Source: Sphingomonas sp. (lineage in GTDB: Bacteria; Pseudomonadota; Alphaproteobacteria; Sphingomonadales; Sphingomonadaceae). Taken from it: 41,795 nucleotides of DNA. The position numbers and the translations under genes were made by a program. The notes below the pieces were generated by a model. It ran no database searches. It was given only the letters and a program-made list of their open reading frames with translations, and was not told the origin of the DNA. Where the stretch lies: the NCBI RefSeq assembly GCF_013816785.1, contig NZ_JACDDV010000013.1, forward strand, positions 1 to 41,795, given 5' to 3'. Below, piece after piece: positions 1 through 41,795 of this stretch (its first letter is position 1; each line of letters begins with the position of its first letter).

Positions 1-1
1 G

Positions 2-157
2 GGCGCGGGCGACCTGCACTTCGCCGACGGTCGGGTCGCGGCGCAGACCGGGGGCGGCGCGGGGCCGGTCGCCTTTCGCCTCGCGCGGCGGGTTGAGCGC
101 GGCGGCGCGAAGTCCTATTCGCCAGGGCAACCTGGCTTGTTCGATACGGAAGACTGA
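2..157 (+). CDS. xseA: C-terminal end of probable exodeoxyribonuclease VII large subunit (partial)
   Basis: An open frame enters from the left edge and stops with TGA at 155-157, giving the last 51 residues of a protein. The piece has a short beta-type segment (LHFADGRVAA) followed by a low-complexity Gly/Arg tail ending in GLFDTED. XseA proteins end with a similar FADG segment and a variable tail, and in alphaproteobacteria xseA commonly lies just before a DUF2093 gene, as here, where the next start is two bases after this stop. The XseA name rests on that context plus one weak motif. The catalytic and OB-fold parts lie outside the window. Confidence 0.5.
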   Translation, partial: GAGDLHFADGRVAAQTGGGAGPVAFRLARRVERGGAKSYSPGQPGLFDTED

Positions 158-159
158 CG

Positions 160-369
160 ATGCTAATGGGTAGCGGCGCGCGCGAGGCGAAAATCCATTA
201 TCTGGACGGGACGTTCCGACTACTGTCGTCGGGCGACCATGTGCGCTGTGCGGTGACCGGTGCGATCATCCCGCTCGAAGATCTGCGTTACTGGTCGGTC
301 GAGCGCCAGGAAGCCTATGCCGATGCCGCCGCCGGCCTGGAGGCCGAGCGGCGGAAGGTCAGGGGCTGA
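160..369 (+). CDS. DUF2093 domain protein
   Basis: A 69-residue protein with a conserved-looking core: an IHYLDGTFRLL segment, then VRCAVTGAIIPLEDLRYW, then an Ala-rich helical tail. This matches the small alphaproteobacterial DUF2093 family, whose function is unknown. There is no signal peptide or membrane segment. The ATG at 160 follows the upstream stop by two bases, so it is probably translationally coupled to the upstream gene. Another in-frame ATG lies two codons downstream (position 166). Confidence 0.8.
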   Translation: MLMGSGAREAKIHYLDGTFRLLSSGDHVRCAVTGAIIPLEDLRYWSVERQEAYADAAAGLEAERRKVRG

Positions 370-384
370 CTTTTCCGGCTAAAA

Positions 385-924
385 TCAGTTGATGCGCTTG
401 ACCTTGACGCCCGGTTGCCGCGCCACGCTCAACATGTAGCTGCCGAGCGCGCCCTTCTTGATTACGACCTTGTCGCCGGACCGCGGCGCTAGGGCAAATG
501 GCTTGCTGTCGGTCTGCGACCAGCGGCTACCGTCTGCGAGGCGAAAGATGTAACCGCCGTCGCCATTGACGGCGGTCGAGACCACTTCGCCGTCAATTTG
601 CTTGATCTCCACCTCATCATTGTCGTCACCGAAAATGCCGAGGTTGGGGATCCCGAATCCAAACAGCCCGCGCTTAGTCTTGCGCACCGATGCTCGATCG
701 AACACGACCAGGTCGCGCTTGGCGATCGCGTCGCCAAGGCCCGCGGCGTTTTTGTCGAAGCAGGCCAGGCGGGCCTCGCCGCCGGCGATCGCGCGGCAGG
801 CGAGGATGGCATTGACCTGGGCCGGCGGCGGTCCGGCCTCCAGTTTTTTCGCCGTGGACGTGGAGGCCATGCACATCAGTCCGACGCCAATGATCGCCGC
901 CAATTTTCCCCGGCCAAACCGCAT
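385..924 (-). CDS. exported protein of unknown function
   Basis: A 179-residue protein. The open frame continues upstream to 1083, but the ATG at 924 is chosen because a clear GGGGAGAG ribosome site lies just upstream and because it begins a normal signal peptide (Arg/Lys start, hydrophobic stretch, STSTA cleavage area around residue 25). The mature part starts with a short helical segment carrying two cysteines (ILACRAIAGGEARLACFD), a motif seen in many small exported proteobacterial proteins. A hydrophobic Gly/Phe stretch and a beta-rich C-terminal half follow, ending in a basic tail. The product is probably periplasmic. It converges with the DUF2093 gene and diverges from the TonB receptor gene. 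I do not recognise a function. Confidence 0.7.
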   Translation of the reverse strand: MRFGRGKLAAIIGVGLMCMASTSTAKKLEAGPPPAQVNAILACRAIAGGEARLACFDKNAAGLGDAIAKRDLVVFDRASVRKTKRGLFGFGIPNLGIFGDDNDEVEIKQIDGEVVSTAVNGDGGYIFRLADGSRWSQTDSKPFALAPRSGDKVVIKKGALGSYMLSVARQPGVKVKRIN

Positions 925-1159
925 TGCCGTCTCTCCCCGTCCGATCGCCAGTGGGCATCTTAGGCGGCGCGGCGCAGGTCGGGCAAGCGCGAGCGACTGT
1001 TGCAGAAACACTACATAAGTTAAACAACTCGACGGCCGACGGCGGCTCCGCGTTGCCTTGGCTTGGCGCTTTAACCTATTCAAGTCGTGCGTTCGGCATT
1101 TTTCTCACTGCCGCACACAATGGCTCCGCTCCGGCGCGGCGCATAAGGGGAAGCATTTT

Positions 1160-4100
1160 ATGAAGCTCGATTTTCGTCAGCGACTGCTCGCCACGACCCT
1201 CCTAGTCGGTGCCGGTTTGATCGCCCAGCCCGCCTTCGCCCAAGACACGCAGACCGCCGATCCGGCGGCCGCTCCCCCATCTGGCCCCGTTGAGGCGCAG
1301 CCGACTCCGTCTGTCGCCGCTACCGGTGAGCCGGTCAGCGAAACCAAGGACATCGTCGTTACCGGCACTCGCATCCCTTCAGCCAACCTGGAGTCGGCGG
1401 CGCCGGTCACCGTTGTCAGCAGCCAGGACCTGAAACTTTCGGGCACGACCCGCGTGGAAGATTTGCTTAACTCGCTGCCGTCTGTCGGCGCGTCGCAGTC
1501 CTCTGGCCTTTCCAACGGCGCCACCGGCACTGCCGAAGTGGATCTTCGCTATTTGGGCTCGAAGCGGACGCTGGCGCTGATCAACGGCCGGCGTCTGGTT
1601 CCGGGCGATCCGAACAGCTCCACTCAGGCCGCCGACCTCAACTTCATCCCCTCGTCTGTCGTCAAGCGCGTTGAAGTGCTGACGGGCGGCGCCTCCTCGG
1701 TCTACGGCGCGGACGCCGTCGCGGGCGTCGTCAATTTCATCATGGACACAAACTTTACCGGCATTCGCTTCGACGGGCAGTACAGCGTCTATCAGCATTC
1801 GAACGGCGACCCGTCGGTCGGTAATTGCGCTGCTGTTCAGGCACGCCTTTGCTCGTCGGTAGGTCAAGGGCTGAATGTCAGTGACATTCTAAATCTCCGC
1901 GGCTTTGGCTTTCCAAAGGGAAGTGTTGTCGATGGCGGCACTTTCGACGGCACGGTATCGATCGGTTCCGGCTTCGACGACAACAAGGGTCATGCTCTGG
2001 CCTATTTCGGCTATCGCAAAGTGAGGCCCGTTCTTCAGGGTCGTCGCGACTTCAGTTCGTGCGTCTTGCAGAATGCCGCAGGCAACAGGACGCCGGGACC
2101 GCGGAACCCCCGGTGCGGTGGATCCGCAACGGCCAACCCGGGCACTGCGGTAATCTTTGCGACCTCCTCGTCGGGCTCGGTGACTTCGACTGTGGCGGCG
2201 CTCGGGCCGGGCACGATCACGCCGTTCTCGTCGAACCTCTTCAACTTCGCGCCGTTGAACTATTTCTTGCGCCCGGACGAGCGTTACATCGGCGGCGTCT
2301 TCGCTGACTATGAAATCAACAATGCGATCAAGCCGTACCTTGAATTCATGTTCATGGACGACCACACACTGGCGCAGATCGCGCCATCAGGCGATTTCGG
2401 CAACACGCTGACCATCAACTGCGATAACCCGCTTCTCTCGGCGTCTCAGCGGACGACAATCTGCTCGCCGGTCAACCTCATCAACGGTTTCGTGGGCAAT
2501 TTCCCGCTGACCTCGGGAGCCAAGAACCCAGGCGCGCCAATCGATTTCGTCAACACGGTGCCGGGCGGTGCTCCCTTCAACAAGGCCTTTTTTCAGCTTT
2601 TGCGCCGCAACACTGAAGGCGGGCCGCGTATAAACGATTTGCGCCACACCAGCTTCCGCGGCGTGCTTGGAACCAAGGGTGACCTTAGCAAGGCCTGGTC
2701 ATACGACGCTTACTATCAATACGGCCGCACCAATTACGATCAGGTCTACAAGAATGAATTCTCGGCGGCGCGGCTGACGCGCGCGCTCGACGTCGTCGAC
2801 AATCCCAACGTTGCCAACACGGCGGCCAACCCCTTCCAGCCCGTTTGCCGTTCGTTCCTTGACGGCAGTGACCCAACCTGCGTGCCCTTCGACGTGTTCA
2901 CCGGTACGCCTGTATCACCAGCGGCCGTCAATTTCCTCAACGTCTTCGGCGTGATCCAGGGCAACACGTCGGAGCAGGTCGCCAACGCCAACTTCACCGG
3001 CGCGCTGGGCGAATATGGCCTCCAGAGTCCGTGGGCCGAGGAGGGATTCGGCGTCAACGTCGGCGTGGAATATCGCAAGGAGTCGCTGTCCCTGAATCCC
3101 GATCAGTCATTCCAGACCGGCGATCTCACTGGTCAAGGTGCCCCGACGCTGCCTGTCAGCGGAAACTTCAGGGTGTTCGAGTATTTCGGCGAAGCACAGC
3201 TGCCAATCGTGCAGAACAATTTCATCGACAATCTGAGCTTGGGACTTGGCTATCGTAAATCCTATTACAAGTTGAGCAGCGGCCGAAAATACAATACGAA
3301 CACCTATAAGCTGTCCGCGGAATTTGCGCCGATCCGCGATATCCGCTTCCGCGCCGCCTATAACCGGGCGGTTCGCGCACCGAACATTCAGGAGCTGTTC
3401 GCACCGCAGTTCGTCGGTCTTGACGGATCGAACGACCCGTGTTCCGGCCACATCATCCAGCCGACAGAATTCGGCTGTATTGCTCAAGGCGTCAAAGCGG
3501 GCACCGGCACGCCGTCGAACCCGGCGGGACAGTATAATGGCCTGCTTGGCGGCGATCCAAACCTGTCGCCCGAAAAGGCAACGACCAAGACTGCCGGCGT
3601 CATCCTGCAGCCACGCTTCCTGCCGCGCTTTGCCTTCACCGTCGATTATTTCAATATCAACGTGAAGAAGGCGATCCAGGGTTTCGGCGCGGACGCGATA
3701 CTCCAGGCTTGCATCGACGGGACGACTTCATTGACAAGCGTTTCGCCAGCCTGCGCCTTGGTCAATCGCGATGCCGCCGGATCAATCTGGCTGACGCCGG
3801 GCGGGTTCGTGAGGGATCTTCCGAACAACGAAGGAGAGGTCGAAACGAGCGGCCTCGACTTCAACGGCTCGTACAGTCACGGAGTGGGAGGCCTCGGCAG
3901 TCTTTCGCTGAGCTTCCTTGGAACCTATCTGAGGCATTACAAGGTCGATAATGGTCTGACTGAGCCTTACGACTGCGCCGGTCTTTATGGCCCGATTTGC
4001 AGCGGTAACGCCGTTGCGAGCGGGGCACCGCTGCCCAAGTGGCGGCACAAGGCGCGTGCGACACTCCAGATGCGTAACGGAATCGGCGTTTCGCTGGGTT

Positions 4101-4423
4101 GGCGCATGGTGGGCAAAGTCAAAGCCGAGACGCTGGAGGACAGCAACTCGCTGGCCGGCCAGTTCAACTTCGATCCGGGGTTGCACATCAAGGCGCAGCA
4201 TTATTTCGACTTGGCGACGACCTTCACCGTTGGCGACCATTACAATCTCCGCCTCGGCGTGAATAACATACTCGACAATGATCCGCCGTTGGTAACGGGC
4301 GGCAATGCCAATCGGAGCGGCTCCAACCTTTGTCCGGCTGGCGCGTGCAACGGCAACACCTATCCCGGCACCTGGGATGCCCTTGGGCGCTACATCTATG
4401 CCGGCGTGACGCTCGACTTTTAG
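1160..4423 (+). CDS. TonB-dependent outer-membrane receptor
   Basis: A 1087-residue receptor. The ATG at 1160 is preferred over 1058: it follows a GGGGAAG ribosome site and opens a signal peptide (KLDFRQRLL, hydrophobic core, cleavage near AQPAFAQ). After a Pro/Ala linker comes a TonB-box-like IVVTGTRIPS, then a plug domain (roughly residues 75-190) with LINGRRLVPGD and GGASSVYGADAVAGVVNF, then the beta-barrel ending in the aromatic YIYAGVTLDF typical of this family. Such receptors import siderophores, sugars or peptides using TonB energy; the ligand cannot be read here. All 16 cysteines of the protein fall into eight close pairs. It has its own strong terminator and heads the hydroxylase/sulfotransferase gene block. 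The 235-base gap to the divergent exported-protein gene must hold its promoter, but I see no convincing box. Confidence 0.95.
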   Translation: MKLDFRQRLLATTLLVGAGLIAQPAFAQDTQTADPAAAPPSGPVEAQPTPSVAATGEPVSETKDIVVTGTRIPSANLESAAPVTVVSSQDLKLSGTTRVEDLLNSLPSVGASQSSGLSNGATGTAEVDLRYLGSKRTLALINGRRLVPGDPNSSTQAADLNFIPSSVVKRVEVLTGGASSVYGADAVAGVVNFIMDTNFTGIRFDGQYSVYQHSNGDPSVGNCAAVQARLCSSVGQGLNVSDILNLRGFGFPKGSVVDGGTFDGTVSIGSGFDDNKGHALAYFGYRKVRPVLQGRRDFSSCVLQNAAGNRTPGPRNPRCGGSATANPGTAVIFATSSSGSVTSTVAALGPGTITPFSSNLFNFAPLNYFLRPDERYIGGVFADYEINNAIKPYLEFMFMDDHTLAQIAPSGDFGNTLTINCDNPLLSASQRTTICSPVNLINGFVGNFPLTSGAKNPGAPIDFVNTVPGGAPFNKAFFQLLRRNTEGGPRINDLRHTSFRGVLGTKGDLSKAWSYDAYYQYGRTNYDQVYKNEFSAARLTRALDVVDNPNVANTAANPFQPVCRSFLDGSDPTCVPFDVFTGTPVSPAAVNFLNVFGVIQGNTSEQVANANFTGALGEYGLQSPWAEEGFGVNVGVEYRKESLSLNPDQSFQTGDLTGQGAPTLPVSGNFRVFEYFGEAQLPIVQNNFIDNLSLGLGYRKSYYKLSSGRKYNTNTYKLSAEFAPIRDIRFRAAYNRAVRAPNIQELFAPQFVGLDGSNDPCSGHIIQPTEFGCIAQGVKAGTGTPSNPAGQYNGLLGGDPNLSPEKATTKTAGVILQPRFLPRFAFTVDYFNINVKKAIQGFGADAILQACIDGTTSLTSVSPACALVNRDAAGSIWLTPGGFVRDLPNNEGEVETSGLDFNGSYSHGVGGLGSLSLSFLGTYLRHYKVDNGLTEPYDCAGLYGPICSGNAVASGAPLPKWRHKARATLQMRNGIGVSLGWRMVGKVKAETLEDSNSLAGQFNFDPGLHIKAQHYFDLATTFTVGDHYNLRLGVNNILDNDPPLVTGGNANRSGSNLCPAGACNGNTYPGTWDALGRYIYAGVTLDF

Positions 4424-4446
4424 GAGCGTTACAAAGGAACTTCTCG

Positions 4447-4480
4447 GGCGGTGGACCATCGGGTCCGCCGCCTTTTTTTT
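4447..4480 (+). terminator. strong intrinsic terminator behind the TonB receptor gene
   Basis: An 11-base-pair stem (4447-4457 pairs with 4462-4472, with one G-T wobble) and a four-base loop ATCG are followed directly by eight T (4473-4480). This is a textbook Rho-independent terminator 23 bases after the receptor stop codon, so the next genes need their own promoter or depend on read-through. Confidence 0.93.
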
Positions 4481-4539
4481 GGCCACGAAGGCTGAGGGCG
4501 ATGCTGTCACAGGCGCGCGATTGCGTTAGAGAGGGCGCA

Positions 4540-6585
4540 ATGACGGCGACATTTGTTCTCGACGACCGCACCGCGGATGCTATTCGGCAGGCCATCAACG
4601 CAGCCAGCAGAGGCGCCCTGGCCGAGGCATGCGCGATCGGCGATCGCGCGTTGGCCGGGGGTGGTAACGCCGCTGCATTGAACGCGATGCTGGGAATGCT
4701 GCGGTGCCAGTCAGGGAACCTCGATACTGGCATCCGACACTTGCGTGCCGCTCACGAGGCCCAGCCGGCAGATCCGAAGATTGCCGCAAATCTTGCAACA
4801 GCGCTTTCCGAGGGAGGTCATCATCGCGAGGCGCTCGAAGTTTTGACCGAAGATTTGGCGCGGGTCGACGCGAGCATGCGTCTTGAGCGGCTCCGGGGCT
4901 ATCTCGCTCAAACGCTTGATGACTTCCCGGCCGCTATCCAGTCCTACGAGCGGGTTGTTGCCGCCGCCCCGTCCGACTGGGAGGCTTGGAACAACCTCGG
5001 CAACGCCCGCCGGAGCGAAGGCGACATTGAAGGAAGTATCGTGGCTTTGCGGCGGGCCGCTAAACTTGAGCCTGAGTCGCCACCCGTGCTCTTGAACCTT
5101 GCGCTGGCCATCGGCGCTGCGGGCGATCTGGAGGAATCTGAAAGCCAATTGCGCGCGATCGCTGCCGATTATCCCGCAGAAGCGAGACCGCTCGGTGAGC
5201 TTCATGCTTTGCTGAGGGAACAGGGTCGAGACGAGGAAGCGCTCGAAGCGATTGAGGCCAGCGTCCAGCGCGATCCCGCGAACATTGAATCGTTGCTTGC
5301 GCTCGCAAGCCAATTGTCGCTGCTGCAGCGTTATGATGCAGCCGAAGCGGCGTACCGTCGTGTCATAGCGCTCGATGCTGCCAACAGTCTCGCCAACCTT
5401 GGACTCGCGCTGGTCTTCGAGCTCACCAATCGGAGAGAACAGCTATCGAAGCTGGTTTCGGAGGCGGAAGAGCGCGGAGTAGAAGAAGCCGCGGTCAATT
5501 TCATCCGTGCCTTCAATTTTCGGCGCGAAAAGCGCTTCGAGGAAGGGCTGAAGGCTCTCGACGGGGTGCCCGACATACTGGAAACCCAGAGGCGCATGCA
5601 TTTGTTGGGTCAATTGCTCGAAGGTGTCGGGCGATATGACGAGGCCTTTGCCGCATTTTTGCGCATGAATGAGCTCGGCCACGAAGATGCCGTGCTGCCC
5701 GAGCAGCGGGGCGCCAACTACCGGGGCAATGTCCGCAATCAGTACGGGACGGTCACGCCGGAATGGGTGGGCGGCTGGCGTCAGGAAAAGGGACGCGACC
5801 CCCGGCCTTCGCCCGTCTTCCTCGTTGGATTTCCGCGGTCGGGCACGACGCTGCTCGATACGATGCTAATGGGCCATCCACAGATTGAAGTGCTCGAAGA
5901 AGAACCGGCGCTACGCGAAGCTGGCGCGCTGCTTCCTGAATTCGCAACACTGTCGACCGCCGGCGACGAACAGATCCGGGCAGCGCGCGATGCATATTTC
6001 CGCATGGCGAAGTCCCTGACGCCGTTGAAGCCGGGCAACTTGCTGATCGACAAGAACCCGTTGACGATGAACAATCTGCCGGTGGCTCGTCGCCTGTTCC
6101 CCGATGCCAAGGTCATCCTGGCGCTGCGCCATCCCTGCGATGTGGTGCTTAGCTGCTTCATCACCAACTTCCGGGCGAACGACGGGATGGTGAGTTTTCT
6201 GGGACTCGACACCGCCGCAGAACTTTACGACCTCAGCTTCAGCTATCTTGAGCGCGTGCAGGAACTGATGAAGCTGCCAATGCACACGATCACTTATGAA
6301 AATGTGGTGGCCGATCAGGAGCGGGAGTTAAGGCCGCTGTTTGAGTTTCTCGAACTGGACTGGAACGACCGGGTTCTTGAGCATGAGTCGACGGCGAAGG
6401 GCCGGGGGCGCATCAAGACCGCCAGCTATTCCCAGGTGGTCGAGCCAATCTACACGCGCGCGTCGGGACGCTGGTGGCATTATCGCAAGCATCTTGAGCC
6501 GGCATTCGCGGTGCTGGCCCCATGGGTCGAAAAATTTGGCTATTCGTTGGACGACCCGGCCAAGATACCCTCAAAGCCGGCATGA
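4540..6585 (+). CDS. TPR-repeat sulfotransferase
   Basis: A 681-residue protein. The ATG at 4540 has an AGAGAGGGCG ribosome site; in-frame starts at 4501 and 4330 overlap the terminator region and receptor and are less likely. Residues 1 to about 390 are tandem tetratricopeptide helices (for example WEAWNNLGNARRSEGD). Residues from about 420 form a sulfotransferase domain: PAPS 5'-phosphosulfate loop GFPRSGTTLLDTML (430-443) and 3'-phosphate segment VILALRHPCDVVLSCF (525-540) with Arg and Ser in place. Relatives use PAPS to sulfate small molecules or tyrosines of peptides (family knowledge). There is no signal peptide, so it should act in the cytoplasm, with the TPR part probably binding the acceptor or a partner. 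Its stop overlaps the next start as ATGA, suggesting matched amounts of both proteins. Confidence 0.9.
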   Translation: MTATFVLDDRTADAIRQAINAASRGALAEACAIGDRALAGGGNAAALNAMLGMLRCQSGNLDTGIRHLRAAHEAQPADPKIAANLATALSEGGHHREALEVLTEDLARVDASMRLERLRGYLAQTLDDFPAAIQSYERVVAAAPSDWEAWNNLGNARRSEGDIEGSIVALRRAAKLEPESPPVLLNLALAIGAAGDLEESESQLRAIAADYPAEARPLGELHALLREQGRDEEALEAIEASVQRDPANIESLLALASQLSLLQRYDAAEAAYRRVIALDAANSLANLGLALVFELTNRREQLSKLVSEAEERGVEEAAVNFIRAFNFRREKRFEEGLKALDGVPDILETQRRMHLLGQLLEGVGRYDEAFAAFLRMNELGHEDAVLPEQRGANYRGNVRNQYGTVTPEWVGGWRQEKGRDPRPSPVFLVGFPRSGTTLLDTMLMGHPQIEVLEEEPALREAGALLPEFATLSTAGDEQIRAARDAYFRMAKSLTPLKPGNLLIDKNPLTMNNLPVARRLFPDAKVILALRHPCDVVLSCFITNFRANDGMVSFLGLDTAAELYDLSFSYLERVQELMKLPMHTITYENVVADQERELRPLFEFLELDWNDRVLEHESTAKGRGRIKTASYSQVVEPIYTRASGRWWHYRKHLEPAFAVLAPWVEKFGYSLDDPAKIPSKPA

Positions 6586-7724
6586 ACGTCCTGCTCGCCG
6601 AAGCGGATCGTGCCGCCGCCGCCGGCGATTTTTCGCGGGCGATCGGCCTTCTCGAAGAGGCCGGAACGGGAGAAGCTGCAGACGTCCAGCTATGGCTCAA
6701 ACTCGCGGCACTACGCCGCGCAGCGGGACAGCCGGCGAATGCGCTTGATGCTGTCGAACGCGCATTGGCGCTGTCTGAATATGATTTCATGGCGCTGACG
6801 ATGCGCGCGACACTGCTGGACAGGTTGGCGCCCGATCAGGCAGGAGAAGCTTGGGCGCGCGCCCTGGCGCAACGGCCGCGCGGACCTCTCCCGCCAGAGC
6901 TCACCGGCGTTGTCGCCAGGGGCGAAGCAATTCGTGATAATTGGGTTGCAGGACGAGAGCGAAAACTTAATTTCGCCACGCGGGAAGCGCTTGCGAAAGC
7001 CAATTTAGACGAGGCGGGCCGCATCGCCCGTTTCATGACCAATGCCCTCCGCAAGACCCGCGTTTATCATAGCGAACCGACGCATTTTGCCTTTCCTGGG
7101 TTGGTCGAGCGTGAGTTTCACGCGCGCGGCGAACATCAGTGGCTCTCGGAGATAGAATCCGCGACCGACCTCATCGCTAGCGAATTTGAAGCGGTGATGG
7201 CATCCGAACGCGCCGAGTTGGTGCCCTATATTCAATATGCGCAGCACGAAGCGCTGGCGCAGTGGCGTGATCTTAATCAGAACCGCGACTGGACCGCGAT
7301 CCATCTGATCAGGAATGGCGAACTGGTGGAGGTGAACGCGCGGCATTGCCCGGGGATCATGGCGTTGCTGGCGCGTCTGCCTCAGCCTGATGTGCCGGGT
7401 GCGGGGCCGAATGCGATGTTCTCGCTGCTGGCGCCCAATACGTCCATCCCGCCACATGTCGGCGTGAACAACACCCGGCTGGTCTGCCACCTGCCACTAA
7501 TTATACCCGAAGGTTGCTGGTTTCGCGTCGGGGCGGAAACTCGTCCGTGGCGCCGTGGTGAGGCGTTTCTGTTTGACGATACGATCGAACATGAAGCCGC
7601 CAATCCGTCCGACCAGCTTCGTGTCGTCTTCATTTTCGATGTTTGGCATCCCGGCCTGAGCGCCGTGGAGCGCGAGGGGGTGCGGCGGGTCATCGGGGCT
7701 GAGGGGAGTGTCGGCGGACTGTGA
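6582..7724 (+). CDS. TPR-repeat aspartyl/asparaginyl beta-hydroxylase family protein
   Basis: A 380-residue protein starting at the ATG that overlaps the sulfotransferase stop. An N-terminal helical TPR-like region (about 1-100) precedes an Asp/Arg hydroxylase domain (about 190-365). Visible iron/2-oxoglutarate residues are His292 in PPHVG, the RLVCHLPL strand (Arg299, His303), His337 in FDDTIEHEA and Arg347 in QLRVVFIFDVWHP. As in the AspH family, the position after the first His-x is Gly rather than an acidic residue, which fits the two-histidine iron site known for AspH. Known relatives hydroxylate Asp/Asn side chains of proteins or peptides. No export signal. Its stop overlaps the GTG start of the next gene. 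A close relative of its catalytic core is encoded at 11643-12923. Confidence 0.88.
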   Translation: MNVLLAEADRAAAAGDFSRAIGLLEEAGTGEAADVQLWLKLAALRRAAGQPANALDAVERALALSEYDFMALTMRATLLDRLAPDQAGEAWARALAQRPRGPLPPELTGVVARGEAIRDNWVAGRERKLNFATREALAKANLDEAGRIARFMTNALRKTRVYHSEPTHFAFPGLVEREFHARGEHQWLSEIESATDLIASEFEAVMASERAELVPYIQYAQHEALAQWRDLNQNRDWTAIHLIRNGELVEVNARHCPGIMALLARLPQPDVPGAGPNAMFSLLAPNTSIPPHVGVNNTRLVCHLPLIIPEGCWFRVGAETRPWRRGEAFLFDDTIEHEAANPSDQLRVVFIFDVWHPGLSAVEREGVRRVIGAEGSVGGL

Positions 7725-9232
7725 CCTTTGAAGCCGAATTGGCATGCGCCTCGTCGCGACCGTTCGACCCGGCGGCGCTGGAACAGCTTGCCAGGATCGC
7801 GCTCGACGAAGGCGAGGAGGAGCGGGCCCTGCCTCTTCTCGAGCGCGCTCTAGAGAAAAGTCCCAATGCTTTATTGTGGCAATGGAAGGGATTGCTCGAA
7901 CGTTCGATCGACGAGCACGAACGGGCATTGAAATCGTTCGCCCGAGCGGCACAGCTTGATCCGTCGGACGTCAGCATCGCGCATGGTCATGCTCGTGTGG
8001 CGATGGAAGCTGGACTCGACGCTCAGGATTTGTACGAGCGCGCGCGCGCTTTGGCGCCCCGGAACGGAGCGATCATCATCGGCCGCGCGGCGGCACGGGC
8101 TGCGGCTGGCAACGGGGAAGCGGGTGCCGCGGAGCTGGCGGCGGCGCTCGAACAATCGCCGATGTGGCTTGGTGGCCATGAACAGCTCGCCCAATTGCTG
8201 GCGATTGAGGGCCGTGCGGCGGAAGCCACGGCGTCGCTCGAAAGGGCGCTCAATCGGTTCCCGAGCGCGGTTCCGCTGTGGGAGACGCTGCTCAACGTTC
8301 AGCTGCGGCGCGGAGCCTATCCATCGCTAAAAAACATCGTCGAGCGAGCCGAAGCGGCCGGCGCGAGTTCCCCGGAGTTCGCCATCTATAAGGGCATTCA
8401 CGCCGCTGAATTCGAAAACGACACTTATCCCTCAGCACTGTTTGACGACGCCCCCGCCATCGCCCAAGGTCCGCTGGGACGATGGCGGATCCGCCACCTC
8501 CTGCGCGTCGGCGCCGTGGACGCCGTTCTTCCCCTGATCGATGACGAGTTGCGGGCCGAGCAGAGCGTCGAGATGTGGGCCTATGCGGGCACCGCTTGGC
8601 GCCTGGCGGGCGATGCTCGTTTAGAGTGGCTGGAGGGCGACTCGCGTTTGGTGAGCGTGACCGACCTCTCCGAATCGCTTCCACCCCTTGAGGCACTCAC
8701 CACGACATTGCGATCCCTTCACGTCGCCAGGGGCGAATATCTGGACCAATCGGTGCGCGGGGGAACCCAGACAGACGGACCGCTGTTCAGTCGCATCGAC
8801 CCGGTCATTCGCGGACTCCGGGAGGCCGTCGTGGCCGCGGTTGAAAAGCATATTGCACAATTGCCCCCGAATGATCCCCGGCATCCTACGCTGCGTCACC
8901 GGCGCAACCGTCGGGCGAGATTCTCCGGGAGCTGGTCGGTCAGGCTGCGATCAGGCGGCCGCCACTCGAACCACCTACACCCCCTTGGGTGGATCAGCTC
9001 GGCGCTTTACCTCGGGCTGCCGCCCAGGATGCCAGGGGAGCGGGATGATTCGGGCTGGTTGACGCTGGGCGAGCCGGATGACCTGCTCGGCCTTGATCTA
9101 CAACCCTGGCGGAAAATCGAACCAAAGGCGGGGCGGCTGGTCCTTTTTCCCTCGACGATGTGGCATGGTACGATGCCGTTCGAGTCAGGCGAGCGACTGA
9201 CGGTGGCCTTCGATGTCGCGCATCCGCGCTGA
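7721..9232 (+). CDS. TPR-repeat putative 2OG-Fe(II) oxygenase
   Basis: A 503-residue protein with a GTG start that shares four bases (GTGA) with the upstream stop. No other start lies near the family's N-terminus, since the next Met is about 90 residues in. Residues 20-300 are TPR-like helical repeats (for example ALPLLERALEKSPNA and ALKSFARAAQLDPSD). Residues from about 390 form a double-stranded beta-helix oxygenase of the PF13759-like type: NHLHPLGWISSALYLGLP (417-434) with the His-x-His-Pro iron motif (His418, His420), then LVLFPSTMWHGTMPF with His482, then Arg492 in ERLTVAFDVAHP for 2-oxoglutarate. The reaction is probably hydroxylation of an unknown substrate. It closes the three-gene coupled set, suggesting a sulfotransferase/hydroxylase/oxygenase assembly. 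Confidence 0.85.
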   Translation: MTFEAELACASSRPFDPAALEQLARIALDEGEEERALPLLERALEKSPNALLWQWKGLLERSIDEHERALKSFARAAQLDPSDVSIAHGHARVAMEAGLDAQDLYERARALAPRNGAIIIGRAAARAAAGNGEAGAAELAAALEQSPMWLGGHEQLAQLLAIEGRAAEATASLERALNRFPSAVPLWETLLNVQLRRGAYPSLKNIVERAEAAGASSPEFAIYKGIHAAEFENDTYPSALFDDAPAIAQGPLGRWRIRHLLRVGAVDAVLPLIDDELRAEQSVEMWAYAGTAWRLAGDARLEWLEGDSRLVSVTDLSESLPPLEALTTTLRSLHVARGEYLDQSVRGGTQTDGPLFSRIDPVIRGLREAVVAAVEKHIAQLPPNDPRHPTLRHRRNRRARFSGSWSVRLRSGGRHSNHLHPLGWISSALYLGLPPRMPGERDDSGWLTLGEPDDLLGLDLQPWRKIEPKAGRLVLFPSTMWHGTMPFESGERLTVAFDVAHPR

Positions 9233-9257
9233 GCCCTTGTCGTTTGTCGAATGCGGA

Positions 9258-9286
9258 TTGACGCGCAAGTCCTCGTCTGGTTTGCT
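9258..9286 (+). promoter_or_regulatory. candidate housekeeping promoter for the small exported genes
   Basis: TTGACG (9258-9263), a 17-base spacer, and TTTGCT (9281-9286) match the alphaproteobacterial sigma-70 pattern, with a perfect -35 for that group and a weak -10. Transcription would begin near 9293, about 23 bases before the first small-gene ATG. It would let the small secreted proteins be expressed apart from the TPR enzymes. Confidence 0.4.
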
Positions 9287-9315
9287 GCGCATCGTACTTT
9301 TTCAGGAGTGTTGGC

Positions 9316-9564
9316 ATGCGTCCCGCGTTATCTCGTGCATTGACATTTGTCGCAATTCTTGCAGCTAGCACAACCGCCCTTGCGACCGACAAGGTCGAAA
9401 GCAAGGATCCGAACCGCATCGTCTGCGAGAAACAGCCGGTGCTGGGATCGCGCCTCGCCCACAAGCGGGTATGCAAAACCGTAGCCGAATGGCAGGTAGA
9501 CCGCGCGAGCGATCGCCAAGACATTGAGCGGACGCAGGTTACGCGGCCCACGAACGGCAACTAG
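9316..9564 (+). CDS. small exported protein, first of a tandem paralogue pair
   Basis: An 82-residue protein with a CAGGAG ribosome site seven bases before its ATG. Residues 1-23 form a signal peptide (Arg, hydrophobic core, TTALA). The mature part carries DPNRIVCEKQPVLGSRL, then KRVCKTVAEW and a charged tail. The DPN / CE / GSRL / RVC / EW residues recur in the next gene and in other small sphingomonad exported proteins I have seen (recollection, not searched). The two cysteines could form a disulfide in the periplasm. Function unknown. Lying between hydroxylase and sulfotransferase genes, it could be a modification substrate, which is inference only. Confidence 0.8.
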   Translation: MRPALSRALTFVAILAASTTALATDKVESKDPNRIVCEKQPVLGSRLAHKRVCKTVAEWQVDRASDRQDIERTQVTRPTNGN

Positions 9565-9598
9565 GCTATTCTCAATTTCGCGTGAGGGAAGAGTAGCC

Positions 9599-9877
9599 GT
9601 GACCGTCAAGGCGAGTCTCCCACTATTTGCCTCGTTATTCGCGTTTACCTTGTCGTCGATAGGTTTGGCGGCGGACGCTGCACCTCAGTCAGCCAAGGCA
9701 AGGGATCCCAACGAAAAAATCTGTGAAACCCAATCGATCGTCGGTAGCCGTCTCACCGTTCGCCGGGTATGTGCCACGCGATCGGAATGGGCCGATCGAA
9801 AACGACAGGATCGGGATGCGTTCGATCGCGCCCAGACCCAGCTATGCGTGGTAAACCCCAGCACCGGAAAATGCTGA
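9599..9877 (+). CDS. small exported protein, second of the pair
   Basis: A 92-residue protein. The frame is open from 9524, but that would run into the previous gene. The GTG at 9599 has a strong GAGGGAAGAG ribosome site six bases upstream and starts a signal peptide ending near LGLAADA. The mature part has DPNEKICETQSIVGSRL and RRVCATRSEW, aligning without gaps to the upstream protein, plus a Cys-containing C-terminal extension (QLCVVNPSTGKC) absent from it, so four cysteines in all. It lies 34 bases after the first paralogue, so the pair probably arose by tandem duplication and is cotranscribed. Function unknown. Confidence 0.78.
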   Translation: MTVKASLPLFASLFAFTLSSIGLAADAAPQSAKARDPNEKICETQSIVGSRLTVRRVCATRSEWADRKRQDRDAFDRAQTQLCVVNPSTGKC

Positions 9878-9914
9878 CCTTGGCGAAAGCGCCCGCAGGC
9901 CGCATCAGCAGCGA

Positions 9915-10931
9915 GTGAATCCGCAGCCCCTGCCCGACCGCTGGATCGAAGGCGCGGCCTGGCTCGCCCAGGCAATGGATCTCAACGCGCGCCTGCTGCG
10001 CCTTGTGGGAATGGATGCTGAACGGTATCGCGCCAGCAGCTTCCTTGACGATCGAATGATGAAGCCGGGCATGGACGTTCGGTTATGCGATCTCGATGCC
10101 GTCATGGCCGACGCCCACGCACTGACTCGCGACGACGCGGGCTGGATTTTTCATATCGGTCATACCGGTTCGACACTGGTGTCGCGTCTGCTGGGCGAAG
10201 TCGACGGGATATTGGCGATCCGCGAGCCGCGGTCTCTGCGCGACCTTGGCGCCGTTTCCGATTCCGAACGCGACGCCGTGGCGCTGACTTTGCGGAGACT
10301 GATGGCGCGCACGTTTGCGCCCGGACAGGCGGCGTTGGTCAAGGCGTCGAGTTTTGTCAGCGAATGGGCGCCCTTGCTGATGGGACCGGACGCGCGTGCG
10401 TTGTTCGTGTTCGCCTCACTGCCAAACTATATCGCCGGAATCCTGGCCGGGGAAAACAGCGTGATCGAACTCCGCGCGCTTCACGACGACCGACAGCGAC
10501 GGCTTCGGGGGCGGGGCGTGATTCTCGACGGCTTCGACCGGAGCGATGCGCACCGATCGGCGGCGGCCTGGGCCTGCGAGATGAGCTCGCTCGAAGCCGC
10601 CGCCGCGGCGCGCCCGGACGCGGCGGTCATGTGGCTCGATTTCGACGCGATGCTAGCCGACATGGTCCCGGCGCTCGAACGCTGTGCCCAACACTTGGGC
10701 ATGGCAGCCAATCAAGAAAGGATCGCAGCAATCGTCGACGGGCCGCTGATGCGGCGATATTCCAAGTCGCTCGAATATGACTATAGTCCCTCGCTTCGCG
10801 CCGAACTTCTTGCCGAAGCGACGCGCGACCATCGCGGCGATATCGAGCGGGCGGTTTCTGCGTTGCATGCGGTAGCGGCCGACGCGCCGCTGATCGCGCG
10901 GGCGCTCGGGCGCGTCCAGGGAAGGGGATGA
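9915..10931 (+). CDS. P-loop sulfotransferase-like protein
   Basis: A 338-residue protein with a GTG start at 9915; the ribosome site is weak and ATG 9975 is an alternative. Around residues 76-92 lies a nucleotide-binding-type loop, GWIFHIGHTGSTLVSRLL, in the position and shape of the PAPS loop of sulfotransferases, but with HTGST instead of the usual PRSGT. The sequence then continues with IREPRSLRDL and a helical C-terminal half with VMWLDFDAML, which recalls the late LRYEDL-type strand of sulfotransferases. I call it sulfotransferase-like; kinase activity or a non-catalytic role cannot be excluded. No TPR repeats and no signal peptide. The next gene (PKHD hydroxylase) starts one base after its stop, so the two are surely cotranscribed. 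Confidence 0.65.
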   Translation: MNPQPLPDRWIEGAAWLAQAMDLNARLLRLVGMDAERYRASSFLDDRMMKPGMDVRLCDLDAVMADAHALTRDDAGWIFHIGHTGSTLVSRLLGEVDGILAIREPRSLRDLGAVSDSERDAVALTLRRLMARTFAPGQAALVKASSFVSEWAPLLMGPDARALFVFASLPNYIAGILAGENSVIELRALHDDRQRRLRGRGVILDGFDRSDAHRSAAAWACEMSSLEAAAAARPDAAVMWLDFDAMLADMVPALERCAQHLGMAANQERIAAIVDGPLMRRYSKSLEYDYSPSLRAELLAEATRDHRGDIERAVSALHAVAADAPLIARALGRVQGRG

Positions 10932-10932
10932 G

Positions 10933-11595
10933 ATGTACCGTGTGTTGTCGTTGCTGAGCGCGAGTGAGGTCGCGGAATGTTGCCGTATCGCGTCCAAAAC
11001 GCAGTTCATCGACGGGCGCGCGACCAACCCGCACAACAAGACCAAGAATAATCAGCAGCTACATGATCCGGCGGCGAGCCAGGCAAGCTCGCAGATCATG
11101 CTTCAGGCGTTCGCGCGCAGCGAGGAGTTTCGCGAGTTTGCCTTTCCGGCAAGGATCGCACCGCCGCTGATGACCAAATACCAGCCCGGTATGTCTTATG
11201 GCGCGCATGCCGACGCCGCATTCCTCAACCTAGGCAATGCGGTTATCCGCAGCGATTTGAGCTGCACCATTTTCCTCAACGATCCGGCAAGCTACGACGG
11301 CGGCGCACTCCATATCCGCCTGGGCGACGCCAGTGTGCGTTTCAAGCTAAAGCCAGGCGATACGATCCTCTATCCGTCGGATACATTCCACGAGGTTGAG
11401 GAGGTGACCCGCGGCGAACGGCTGGTCGCTATTACCTTTATCGAGAGTCAGATTGCCGACCCATTCCGGCGGACCCTGTTGTTCGATTTGAACGAGGTAG
11501 CGGCGCTGGAAGGGCTCAAGATGGAGCAGCAGAATTTCTCGCGGCTGCAGCTCGTCCAGTCGAATCTGCTGCGCTATTGGGCGGACAAACCCTAG
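10933..11595 (+). CDS. piuC: PKHD-type Fe(II)/2-oxoglutarate hydroxylase (PiuC/YbiX family)
   Basis: A 220-residue protein of usual family length. Iron ligands are His92 and Asp94 in YGAHADAAFL and His153 in YPSDTFHEVEEV. Arg163 in GERLVAITF would bind 2-oxoglutarate, and SDLSCTIFLNDP and YDGGALHIRLG are family strands. PiuC/YbiX genes are known to sit beside iron-related TonB receptor genes (piuA, fiu), and here the same enzyme lies in a block that begins with a TonB receptor. The natural substrate of the family is not established. The ribosome site GAAGGGG lies inside the end of the upstream gene. Confidence 0.9.
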   Translation: MYRVLSLLSASEVAECCRIASKTQFIDGRATNPHNKTKNNQQLHDPAASQASSQIMLQAFARSEEFREFAFPARIAPPLMTKYQPGMSYGAHADAAFLNLGNAVIRSDLSCTIFLNDPASYDGGALHIRLGDASVRFKLKPGDTILYPSDTFHEVEEVTRGERLVAITFIESQIADPFRRTLLFDLNEVAALEGLKMEQQNFSRLQLVQSNLLRYWADKP

Positions 11596-11642
11596 CCGGA
11601 GCGCCGCTTGACCGGACGCACCGCGTCGAGTCAATTGTCACG

Positions 11643-12923
11643 ATGCCGCAGCACGGACTCGAGCACCACCTTAGCGAAGCGAAAGCCGCTCAAGCGGCAG
11701 GGCGCACGGCCGATGCTGGCCGCCATTTCCTAGCCGTGCTCGCTCTGGACCCGCACCACCTTCATGCCCGAAATGCGCTGGGGTTAAGCGCGCTCGAGGC
11801 CGGCGATGCCAGCGCGGCGGCCGACCATTTCCGGGCGGCAGCGAGCGCCAACCCCAAGGTTGCGACCCTATGGACGAACCTTGCGATGGCCCATCGGATG
11901 AGTGGAGATAGCGAGGAGGAGAGGGCCGCGCTCGATCGGGCGCTGGCCATCGATCGGATCGACGTCACGGCCCTCATTCGCCTTGCCGAACTTCACGAGC
12001 GGATGGGCGAGCTGGGATCGGCGACGGACCGCTGGGCGATGGTCCTTACCTTATGCGAACAAATCCCGGATCCAACCCCGGAACTTCAAGCGATCCTGGG
12101 CCGCGCCCGCACTTTTATCGAACGCCGGCATGAGGCACTCGAAATCGCTGTGGGCGCCGGCATGGCTTCGCTGCTGGGCGGGGCGAACGAGCGGGACCGC
12201 CGGCGCGGGTTGGCGGCAGCGGACTTCATGCTTGGCCGTCGCCAGGCTTTTGCCAATCAATGCCACGGATTCTTCTATCCATTTCTGCCGGCCGACGAAT
12301 TCTTCGACCGGGGCCAGTTTTCATGGTTGGAACGGCTAGAATCGGCGACGGCCGAGATCCGCGCCGAGCTCGAGGCAATCCTGGCCAGCGTCGATCCGGG
12401 CTTGGCGCCGTATATCGAAATGCCCGCCGGCACGCCTACCAATCTGTGGAGTAAGCTGGACAAATCGGCTGACTGGAGCGCCTTTCATCTGTGGCGCGAC
12501 GGCGAGCGGATCGACGAGGCATGCGCGCGGGCGCGGCGCACCGCGGAGCTGGTGGATTCCTTGCCGCTCGCACGAATTCCCGGCCGCGCTCCGGCCGTTT
12601 TCTTCTCCATACTGAGGGCAGGGAAGAGGATTCCTCCTCACACCGGCGTCACCAATGTACGGACGATTATCCATCTGCCGCTGATCGTTCCTGAAGGCTG
12701 CGGCTTTCGCGTCGGGGGGGAGACGCGGCAATGGCGCGAGGGCGAGGCGTTCGCTTTCGATGATACGATCGAGCATGAAGCCTGGAACAATAGCGACAGC
12801 GACCGGGCGATGCTCATCCTCGATTGCTGGAACCCACATCTCAGCGAGGATGAGCAGGCGATGGTCCTCCGCTTGTTCCAGATTTCCGAGAACCAGCGGC
12901 CAGACAAGCCACTCCGCGGTTAG
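11643..12923 (+). CDS. second TPR-repeat aspartyl/asparaginyl beta-hydroxylase family protein
   Basis: A 426-residue protein. ATG 11643 is used; the frame is open from 11577 but that overlaps the hydroxylase gene. There is no good ribosome site, and a TTGACC-N17-TCAATT pair would put transcription start almost at the ATG. TPR helices occupy residues 1-140. The hydroxylase domain (about 230-400) has His333 in [21 protein letters not shown], His378 in FDDTIEHEA and Arg388, nearly the same core as the protein at 6582-7724. It differs at the end, where DVWHP becomes DCWNP, so a normally conserved His is Asn. Its stop codon overlaps the stop of clpB on the other strand. Confidence 0.86.
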
Positions 12924-15499
12924 GTGGGCTCGATGACCAGCTTGCCCTCGCCCTCATCGACTTTGACGGTCGACCCGTCATGCACGCGCCCGGCGAGTAT
13001 CTCGTCGGCGAGCGGGTCCTGCAGATATTTCTGCACCGCGCGCTTCAATGGCCGGGCGCCGTAGACCGGATCGTAGCCTACCCGGCCCAGCCAGGCACGA
13101 GCGGCGTCGGTCAGTTCAAGCCTGATCTTGCGATCTTCGAGCAGCTTCTGGAGCCGCTCGATCTGGATGCCGACGATCGGCCCCATGTGGCTAGCCGACA
13201 GGCGGTGGAATAGGATGATCTCGTCAAGGCGGTTGAGGAATTCGGGCCGGAAATGGCCGCGGACCACTTTCATCACCTCCGCTTCGACGTTGGCGGCATT
13301 CTCGTCCTCGCCCAATGAGGCGAGATACTGGCTGCCTAGGTTGGAAGTCAGGATGATCAGCGTGTTGGTAAAATCGACGGTGCGGCCCTGGCCATCGGTC
13401 AGGCGGCCGTCATCGAGGACCTGTAGCAGAATGTTGAACACGTCACTGTGGGCTTTCTCGACCTCGTCGAACAGCACCACCTGATACGGGCGGCGCCGGA
13501 CGGCTTCGGTCAGGACCCCGCCTTCGTCATAGCCGACGTAGCCCGGCGGGGCCCCGACCAGGCGCGAAACGGCGTGCTTCTCCATATATTCGGACATGTC
13601 GATGCGGACCATCGCGCTGTCGTCATCGAACAGGAATCCGGCCAGCGCCTTGGTCAGCTCGGTCTTGCCGACTCCGGTCGGCCCGAGGAACAGGAACGAG
13701 CCGAGCGGCCGGTTGGGATCCTGCAAGCCGGCGCGGGCACGGCGGACGGCGGCGCTGACCGCTTTTACCGCATCGGCCTGGCCGACGACGCGCGCACCGA
13801 TCGCGGCCTCCATGTTGAGAAGCTTCTCGCGCTCGCCTTCCATCATCCGCTCAACCGGAACGCCGGTCCACCGGCTGACCACTGCGGCAATGTCCTGGTC
13901 GGTGACTTCCTCCCGCAACATCGCGCCCTTCGACGCGACCGCCGCCTCGGCGAGCTTTTTTTCGAGTTCGGGGATGCGACCGTATTGAAGCTCGCCGGCC
14001 TTCGCCAGGTCGCCGCCGCGCTGAGCTTGGTCGAGTTCGATCCGAGCCGCGTCGAGCTGGCCTTTCAATTCGGCCTCGGCGGCGATCTTTTCCTTTTCGG
14101 CCTGCCACCGCGACGTCAGTTCGCTTGACGATTGCTCAAGGTTGGCGAGCTCGCCTTCGAGCGCCTTGAGCCGATCCTTCGACGCGGAGTCGCTCTCCTT
14201 CTTGAGCGCTTCTCGCTCGATCTTGAGCTGGATGATCCGCCGGTCAAGATTTTCAATTTCCTCGGGCTTGGACTCGACCTCCATCCTCAGCCGCGACGCG
14301 GCCTCGTCCATCAGGTCAATTGCCTTGTCGGGCAGAAAACGGTCAGAGATGTACCGGTTGCTCAGCATCGCCGCCGCCACCAGCGCCGCATCGGTGATGC
14401 GAACGCCATGGTGCAGCTCGTACTTTTCCTTGAGGCCGCGCAGGATCGAGATGGTGTCGGGCACGGTCGGCTCGCCTACGAACACCGGCTGGAAGCGGCG
14501 TTCGAGTGCGGCATCCTTTTCGACATGCTTGCGATATTCATCGAGCGTGGTCGCGCCGATGCAATGCAACTCGCCACGGGCGAGCGCGGGCTTGAGCAGA
14601 TTGGAAGCGTCCATCGCGCCTTCGCCCTTCCCGGCGCCGACCAGCGTGTGCATTTCGTCGATGAACAATATGACCTCGCCCGCGGCCTGCTTGACCTCGT
14701 CGAGCACGCCCTTCAACCGCTCCTCGAAGTCGCCGCGATACTTCGCGCCGGCGATCAGCGAGCCCATGTCGAGCGACAGCAAGCGGCGGTCCTTGAGGCC
14801 GTCGGGCACGTCGCCGTTGGCGATGCGAAGTGCGAGCCCCTCGGCGATCGCGGTCTTGCCGACGCCGGGCTCGCCGATCAGCACCGGATTATTCTTGGTG
14901 CGGCGGGCGAGCACCTGGATGGTGCGGCGGATTTCCTCGTCGCGGCCGATGACCGGGTCGAGCTTGCCATCGCGTGCGGCCTGGGTGAGATCGCGCGAAT
15001 AGCGCTTCAGGGCGTCGTAGCGGTCCTCCGATCCCTGAGTGTCCGCGGTGCGGCCGCCGCGTAGCTTGTCGATCGCCGCATTCAACTTCTGCGGGGTGAG
15101 CCCGGCCTTGGCGAGCGCGTCGCCGACCTCGCTGCCCTTGGCCAGCGTAAGAGCGAGCAAGATGCGCTCGACCGTTACATATTGGTCGTCGGCTTTTTTG
15201 GCGATCTCCTGCGCCTGGTCGAGCAGGCGAATTAGGTCGCCGTCGATGCCCGGTGCCGAGGTCGCGCCGCTGCCGGTCACCACGGCCTGCTTGGCGACCA
15301 GCGCATCGACTGCGCCGCGTGCCGCCTTGCCGTTGCCGCCGGCGGCGTCGATCAGCCCGACGGCCATCCCCTGCTCGTCGTCGAGCAGCGCCTTGGCGTA
15401 ATGCGCCGGCGTGATCCGCTGATGATGTTCGCGCACGGCAATCGTCTGCGCCGCCTGGAGGAAACCGCGCGCTCGGTCGGTCAGTTTTTCAAGGTCCAT
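12920..15499 (-). CDS. clpB: ATP-dependent disaggregase ClpB
   Basis: An 859-residue Hsp100 chaperone, normal length. Order: N-terminal Clp repeat domain (1-145), first AAA+ module with Walker A GEPGVGKT (209-216) and Walker [16 protein letters not shown], the coiled-coil M-domain rich in Lys/Glu (about 400-530), and the second AAA+ module with GPTGVGKT (around 605-613), [11 protein letters not shown] and the sensor/C-terminal part [10 protein letters not shown]. It works with DnaK/DnaJ/GrpE to rescue aggregated proteins. An AGGGGTG ribosome site precedes the ATG, and a sigma-32-like promoter lies in the 53-base gap behind the M15 peptidase gene. Confidence 0.98.
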
Positions 15500-15521
15500 C
15501 GATCACCCCTGGGTTCGCCGC

Positions 15522-15551
15522 AGATGTGGTGTGTTAGCGCCGTAACACAAG
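15522..15551 (-). promoter_or_regulatory. candidate heat-shock (sigma-32) promoter of clpB
   Basis: Read on the minus strand: CTTG (15551-15548), 18 bases, then CCACATCT (15529-15522), close to the alphaproteobacterial heat-shock pattern CTTG-N17/18-CYTATnT. Transcription would start near 15515, a short distance before the clpB ATG. The spacer holds a perfect inverted repeat, GTGTTA / TAACAC (15531-15536 and 15543-15548), which could bind a regulator. Confidence 0.4.
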
Positions 15552-15552
15552 A

Positions 15553-16296
15553 TCAGCGCCGCGGCGCTAGCGGGTCGGACGGCGGCACGACGATCTTGGC
15601 GGAAAAGGGCGGGGGTGAGGGGGTGGCGCCTGGCTCGCTGAACGGAAGCGCACCCTCGGCCAGCACCGCCGCGCAGCCGTCGCCGCCGTGGACGCCCGAT
15701 GTGCCCCATTCGCGATATTTTTTAGCGTCGATGTGGAAGCGCAGGCCCTTGTAAAAGCCGAGTCCCGAAGCGTTGGCCGGGCCGCTGGCGACATGGATCG
15801 CGCACAACTGGCTCATCAGCCGCTCGCGGGTGACGGCGCGCAGCGGGACCATGTCGACCGCGCCCATGCTTTGATGAGTGCTTTCGGGCGCACCCTTGGC
15901 GCAGGCGTTGAGCTGAGGGTTGCGATAAACCGACACCGCCTCGACTGGGCCGATGCGCGGGACGATGTAGGTGCCGACGTAGCGCAGCGTCGCAACGACA
16001 TTGGGCCATTCGCTGGTCGGCGGGACCTCGAACGGCTGGGCGCCGCATTTCTGCCAGTCGGTCGCGGTGCGCAGCAGCTGCCAGGTCGGCATCACCCCGC
16101 CGACGCCGTAGGTGACTAGGTAATTGTTGAACGCTTTGACATAGACAGGGCGCCAGTTCGACGCCGCCATCCAGGCGCGGTAGCCGGGTTCGTCCTGGCC
16201 CGGGGTGATGTAATCGGCGGCCGGATTGAATATCGGAGCTTGGGCCAACGCGGGGCCGGAAACCAACATCATCAGCAAGGGGAGAAAGCGGATCAT
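15553..16296 (-). CDS. exported M15-type (D-Ala-D-Ala carboxypeptidase-like) protein
   Basis: A 247-residue protein. ATG 16296 is chosen because it starts a signal peptide (MIRFLPLLMMLVSGPALAQA); the frame's upstream extension runs across the divergent gene. The core VSVYRNPQLNAC ... STHQSMGAVDMV (His and Asp metal ligands in Ser-x-His-x4-Ala-x-Asp) and a later RFHIDAKKYREWG (third His) match the zinc fold of peptidase M15/VanY-like proteins, which trim peptidoglycan stem peptides in the periplasm. The usual Gly of SxHxxG is shifted by one position. The C-terminus is Pro-rich. It lies directly upstream of clpB on the same strand. Confidence 0.75.
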   Translation of the reverse strand: MIRFLPLLMMLVSGPALAQAPIFNPAADYITPGQDEPGYRAWMAASNWRPVYVKAFNNYLVTYGVGGVMPTWQLLRTATDWQKCGAQPFEVPPTSEWPNVVATLRYVGTYIVPRIGPVEAVSVYRNPQLNACAKGAPESTHQSMGAVDMVPLRAVTRERLMSQLCAIHVASGPANASGLGFYKGLRFHIDAKKYREWGTSGVHGGDGCAAVLAEGALPFSEPGATPSPPPFSAKIVVPPSDPLAPRR

Positions 16297-16356
16297 CTTC
16301 GCATCAAACCGCGCATGGCATTGAAAAGCAACGCCGTCCGTCTCATCTGTGAGCCC

Positions 16357-16677
16357 ATGCAACGCCCCATCGATGTCGACCTTCCGCACCAGCTTGGCCG
16401 AGACGAGGCCCGCCGCCGGCTGGCCGACAACATTCACAAACTGAAGGACCATATCCCGGGTGGAGCGAGCCATGTCACCGCGAATTGGGCGGGCGACCGG
16501 CTCAACCTGACGGTCGCGGCGATGGGACAAGTCGTCGAAGCGGCGATCGACGTCGAGGAGACCAAGGTTCACTGCCGCATCCAGCTACCCGGCATCTTGT
16601 CGCTGTTCGCTGCGCCGATCGAGGCGATGCTCAAGGCCAAGGGAAGCGACTTGCTGCTCGACGACAAGCGCGACTAG
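16357..16677 (+). CDS. polyhydroxyalkanoate-granule-region family protein
   Basis: A 106-residue protein starting at ATG 16357 (MQRPIDVDLPHQLGRDEARR). Longer in-frame starts would overlap the divergent peptidase. The N-terminal DLPHQLGRDEARRRL motif and the later beta strands (ANWAGDRLNLTVAAMG, VEAAIDVEETKVHCRI) match the PHA_gran_rgn / 'polyhydroxyalkanoic acid system' family (PF09650). Its fold resembles polyketide-cyclase/START-like proteins and its exact role is unknown. There are no PHA synthesis genes nearby. Its stop is 29 bases before the reductase gene. Confidence 0.85.
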   Translation: MQRPIDVDLPHQLGRDEARRRLADNIHKLKDHIPGGASHVTANWAGDRLNLTVAAMGQVVEAAIDVEETKVHCRIQLPGILSLFAAPIEAMLKAKGSDLLLDDKRD

Positions 16678-16706
16678 GCTGCGCCCGCAACGAGCGGGAG
16701 CAACGC

Positions 16707-18011
16707 ATGCGGCATTTCGCGGTGATCGGGTCGGGGCCGGCGGGCTTTTATACCGCCGAGGCGCTGGTCAAGGCTTATGGCGAGACCGCGATGGTCGACA
16801 TCATCGACAAATTGCCGGTGCCATACGGTCTGATCCGCTTCGGCGTCGCCCCCGATCATCAATCGATCAAGGCGGTCAGCAAACGCTACGACAAGGTGGC
16901 CGAGGGCGGGCAGGTCGCCTTTGTCGGTAACGTCGGGGTGGGCGAGGCGGTGTCGATCGACGAGCTTAAATCGGTCTATGATGCGGTGATCCTCGCCACT
17001 GGGGCGCCGCACGACCGCAAGCTCGGCATAGCCGGCGAGGACCTGCCCGGCGTGGTCGGGTCGGCCGCATTCGTCGGTTGGTACAACGGTCATCCCGATT
17101 TCGCCGATCTCGATCCGCTCTTGGATGGCCAGGCGGCAGCGGTGATCGGCAATGGCAATGTCGCGCTCGATGTGGCGCGCATCCTCGCCAAGACGCGCGC
17201 CGAATTCGCCGGGTCGGACATCGTCGGTCATGCGCTCGACGCGCTTGAAGGCTCGGCGATCCGGACGATCACCATCGTCGGGCGGCGCGGACCACACCAG
17301 ATCGCGATGACCCCCAAGGAGTTGGGCGAGCTTGGTCATCTCGAGGCGGCGGTGCCGCATGTCGAACCGGACGACCTGCCCGAGAGCGGCGCCGACGCGG
17401 CGCTCGATCCCGGCGTGCGCAAATCGGTCGCACATCTGCGCGACTTCGCGACGCCGCACGATGACAAGCCAAAACATATCGAGTTCGATTTCTTCGCCCG
17501 GCCGCTGCGTATCGAAGGCGACCGGCGCGCCGAGCGATTGATCGTCGAGCGTACCGCGCTCGACGAGGCTGGGCAGAGCGTCGGCACCGGCGAAATCTAT
17601 GCCATAGCGGCCGAGCTGGTGGTCAGCTGCATCGGCTACCAGACGCCGCGGATCGAGGGCGTGCCTTACGACGAGCGCGGCGGCAAATTCGCCAATGAGG
17701 ACGGGGTTATCGGCGATGGGCTTTATGCGGTCGGCTGGGCGCGGCGCGGGCCGTCGGGGACGATCGGCACTAACCGGCCCGACGGGTATGAGGTTGCCGA
17801 GACGATCGCGGCGGCGCTGTCGCCGGGATCGGATGGCGGCAAAGCGGGCGGCGATGGATTGGCGGCGTTGCTCGTCGAGAGGGGCGTCAAGGCGACCAGT
17901 TTTGCGGATTGGCGGGCGATCGAGGCCCGTGAAGTCGCCGCGGCGCGCCCCGATAGCCCGCGCGAGAAATTGGTGCGGCACGACGATTGGCTCAAAGTCC
18001 TCGGTCACTGA
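16707..18011 (+). CDS. ferredoxin/adrenodoxin-type NADP+ reductase
   Basis: A 434-residue flavoprotein. ATG 16707 follows a CGGGAG ribosome site; the open frame upstream runs antiparallel through other genes and is not used. An N-terminal FAD-binding loop VIGSGPAGFYTAEALVK is followed by the family's PYGLIRFGVAPDH. An NADP-binding loop AVIGNGNVALDVARIL lies near residue 145, with IVGRRGPHQIAMTPKEL after it. The C-terminal GWARRGPSGTIGTNRPDG is the hallmark of adrenodoxin reductase / FprA enzymes, which pass electrons from NADPH to ferredoxins. Cytoplasmic. Confidence 0.92.
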   Translation: MRHFAVIGSGPAGFYTAEALVKAYGETAMVDIIDKLPVPYGLIRFGVAPDHQSIKAVSKRYDKVAEGGQVAFVGNVGVGEAVSIDELKSVYDAVILATGAPHDRKLGIAGEDLPGVVGSAAFVGWYNGHPDFADLDPLLDGQAAAVIGNGNVALDVARILAKTRAEFAGSDIVGHALDALEGSAIRTITIVGRRGPHQIAMTPKELGELGHLEAAVPHVEPDDLPESGADAALDPGVRKSVAHLRDFATPHDDKPKHIEFDFFARPLRIEGDRRAERLIVERTALDEAGQSVGTGEIYAIAAELVVSCIGYQTPRIEGVPYDERGGKFANEDGVIGDGLYAVGWARRGPSGTIGTNRPDGYEVAETIAAALSPGSDGGKAGGDGLAALLVERGVKATSFADWRAIEAREVAAARPDSPREKLVRHDDWLKVLGH

Positions 18012-18019
18012 CAAGGCGG

Positions 18020-18048
18020 TTGCGCAACGCCGGGCTCGCGGCTAGGAA
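18020..18048 (+). promoter_or_regulatory. possible promoter of tRNA-Pro
   Basis: TTGCGC (18020-18025), a 17-base spacer, then TAGGAA (18043-18048), about 40 bases before the tRNA. The match is partial and the spacer also forms a GGGCT/AGCCC hairpin, so this is tentative. Confidence 0.28.
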
Positions 18049-18087
18049 GCCCGCGCCTTGGACCGGCGCTTGTCGCGCCTGTTCGGT

Positions 18088-18164
18088 CGGGGAGTAGCTC
18101 AGCCTGGTAGAGCACTGTCTTCGGGAGGCAGGGGCCGGAGGTTCGAATCCTCTCTCCCCGACCA
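18088..18164 (+). tRNA. tRNA-Pro (anticodon CGG)
   Basis: A full cloverleaf of 77 bases. The acceptor arm CGGGGAG (18088-18094) pairs with CTCCCCG (18154-18160), followed by an encoded ACCA end. The D arm contains AGCTCAGCCTGGTAGAGC. The anticodon stem CTGTC/GGCAG encloses the loop TTCGGGA with anticodon CGG for codon CCG. The T arm is GGAGGTTCGAATCCTCT. Close to proteobacterial tRNA-Pro genes. Confidence 0.97.
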
Positions 18165-18169
18165 TATTC

Positions 18170-18202
18170 TCCTCTCTCCTGTCCGGCGGACAGGTGAGAG
18201 GA
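18170..18202 (+). terminator. 33-base hairpin just after tRNA-Pro
   Basis: Positions 18170-18185 pair with 18187-18202 in 15 of 16 places (one T-T mismatch), starting five bases after the tRNA end. No T run follows on either strand, so it is not a classical intrinsic terminator. It may end the tRNA transcript, act between the two converging genes, or be a copy of a dispersed palindrome. Confidence 0.35.
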
Positions 18203-18215
18203 TCAATTCAATCCT

Positions 18216-19043
18216 CTACGTCGCGAACCCTGGGTCGAGGCGGTACGCCTTCCGCTTCAACGCCGGCCAGGCGAGCAAATTGGCGGCCATTTTCAATCCC
18301 ACGCCACCCTGTTCGGCGGCGAGTTCGGCGGCGCCCTGGGGCGGGCGACTGACCTTGTCGCCTGCGGACAGCGCCATGATCTGCGCCTGGCAGGCGCGCT
18401 CGACGAAATAGAGCTTCAGGAAACACTCGCCGACATTGCCGCCGACCGCGAGCGTGCCATGGTTGCGCAGCAGCATCGCGCCCTTGTCGCCGAGGTCGGC
18501 GACGATCCGCTCGCGCTCCTCAAGGTTGGTGGCGACGCCTTCATAATCGTGAAAGGCAAGATCGCCGCGAACCAGCATTGCGGTCTGGGTGAGCGGCATT
18601 AGCCCGTCCTCATGCGCGCTGACCGCTTGGCCGGCGGGGGTGTGAAGATGCATCACCGCATGGGCGTCCTCGCGCGCCATGTGCACCGCCGAATGAATGG
18701 TAAAGCCGGCTGGGTTGGTGATGAACGGAGTTGGATCTACGGGATTGCCGTCGACGTCGACCTTGACCAGCGACGAGGCGGTCACCTCCTCGAACATCAG
18801 TTGGTAGGGATTGAGCAGGAAATGATGCTCCGGCCCCGGAATCCGCGCCGACAAATGCGTGAAAATGATATCGTCCCAGCCATAATAAGCGACCAGGCGA
18901 TAGGCGGCGGCGAGGTCGACGCGGATCGCCCATTCCTCGTCGCTGACCTTGCCCTTCATCGAGGGGATGTCGACTTCGGACATGGCCAGGGCATCTTCCA
19001 TGCCGCGGCTCATGCCGGAGACACTGTCCATCGGGTGGTTCAT
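18216..19043 (-). CDS. class II aldolase/adducin family protein
   Basis: A 275-residue protein. The zinc site is visible as His132 and His134 in AVMHLHTPAGQA and His195 in LLRNHGTLAVGG. DIIFTHLSARIPG is the family's early conserved strand. Related enzymes (fuculose-phosphate aldolase, sugar-phosphate epimerase) act on phosphorylated sugars, but this large, phosphate-poor subgroup has no firm substrate. Its start shares four bases (ATGA) with the stop of the maleylacetoacetate isomerase gene, so both are made from one transcript. That may suggest a role in aromatic or organic-acid breakdown (inference). Confidence 0.85.
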   Translation of the reverse strand: MNHPMDSVSGMSRGMEDALAMSEVDIPSMKGKVSDEEWAIRVDLAAAYRLVAYYGWDDIIFTHLSARIPGPEHHFLLNPYQLMFEEVTASSLVKVDVDGNPVDPTPFITNPAGFTIHSAVHMAREDAHAVMHLHTPAGQAVSAHEDGLMPLTQTAMLVRGDLAFHDYEGVATNLEERERIVADLGDKGAMLLRNHGTLAVGGNVGECFLKLYFVERACQAQIMALSAGDKVSRPPQGAAELAAEQGGVGLKMAANLLAWPALKRKAYRLDPGFAT

Positions 19044-19681
19044 TGGGACTGCTCCTGGCGGTCGGGATGGGCGGCGGCGAAGGCAGGGTGGGCGCTGGCC
19101 GTTTCGTCGGCACGACGCAGTGACGGATAGTCGGAAATCGGGACCGAGAAACGGCGCGCGTTATAGAGCTGCGGTACGAGGCAAATGTCGGCAAGGCTCG
19201 GCGCATCGCCGAACAGGAACGCGCCGGCGCGGGGCGCGGCCAGCGCCTCGAGCGCGGCAAGGCCTTCGGCAACCCAATGGCGATACCATTCGTCTTTCGC
19301 GTCTTCGCGCGCGCCAAGCTCGTCTTTCAGATATTTGAGGATGCGGAGATTGTTGAGCGGATGAATGTCGCAGGCAATGGTCAACGCCAGGGCAAGGACA
19401 TGGGCGCGGTCGGCGGCATCGTCAGGCATGAAAGGCGGGTCGGGGACGATTGAGTTGAGGTAGTTGCAGATGGCAAGGCTCTGGGTCAGTCGGTGACCGT
19501 CGATTTCGAGCATCGGCACCAAGCGCTGCGGATTGAGGTCGCGATAGCTGTCGCTCTTCTGCGCGCCCTCGGCGAGGTTGACCGCACGCTGCTCATATTC
19601 GACCCCCTTCAGATTGAGCGCGATCCGCACCCGATAGGCTGCGGAAGAGCGGAAATAATCGTGAAGGATGGCGCCGGGCAT
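19040..19681 (-). CDS. maiA: maleylacetoacetate isomerase (zeta-class glutathione transferase)
   Basis: A 213-residue protein of normal length. The N-terminal thioredoxin fold has LHDYFRSSAAYRVRIALN, where the SSAAYRVR stretch matches the zeta-class active-site SSCSWRVR motif with Ala replacing Cys. Then come the glutathione-contacting VPMLEIDGHRLTQSLAICNYL and the zeta signature CDIHPLNNLRILKYL. It would turn maleylacetoacetate into fumarylacetoacetate in tyrosine/homogentisate breakdown. No other gene of that pathway lies in the window. Confidence 0.88.
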   Translation of the reverse strand: MPGAILHDYFRSSAAYRVRIALNLKGVEYEQRAVNLAEGAQKSDSYRDLNPQRLVPMLEIDGHRLTQSLAICNYLNSIVPDPPFMPDDAADRAHVLALALTIACDIHPLNNLRILKYLKDELGAREDAKDEWYRHWVAEGLAALEALAAPRAGAFLFGDAPSLADICLVPQLYNARRFSVPISDYPSLRRADETASAHPAFAAAHPDRQEQSQ

Positions 19682-19699
19682 GGGTCAGCGACCCCCCCG

Positions 19700-19715
19700 A
19701 ATGTTCCCAATGTTC
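19700..19715. repeat. tandem AATGTTC repeat upstream of maiA
   Basis: Two copies of AATGTTC (19700-19706 and 19709-19715) separated by CC, 19-34 bases upstream of the maiA ATG. They could be a regulator site for the maiA operon or the end of a dispersed repeat fused to the broken thioesterase. Confidence 0.3.
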
Positions 19716-19766
19716 GCACTGACGGCGCACTTGCCACGGCGGAGGGGGTCCGCTTGCCGCGCAAGA

Positions 19767-19949
19767 TCAAGCAGGAGGGTGCCGGTGTTCATCGGGCGAT
19801 GATGGCATCGCAGAGGCGAGTAGGACAGCGAAAATCTCAGCCAAGGAACGGCGCGGCCACTTCAGCCGGAACGCATTGTTGACGTGCCCGAGCTCGTCGA
19901 TGTGTTCGGGCCCGGCGGTGACGGCGTGGGTGAAGACGGGGCGGGTCAA
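19767..19949 (-). pseudogene. truncated acyl-CoA thioesterase (4HBT hot-dog) remnant
   Basis: The frame starts at TTG 19949, with GGGAGGA six bases upstream supplied by the end of the adjacent repeat element. The first 26 residues, MTRPVFTHAVTAGPEHIDEL then GHVNNA, match the N-terminus of hot-dog thioesterases, including the catalytic-region D-x-x-GHVNN motif. After that the match ends and 34 unrelated residues run to a stop. Intact family members are about 140 residues, so more than 100 are missing and no continuation appears in the other frames. The following DNA up to about 19700 looks like foreign intergenic sequence. The peptide is probably non-functional. Confidence 0.6.
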
Positions 19950-20344
19950 GAAATTCCTCCCTGAAGGGGAGGGGGACCAGCCGCAGGCTGGTGGAGGGGT
20001 ATGCAACGATCGATGATCAGGCGGACGACGGCATCGAGGTCGGCGAGGACAGCGCGGGCCGGAATACGCAAGATTTCAACGCCTTGACTGCGAAGCCATA
20101 CATCACGAGCTTCGTCTTGCAGACGATTGCGCTCGAACCCATGAATTTCGCCGTCGACTTCAAGACCTAGCAAGGCAGCATCGCAATAGAAATCGAGGAC
20201 GTAAGGGCCTGCTGGATGCTGGCGGCGAAATTTGAGACTGTCGGGCCGCAACCGGAGGGCCTGCCAAAGCAGCACTTCCGGCAGTGTCATGCTTCTTCTG
20301 AGAGTGCGAGCATTTTTGACGGTGCGTGGTGACGTTCGCTGCAT
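19946..20344 (-). CDS. DUF559 (Vsr-like) endonuclease-domain protein
   Basis: A 132-residue protein. The N-terminal helix ARTLRRSMTLPEVLLWQALR is followed by FRRQHPAGPYVLDFYC (Asp51) and LEVDGEIH (Glu62, Asp64, His68). This is the DUF559 core related to very-short-patch repair endonuclease and PD-(D/E)xK-type nucleases. Trp83 and the ILRIPARAVLADLDAVVRLI end also fit the family. Its biological role is not established. The GGAGGGG ribosome site lies inside the right repeat and the final 17 residues are read from the left repeat, so gene and repeats form one unit. Confidence 0.85.
   Translation of the reverse strand: MQRTSPRTVKNARTLRRSMTLPEVLLWQALRLRPDSLKFRRQHPAGPYVLDFYCDAALLGLEVDGEIHGFERNRLQDEARDVWLRSQGVEILRIPARAVLADLDAVVRLIIDRCIPLHQPAAGPPPLQGGIS
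19951..20000 (-). repeat. left copy of the inverted hairpin repeat
   Basis: A 50-base element, inverted relative to the right copy. It contains the hairpin ACCAGCC-GCA-GGCTGGT (19976-19992) flanked by GGGGAGGGGG and GGAGGGG purine blocks. It encodes the last 17 residues of the DUF559 protein, and its outer end gives the GGGAGGA ribosome site of the thioesterase remnant. Confidence 0.85.
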
Positions 20345-20345
20345 T

Positions 20346-20394
20346 ACCCCTCCACCATGCTGCGCATGGTCCCCCTCCCCTTCAGGGAGAATTT
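20346..20394 (+). repeat. right copy of the inverted hairpin repeat
   Basis: A 49-base element matching the left copy in reverse orientation, except for a one-base gap and the hairpin stem. Here the hairpin is ACCATGC-TGC-GCATGGT (20354-20370). Stem bases differ on both sides in a compensating way while the loop and outer sequence are kept. It ends next to the stop codon of the S9 peptidase gene. Confidence 0.85.
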
Positions 20395-20395
20395 A

Positions 20396-22486
20396 TCACT
20401 CGCCAACCTGCGTCAACACGAAGCTGTAGGCCTCCGCTACCTCGTGGAGCGCGTTCCAGCGGCCCGACTTGCCGCCGTGGCCGGCGCCCATGTTGATCTT
20501 GAGGAGGAGGAGATTGTCGTCGGTCTTGGTCGCGCGCAGGCGGGCGGCCCATTTGGCCGGCTCCCAATAGGTCACGCGCGGGTCGTGAAGGCCGCCGGTG
20601 ATGAGCATCGGCGGATAAGGCTTGGCCGCGACATTATCGTACGGGCTGTAGCTGCGGATCAGGTCGAACGCCGCCTTGTCGTCGATCGGGTTGCCCCATT
20701 CGGTCCATTCGCCCGGCGTCAGCGGCAGCGTGTCGTCGAGCATGGTGGCGAGCACATCGACGAAGGGGACGTCGGCGACGACCGCGCCGAACAGGTCGCC
20801 GGCCTGGTTGACCGCCGCGCCCATCAACTCGCCGCCGGCCGACCCGCCTTGCGCGGCGACGCGGCCGGGTTTGGCATATCCGAGGTCGATCAGGCCCTTC
20901 GCGGCATCGACGAAATCGTTGAACGCATTGGTGCGCTTGGCGAGCTTGCCATCCAAAAACCATTGGTAGCCAAGGTCGTCGCCGCCGCGGATATGGGCAA
21001 CGGCGTAGGCGAAGCCGCGATCGACCAGGCTGAGGCGGCTGGTCGAGAAGGCGGGCGGGATGGCGATGCCGTAGGCGCCGTAGCCGTAGAGAAACAGCTT
21101 GCCCGATCGGTCGAGCCTGCTGTCGGCCAGGCGCACGATCGACACCGGAACCCGGGCGCCGTCGCGGGCGGTGACGCTGACGCGCTCAGTGATGTAGCGC
21201 GACGGGTCATAACCCGACGGGATTTCCTGGACTTTAAGGGTCACGAGCTCCTTCGCCGCCGAGTGATAGTCATAGACTGTCGCCGGGGTGACCATCGACG
21301 AGTAGCTGATGCGGTAGGCCGCGGGAGCATATTCGGGATTGCCGGCGAAGCTGGCGCTGTAGCTTGCCTCGGCGAAGGGGACGCGTTCCTCGTCGCCGCT
21401 GGCATAGTCGCGCAGGACAAGCTGATCGAGCCCGTCGACGCGGCTGGTGAGCAACAGATGGTCGCGGTGGGCGGTGATATCGCGAAGGTAGGTGCGGTCG
21501 GACCCGGCGATTTCCTCGCACCACGCGCCGGGGCGGGCGGGATCGGCGGAGACAAGGCGGAAATTGACGTGACCGTCGTTGGTCAGGATCCACAATTTGC
21601 CGTGCGCGGCGTCGGCCTGATATTGAAGGTCGGGCTGGCGCGAGCGGATCAGCACGGGCGTCGCCAGCGGGTCGTTGGCCGGGACGATGCGCACCTCGTT
21701 CGACGAATTATTGCCGGTCGAGATGAAAATTACACTGTCGTCGGTGGCGCGATCGACCCCGACCGAAAAGGCGATGTCGTCCTTTTCCTCATATAAGGTC
21801 ACCGCGTTGACCGGATCGTCGCCGATGCGGTGGTAGCGCGCGCGATAGCTCCGCCACTGGTCGTTGACCTCGGTAAAGACGATGCCCTTGGAGTCCGGGG
21901 TCCAGACCGCGCTGCCGATGCCGATCCCGGTCACGGTTTCGAGATCCTGCCCGGTGGCGAGGTCGCGGACGATCAGCTTGAACCGTTCCGACCCGTCGTC
22001 GTCGACCATCGTCGCTAACAGCTTGCCGTCGCGGCTGACCGCGAACACGCCGAGACGGTAATAATCCTTGCCCTCGGCCTCGGCATTTTCGGAGTAGATC
22101 AGCTGCTCTTCGCCGCCCTCGATTGGACCTTCGGCTTCGGTCAGGACAGGTGTTCTGTACCAATCGCGATATTGCGTGCCCGTGAGGAAGGCCGACCGAT
22201 AAGTATAGGCGCCGTTGCGAAGGGGGACGGTCGAATCGTCCTCCTTGATCCGCCCCTTCATCTCCTCGAAAAGTTCCTCGGTCAGCATCTCATGCGGCTT
22301 CATCGCCGCGTCGAAATAGGCGTTCTCGGCCTTGAGATAGTCGAGCACGTCGGGGTCGCTGACATCGGGATAGCCCTGGTCGCGGAGCCAGTGCCACCGA
22401 TCGTCGATTGTCACGCCATGCGCTTCATAGCTGTGGGGGCGCTGCTCAGCGCGGGGCGGGGCGGGGAGATTTTGGGGCCTGGTCAT
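20396..22486 (-). CDS. ptrB: S9 prolyl oligopeptidase family protein (oligopeptidase B-like)
   Basis: A 696-residue protein starting at ATG 22486 (MTRPQNLPAPP); the frame stays open to 23872 only because it is antisense to pepP. A seven-bladed beta-propeller (about 70-400) is followed by an alpha/beta hydrolase domain: LFLYGYGAYGIAIPPAF, HIRGGDDLGYQW, the nucleophile AQGGSAGGELMG (Ser near residue 547), GLHDPRVTYWEPAKW with the acidic residue, and MGAGHGGKSGRW with the catalytic His. Oligopeptidase B cuts short peptides after Arg/Lys in the cytoplasm. No signal peptide. Divergent from pepP across 81 bases. Confidence 0.92.
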   Translation of the reverse strand: MTRPQNLPAPPRAEQRPHSYEAHGVTIDDRWHWLRDQGYPDVSDPDVLDYLKAENAYFDAAMKPHEMLTEELFEEMKGRIKEDDSTVPLRNGAYTYRSAFLTGTQYRDWYRTPVLTEAEGPIEGGEEQLIYSENAEAEGKDYYRLGVFAVSRDGKLLATMVDDDGSERFKLIVRDLATGQDLETVTGIGIGSAVWTPDSKGIVFTEVNDQWRSYRARYHRIGDDPVNAVTLYEEKDDIAFSVGVDRATDDSVIFISTGNNSSNEVRIVPANDPLATPVLIRSRQPDLQYQADAAHGKLWILTNDGHVNFRLVSADPARPGAWCEEIAGSDRTYLRDITAHRDHLLLTSRVDGLDQLVLRDYASGDEERVPFAEASYSASFAGNPEYAPAAYRISYSSMVTPATVYDYHSAAKELVTLKVQEIPSGYDPSRYITERVSVTARDGARVPVSIVRLADSRLDRSGKLFLYGYGAYGIAIPPAFSTSRLSLVDRGFAYAVAHIRGGDDLGYQWFLDGKLAKRTNAFNDFVDAAKGLIDLGYAKPGRVAAQGGSAGGELMGAAVNQAGDLFGAVVADVPFVDVLATMLDDTLPLTPGEWTEWGNPIDDKAAFDLIRSYSPYDNVAAKPYPPMLITGGLHDPRVTYWEPAKWAARLRATKTDDNLLLLKINMGAGHGGKSGRWNALHEVAEAYSFVLTQVGE

Positions 22487-22567
22487 GGCCGCGCCTTCAA
22501 GCAAGAGCGCACCGTCGCGTCCAGCGCAAATCGGCGCTAGGAAGGCCCGACTCCCGCTAATCAAGAG

Positions 22568-24379
22568 ATGGTGACCCGAATGTCCAGCTATGCCGACCGC
22601 CTTACCGCCCTTCGCGTCCAGCTGAAGGAGGATGAGCTCGACGGCTTCGTCGTCCCGCTGACCGACGAACATTTGAGCGAGTACGTCGGCAGCTACGCTC
22701 AGCGGCTGGCGTGGCTGACCGGGTTCAAGGGCTCGGCCGGCTCGGCGGTGGTGCTGCCCGAGGAAGCGGCGATCTTTACTGACGGGCGCTACACCATCCA
22801 GGTTCGCCAGCAGGTCAGCGGCGACGACTGGAGCTATCAATCGGTCCCCGAGACGAGCATTTCCGACTGGCTCAAGGAGCATGCGCCCGACGGCGCGCGT
22901 ATCGGCTACGACCCCTGGCTGCACACCGCCGAGTGGGTCAAGTCCGCGACCAAGGCGCTCAAGGCCAAGGGTGCCGAGCTCGCCGCGGTCGAGCGCAACC
23001 CGATCGACGCCGTGTGGGCTGACCGGCCCGAGCCGTCGAAGGCGCGACTGGTCGTCCAGCCCGAAGCACTGGCCGGCAAGGGATCGGCCGAAAAGCGGCA
23101 TGAGATGGCCGACTGGCTGGTCGAGACGAAGGCGGACGCGGCGGTGCTGGCGGCGCTTGATTCGATCGCGTGGACTTTCAACGTGCGCGGCGCCGATGTG
23201 ACCCACACTCCTGTCGCGCTGGCTTATGCGCTGGTCAATGCCGACGGGACCGCCGAACTGTTCGTCGATGGCGAAAAGGTCGGCGACGATGTGCGCGCGC
23301 ACCTGGGCAACGGCGTGCGGCTGCACGAACGCGATCAATTCGAGCCCTATCTGAAGTCGCTCGCCGGCAAGACCATCGTGGTCGATCCCGAGCGGTCGGT
23401 GGCGGCGATCTCGCAGGCGCTGGAGGGAGCGGGCGCGACAATCCTGGCGGCGCGCGATCCGGCCGTCCTGCCCAAGGCGATCAAGAATGCGGCCGAGATC
23501 GCCGGGCATCAGGCGGCTCAGGCGCGCGATGGCGCGGCCATTTCGCGTTTCCTTCGCTGGGTCGAGGTCGAAGCACCCAAGGGCGGCATCGACGAGCTGA
23601 TCGCATCGGACAAGCTGAAGGCGTTGCGGGAGGAGGGCGGGCAGCTTCGCGACCTGTCGTTCGACACGATATCGGGCGCCGGGCCCAACGGCGCGATCGT
23701 CCATTACAAGGCGAGCGAAGCGACCAACCGGCCGCTCGAAATGAATTCGCTCTATCTGGTCGATTCGGGCGGGCAATATGCCGACGGCACGACCGACATC
23801 ACCCGCACCCTGCCGATCGGCGAGCCGACGGCGGAAATGCGCGACCGCTTCACGCGGGTCCTCAAGGGCCATATCGCGATCGCCACCGCGCTATTTCCCA
23901 AAGGTACGCGCGGGTCGCAACTCGACAGCTTCGCGCGAGCATCGCTGTGGCAGGCGGGGCTCGATTATGCCCATGGCACCGGCCACGGGGTGGGTGCTTT
24001 CCTGGCGGTGCACGAGGGGCCGCAGCGGATTTCGCCGGTCGGCAGTTCGCAGTCCGGCGGCGACGAGCCGCTGCAGGCGGGCATGATCCTGTCCAACGAG
24101 CCGGGCTATTACAAGACTGGCGAGTACGGCATCCGGATCGAGAATCTGGTGCTGGTAGCCGTGAGAACGGTCGCCGGCGCGGAAAAGGAGATGCTCGGCT
24201 TCGACACGCTGACCTTCGCGCCGATCGAGCCGACGCTGATCGACGCGGTGATGCTGTCGGATGCCGAACTTGGCTGGCTCAACGACTATCATGCCGAGGT
24301 GCTGGCCAAGATCGGCCCGCAGCTCGAAGGGGAGGACAAGGCATGGCTCGAAAAGCAGTGTGCGCCGCTAAGCCGCTAG
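22568..24379 (+). CDS. pepP: aminopeptidase P family (Xaa-Pro aminopeptidase)
   Basis: A 603-residue M24B peptidase of the long, eukaryote-like type: two creatinase-like N-terminal domains (about 1-310) and a C-terminal pita-bread catalytic domain. Metal and catalytic motifs are LVDSGGQYADGTTDITRT (two Asp ligands), AHGTGHGVGAFLAVHEGP (His ligand) and SNEPGYYKTGEYGIRIENL (Glu ligands). It removes N-terminal residues before proline. ATG 22568 is used; ATG 22580 (MSSYADRL) is equally possible, with no decisive ribosome site. Cytoplasmic, and next to another peptidase gene transcribed the other way. Confidence 0.93.
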   Translation: MVTRMSSYADRLTALRVQLKEDELDGFVVPLTDEHLSEYVGSYAQRLAWLTGFKGSAGSAVVLPEEAAIFTDGRYTIQVRQQVSGDDWSYQSVPETSISDWLKEHAPDGARIGYDPWLHTAEWVKSATKALKAKGAELAAVERNPIDAVWADRPEPSKARLVVQPEALAGKGSAEKRHEMADWLVETKADAAVLAALDSIAWTFNVRGADVTHTPVALAYALVNADGTAELFVDGEKVGDDVRAHLGNGVRLHERDQFEPYLKSLAGKTIVVDPERSVAAISQALEGAGATILAARDPAVLPKAIKNAAEIAGHQAAQARDGAAISRFLRWVEVEAPKGGIDELIASDKLKALREEGGQLRDLSFDTISGAGPNGAIVHYKASEATNRPLEMNSLYLVDSGGQYADGTTDITRTLPIGEPTAEMRDRFTRVLKGHIAIATALFPKGTRGSQLDSFARASLWQAGLDYAHGTGHGVGAFLAVHEGPQRISPVGSSQSGGDEPLQAGMILSNEPGYYKTGEYGIRIENLVLVAVRTVAGAEKEMLGFDTLTFAPIEPTLIDAVMLSDAELGWLNDYHAEVLAKIGPQLEGEDKAWLEKQCAPLSR

Positions 24380-24459
24380 CATATGGCGCCGGGATGAGAG
24401 TTGGCAGTGCATTATATTTTGGGCCCGCGCGCGGCGCTCAATCGCGGGCTCGATAGCGG

Positions 24460-24585
24460 CTATTCGCTGGCTGCCTTCGTATCGTCGCTGTTCTGAACGG
24501 CGCGTTCCTGCTGCTTGCGCCGCTTCAGGTTCGCGCGGAGCGCCTCGGCCAGGCGCTTCGCCTTCTCTTCATCATGCTTGACCAT
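24460..24585 (-). CDS. 41-residue basic conserved protein
   Basis: A 41-residue highly charged protein beginning MVKHDEEKAKRLAEALRANL, then KRRKQQ and a polar tail. The longer open frame to 25209 is rejected because it crosses a tRNA gene. A near-identical start (MVKHDEEKAKRLAEALR) is familiar to me from small sphingomonad proteins (recollection, unsearched). It forms a single amphipathic basic helix and could bind nucleic acid or a ribosomal partner, but the function is unknown. Confidence 0.6.
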   Translation of the reverse strand: MVKHDEEKAKRLAEALRANLKRRKQQERAVQNSDDTKAASE

Positions 24586-24626
24586 GGTGCAGGGGCTAAT
24601 ATCCCGGTCCCATATCGGCAAGCGTC

Positions 24627-24655
24627 TTGACGGTATCGCGGGGGTCAGCCATAGG
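24627..24655 (+). promoter_or_regulatory. candidate promoter of tRNA-Thr
   Basis: TTGACG (24627-24632), a 17-base spacer, and CATAGG (24650-24655), placing transcription start about 13 bases before the tRNA. The -35 is ideal for the group, the -10 partial. Confidence 0.42.
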
Positions 24656-24674
24656 CCGCGCGTCCTCCAGACAT

Positions 24675-24749
<75 letters not shown>

Positions 24750-24819
24750 GCATCGCGATGGCGAATTCCCGTTTCGAACGCGGAAGCAGGCGCCACGAAG
24801 GCTCGAGGAATCTCGATGA

Positions 24820-25149
24820 TTGACTGCGCAATGCGTAATGGTTGAACCCGTCGTCAGCGAGGCCCCGCGCCTTGACCAGCTGCAAATGGTCACGGTGGAA
24901 ACCGATGCCGGTGGAACGGTGTCGGCGTCGACCGTGATGACATTCGAACAGTCGGGCGACGTCGTTTCCGCGCGGTATCGCGGCGGTTCGATCGTCGATG
25001 GCTATCTGATCGGCCGTCTTTCCGGGCTGAGCCTTCACTTTCGCTATGTGCAGGCCGATACCGACGGGCGGCTGGATGCGGGAGTGTCCGACGGAATGTT
25101 CGAATATGCGCCGAACGGCCGCTTGAGGCTGGTCGAACATTTCACCTGA
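24820..25149 (+). CDS. small conserved protein, type often labelled N-acetylglutamate synthase
   Basis: A 109-residue protein. TTG 24820 has GAGGAA upstream at good distance; ATG 24838 is the alternative. It has a repeating beta pattern with TFEQSGDVVSARYRGGSIVDGYLIGRL and a second half LSLHFRYVQADTDGRLDAG, similar to a small family that databases often name N-acetylglutamate synthase without an acetyltransferase fold. The name should not be trusted, since there is no GNAT motif. It probably forms a compact beta-barrel. It lies downstream of tRNA-Thr and 46 bases before the broken DUF6196 gene. Confidence 0.55.
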   Translation: MTAQCVMVEPVVSEAPRLDQLQMVTVETDAGGTVSASTVMTFEQSGDVVSARYRGGSIVDGYLIGRLSGLSLHFRYVQADTDGRLDAGVSDGMFEYAPNGRLRLVEHFT

Positions 25150-25195
25150 ATCACGCGCGACGGGCAAGGGACGAACATTTTCGAAGAGGTCGAAC

Positions 25196-25632
25196 GTGTA
25201 TGTGAGCATTGAAAGTCCGGCAGAGACCGATGCGCGGCTCCGAAAGGTGATTGCACGCGCCTCGCTTCAGTGGCGAAGTGAGCCGTTTGCGTTCTACGAA
25301 TTTCCCGCTGCCGCTGGGCCCCCACAGGGATTGGCCGACGCCGTAGCGTTTGTCCGCGATGCAGAGGTGTGGAGTGTGCTGCGTCCGGCCGGCAGCGACG
25401 CGGGTGAGACGTTCGGACTGTTTTCGTTCCATTTTGAAGAGGGCCTAGACAACAGCGGCTTCGTCGCTGGCTGGCGACGCATTTGAAAGCCGAGCTTGGA
25501 ACGGGCGTGTTCGTGATCTGCGGCCAGAACTCAGCCCGGGGCGGAATTTTCGATTATTGCGGCGTCCCGATCGCTTTGAAACCTAAGGCCGAACGCGTTC
25601 TCGATCAGCTTCGAGACGGCGCGGCGACCTGA
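25196..25632 (+). pseudogene. frameshifted DUF6196-type protein
   Basis: The GTG at 25196 has a GAAGAGG ribosome site. The frame reads MYVSIESPAETDARLRKVIA through EGLDNSGFV and then stops at 25486 after a nonsense tail. In the frame one base back, the protein continues at once with WLATHLKAELGTGVFVICGQ and on through RGGIFDYCGVPIAL to a stop at 25630-25632. One missing base near 25465-25467 (restoring a codon between GFV and WLATH) would give a continuous protein of about 145 residues. So this is either a recent inactivation or a sequencing error. The family is small, cytoplasmic and of unknown function. Confidence 0.7.
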
Positions 25633-25690
25633 CTGGGGTGTCTTGCCGACAAGTTGCGGATAGCAATTGACGGACCCGCCCGCCCGACGC

Positions 25691-26707
25691 ATGGGCCCAG
25701 GAGTGCGCTTCTTCTCGGATAATGCTGCCCTCGCCTGCCCGCAGGTGATGCGCGCGTTGGGCGACGCCAACCGGGTCGATATCCCTTATGACGGCGACGC
25801 CTGGAGCCAGCGGCTCGACGCCGCCTTTTCGACCCTGTTCGAAACCAAGGTCGCGGCGCTGTGGGTCGCCACAGGAACCGCCGCCAACTGCCTTGCGCTC
25901 GCTGCGATGTGCCCGCCGACCGGCGCGGTGATCTGTCACCGGGACGCCCATATCGAGGTCGACGAGGGCGGCGCGCCCGGCTTCTACACCCACGGCGCCA
26001 AGTTGATGCTGCTGGGCGGGGCGGGCGCCAAGATCGCGCCGGCCGCGATCGTCGACCTGTGCGAGCGGATTCGCCCCGACGTTCACCAGGTCCAGCCGGC
26101 CGCGATCTCGATCACCAACGCTACCGAATATGGGCTATCCTATCGCGCCGCGGAGGTTGCGGCGATCGGTGCCGAGGCGAAACGCCGCGGCTTGGGGCTG
26201 CACATGGACGGGGCGCGCTTCGCGAACGCCGTCGCCTTCACCGGCGAGACGCCGGCCGAACTGACTTGGCGCGCGGGGGTCGACGCGCTGTCGTTCGGCT
26301 TCGTCAAGAATGGCGGGATTAACGCCGAGGCGCTAATCTTCTTCGGACCCGAGCGGGCGACAAATGCGCGACGGATGCTCAAGCGCGCGGGCCACCTCCA
26401 GTCGAAGGGCCGCTTCCTCGCCGCGCAGCTGCTGGCGATGATCGAGGATGATTTGTGGCTGACCAACGCGCGCGCCGCCAATGCCGCCGCGGCCGCGTTG
26501 GCCGAAGGCGCGGGGCAGGAACGGCTGGTCCATCCGGTCGAAGCCAATGAGCTGTTCGTGCGCATGACAGCAAACGAAGCGGTGGCGCTGCGCGCCCAAG
26601 GCTTCGACTTCTACGACTGGGCGCCCGGCGAGGTGCGGCTCGTGACTAGCTGGAACCAGGACATGGAAGCGGTTGGCCGGCTGGCCGCGGCGATCGCCGC
26701 GCTTTGA
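25691..26707 (+). CDS. low-specificity threonine aldolase family (PLP enzyme)
   Basis: 338 residues from ATG 25691 (MGPGVRFFSDNAALACPQ). TTG 25667 would add eight residues and has a weak ribosome site, so the start is open. The N-terminal FFSDNAA is the family's usual beginning. Other motifs are VATGTAANCLAL, HRDAHIEVDEGGAP, LHMDGARFANAVA (PLP-contacting Asp and Arg) and SFGFVKNGG, where the Lys forms the PLP Schiff base (Lys206). It splits threonine or allo-threonine into glycine and acetaldehyde. Its stop overlaps the next gene's TTG start. Confidence 0.9.
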   Translation: MGPGVRFFSDNAALACPQVMRALGDANRVDIPYDGDAWSQRLDAAFSTLFETKVAALWVATGTAANCLALAAMCPPTGAVICHRDAHIEVDEGGAPGFYTHGAKLMLLGGAGAKIAPAAIVDLCERIRPDVHQVQPAAISITNATEYGLSYRAAEVAAIGAEAKRRGLGLHMDGARFANAVAFTGETPAELTWRAGVDALSFGFVKNGGINAEALIFFGPERATNARRMLKRAGHLQSKGRFLAAQLLAMIEDDLWLTNARAANAAAAALAEGAGQERLVHPVEANELFVRMTANEAVALRAQGFDFYDWAPGEVRLVTSWNQDMEAVGRLAAAIAAL

Positions 26708-27651
26708 GCCGGGAAGAGCCACGGGCCGCTGTCCGAATCGATGCGTCTATCATCATTCCATTCATCATCTTCACACTGGTGTGGAGCTCGACCTGGATCG
26801 TCATTCGGGGTCAGCTTGGCGTGGTTTCGCCGCAATGGTCCGTCGCCTACCGCTTCGCCATTGCCGCGGTGGCAATGGCGGTGGTGGCGCTGTGGCGGGG
26901 GCATTCGCTCAAGATGGATCGCGGCGGGCTGATCGCGGCCAGCATCATTGGCTTCACGCAATTTTGCCTGAACTTCAACGGCGTCTATCTCGCCGAACGG
27001 TTCATCACGTCGGGCGTCGTGGCGACGGTGTTCGCACTGCTGCTAATCCCCAACAGCCTGCTTGCCTGGGGCTTCCTCGGGCAGAAACCGAGTGCCCGTT
27101 TTCTCACCGCCGGAGCGGTCGCGGCCTCCGGGATTGGGCTGCTGTTCATGCATGAGCTGCGAACCAGTCCCGCTGCGGCAGGCCAGATTGGGATCGGGTT
27201 GGGACTGACACTAGTCGGACTGCTCGGCGCGTCAGCGGCCAATGTCTATCAGGCGGGGGAAGAGGCACGACGCCATCCGCTGTTCGCGCTGCTCGCCTGG
27301 TCGATGGCGATTGGGGCGGCGATCGACGCGGTAATCGCGCTGGCCGTCGCCGGGCCGCCAACCTTCGATCCCCGCCCGAGCTATTGGCTAGGCCTGCTCT
27401 ATCTTGCGTTGGCCGCCTCGGTGCTGTGCTTCAGCCTCTATTTTCCCGTGGTGCGCAAGATCGGCCCCGGCAAGGCCGCATATTCGAGCGTGCTGGTGCC
27501 GATCATCGCGATGGGCCTGTCGACAATGTTCGAGGGCTATTCGTGGAGCACGCTGTCGATTGCCGGCGGCGCGCTGGCGATCGGCGGAATGCTGGTCGCG
27601 CTGGTCGGGCGGCGGCGACCATTGCCCGCGGCGGCGCCCGATGCAGGCTGA
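26704..27651 (+). CDS. EamA/DMT-family membrane transporter
   Basis: A 315-residue membrane protein starting at a TTG that overlaps the aldolase stop (TTGA). About ten hydrophobic helices form two EamA halves. The first opens IIPFIIFTLVWSSTWIVIRG, with the family's W-S-S/T-W entry and YRFAIAAVAMAVVAL. The second has LGASAANVYQAGEEARR and the closing SSVLVPIIAMGLSTMFEGY. Members export metabolites such as amino acids or take up nucleotides; coupling to threonine aldolase suggests an amino-acid link (inference). A 52-base gap follows before pepN. Confidence 0.88.
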   Translation: MSREEPRAAVRIDASIIIPFIIFTLVWSSTWIVIRGQLGVVSPQWSVAYRFAIAAVAMAVVALWRGHSLKMDRGGLIAASIIGFTQFCLNFNGVYLAERFITSGVVATVFALLLIPNSLLAWGFLGQKPSARFLTAGAVAASGIGLLFMHELRTSPAAAGQIGIGLGLTLVGLLGASAANVYQAGEEARRHPLFALLAWSMAIGAAIDAVIALAVAGPPTFDPRPSYWLGLLYLALAASVLCFSLYFPVVRKIGPGKAAYSSVLVPIIAMGLSTMFEGYSWSTLSIAGGALAIGGMLVALVGRRRPLPAAAPDAG

Positions 27652-27703
27652 ATGATGATCGGGGCGTTGCGCCGAGCAGCGCCAGCCCTTAGGCGTCGCC
27701 GCC

Positions 27704-30307
27704 ATGTACGATGCCCGCCTCAATCCCGAAGCTCCGCCCGCGCCGGAGCATGTCGCCATTCATCGCAAGGATTATCAACCACCTGACTGGTGGGTGAGCG
27801 AGGTCGCGCTCGATGTCTTGCTCGACGAGGCGCGGACGCGGGTCCGATCGACACTCAATGTCGCGCGTAACGGCGATCATGACCGACCGTTGCGGCTGGC
27901 GGGAGACGGGTTGGAGCCGCTGACGGTTCATGTTGATGGCGGCGAGGCGCGCTGGACGATGGACCGCGGCTCGCTGGTGATCGAGCTCGGTTCGGCCAGG
28001 GCGACGATCGAGACCGAGGTCGAGTTGGCGCCCACCGCGAACAGCCGGCTGATGGGCCTCTACGCTTCGGGAGGGATGCTCTGCACTCAATGCGAAAGCG
28101 AGGGATTTCGGCGCATTACCTTCCATCCCGACCGGCCCGACGTGCTGTCGGTCTATCGGGTGCGGATGAGCGCCGACAAGGCGCGCTATCCGGTGCTGCT
28201 CGCCAACGGCAACCTCGTCGACAGCGGTGACGGCGAAGGCGGCACTCATTGGGCGGAATGGCACGACCCCTTCCCAAAGCCCTCCTATTTGTTCGCGATG
28301 GTGGCCGGCGACCTGTCGCCCAACCGCGACAGCTTCACCACCATGAGCGGGCGCAAGGTCGATCTCGGCATCTGGGTGCGCGAAGCGGATTTGCCGCGTA
28401 CTGCGCACGCGATGACCAGCCTCAAACAGGCGATGGCTTGGGACGAGCGAGCGTACGGCCGCGAATATGACCTCGATCGTTTCAACATCGTCGCGGTCGA
28501 CGATTTCAACTTCGGCGCGATGGAGAATAAAGGCCTCAACATCTTCAACTCGCGCTTCGTCCTGGCCGACCAGGACACCGCGACCGATGCCGATTTCGAC
28601 GCCATCGCCGGGGTCGTCGGCCATGAATATTTCCACAATTGGTCGGGCGACCGGGTGACCTGCCGCGACTGGTTTCAGCTATCGTTGAAAGAAGGCTTCA
28701 CCGTGTTTCGCGACCAGAGCTTTTCGGCCGATATCGGGTCCGAAGCGGTCAAGCGGATCGACGATGTGCGCCTGCTCCGGTCAGCGCAGTTCCCCGAGGA
28801 TTCCGGCCCGCTGGCGCACTCCGTGCGGCCCGACTCCTATATCGAGATTACCAACTTCTACACCGCGACGGTCTACAATAAGGGCGCCGAAGTCATCCGC
28901 ATGATGCACACGATTTTGGGCGCGGACGCGTTCCGGAAAGGCAGCGACCTTTATTTCGAGCGGCACGATGGCGAGGCCGCGACATGCGAGGATTTCGTCA
29001 CCGCGATGGAGGATGCCAGCGGGGCCGATCTTGGGCAATTCCGCTTGTGGTACAGCCAGGCGGGAACGCCCCGCGTCACCGCGAGGCTCGACCATGACGC
29101 GGCAGCCGCGAAGGCTATCCTGACGTTGACGCAGGCGGTGCCCGATGCGCCCGGCCAGACAGGCAAGGCGCCGATGGTGGTACCGCTAAAGGTTGCCCTG
29201 CTCGGCGCGGAAAGCGGCACGGCGCTGGGCGAGGAGCAGCTGATCTTGCTCGATTCAGGGGAGGTCAGCGTCGACTTTGGGAATGTGGGCGAGGTGCCCC
29301 TGCTGTCGATCAACCGCGATTTTTCGGCACCGGTGATCCTCGACGTAACGCGCCGCGGGGGCGAGCTCGAGCGGTTAGCGGCGGTCGATCCCAACCCTTT
29401 TGCGCGCTACGAGGCGGGGCAGGAGCTTATGCTGCGCGCGCTCATTGCCGTCGCAGCAGGTGAAGAAGTCAATCGAGCGCCGGTGATCGAGGCGATGCGC
29501 GGCACGCTGTGCTCCAACGCGCTCGATCCCGCCTTCAAGGGCGAGGCGCTGACCATGCCCTCGGAAAGCCTGATCGGCGACCGAATGGCAATCGTCGACC
29601 CTGACGCCATTCACGCGAGCCGAGAGACGCTGCGCCAGGCGGTGGGCGTCGCGCTGGTCGACGATCTCACCGCTGCCCAATCGGCGAGCGCCCCAGGTAG
29701 CGACCTATCGCCCAGCGCCAAGGGCGTTCGCCGCCTGAAGACCGTGGCGCTCTCGCTGCTTGCAGCGGGCGATCCTGCTCGCGGTGGAGCGCTCGGCAAG
29801 GCGCAATATGACGCGGCCGACAATATGACCGACCGGCAAGGCGCGCTCGCAGTGCTCGCCAGCCTCGAGAGGGCCGATCGCGAGGCCGCGTTCGCCGATT
29901 TTTACGAGCGCTACCGCGGCGACACGCTAGTGCTCGACAAATGGTTCGCGCTGCAGGCGGCGGCGATGCGCGGCGACACTCTCGACGTGGTCGAACGGCT
30001 AGCGGCGCATGCCGACTTCACGCTCAAGAACCCCAACCGCTGGCGCGCGCTGGTCGGCAATCTTGCTGCCAACCAGATGGCGTTCCACGATGCCTCGGGC
30101 CGTGGCTATGGTTTTGTCGCTGAGATGATTATCGCGGCCGACAAACTCAATCCGCAGGTCGCGGCGCGGCAAGTGCCGGTATTCGGTCGTTGGCGGCGGA
30201 TGGAGCCCAGGCGAGCCGACCTGATGCGCGCCGAATTGGAGCGAATTGTGGGGACGCCGGGTCTATCGAGAGACGTGTTCGAGCAGGCGTCGAAGAGCTT
30301 GGCTTAG
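27704..30307 (+). CDS. pepN: aminopeptidase N (M1 family)
   Basis: An 867-residue M1 zinc aminopeptidase of normal length. The substrate loop FNFGAMENKGLNIFN lies near residue 268, the zinc motif VGHEYFHNWSGDRVTC (HExxH) near 305-320, and the third ligand Glu in SLKEGFTVFRDQ about 20 residues later. Tyr-containing FYTATVYNKGAEVIRM supplies the transition-state Tyr. The C-terminal helical half (about 530-867) is the DUF3458-type domain of PepN. It removes N-terminal residues from peptides in the cytoplasm. Its stop overlaps the stop of the lipoprotein gene on the other strand, leaving no intergenic space. Confidence 0.96.
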   Translation: MYDARLNPEAPPAPEHVAIHRKDYQPPDWWVSEVALDVLLDEARTRVRSTLNVARNGDHDRPLRLAGDGLEPLTVHVDGGEARWTMDRGSLVIELGSARATIETEVELAPTANSRLMGLYASGGMLCTQCESEGFRRITFHPDRPDVLSVYRVRMSADKARYPVLLANGNLVDSGDGEGGTHWAEWHDPFPKPSYLFAMVAGDLSPNRDSFTTMSGRKVDLGIWVREADLPRTAHAMTSLKQAMAWDERAYGREYDLDRFNIVAVDDFNFGAMENKGLNIFNSRFVLADQDTATDADFDAIAGVVGHEYFHNWSGDRVTCRDWFQLSLKEGFTVFRDQSFSADIGSEAVKRIDDVRLLRSAQFPEDSGPLAHSVRPDSYIEITNFYTATVYNKGAEVIRMMHTILGADAFRKGSDLYFERHDGEAATCEDFVTAMEDASGADLGQFRLWYSQAGTPRVTARLDHDAAAAKAILTLTQAVPDAPGQTGKAPMVVPLKVALLGAESGTALGEEQLILLDSGEVSVDFGNVGEVPLLSINRDFSAPVILDVTRRGGELERLAAVDPNPFARYEAGQELMLRALIAVAAGEEVNRAPVIEAMRGTLCSNALDPAFKGEALTMPSESLIGDRMAIVDPDAIHASRETLRQAVGVALVDDLTAAQSASAPGSDLSPSAKGVRRLKTVALSLLAAGDPARGGALGKAQYDAADNMTDRQGALAVLASLERADREAAFADFYERYRGDTLVLDKWFALQAAAMRGDTLDVVERLAAHADFTLKNPNRWRALVGNLAANQMAFHDASGRGYGFVAEMIIAADKLNPQVAARQVPVFGRWRRMEPRRADLMRAELERIVGTPGLSRDVFEQASKSLA

Positions 30308-30897
30308 GGGCGGCCGCCGATCCAGTTCGCGACTTCGGCCGCGACCTGGTTGGCGGCGGCGTTGAGCGCCGGGCCGACCGTCGCCGCGGTGCCGTCGGCG
30401 GGAACGCTTGCTTCGAAGCGGCGGGTTTCGACGCGCGTCCCGCCCGCGCTCGACAGCGCGCCGTCATAGCGCACGACGACCGCGCCGGTCTGCGTATCAT
30501 AGCCGAAGCGCGATAGCGTTCCGCTCAAGTTCAGGCCCGGGTCGAGCGTCGCTTGGCGCGGATCGAGCACGACGCGACTCGTAGTCCGCTTGGTCGTTTC
30601 CTGGAGCAGGTTCTGGAATAGCTTGTCGGGGCTTTCGACCCATTGCAAATTGGTGACATAAGCGACCGCGGTCGGGCCGACGAGCGCCGGGACGCGGGTC
30701 GTCGAGAGTTCCTTGGGGATTACCGGAACGTCGATGGTCAGCGCTTCGCCAGGCGCTGCGCTGCGCGCAATGCTGGCCGGAGCGGGAGCGACGCTGGTCA
30801 GGGTAAGCAGCGTCGGCGGGACCTTCTTGCCGCCGAAGCAGGCGGCGAGTGACAGCGTGCCCAAGGCGATCAGCAACCGGCGGGACGTGCGCATCAT
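30304..30897 (-). CDS. ABC-type transport auxiliary lipoprotein (PqiC-like)
   Basis: A 197-residue lipoprotein: the basic start MMRTSRRLLIALG, then lipobox LAAC with Cys20 as the lipid-bearing residue. The mature domain has the ABC_trans_aux (PF03886) pattern: LLTLTSVAPAPAS, LTIDVPVIPKELSTTRVPAL, AYVTNLQWVESPDKLFQNLL and the later AATVGPALNAAANQVAAEVA. It would sit on the periplasmic face of the outer membrane or envelope and receive lipid from the MCE protein. It is the last gene of the mla operon, with an ATGA overlap to the MCE gene. Confidence 0.88.
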   Translation of the reverse strand: MMRTSRRLLIALGTLSLAACFGGKKVPPTLLTLTSVAPAPASIARSAAPGEALTIDVPVIPKELSTTRVPALVGPTAVAYVTNLQWVESPDKLFQNLLQETTKRTTSRVVLDPRQATLDPGLNLSGTLSRFGYDTQTGAVVVRYDGALSSAGGTRVETRRFEASVPADGTAATVGPALNAAANQVAAEVANWIGGRP

Positions 30898-31847
30898 TTG
30901 GTCTTTCCAGGCTTATAGTCGGGCAGCTTCTCGGGGCCGAGCACCCCCAGCGCGCCGTCATTGTTGAGGCGGTCGGAGAATTGGCTGAGCGAGCCCGACA
31001 GGTCGCGCAGATCGCGCACCAGTCGGTTGGCTTCGGGCAGCGTCGACTTGGTCAGATTTTGAATGCCCGGCCGCGCATCGGCGATCATCGCATCGAGATT
31101 GTCAGTCGCGCGCTGCACTCCGGCGATGGCCTTGCGCAAATCCTGGGCGGCGGGTTTGCCCTGCTCGTTGACCAGGCGGTTGGTCGAATCGGCGAGGATG
31201 CCGACACGCTGCGCGGCGATGCCCGCATTCTGAGCGGCAATCCTGGCATCTCTCATTGCGTCGGCGAGATCGGGCGCGCGCTCGGCGAGAACCCGCGTCG
31301 TCTTGTCGACATTCTCGAGGATGTCGGCGATCGAATTCTGGTTCTTGTCGCTGAGCAACTCGGTGAGGCGCTCGGTAAGGCGCTGGATGCGGTCGATCAG
31401 CTCCGGTGCCGAGTTCAAAAGCGCGCCGAGACCGCCCGAGCTGGCCGGGATCACCGGGCAGCCCTGGGGCCCCAACTGCTGCAGCGCCCGAGCGCCCTTG
31501 ACTGCGCCTTCCAGCGCAATCTCGCTGACCCCGGTGAAGCCGACCCCCTTGATCTGGGCGGTGGTACCCTGGAGAATCGGGGTTTGCGCATCGACCGTGA
31601 CCCGGACCCAGACGAATTCGGGCCGTTCGGGCAGCAAACTGATCTTTTCGATCTGGCCGACCGGGACTCCCTGGAAATTGACCGCCGAGCCCTTGTTCAG
31701 GCCACCGACTCCCTGGCTGAAATAAATGTCGAAACATTTGGTGGCGCTGTTCGACAGGCCGGCGAGCCAGACGATGAACAATAGCAGCCCAGCCAAGAGG
31801 ACAAGGGTGACGGTGCCGACGAGCACATGGTTCGAACGCGTTTCCAT
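30894..31847 (-). CDS. MlaD/MCE-domain lipid-transport protein
   Basis: A 317-residue protein with one N-terminal membrane helix (LVGTVTLVLLAGLLLFIVWL), then one MCE domain (about 38-120: VGGLNKGSAVNFQGVPVGQI and TAQIKGVGFTGVSEIAL), then a long predicted coiled-coil (about 150-300) rich in Ala, Asp and Arg that could build a hydrophobic tunnel. It is longer than E. coli MlaD (about 180 residues) because of this tail. It anchors in the inner membrane and channels phospholipid across the periplasm. Six bases separate it from the ATPase gene. Confidence 0.93.
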   Translation of the reverse strand: METRSNHVLVGTVTLVLLAGLLLFIVWLAGLSNSATKCFDIYFSQGVGGLNKGSAVNFQGVPVGQIEKISLLPERPEFVWVRVTVDAQTPILQGTTAQIKGVGFTGVSEIALEGAVKGARALQQLGPQGCPVIPASSGGLGALLNSAPELIDRIQRLTERLTELLSDKNQNSIADILENVDKTTRVLAERAPDLADAMRDARIAAQNAGIAAQRVGILADSTNRLVNEQGKPAAQDLRKAIAGVQRATDNLDAMIADARPGIQNLTKSTLPEANRLVRDLRDLSGSLSQFSDRLNNDGALGVLGPEKLPDYKPGKTK

Positions 31848-31853
31848 CGGCGC

Positions 31854-32633
31854 TTACTGCCCCTTCAGCCCGGCGACGGCGGCGCGTCCGCGGGGCCCGT
31901 TAAAATATTCCTGGATCCAAGGATGGTCCAATGCGAGCAATTCTTCAATCGTTCCAACCGCGATCACCTTTTTATCGGCAATCACCGCGACTCGGTCGCA
32001 GATTGCCCACAGCGTGTCGAGGTCGTGGGTGATGAGGAACACGGTCAGTTCAAGCTTTTGCTTTAATCCCTCGATCAATTCGTCGAACGCGGCGGCGCCG
32101 ATCGGATCAAGGCCGGCGGTCGGCTCGTCGAGAAACAGCAGTTCGGGATCGAGCGCCAAGGCGCGGGCAAGGCCGGCACGTTTCCTCATCCCGCCCGACA
32201 GTTCAGAGGGAAATTTGGGCCCGGCGTCGGCTTCGAGGCCCGACATGGCGATCTTGTAGCTGGCGATCTCGTCAAGCAGCGGCGGTTTGATGAAGGGGAA
32301 ATACTCGTGGATCGGGACCTCGACATTCTCCGCCACGGTCAGCGTCGAGAAAAGCGCGCCATTCTGGAACAGGACGCCCCAGCGGCGGCGGATGTTCTTT
32401 GCCTCATCCTCTTCGCGCCCGATCATCGTCTCGCCGAGTACCTCGATTTCGCCGGCAAGCGGAACCTGCAACCCGATGATCGAGCGCATTAGTACCGACT
32501 TGCCGGTCCCCGACCCGCCGACCACGCCGAGAATCTCTCCGCGCCGGACGTCGAGATCGAGGCCGTCGTGGATGACCTGTTCGCCAAACGCATTCTTGAG
32601 TCCGCGGACGGTGATGATCGTGTCGTCGCTCAT
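31854..32633 (-). CDS. mlaF: MlaF-type ABC ATPase
   Basis: A 259-residue ATP-binding subunit. Walker A is GGSGTGKSVLMRSIIG, Q-loop WGVLFQNGALFSTLTVAENV, signature ELSGGMRKRAGLARAL, Walker B PELLFLDEPTAGLDPIG, and the H-loop His in FLITHDLDT. The SGGMRKR and LDPIG forms are typical of the Mla/MCE class. It drives lipid transport together with the permease encoded immediately upstream, whose stop overlaps this start (ATGA). Confidence 0.94.
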   Translation of the reverse strand: MSDDTIITVRGLKNAFGEQVIHDGLDLDVRRGEILGVVGGSGTGKSVLMRSIIGLQVPLAGEIEVLGETMIGREEDEAKNIRRRWGVLFQNGALFSTLTVAENVEVPIHEYFPFIKPPLLDEIASYKIAMSGLEADAGPKFPSELSGGMRKRAGLARALALDPELLFLDEPTAGLDPIGAAAFDELIEGLKQKLELTVFLITHDLDTLWAICDRVAVIADKKVIAVGTIEELLALDHPWIQEYFNGPRGRAAVAGLKGQ

Positions 32634-33733
32634 GCCCAGCCAACCGAGGAAAAGAACACGGCGAATACCGCGTCGAGCACGATCACCAGAAAGATTGACT
32701 GGACAACCGCGTTGGTCGTGCGGGAGCCAACCTCCTCGCTATTGCCTTGGACCAGCATGCCCTGAAAGCAGCCGGCCAGGGCGATGATGAAGCCAAACAC
32801 CGGCGCCTTGATCAAGCCGACCCACAGGTCGGACATCGGGACGACTTCTTGCAGCCGCTGGATATAGGTCGAAGGCGGAATGCCGAGCGAAACCCAAACG
32901 AAAATTCCGCCACCCAGAAGCGACATGATCATGGCGAAAAATGCGAGCAGCGGCATCATCACGATCGCCGCCAGCATTCGCGGCACGACCAGCGCCTCGA
33001 TCGGCGAGACGCCGATGGTGCGCATCGCGTCGACTTCTTCGGTGATCTTCATCGTCCCGATCTGAGCGGCGAAGGCCGAACCGGAACGGCCGGCGACCAT
33101 GATGGCGGTCATCAGCGTCGCCAGCTCGCGCACCGAGATTCGGCCGATCAGGTTGATCGTGTAGACTTCGGCACCGAACTGCTGCAGCTGGACCGCGCCC
33201 TGCTGTCCGATGACGACGCCGATCAGGAAGGTCATCAGCCCGATGATGCCGAGCGCGCGCACTCCGACAAGGTCGAACCGCTGAATGACGGCGTTGATAC
33301 GAAACCGCTTTGGGCGACGGGCAATCGCGGCGAAGGCGACCAGGACCGCACCGAGGAAACCGACCAAACCAACCAGGGTCTTGCCGGTTTCCGATACCCA
33401 AAGCCCCAGCTCGTCGAGCGTCTTTGTGGGGCCAGTGCGCTCCTCGGGGCGGATTCGCGCGGGGTGGTCGGCCTCGGCGACTTGCTCGAGCAGGCCCTGA
33501 ACGTCCTTCGAAGCGCCGACTACCTTCGCCCCGCGATCGCGCACGGTGCGGTGGATCAGCCAGGCACCGACCGTGTCGATCTTCTCGACGCCGCTCAAGT
33601 CGATGGTCAGCGGGTCGGGAGCCTCGGCGAGTTGGCGCTGGATCGAGCCGACGCGCGCGATGGTCAGCGACCCGACGCAGCGGAACGCATCCCGGTCGGT
33701 GCCGGATTCGGTCGAGGTGGTCGCAGCCCCCAT
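32630..33733 (-). CDS. mlaE: MlaE-type permease with N-terminal STAS domain
   Basis: 367 residues from ATG 33733; the frame is open to 33880 but that overlaps the divergent gene start. Residues 1-100 form a STAS domain (LTIDLSGVEKIDTVGAWLIH), which in E. coli is the separate MlaB. Residues 120-367 are the MlaE permease with several membrane helices and the conserved GRISVRELATLMTAIMVAGR ... GSAFAAQIGTMKITEEVDAM and MRTIGVSPIEALVVPRM. The operon has no MlaC-type periplasmic carrier gene. It probably keeps the outer-membrane lipid balance or imports lipids. Confidence 0.93.
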   Translation of the reverse strand: MGAATTSTESGTDRDAFRCVGSLTIARVGSIQRQLAEAPDPLTIDLSGVEKIDTVGAWLIHRTVRDRGAKVVGASKDVQGLLEQVAEADHPARIRPEERTGPTKTLDELGLWVSETGKTLVGLVGFLGAVLVAFAAIARRPKRFRINAVIQRFDLVGVRALGIIGLMTFLIGVVIGQQGAVQLQQFGAEVYTINLIGRISVRELATLMTAIMVAGRSGSAFAAQIGTMKITEEVDAMRTIGVSPIEALVVPRMLAAIVMMPLLAFFAMIMSLLGGGIFVWVSLGIPPSTYIQRLQEVVPMSDLWVGLIKAPVFGFIIALAGCFQGMLVQGNSEEVGSRTTNAVVQSIFLVIVLDAVFAVFFSSVGWA

Positions 33734-33824
33734 GGTAGCGGACCCTGCTCGAATTGATTGCCAGCGGCAAGCCCGAACGATTTGCCCCTTTGCTGCCAGA
33801 GCTGTTGGCTTATAGCGGCGTTCG

Positions 33825-34955
33825 ATGACGAGTGATCCCCCCGTCGGCCTGCGGCCGCTGTTCCTGACGGTCGGAGCCAATGAGGCGCGGGCCTTTGGAA
33901 TGGACGCGGCCGACCGTGCGCGGGCGCTAGCGGCCCAAGCTGGCTTGGAGCCGGCCGACAGTGCCGAGCCTGGGCGATCAGCAATTATTGCCGACCTTGC
34001 CTACACCTGGGATCCAGTTTGGCTGGGCGTGATTGAGCGGCGGCCCGGCGCGCGGTTGGTCGCCGACGGGGCGACTGTTCTGGTTCACGTGCCGTCGGAC
34101 GGCAACGCCGGGACCGTGGTCGACGCGATGCGGAACGGACGCTGGTCGGGCGAAGGTTATGAGGCGCTCGACCCGGAGCAGGCCGAGATCAGCAACCACC
34201 AGCTGCGCAAGCGCGAGCGGCCATTTGTGATGAAGCTGGACCCGGCCGACCCGGAGCCGGTCGAGCGGGCCGCCTACGACGCTAGCTACAAGGGGGTGAC
34301 CGACGCGCTGACGCTTTATTTGTGGCGGCGCTCGGCCTTCTACCTGACGCGCTGGGCGGCGCGAGCGGGATTGTCGCCCAACATTGTGACTGCGGTCGGC
34401 GCGGCCTTGTGCGTCGCCGCCTTCTTCCTCTTCTACCAGGGTTGGTATTGGACCGGGGTAGCGGCGTCGTTCGGCTTCATGGTGCTCGACACGGTCGACG
34501 GTAAGTTGGCGCGCTGCACCGGTCAGTCGTCGAAATGGGGCAATGTGTTCGACCATGGCATCGATTTGATCCATCCACCCTTCTGGTGGTGGGCGTGGTC
34601 CGAGGGGCTGGCGGCGTACGGGCGGCCGTTCGAGCGGGTGTTCGAGCTGTTGATCGTCGGCGCGATCGTTTTGGGCTACGTCGCCCAGCGCGTGATCGAA
34701 GGCATTTTCATGCGCCGTTTCGGAATGCACATCCATGTGTGGAAGCCGATCGACAGCCGATTCCGGCTGATCACCGCGCGGCGCAACCCCAACATGGTGA
34801 TCCTGGTCGCCGCGTTGGCGGTGAGGCGGCCCGACCTGGGCATCGAGTTGGTCGCGCTGTGGACGATAGTGTCGCTGATTTTCCACGCCGTGCGGCTGGC
34901 GAAGGCCAATGCCCGACGCGACCGGGGCCTTCCGGTAACTAGCTGGCTTTCATGA
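33825..34955 (+). CDS. CDP-alcohol phosphatidyltransferase family protein
   Basis: A 376-residue protein. The catalytic signature D225-G-x2-A-R230-x8-G239-x3-D243-x3-D247 is complete (VDGKLARCTGQSSKWGNVFD then HGID), with several membrane helices from about residue 165. The SYKGVTDALT entry to this domain resembles inositol-phosphate-type transferases. Residues 1-150 are an extra cytoplasmic domain I do not recognise, possibly a worn-down nucleotidyltransferase fold. It would join a CDP-activated alcohol to a second alcohol, making a phosphodiester lipid or solute. The next gene overlaps by four bases. Confidence 0.9.
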   Translation: MTSDPPVGLRPLFLTVGANEARAFGMDAADRARALAAQAGLEPADSAEPGRSAIIADLAYTWDPVWLGVIERRPGARLVADGATVLVHVPSDGNAGTVVDAMRNGRWSGEGYEALDPEQAEISNHQLRKRERPFVMKLDPADPEPVERAAYDASYKGVTDALTLYLWRRSAFYLTRWAARAGLSPNIVTAVGAALCVAAFFLFYQGWYWTGVAASFGFMVLDTVDGKLARCTGQSSKWGNVFDHGIDLIHPPFWWWAWSEGLAAYGRPFERVFELLIVGAIVLGYVAQRVIEGIFMRRFGMHIHVWKPIDSRFRLITARRNPNMVILVAALAVRRPDLGIELVALWTIVSLIFHAVRLAKANARRDRGLPVTSWLS

Positions 34956-35719
34956 CTGGCTGGACCGCGCTGGTGCTGGCCGGATCGCGACCGGGCATAG
35001 ACCAGTTCGCTGCTCAGCATGGAACTGACCTCAAGGCGCTGATTTCTGTCGACGGGATGCCGATGGTGGCGCGGCCGGTGGCGGCCCTGCTGGCGTCGCC
35101 CGAGGTCGGCCGGGTGCGAGTGTTGGCTCAGCAAGTCGAGCGGATAGCGGGGGTGCTGCCGAACAATGAGCGCCTGTCGGTCGAACCGTCGGGCGCGACC
35201 ATCGCGGCGACGATCGAGGCGATGTTGAGCGATCCCACAACTCGCTTTCCATTGCTCGTGACCACTGCCGACCATGCGCTGCTCGATCCCGCGATGATCG
35301 CCGATTTCTGCGGACGGGCGGCGGGTGCCGACCTGGCGATCGGGCTGGTCGAACAGCAGGCGCTCGATGCGCTGTTGCCGCAAATCGAGCGGACCTGGCT
35401 GCGGTTTCGCGGCGGAGCTTATTCGGGCGCCAATTTGTTCGCCTTCGACAGCGCAAGGGCGGCGACGGCCGTGCGCCTGTGGCGCTCGGTCGAACAGGAT
35501 CGCAAGAAAGGCTGGCGGATGATCGCGGCGCTTGGGCCGGTCGCCTTGCTTGGGGCAGCGCTGAGATTGCGCACCCTTGATCAAACGCTGGCCTCGCTCG
35601 GACGGCGCCTCGGTCTGTCAATCCGCAAGGTCGAGCTCGCCAATCCGCTGGCAGCGATCGATGTCGACAAGCCAGCCGACCATGCACTGGTGACCGCCAT
35701 CCTCGAAGGGCGGGCATGA
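34952..35719 (+). CDS. MobA-like NTP transferase
   Basis: A 255-residue protein with the nucleotidyltransferase start WTALVLAGSRPG, a Lys in LKALISVDGMPMVARPVAAL, the metal Asp in VTTADHALLDPAM, and GGAYSGANLFAF, as in CTP/GTP:sugar-phosphate or inositol-phosphate transferases. The glycine loop is shorter than in MobA. With overlaps to the CDP-alcohol transferase before it and the phosphatase after it, it most likely makes the CDP-activated substrate (inference). Cytoplasmic. Confidence 0.85.
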   Translation: MTGWTALVLAGSRPGIDQFAAQHGTDLKALISVDGMPMVARPVAALLASPEVGRVRVLAQQVERIAGVLPNNERLSVEPSGATIAATIEAMLSDPTTRFPLLVTTADHALLDPAMIADFCGRAAGADLAIGLVEQQALDALLPQIERTWLRFRGGAYSGANLFAFDSARAATAVRLWRSVEQDRKKGWRMIAALGPVALLGAALRLRTLDQTLASLGRRLGLSIRKVELANPLAAIDVDKPADHALVTAILEGRA

Positions 35720-36381
35720 CCGACCTTGCCATCTACGACATGGATCGAACGGTCACCAGGCGCGCGACCTATACGCCGTTTCTGCTGCACTGCGCGCTCC
35801 ACCGCGCGCCGTGGCGATTGCTGCTGTTGCCGATCGTGGGGCTGTCGATGCTGGCCTATGTCGCGAAGGCGATTGACCGCGCGCGGTTGAAGGAAATCAA
35901 CCATCGCCTGTTGCTGGGGCATAAACGGCACCCGGCCGAACTGAAGCTACTCATTGACAGTTTTGCCAACGCGACGCTCGCCAACAACGTCCGCCCCGGC
36001 GCGCGCGCCGCGATTGCTCGCGACAGGGCCGAGGGGCGCCGTGTGGTGATGGCCACCGCCAGCTACCGCTTTTACGCCCGCGAAATCGCCGAACAATTGG
36101 GCTTCAACGACTGCATCGGCACCAACTCCATCCTCGGCCTCGACGAGCGGGTTCATGCGAAGATCGACGGCGACAATTGTTATGGTCCGGCCAAGCTAAA
36201 GATGGTCGCGGAATGGCTGGCGGAGAGCGGCCTCGAGCGCGGCCATGTCCGTTTCTATTCCGACCATGCCAGCGATGCACCGGTATTCGAGTGGGCCGAC
36301 GAGCCGGTCGCAGTGAACCCCCATGATAGGCTCAGGAAGCTCGCCGCCGAGCGCGGCTGGCAAGTGGAGGACTGGGGTTGA
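35716..36381 (+). CDS. HAD-IB family phosphatase
   Basis: A 221-residue HAD hydrolase: motif I IYDMDRTVT (nucleophile Asp8 and Asp10), motif II Thr/Ser in VVMATASYRFYAREIAEQLG, Lys in GPAKLKMVAEWL, and motif IV VRFYSDHASDAPVFEWAD. It has a C1-type cap insert with a hydrophobic helix (PWRLLLLPIVGLSMLAYVA) that may contact the membrane, as in lipid-phosphate phosphatases. Together with the two upstream genes (four-base overlaps) it completes a nucleotide activation / transfer / dephosphorylation set. Confidence 0.88.
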   Translation: MTDLAIYDMDRTVTRRATYTPFLLHCALHRAPWRLLLLPIVGLSMLAYVAKAIDRARLKEINHRLLLGHKRHPAELKLLIDSFANATLANNVRPGARAAIARDRAEGRRVVMATASYRFYAREIAEQLGFNDCIGTNSILGLDERVHAKIDGDNCYGPAKLKMVAEWLAESGLERGHVRFYSDHASDAPVFEWADEPVAVNPHDRLRKLAAERGWQVEDWG

Positions 36382-36415
36382 AGCTCGGCCGTCAGGGGAC
36401 GGTCGAACATGCCCC

Positions 36416-37696
36416 CTAGATCGCGTTCAATGCCGCATCGAAGTCGGCGATCAGGTCTTCGGCCTTCTCGACGCCGATCGAAATGCGGACCAGATTGTCG
36501 GTGATCCCCAGCGCGGCCTTGCGTTCGTCGGGGACCGACAAATGGGTCATCGCCGCGGGGGCCGACGCCAGCGTTTCGGTGCCGCCGAGGCTGACCGCCA
36601 GCTGGGCGATCTTCAATGTGTCGAGGAAGGCGAACGCCTCGCGCTCGCCGCCCTTCAGATAGAGCGAGAAAGTCGATCCGGCGCCGAGGCAGTGACGCCG
36701 GTAAATGTCGGCCTGGCGCGATCCGGGATCGAGGAACCCAAGATAGCCGACCTGCTCGACTTTGGGATGATCGCGTAGAAATTCGCAGACCTTCACGGCA
36801 TTCTCGCCGGCGCGGGTCATGCGAAGTTCGAGCGTCTCGAGGCTGCGCAACAGCATCCAGGCAGTGTTGGGATCGACGATCCCGCCCATCGTGTTGCGGA
36901 TCGACCGCACCTGGTTGAGCAGTTTCTTCGAACCGGTGAGGCCGCCGGCGACGAGGTCGCTGTGGCCGCCGGCATATTTGGTCAGGCTGTAGACCGAAAT
37001 ATCGGCGCCCTGGTCGATCGGCTTCGCCCACAGCGGGCCCAAGAAGGTGTTGTCGATCGCAATCGGCGGGAGGGCGTCGGCGTCGAACGCGGCGTCGCGG
37101 GCGGCACGGACCGCCTCGACATCGACCAGGGCATTAGTGGGGTTAGCGGGGCTTTCGAGATAGATTAGCGAAACGCGGCCCATCGTCTTGGCCTTGTCGA
37201 TCGCGGCGTCGATTTCCTCGCGCGCTGCGCCCGCCGGAAAGTCGACGTACTTGACCCCGAACTGGCTCAAAATCTTGGCGATGATCGTCTCGGTCGCGGC
37301 GTAGAGCGGAGCCGAATGGACGATCACATCGCCCGGCCTGACGAATGTCAGGAATAGCGTCGTGATCGCCGTCATGCCGCTTGAAAAGCTGAGCGACGCT
37401 TCGGCATCTTCCCAGATTTTGAGACGATCCTCGAGGATTTCCTGGTTGGGGTTGTTGAAGCGCGAATAAACCAGGCCATCGCCGCTAGCCGAACGGCGCC
37501 CGGTGATGCCTTCGAAGAAGCGCTTTCCGTCGGCGGCGCAATCGAACACGAAGGTCGAGGTGAGGAAGATCGGCGGCTTCAGCGAACCCTCGCTGAGCGC
37601 CGGATCGAAGCCATAGCCCATCATCAGCGTCGAGGCGTCGAGCTTGTGATTGCCGATATGGGTTTCGGCGTCCTTCGGGCGGCGGCTGTCGGTCAC
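36416..37696 (-). CDS. cystathionine gamma-synthase family PLP enzyme
   Basis: A 426-residue Cys/Met-metabolism enzyme with a GTG start and an AAGGAG ribosome site. PLP Lys240 lies in SVYSLTKYAGGHSD, IAIDNTFLGPLWAKP carries the PLP-contacting Asp, VYSRFNNPNQEILEDRL is the neighbouring-subunit phosphate loop, and SFSSGMTAITTLFL lies above the ring. The GGTETLASAPAAMTHLSVP end is typical. Whether it acts as gamma-synthase, gamma-lyase or O-acylhomoserine sulfhydrylase cannot be told from sequence alone. There is no S-adenosylmethionine riboswitch in the 73 bases upstream. Confidence 0.92.
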   Translation of the reverse strand: MTDSRRPKDAETHIGNHKLDASTLMMGYGFDPALSEGSLKPPIFLTSTFVFDCAADGKRFFEGITGRRSASGDGLVYSRFNNPNQEILEDRLKIWEDAEASLSFSSGMTAITTLFLTFVRPGDVIVHSAPLYAATETIIAKILSQFGVKYVDFPAGAAREEIDAAIDKAKTMGRVSLIYLESPANPTNALVDVEAVRAARDAAFDADALPPIAIDNTFLGPLWAKPIDQGADISVYSLTKYAGGHSDLVAGGLTGSKKLLNQVRSIRNTMGGIVDPNTAWMLLRSLETLELRMTRAGENAVKVCEFLRDHPKVEQVGYLGFLDPGSRQADIYRRHCLGAGSTFSLYLKGGEREAFAFLDTLKIAQLAVSLGGTETLASAPAAMTHLSVPDERKAALGITDNLVRISIGVEKAEDLIADFDAALNAI

Positions 37697-37754
37697 GCGT
37701 CGTTCTCCTTGTTGCCGGGCGCCTTAGCTTGGGTGCGATAGCGGCGCTAGTGGC

Positions 37755-37809
37755 GCAAGGCCGATCAGGTCAGCCATCCACGGCCCTGCCCCCGGCAAGG
37801 CCGATCAGG
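37755..37809. repeat. 15-base direct repeat around the pgeF stop
   Basis: GCAAGGCCGATCAGG occurs at 37755-37769 and again at 37795-37809, 40 bases apart. The second copy encodes part of the PgeF C-terminus and the first lies directly past the stop codon. It is probably a local duplication. Confidence 0.5.
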
Positions 37810-38552
37810 CTGATCTGACGTCCATAGCTTGGCTCGCCGCGATGAGTGGCGCGGCGATAGCTGTAGAAGCGGCCTGGGAGCGCATAGGTATCCAGTCCGA
37901 CGGCCTCGATCTGCCGCACCCCGGCCGCTGCCAGGCGCGAGACGACATAGGCTTCGAGGTTGAAATGCGGCCGTTTGCCTGCGCTCTCAGACACAAAGCG
38001 CTCATTGGCGGCGTCCTCGGCCCGAAGGCGCTCCGTGAACGCCCGATCGACCTCGTAGCTGGCGAGGCCGATGCAGGGGCCGACCGCGGCGGCGATGCGG
38101 TCGATGTTCGCGCCAAGCGAGACCATCGCCGCGATCGCCTGATCGGTGACGCCGGCCATCGCGCCGCGCCAGCCCGCGTGGGCAGCGCCGACCACCCCGG
38201 CTTCCACGTCGGCGAGCAGCACCGGCGCGCAGTCGGCGGTGACGATGCCGAGCAGCAGGCCGGGCCGGTCGGTAACCAGCGCATCGGCGCGGGGACGCCG
38301 ACCATGGGGGAGGGCCTCATCGACAATGACCGCGACTGGGGAATGGATTTGATGGGCACTGGCAAGCGGGGCGCCCGGCAGGATCGCGTCGGCGGCGCGG
38401 CGGCGGTTGATCTCGACCGAGGCGGGATCGTCGCCGCTGCCGAGACCGGTATTGAGGCTGGCCATCGCGCCCGTAGAGACCCCGCCGGTCCGGCCAAAGA
38501 AACCGTGGGGAATGGTGTCGAGCGCGGCGGCGCGGACTATATCGAGGCTCAT
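37770..38552 (-). CDS. pgeF: peptidoglycan editing factor PgeF (multicopper-oxidase-like / purine nucleosidase fold)
   Basis: 260 residues from ATG 38552, which overlaps the upstream acetyltransferase stop. Metal and active-site residues are His70 in SAHQIHSPVAV, Cys108 in GIVTADCAPVLLAD and His125 in GAAHAGWRGAMAG, with the family's GPCIGLASYEVD and RFYSYRRATH. In E. coli the protein (YfiH) keeps L-Ser out of the peptidoglycan stem; relatives also show purine-nucleoside activity. It is the last gene of the lgt operon. Confidence 0.93.
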   Translation of the reverse strand: MSLDIVRAAALDTIPHGFFGRTGGVSTGAMASLNTGLGSGDDPASVEINRRRAADAILPGAPLASAHQIHSPVAVIVDEALPHGRRPRADALVTDRPGLLLGIVTADCAPVLLADVEAGVVGAAHAGWRGAMAGVTDQAIAAMVSLGANIDRIAAAVGPCIGLASYEVDRAFTERLRAEDAANERFVSESAGKRPHFNLEAYVVSRLAAAGVRQIEAVGLDTYALPGRFYSYRRATHRGEPSYGRQISLIGLAGGRAVDG

Positions 38553-39058
38553 AAGGCGAGCCGCATGACAATGTCCTCGTCGGCCTGACTGCCGACCATG
38601 AAATGATGCGTGCCCTCGGCCTCGAAGCCAAGCTTTTCGTAGAAGCGGCGGGCGCGGGGATTGTCGGTGAACACCGACAGATAGAGATGGTCGGCGCGCC
38701 GGGCGCGGGCGCAGGCGATCACCCACTCGATCAAGGTGTGGGCGACGCCTCGCCCCTTGACCTCCTCGGTCACGTACAGCTGGCGAAGCTCCGCCGCTTC
38801 GCCGCGCGGCTCGAACGGCAAATGCGGCGGACCGAGCTTGGCGTATCCGACGAGCGCGCCGTCCGCTTCGGCGAGGCGCACGGCAAACGCCGGATCGCCA
38901 AGCTCCTTGGCCCAAGACTCCGGGGTGTGGGCCTTGAGGAAGATGGCTAGGTCGTCCGGATCATAGAGATGCCCGAACGTGTTGGCGAAAGTGCGCGCGC
39001 CAAAGTCGGCCAAGGCATCGGCGTCGGCGAGGGCTGCGGTACGGTAGGCGACGTTCAT
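38549..39058 (-). CDS. GNAT-family N-acetyltransferase
   Basis: A 169-residue protein from ATG 39058. The acetyl-CoA loop is VKGRGVAHTLIEWVI within LRQLYVTEEVKGRGVAHTLI, and the later DHLYLSVFTDNPRARRFYEK and LGFEAEG give the typical C-terminal strand and helix. The acceptor is unknown. It is placed between midA and pgeF in the operon, with four-base overlaps on both sides, so it is translated together with them. Confidence 0.9.
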   Translation of the reverse strand: MNVAYRTAALADADALADFGARTFANTFGHLYDPDDLAIFLKAHTPESWAKELGDPAFAVRLAEADGALVGYAKLGPPHLPFEPRGEAAELRQLYVTEEVKGRGVAHTLIEWVIACARARRADHLYLSVFTDNPRARRFYEKLGFEAEGTHHFMVGSQADEDIVMRLAL

Positions 39059-40035
39059 GGCTCGAGCCCGGCGACCGCGGGCCAGCCTGGCGCGCGCAAT
39101 GCCATTACCTTGAACAGCCGCCCCATCCGGTCCTCGTCGCACAGGCGGCGGCGGGCCTCGGCTACAGCGGCGGTCTGATCCGGATTTCTCGCGGCAAGCG
39201 CGATCGCCCGCGCGCCGATCCCAAGCGTTTCGAGCCATGTCCCCTGACTGACCGGGCGGCTGACGACCGCGCCGCCGCGCGATGCGGCCGCGGCCATGGC
39301 CCTAAAATCGACGTATGCGGTCAGATCCTGCTCGCCTGGCGCCTCGAGGGGCTCGGCGAAGCGGTGATTCTTGACCGCCTGCAAGGTGTCGCCGCGCTCG
39401 CCCGACGCGAAACCGTAGTCGATAATCAGCGCCACCCCACCATGCACGGCTAGCCGGTTGCCGATTGCTTCGGCCGCCAAGCTGCGGGCGGGCGATCGTT
39501 CCTCGATCGGGCCACTGGCGGTGAAGAGGAACCGACATCCGTCGTGCCCGACGCGACGCTCCCCGCCGTCGATCCATTGCTGGACCGGAAGAGCGTCGAA
39601 AAATTCGTTGCCGACTAGCAACAAAGGACGATCCGGAAGAGTGTCGAGCGAGTGATGGAAGATCGCGCTGGGTACGCGCGAAGCCTGGACGTTGCGGAGT
39701 GTTGGGCTGGTTTCGACCAGATGCGCTTCGCCCGCGAACCCGGCCTTGCGCATCACTCGAAGTGCGTCCGCTGCCAGCGTTCCGCGCCCCGGGCCGAGTT
39801 CGGCAAGGATGGCATCGCCCGGCCGCCCCGCGCGTGCCCAGGTTTCGGCGAGCGCGGCGCCGACGATCTCGCCGAACATCTGGCTGATTTCGGGCGCGGT
39901 GACGAAATCGCCCACTGCGCCCAGTGGGTCGCGGGTGGCGTAATAATGGGTGTTGGCCGCGGCCATAAACTCATCGACCCCGATCGGGCCGTCGGCGGCG
40001 ATTCGCGCCTTCAGCTTGTCCGCCAGTCCGCTCAA
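39055..40035 (-). CDS. MidA/NDUFAF7-type SAM-dependent methyltransferase
   Basis: 326 residues from a TTG at 40035 that overlaps the lgt stop (TTGA), giving [20 protein letters not shown]. The family motifs are [22 protein letters not shown], the SAM-binding [32 protein letters not shown] and [16 protein letters not shown]. In mitochondria the homologue dimethylates an arginine of complex I subunit NDUFS2; the bacterial target is probably the same (inference). The frame's extension to 40137 lies inside lgt and is not used. Confidence 0.9.
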
Positions 40036-40922
40036 GCCACGCTGGCCGACCCGACGGTCGGCTCGATGCGGACGCGTCGCTTGGCGGCGGTGGCCATCAA
40101 ATAAAGGCCGCCGACGATCATTGGCACGGTAAGCCACTGGCCCATATGGAGGCCGGTCGCTGCGGCGAATTCGCTGAGCTGGGCATCGGGCTCGCGGATA
40201 TATTCCACGCCGAAGCGGAAGATTCCATAGAAGAAGATGAACGCGCCGACGAGCTTGCCCGGCTGATAGCGCGCCGGCGTACGCCAGAACAGGAAGGCGA
40301 GGATGGCGAACAGGACAATGCCTTCAAGTCCGGCCTCGTACAGTTGGCTAGGATGGCGCGGCGGGCCGAGGGTGGCGATCCCTCCGGGATGCTCGACGAA
40401 GCGGATCGCCCAGGGCACGGTGGTGGGGGCACCCCACAATTCCTGGTTCACGAAATTGGCGAGGCGCCCGAACAACAGCCCGAAGGGAACGCACGCCGCG
40501 ACATAATCGTGGATGCGCAGCCACGGCAGCTTTTCCTTGCGCGCAATATAGAGGATGCCGAGCGAGGTGCCGATCACCCCGCCGTGGAAGCTCATCCCGC
40601 CGTCCCACAGTTTCAAAATGTCGAGCGGGTGGGCGAGGTAAAAGGGCAAATTGTAGAACAGGACATAGCCGAGCCGGCCGCCGAAGATGATCCCCAGCGA
40701 GGCATAGAAGACGAGGTCGTCGGCGTGGCGGCGGGCCATTGGCGCGCCTGGCTGCTTGAGCAGCTTCAGCAGATACCAATAGCCGAGGAAGATGCCGGCG
40801 AGATAGGCGATCGAGTACCAACGCAACTGAAAGAAGCCTAGGTCGAGCGCGACCGGCGACAGATGGAGGTCGGGAAAGGCGATCGCCGTTGAGGCCGCGA
40901 TCGTCGAAAATATTGCACTCAT
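40032..40922 (-). CDS. lgt: prolipoprotein diacylglyceryl transferase
   Basis: A 296-residue inner-membrane enzyme with about seven hydrophobic segments. Key motifs are [29 protein letters not shown] with the catalytic-region His, the Lgt signature [15 protein letters not shown], and [14 protein letters not shown]. It adds diacylglycerol from phosphatidylglycerol to the lipobox cysteine of lipoproteins, such as the PqiC-like lipoprotein in this window. It is the first gene of the lgt-midA-GNAT-pgeF operon and divergent from the acyl-CoA synthetase gene across 77 bases. Confidence 0.97.
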
Positions 40923-40999
40923 CGTGATGCGCTCATGGGGCTTCCCCTTGCCGTTGCCGCCTCATAGGGTGACGCGAAGCAAAGGCCAAGGAGTGACGA

Positions 41000-41795
41000 A
41001 TGGCGGCGTCCGAGCTCGACCGGAAGTATGACGCGGCGCTCGCCGCGGTCACCGGTCCGGGTGGGCGGATCGTCGTCGAGCAGGACGAGCTGGGGCGCAA
41101 GGTGGTCGCCAATTTCCCGGCCACGCTGCCGGGCTTTTTCAAGGTCTTCTGCGAATTGAACGGCGCGGTCGAGGCGGTCGTGGCGGGGGCCGAGCGGCTC
41201 ACCTTTGCCGACCTTGACGCGATCTCGGACCAGTTGGCCCATACATTGGTCGCGCGCGGCGTTACCAAGGGCGACCGGGTCGGCATCGCCATGCGCAACT
41301 GCCCAGCCTGGATCGTCGGGTATATGGCGGCGCTCAAGGCCGGTGCGATCGTCACGCTGATCAACGGTTGGTGGCAGGTCGGCGAACTGGCCCACGCGCT
41401 GGCGCTCACCCAGCCCACGCTGATCCTGGCCGATCAACTGCGCGCCCAGCGCATCGCGTCGACCAACTTGCCTCTGAACGTCGCCACCATCGCGATCGAA
41501 CAACCGATCGAGCGGGCTTTCGCGGACTGGCTGGGCGAAGGCGAGGGAGCGGAGCTGCCGGACCTCTCACCGGAGGATGACGCGACGATCCTGTTCACCT
41601 CGGGTTCGACCGGCGAGGCCAGGGGGGCGCTGTCGACCCACCGCGCGGTCACGAGCGGCGCCTACGTCTATGCGGCCAGCATCCTGACCCTTCTCCGCAT
41701 TCTACAGTCGGAGGGGCGCCCCCCGGTCAATCCGCCGCGCACTTTGGTCGGCGTGCCCCTGTTCCATGTCACGGGCGAAGTGCCCCTGCTGCTCA
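41000..41795 (+). CDS. acyl-CoA synthetase / AMP-dependent ligase (5' part)
   Basis: Opens with ATG 41000 behind an ideal AAGGAG ribosome site (40988-40993) and is still open at the window edge, giving at least 265 residues. Visible adenylate-forming motifs are LTFADLDAISDQLAHTLVARG, IAMRNCPAWIVGYMAALKAGAIVTLIN and the AMP/phosphate loop ILFTSGSTGEARGALSTHRA (A3). The loop has Ala-Arg-Gly where most members have a Lys-Gly pair. FHVTGEVPLLL begins the next motif. It probably activates a fatty or aromatic acid with CoA; the rest of the gene lies beyond the window. Confidence 0.88.
   Translation, partial: MAASELDRKYDAALAAVTGPGGRIVVEQDELGRKVVANFPATLPGFFKVFCELNGAVEAVVAGAERLTFADLDAISDQLAHTLVARGVTKGDRVGIAMRNCPAWIVGYMAALKAGAIVTLINGWWQVGELAHALALTQPTLILADQLRAQRIASTNLPLNVATIAIEQPIERAFADWLGEGEGAELPDLSPEDDATILFTSGSTGEARGALSTHRAVTSGAYVYAASILTLLRILQSEGRPPVNPPRTLVGVPLFHVTGEVPLLL

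Follow-up and report, generated by a model that had tools for sequence, protein, structure and literature searches.

Our analysis of a 41,795-nucleotide window of Sphingomonas sp. DNA revealed a locus in which a TonB-dependent receptor (TBDR) gene is followed by genes for putative sulfotransferases and 2-oxoglutarate (2OG) oxygenases. We suggest that it encodes an outer-membrane receptor together with its own cytoplasmic modification set, and put the chance that the receptor is the substrate of these enzymes at about even. A broader proposal is held more tentatively, at somewhat less than even. TPR-sulfotransferases and 2OG oxygenases may constitute a widespread bacterial system that jointly modifies an adjacent receptor, or in relatives autotransporters, flagellins, porins and large adhesins, yielding sulfated and hydroxylated surface proteins. 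Such a system would be a prokaryotic counterpart of tyrosine sulfation in the Golgi and Asp/Asn hydroxylation in the ER. TBDRs are usually regarded as unmodified barrels. A search of literature titles and abstract openings, excluding preprints and most subscription papers, found no description of a TPR-sulfotransferase acting on TBDRs or autotransporters.

Every gene named in an earlier sequence-only reading of this DNA was recovered in the window. The receptor (1,087 residues, 1160 to 4423, forward strand) contains Plug and barrel domains, which score 70.8 and 113.5 bits, each above its cut-off. Its structure model has a pLDDT of 82.3, and five cysteine pairs are conserved. A signal sequence is apparent by eye, the way in which all export signals, present or absent, were called. 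Divergent from the receptor gene, on the reverse strand at 388 to 921, is a gene for an exported protein of about 178 residues with a C-x8-RLAC[YF]D motif. The window copy has no Pfam match. Genes of this type are partners in 45 of 64 loci anchored on the first AspH-type gene of the set (AspH1), and a single copy was found in the genome to which the window belongs. The remaining genes are on the forward strand. Three of them, encoding a TPR-sulfotransferase (4540 to 6585), TPR-AspH1 (6582 to 7724) and a TPR-2OG-Fe(II) oxygenase (7721 to 9232), had been described as chained by four-base overlaps. This stands once the AspH1 start is moved from 6522 to its likely position at 6582. ATGA at this start overlaps the TPR-sulfotransferase stop by four bases, and GTGA at 7721 to 7724 places the TPR-2OG start over the AspH1 stop, which indicates that the overlap chain is real. 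Small exported protein A (82 residues, 9316 to 9564) and its paralogue B (9599 to 9877, GTG start) come next, followed by the sulfotransferase-like ST2 (9915 to 10931), a PiuC/PKHD-type 2OG-Fe(II) oxygenase (10933 to 11595) and TPR-AspH2 (11646 to 12923).

The TPR-sulfotransferase matches PF13469 with 111.7 bits. Among solved structures, its C-terminal domain is closest to seven tyrosylprotein sulfotransferase sequences (TPST1/2, E 8.2e-18 to 1.1e-15), with CurM next at 5.7e-7. A PRSGTT motif and conserved Glu, Arg and Ser are present, which we take to be the PAPS loop, the catalytic Glu and the residues contacting the 3'-phosphate. With gaps excluded, Arg433 is kept in 65 of 65 aligned sequences, Glu454 in 66 of 66, Arg530 in 67 of 67 and Ser538 in 65 of 67. 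The protein thus appears to be tyrosylprotein sulfotransferase-like, with tyrosine as the most likely acceptor. An APS kinase gene for PAPS supply is found elsewhere in the same genome (C30). ST2 scores below the PF13469 cut-off (17.4 against 27 bits), as do its relatives (19.9 and 23.8 bits), and a sequence search of the PDB gave no convincing match. Its predicted fold (pLDDT 82.5) matches tyrosylprotein and glycopeptide sulfotransferases with a best E of 1.1e-4, and TM-scores against TPST chains are modest, about 0.36 to 0.44. By fold alone, ST2 is probably a divergent member of the sulfotransferase fold.

AspH1 and AspH2 match PF05118 with 143.8 and 144 bits (cut-off 22.6) and contain two His and one Arg characteristic of Asp/Asn β-hydroxylases, presumably the two metal ligands and the 2OG-binding residue. 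His312 is conserved in 89 of 90 aligned sequences, and His357 and Arg367 in all 90. The AspH domain also matches a solved AspH structure, which we take to be the human one (E 2.5e-24). The TPR match of AspH1 is below threshold (19.2 against 23.5). PF05118 also includes the lipid hydroxylases OlsC and LpxO. Judged by NCBIfam equivalog cut-offs, the two window domains fall short of both models, with 75.5 and 81.1 against 450 for OlsC and 45.1 and 43 against 500 for LpxO. The TPR-2OG protein matches PF13759 (74.3 bits) and has an HxHP...H metal site followed by Arg. The PiuC-type product scores 210.9 with NF003974 (cut-off 143), keeps HxD...H...R in six of six sequences at each position, and matches solved PiuC chains.

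Independent occurrence of these genes in relatives had been named in advance as an outcome that would count against a joint system. We found instead that the core is linked. A TBDR lies within 8 kb in 56 of 64 AspH1-anchored loci with flanks, compared to about 11 expected from the TBDR density (204 plugs in about 21.5 Mb), so this linkage exceeds chance. A TPR-sulfotransferase is present in 41 and a TPR-2OG gene in 40 of the same 64 loci. The ST2 and PiuC genes are the rarer part, near AspH1 in 2 and 3 of 64 loci. This part is nevertheless found again with the core in distant lineages: most of the set is present in another family of the same class (L116) and in two distant proteobacterial loci (L074 and L081). 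At eight of the 64 loci a TBDR is lacking in this range, and orphan AspH loci exist. Smaller combinations also occur. TBDR and AspH genes are found together at L062, L076 and L077, the former two also with a 388-921-type gene. Away from the window, the same genome contains a lone TBDR and TPR-sulfotransferase pair (C81) and a TBDR-TPR-2OG-TBDR gene run (C69). Three of its four PF13469 matches adjoin a TBDR; the contig ends 0.8 kb away from the fourth. Class-wide, four of the five places with the closest TPR-2OG relatives (E < 1e-30, window included) share a gene run with a TBDR or TBDR-like barrel. Against the linkage, only four of the nine AspH places share a gene run with a receptor, and distant TPR-2OG relatives mostly have no receptor as a neighbor. 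Of 17 outside TPR-2OG places that were retrieved, a receptor-like barrel was seen among the neighbors at one only (L146), where Pfam recognized it; the other neighbors were mostly judged without Pfam. Distance correlations are high (TBDR-sulfotransferase 0.88 over 44 loci, TBDR-AspH 0.85, sulfotransferase-AspH 0.76), and were set aside as evidence since common descent would produce them.

Relatives of the TPR-sulfotransferase are found near TBDRs, autotransporters, flagellins, porins or a secreted adhesin, and this pairing with surface-protein genes recurs across unrelated lineages, including a TBDR pair in Pseudoalteromonas. In annotated plasmid loci, an exported protein is within three listed genes in 13 of 19 cases and absent from that range in 6. 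Class-wide, at least 12 of 33 places have one within two genes. What these neighborhoods share is a surface protein, which leads us to propose that the enzymes act on the receptor prior to its export. The TPR domains would hold the unfolded receptor chain ahead of Sec export. The TPR-sulfotransferase, with ST2, would transfer sulfate from PAPS to the receptor, with tyrosine the most likely acceptor. Hydroxylation of its side chains would fall to the AspH-, PF13759- and PiuC-type oxygenases. The modified receptor would then be exported and folded, with its surface loops, stability or ligand binding altered. Each of three flagellins examined beside TPR-sulfotransferases has one Tyr, a thin basis for Tyr as acceptor. 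Two TPR-sulfotransferase loci contain a GT8 glycosyltransferase gene, so a glycan might instead receive the sulfate.

The sequence-only reading had offered an exported peptide, the receptor or a secreted ligand as substrate. We favor the receptor and rate the other two lower, because receptor and enzyme pairs exist without small proteins or biosynthesis genes, because related TPR-sulfotransferases adjoin quite different surface proteins, and because the window small proteins have no tyrosine. That proteins A and B are the substrate, as modified secreted peptides bound or retrieved by the receptor, is unlikely in our estimate. Their family, with two Cys and Asp/Asn conserved, is present in 36 of 64 AspH1 loci and almost confined to this locus in its own genome (two strong matches and one weak), and may thus provide a co-substrate or chaperone. 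However, Tyr is absent from 35 of the 44 family cores, among them the two in the window. This bears on Tyr sulfation; hydroxylation or Ser/Thr sulfation would be compatible with it. Ten loci (L008, L009, L010, L027, L031, L040, L048, L059, L074 and L081) have a TBDR and a TPR-sulfotransferase without a family match above 50 bits, a count of loci only, some of which end early, with a weak match at L059. At C81 only the receptor and TPR-sulfotransferase are present. A universal substrate role for the small proteins is accordingly disfavored. It is quite unlikely that the enzymes act on a receptor-imported ligand or secreted metal ligand, as others propose for PiuC/CciO. In the available text of a Caulobacter study, PiuC is proposed to metabolize a siderophore conjugate after its import (PMC12004943). 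At L062, L076 and L080 the TBDR-AspH genes are followed by one for a peptide-type ABC transporter (SBP_bac_5), and related genes occur at L070 and L079, but the transporter was noticed in few loci only. No biosynthesis genes were recognized among nine scanned window genes, and a ligand would leave unexplained why TPR-sulfotransferases adjoin flagellins, autotransporters and an adhesin accompanied by type I secretion genes.

That the target is a lipid or glycan of the envelope, such as a sphingolipid, and the receptor a bystander, is improbable. The sub-threshold OlsC and LpxO matches, the glycan enzymes within the same sulfotransferase fold and the two GT8 loci would fit it, whereas the closest solved structures are the protein-modifying TPST and AspH. 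TPR scaffolds and repeated pairing with single surface proteins would also be ill-suited to a lipid. The least probable explanation is that the linkage results from common ancestry and from co-regulation of functions unrelated to each other. Inherited synteny accounts for part of the linkage, since the window and 14 other loci have a ClpB-type gene close to the set. However, the genes stay close together despite differences in order and strand (L024, L052, L074 and L116 types), and separate receptor-enzyme pairs exist within one genome.

The proposed receptor modification has partial parallels. One is the dedicated modification of adhesins or flagellins in the cytoplasm, with HMW1C and autotransporter heptosyltransferases as examples. 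There too the enzyme gene adjoins its surface-protein client and modification precedes export; in the window, sulfate and hydroxyl groups would replace sugar, and the clients would mainly be TBDRs. In eukaryotes, tyrosylprotein sulfotransferase and AspH are Golgi and ER enzymes acting on secretory proteins. Their catalytic domains align with those of the window enzymes with active-site residues kept, whereas the latter are bacterial, apparently cytoplasmic, and have the sulfotransferase fused to TPRs. RaxST-RaxX involves a peptide substrate and type I export, without TPRs. The window differs in its TPR scaffolds, hydroxylases and outer-membrane receptor. The accessible part of one report describes RaxST-RaxX as bacterial tyrosine sulfation (PMC4216712), and our proposal likewise has a bacterial sulfotransferase that modifies a polypeptide destined for export. 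In CciT-CciO and PiuA-PiuC, as in the window, a TBDR gene is linked to a 2OG oxygenase; the window adds three TPR oxygenases and two sulfotransferase-like proteins. According to the available text of the Caulobacter study, CciO loss lowers CciT protein with mRNA unchanged, other iron TBDRs also drop, the function of CciO is given as unknown, and receptor modification is not among the hypotheses there (PMC12004943). As far as that text goes, the CciT drop is thus not partner-specific, and the pair may serve as a precedent for a receptor-linked PiuC-type enzyme. CciO is encoded directly beside its receptor; six genes lie between the two in the window. If the receptor does carry sulfate and hydroxyl groups, its ligand binding, the entry of phages and antibiotics, and the way outer-membrane proteomes are searched by mass spectrometry should be revisited. 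A candidate type of substrate would then also be at hand for PiuC/CciO, TPR-AspH, TPR-bearing PF13759 proteins and TPR-sulfotransferases.

Several receptor features were considered as modification sites or system markers. The AspH/EGF-type consensus was rejected as a site rule, being present in only 4 of 59 receptors. The motif C-x(4-9)-G-x(0-2)-D-x(1-3)-C-x-P is found in 49 of 58 associated receptors and 1 of 27 others, a contrast set aside as circular because the pattern was derived from the associated receptors themselves. Alignment columns richer in Tyr among the 45 receptors accompanied by a TPR-sulfotransferase than among the 14 lacking one may reflect relatedness and were not used, and acidic-Tyr counts in client proteins were uninformative. 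A strong terminator-like hairpin (12 pairs, followed by eight T) is located at 4446 to 4473 on the forward strand, between the receptor and enzyme genes. Such a hairpin follows the receptor at 44 of 46 loci where an enzyme gene comes next, compared to 3 of 1180 in-gene control segments. It was rejected as a system-specific feature, since a comparable hairpin is also found behind 22 of 25 other receptors.

All nine genes claimed by the sequence-only reading were found where it had placed them, and their presence in the window is confirmed. They encode a TonB-dependent receptor (TBDR, 1160-4423), a TPR-sulfotransferase (4540-6585), AspH1 (6582-7724), TPR-2OG (7721-9232), two small exported proteins (9316-9564 and 9599-9877), ST2 (9915-10931), a PiuC-type enzyme (10933-11595) and TPR-AspH2 (11646-12923). 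The AspH1 gene is present, but its start is most likely at 6582, where ATGA overlaps the 3' end of the TPR-sulfotransferase gene. The next gene begins with GTGA at 7721; all three TPR enzyme genes are thereby chained by overlaps, as that reading had also proposed. The TPR of AspH1 falls below threshold. ST2 scores under the Pfam cut-off, and its sequence has no convincing relative among solved structures (best E 0.3, lectins). Its predicted model, however, gives Foldseek matches (E 1e-4 to 1e-3) to Teg14 and to the tyrosylprotein sulfotransferases of human and tick, at TM-scores near 0.4.

Linkage was analyzed with the 80 top-ranked AspH1 relatives out of at least 586 in a genome collection. 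Loci were surveyed with the window proteins and profiles built from the AspH1-relative loci, and the 64 with at least 4 kb on either side of AspH1 were counted. Within 8 kb of AspH1, a TBDR is found in 56, the TPR-sulfotransferase in 41, TPR-2OG in 40 and the small exported family in 36. The core of the set thus travels together; the PiuC type (3 loci) and ST2 (2 loci) are rarer near AspH1. The 8-kb scan found no TBDR in L044, L047, L049, L060, L063, L066, L068 and L083. Seven genomes of the family carry 204 plugs in roughly 21.5 Mb, a TBDR density from which about 11 of the 64 loci are estimated to have one by chance, versus the 56 observed; this comparison gives no probability because the loci are related to each other. 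Gene order and strand vary while the genes stay linked: receptor-sulfotransferase-AspH-2OG, receptor-AspH-2OG-sulfotransferase, and AspH divergent from receptor-2OG-sulfotransferase are all seen. Two AspH genes, PiuC, ST2, the TPR-sulfotransferase and a TBDR are each present in L074 (Steroidobacteraceae MAG) and L081 (proteobacterial MAG); neither TPR-2OG nor the small protein was found at these loci. In L116, from another family of the class, PiuC, ST2, AspH, TPR-sulfotransferase, a TBDR recognised by Pfam and TPR-2OG adjoin on mixed strands. The linkage of receptor and enzyme genes is real.

A further conserved member lies beyond the span originally delimited. This gene (388-921, minus strand) is divergent from the receptor, and its exported product carries an RLAC[YF]D motif. 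The window copy has no Pfam match. Besides the window, 50 loci have family matches; the family lies within 8 kb of AspH1 in 45 of the 64 and is found as one copy in the own genome.

The own genome has 16 plug matches. Three of its four PF13469 matches adjoin a TBDR (window, C81 and C6); the fourth, in C20, has no adjoining TBDR, and the contig ends 0.8 kb further on. The C81 pair is 58.6% (receptor) and 45% (TPR-sulfotransferase) identical to the window pair. One of three PF13759 matches is in the window set; that in C69 is flanked by TBDRs on both sides, and that in C6 is three genes from one. For the small exported family, the window holds both strong matches, and the genome has one further, weak match. 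It also encodes one APS kinase. A second hydroxylase-plus-sulfotransferase pairing occurs in C57 (L085 6888-9099), where an AspH-Sulfotransfer_2-AspH trio adjoins an exported DUF4402 protein; no receptor was recognised within that stretch.

TPR-sulfotransferases elsewhere also have exported neighbors. Among 19 annotated plasmid records (21 examined of 40 listed), 13 have an exported client within three listed genes. By annotation, these are TBDRs (L090, L100, L102, L103, L107, L112), autotransporters (L097, L098, L105, L109, L111), a flagellin (L113) and a cadherin-domain protein in one run with type I secretion and adenylyl-sulfate kinase genes (L106 1-12370). None was found within this distance in L093, L099, L101, L104, L108 and L110; the TBDR in L104 stands fourth. 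Across 57 genomes sampled from the class, 15 carry the sulfotransferase domain, at 33 places in all. Within two genes of at least 12 of these places lies a TBDR, a flagellin, an autotransporter, a porin or another outer-membrane barrel (C48, the window's contig, C81, C6, L116, L129, L136, L123 twice, L133, L124, L138, L119). One scanned neighbor in L126 is a histidine kinase, and an exported-looking neighbor in L115 has no Pfam match. Flagellin genes adjoin TPR-sulfotransferases in L123 (7111-14237) and L113 (3794-6804); the three flagellins examined have one tyrosine each. In the enterobacterial plasmids L105 (4819-11032) and L098 (8260-14308), a GT8 glycosyltransferase accompanies TPR-sulfotransferase and autotransporter, which suggests combined sugar and sulfate modification.

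The TPR-2OG domain occurs at 25 places in 13 of the 57 genomes. Five places have E below 1e-30; at four of them (C48, C69, L116, L146) the gene run also holds a receptor or a barrel resembling one, and the fifth, L145, is not in such a run. By Pfam, a CarboxypepD_reg, OMP_b-brl_4 and TonB barrel adjoins TPR-2OG in L146 (5335-10243). A CarboxypepD_reg/OMP_b-brl_4 barrel adjoins a TPR-sulfotransferase and AspH in L139 (4695-15964), from the same genome, another of the window's family. Of the 17 places retrieved outside the own genome, L116 and L119, L146 alone showed a receptor-like gene among the neighbors covered, although distant receptors may escape the profile. Seven genomes have the AspH domain, at nine places: four (L116, L139 and the two in the own genome) are in a receptor gene run, and five are outside any. 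The general rule thus holds for the TPR-sulfotransferase; AspH and TPR-2OG conform to it in the neighborhood of this receptor lineage. In L062, L076 and L080, TBDR-AspH genes precede a peptide-type ABC transporter gene (SBP_bac_5); in L077 (6700-13278), a TBDR and TPR-AspH precede an unknown 232-residue protein and an ExbB-family gene.

Among solved sulfotransferases, those acting on tyrosylprotein are by far the best matches of the TPR-sulfotransferase domain (E 8e-18 to 1e-15), and AspH1 matches AspH. The aligned active-site residues of the enzymes are almost invariant. Four candidate substrates were weighed: the receptor, the small proteins, the 388-921 protein and a ligand. Small exported proteins accompany many loci, yet 35 of 44, including both window copies, have no tyrosine, and none was seen at ten loci with receptor and TPR-sulfotransferase. 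A receptor occurs with one enzyme type in C81, L090, L107, L112, L062, L076 and L077; L062 and L076 also carry a 388-921-type gene. These pairs, and the TPR-sulfotransferase family beside unrelated surface proteins, indicate that a surface protein is the common factor. In Caulobacter, with CciT (TBDR) and CciO (PiuC type), cciO deletion lowers CciT protein with mRNA unchanged, other iron TBDRs are lowered too, and CciO, described as of unknown function, is hypothesized to metabolize the imported substrate or to serve iron supply (PMC12004943). The lowered CciT is an experimental hint that a PiuC-type enzyme may act on a receptor. The genes are best read as a set that would modify the receptor, the favored substrate, by sulfation and hydroxylation.

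The receptor model (pLDDT 82.3) is a TBDR with long loops; at its N terminus, most of residues 1-66 are modelled with low confidence. Judged by spacing, its cysteines probably pair as 301/319, 563/574, 761/773, 851/865 and 939/947, between long barrel strands. Conservation of the pairs among 59 receptors is 97% or higher. Seven of the ten cysteines are still invariant after adding two other receptors of the own genome, so the pairs are not special to the set. The receptor analysis singled out no modification site. A strong terminator-like hairpin (4446-4473) separates the receptor and first enzyme genes. Of 46 loci in which an enzyme gene follows the receptor, 44 have an equivalent (median gap 88 bases). 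Because one also lies 3' of 22 of 25 other receptors, it shows only a possible excess of receptor over its enzymes, which would suit a substrate and its catalysts.
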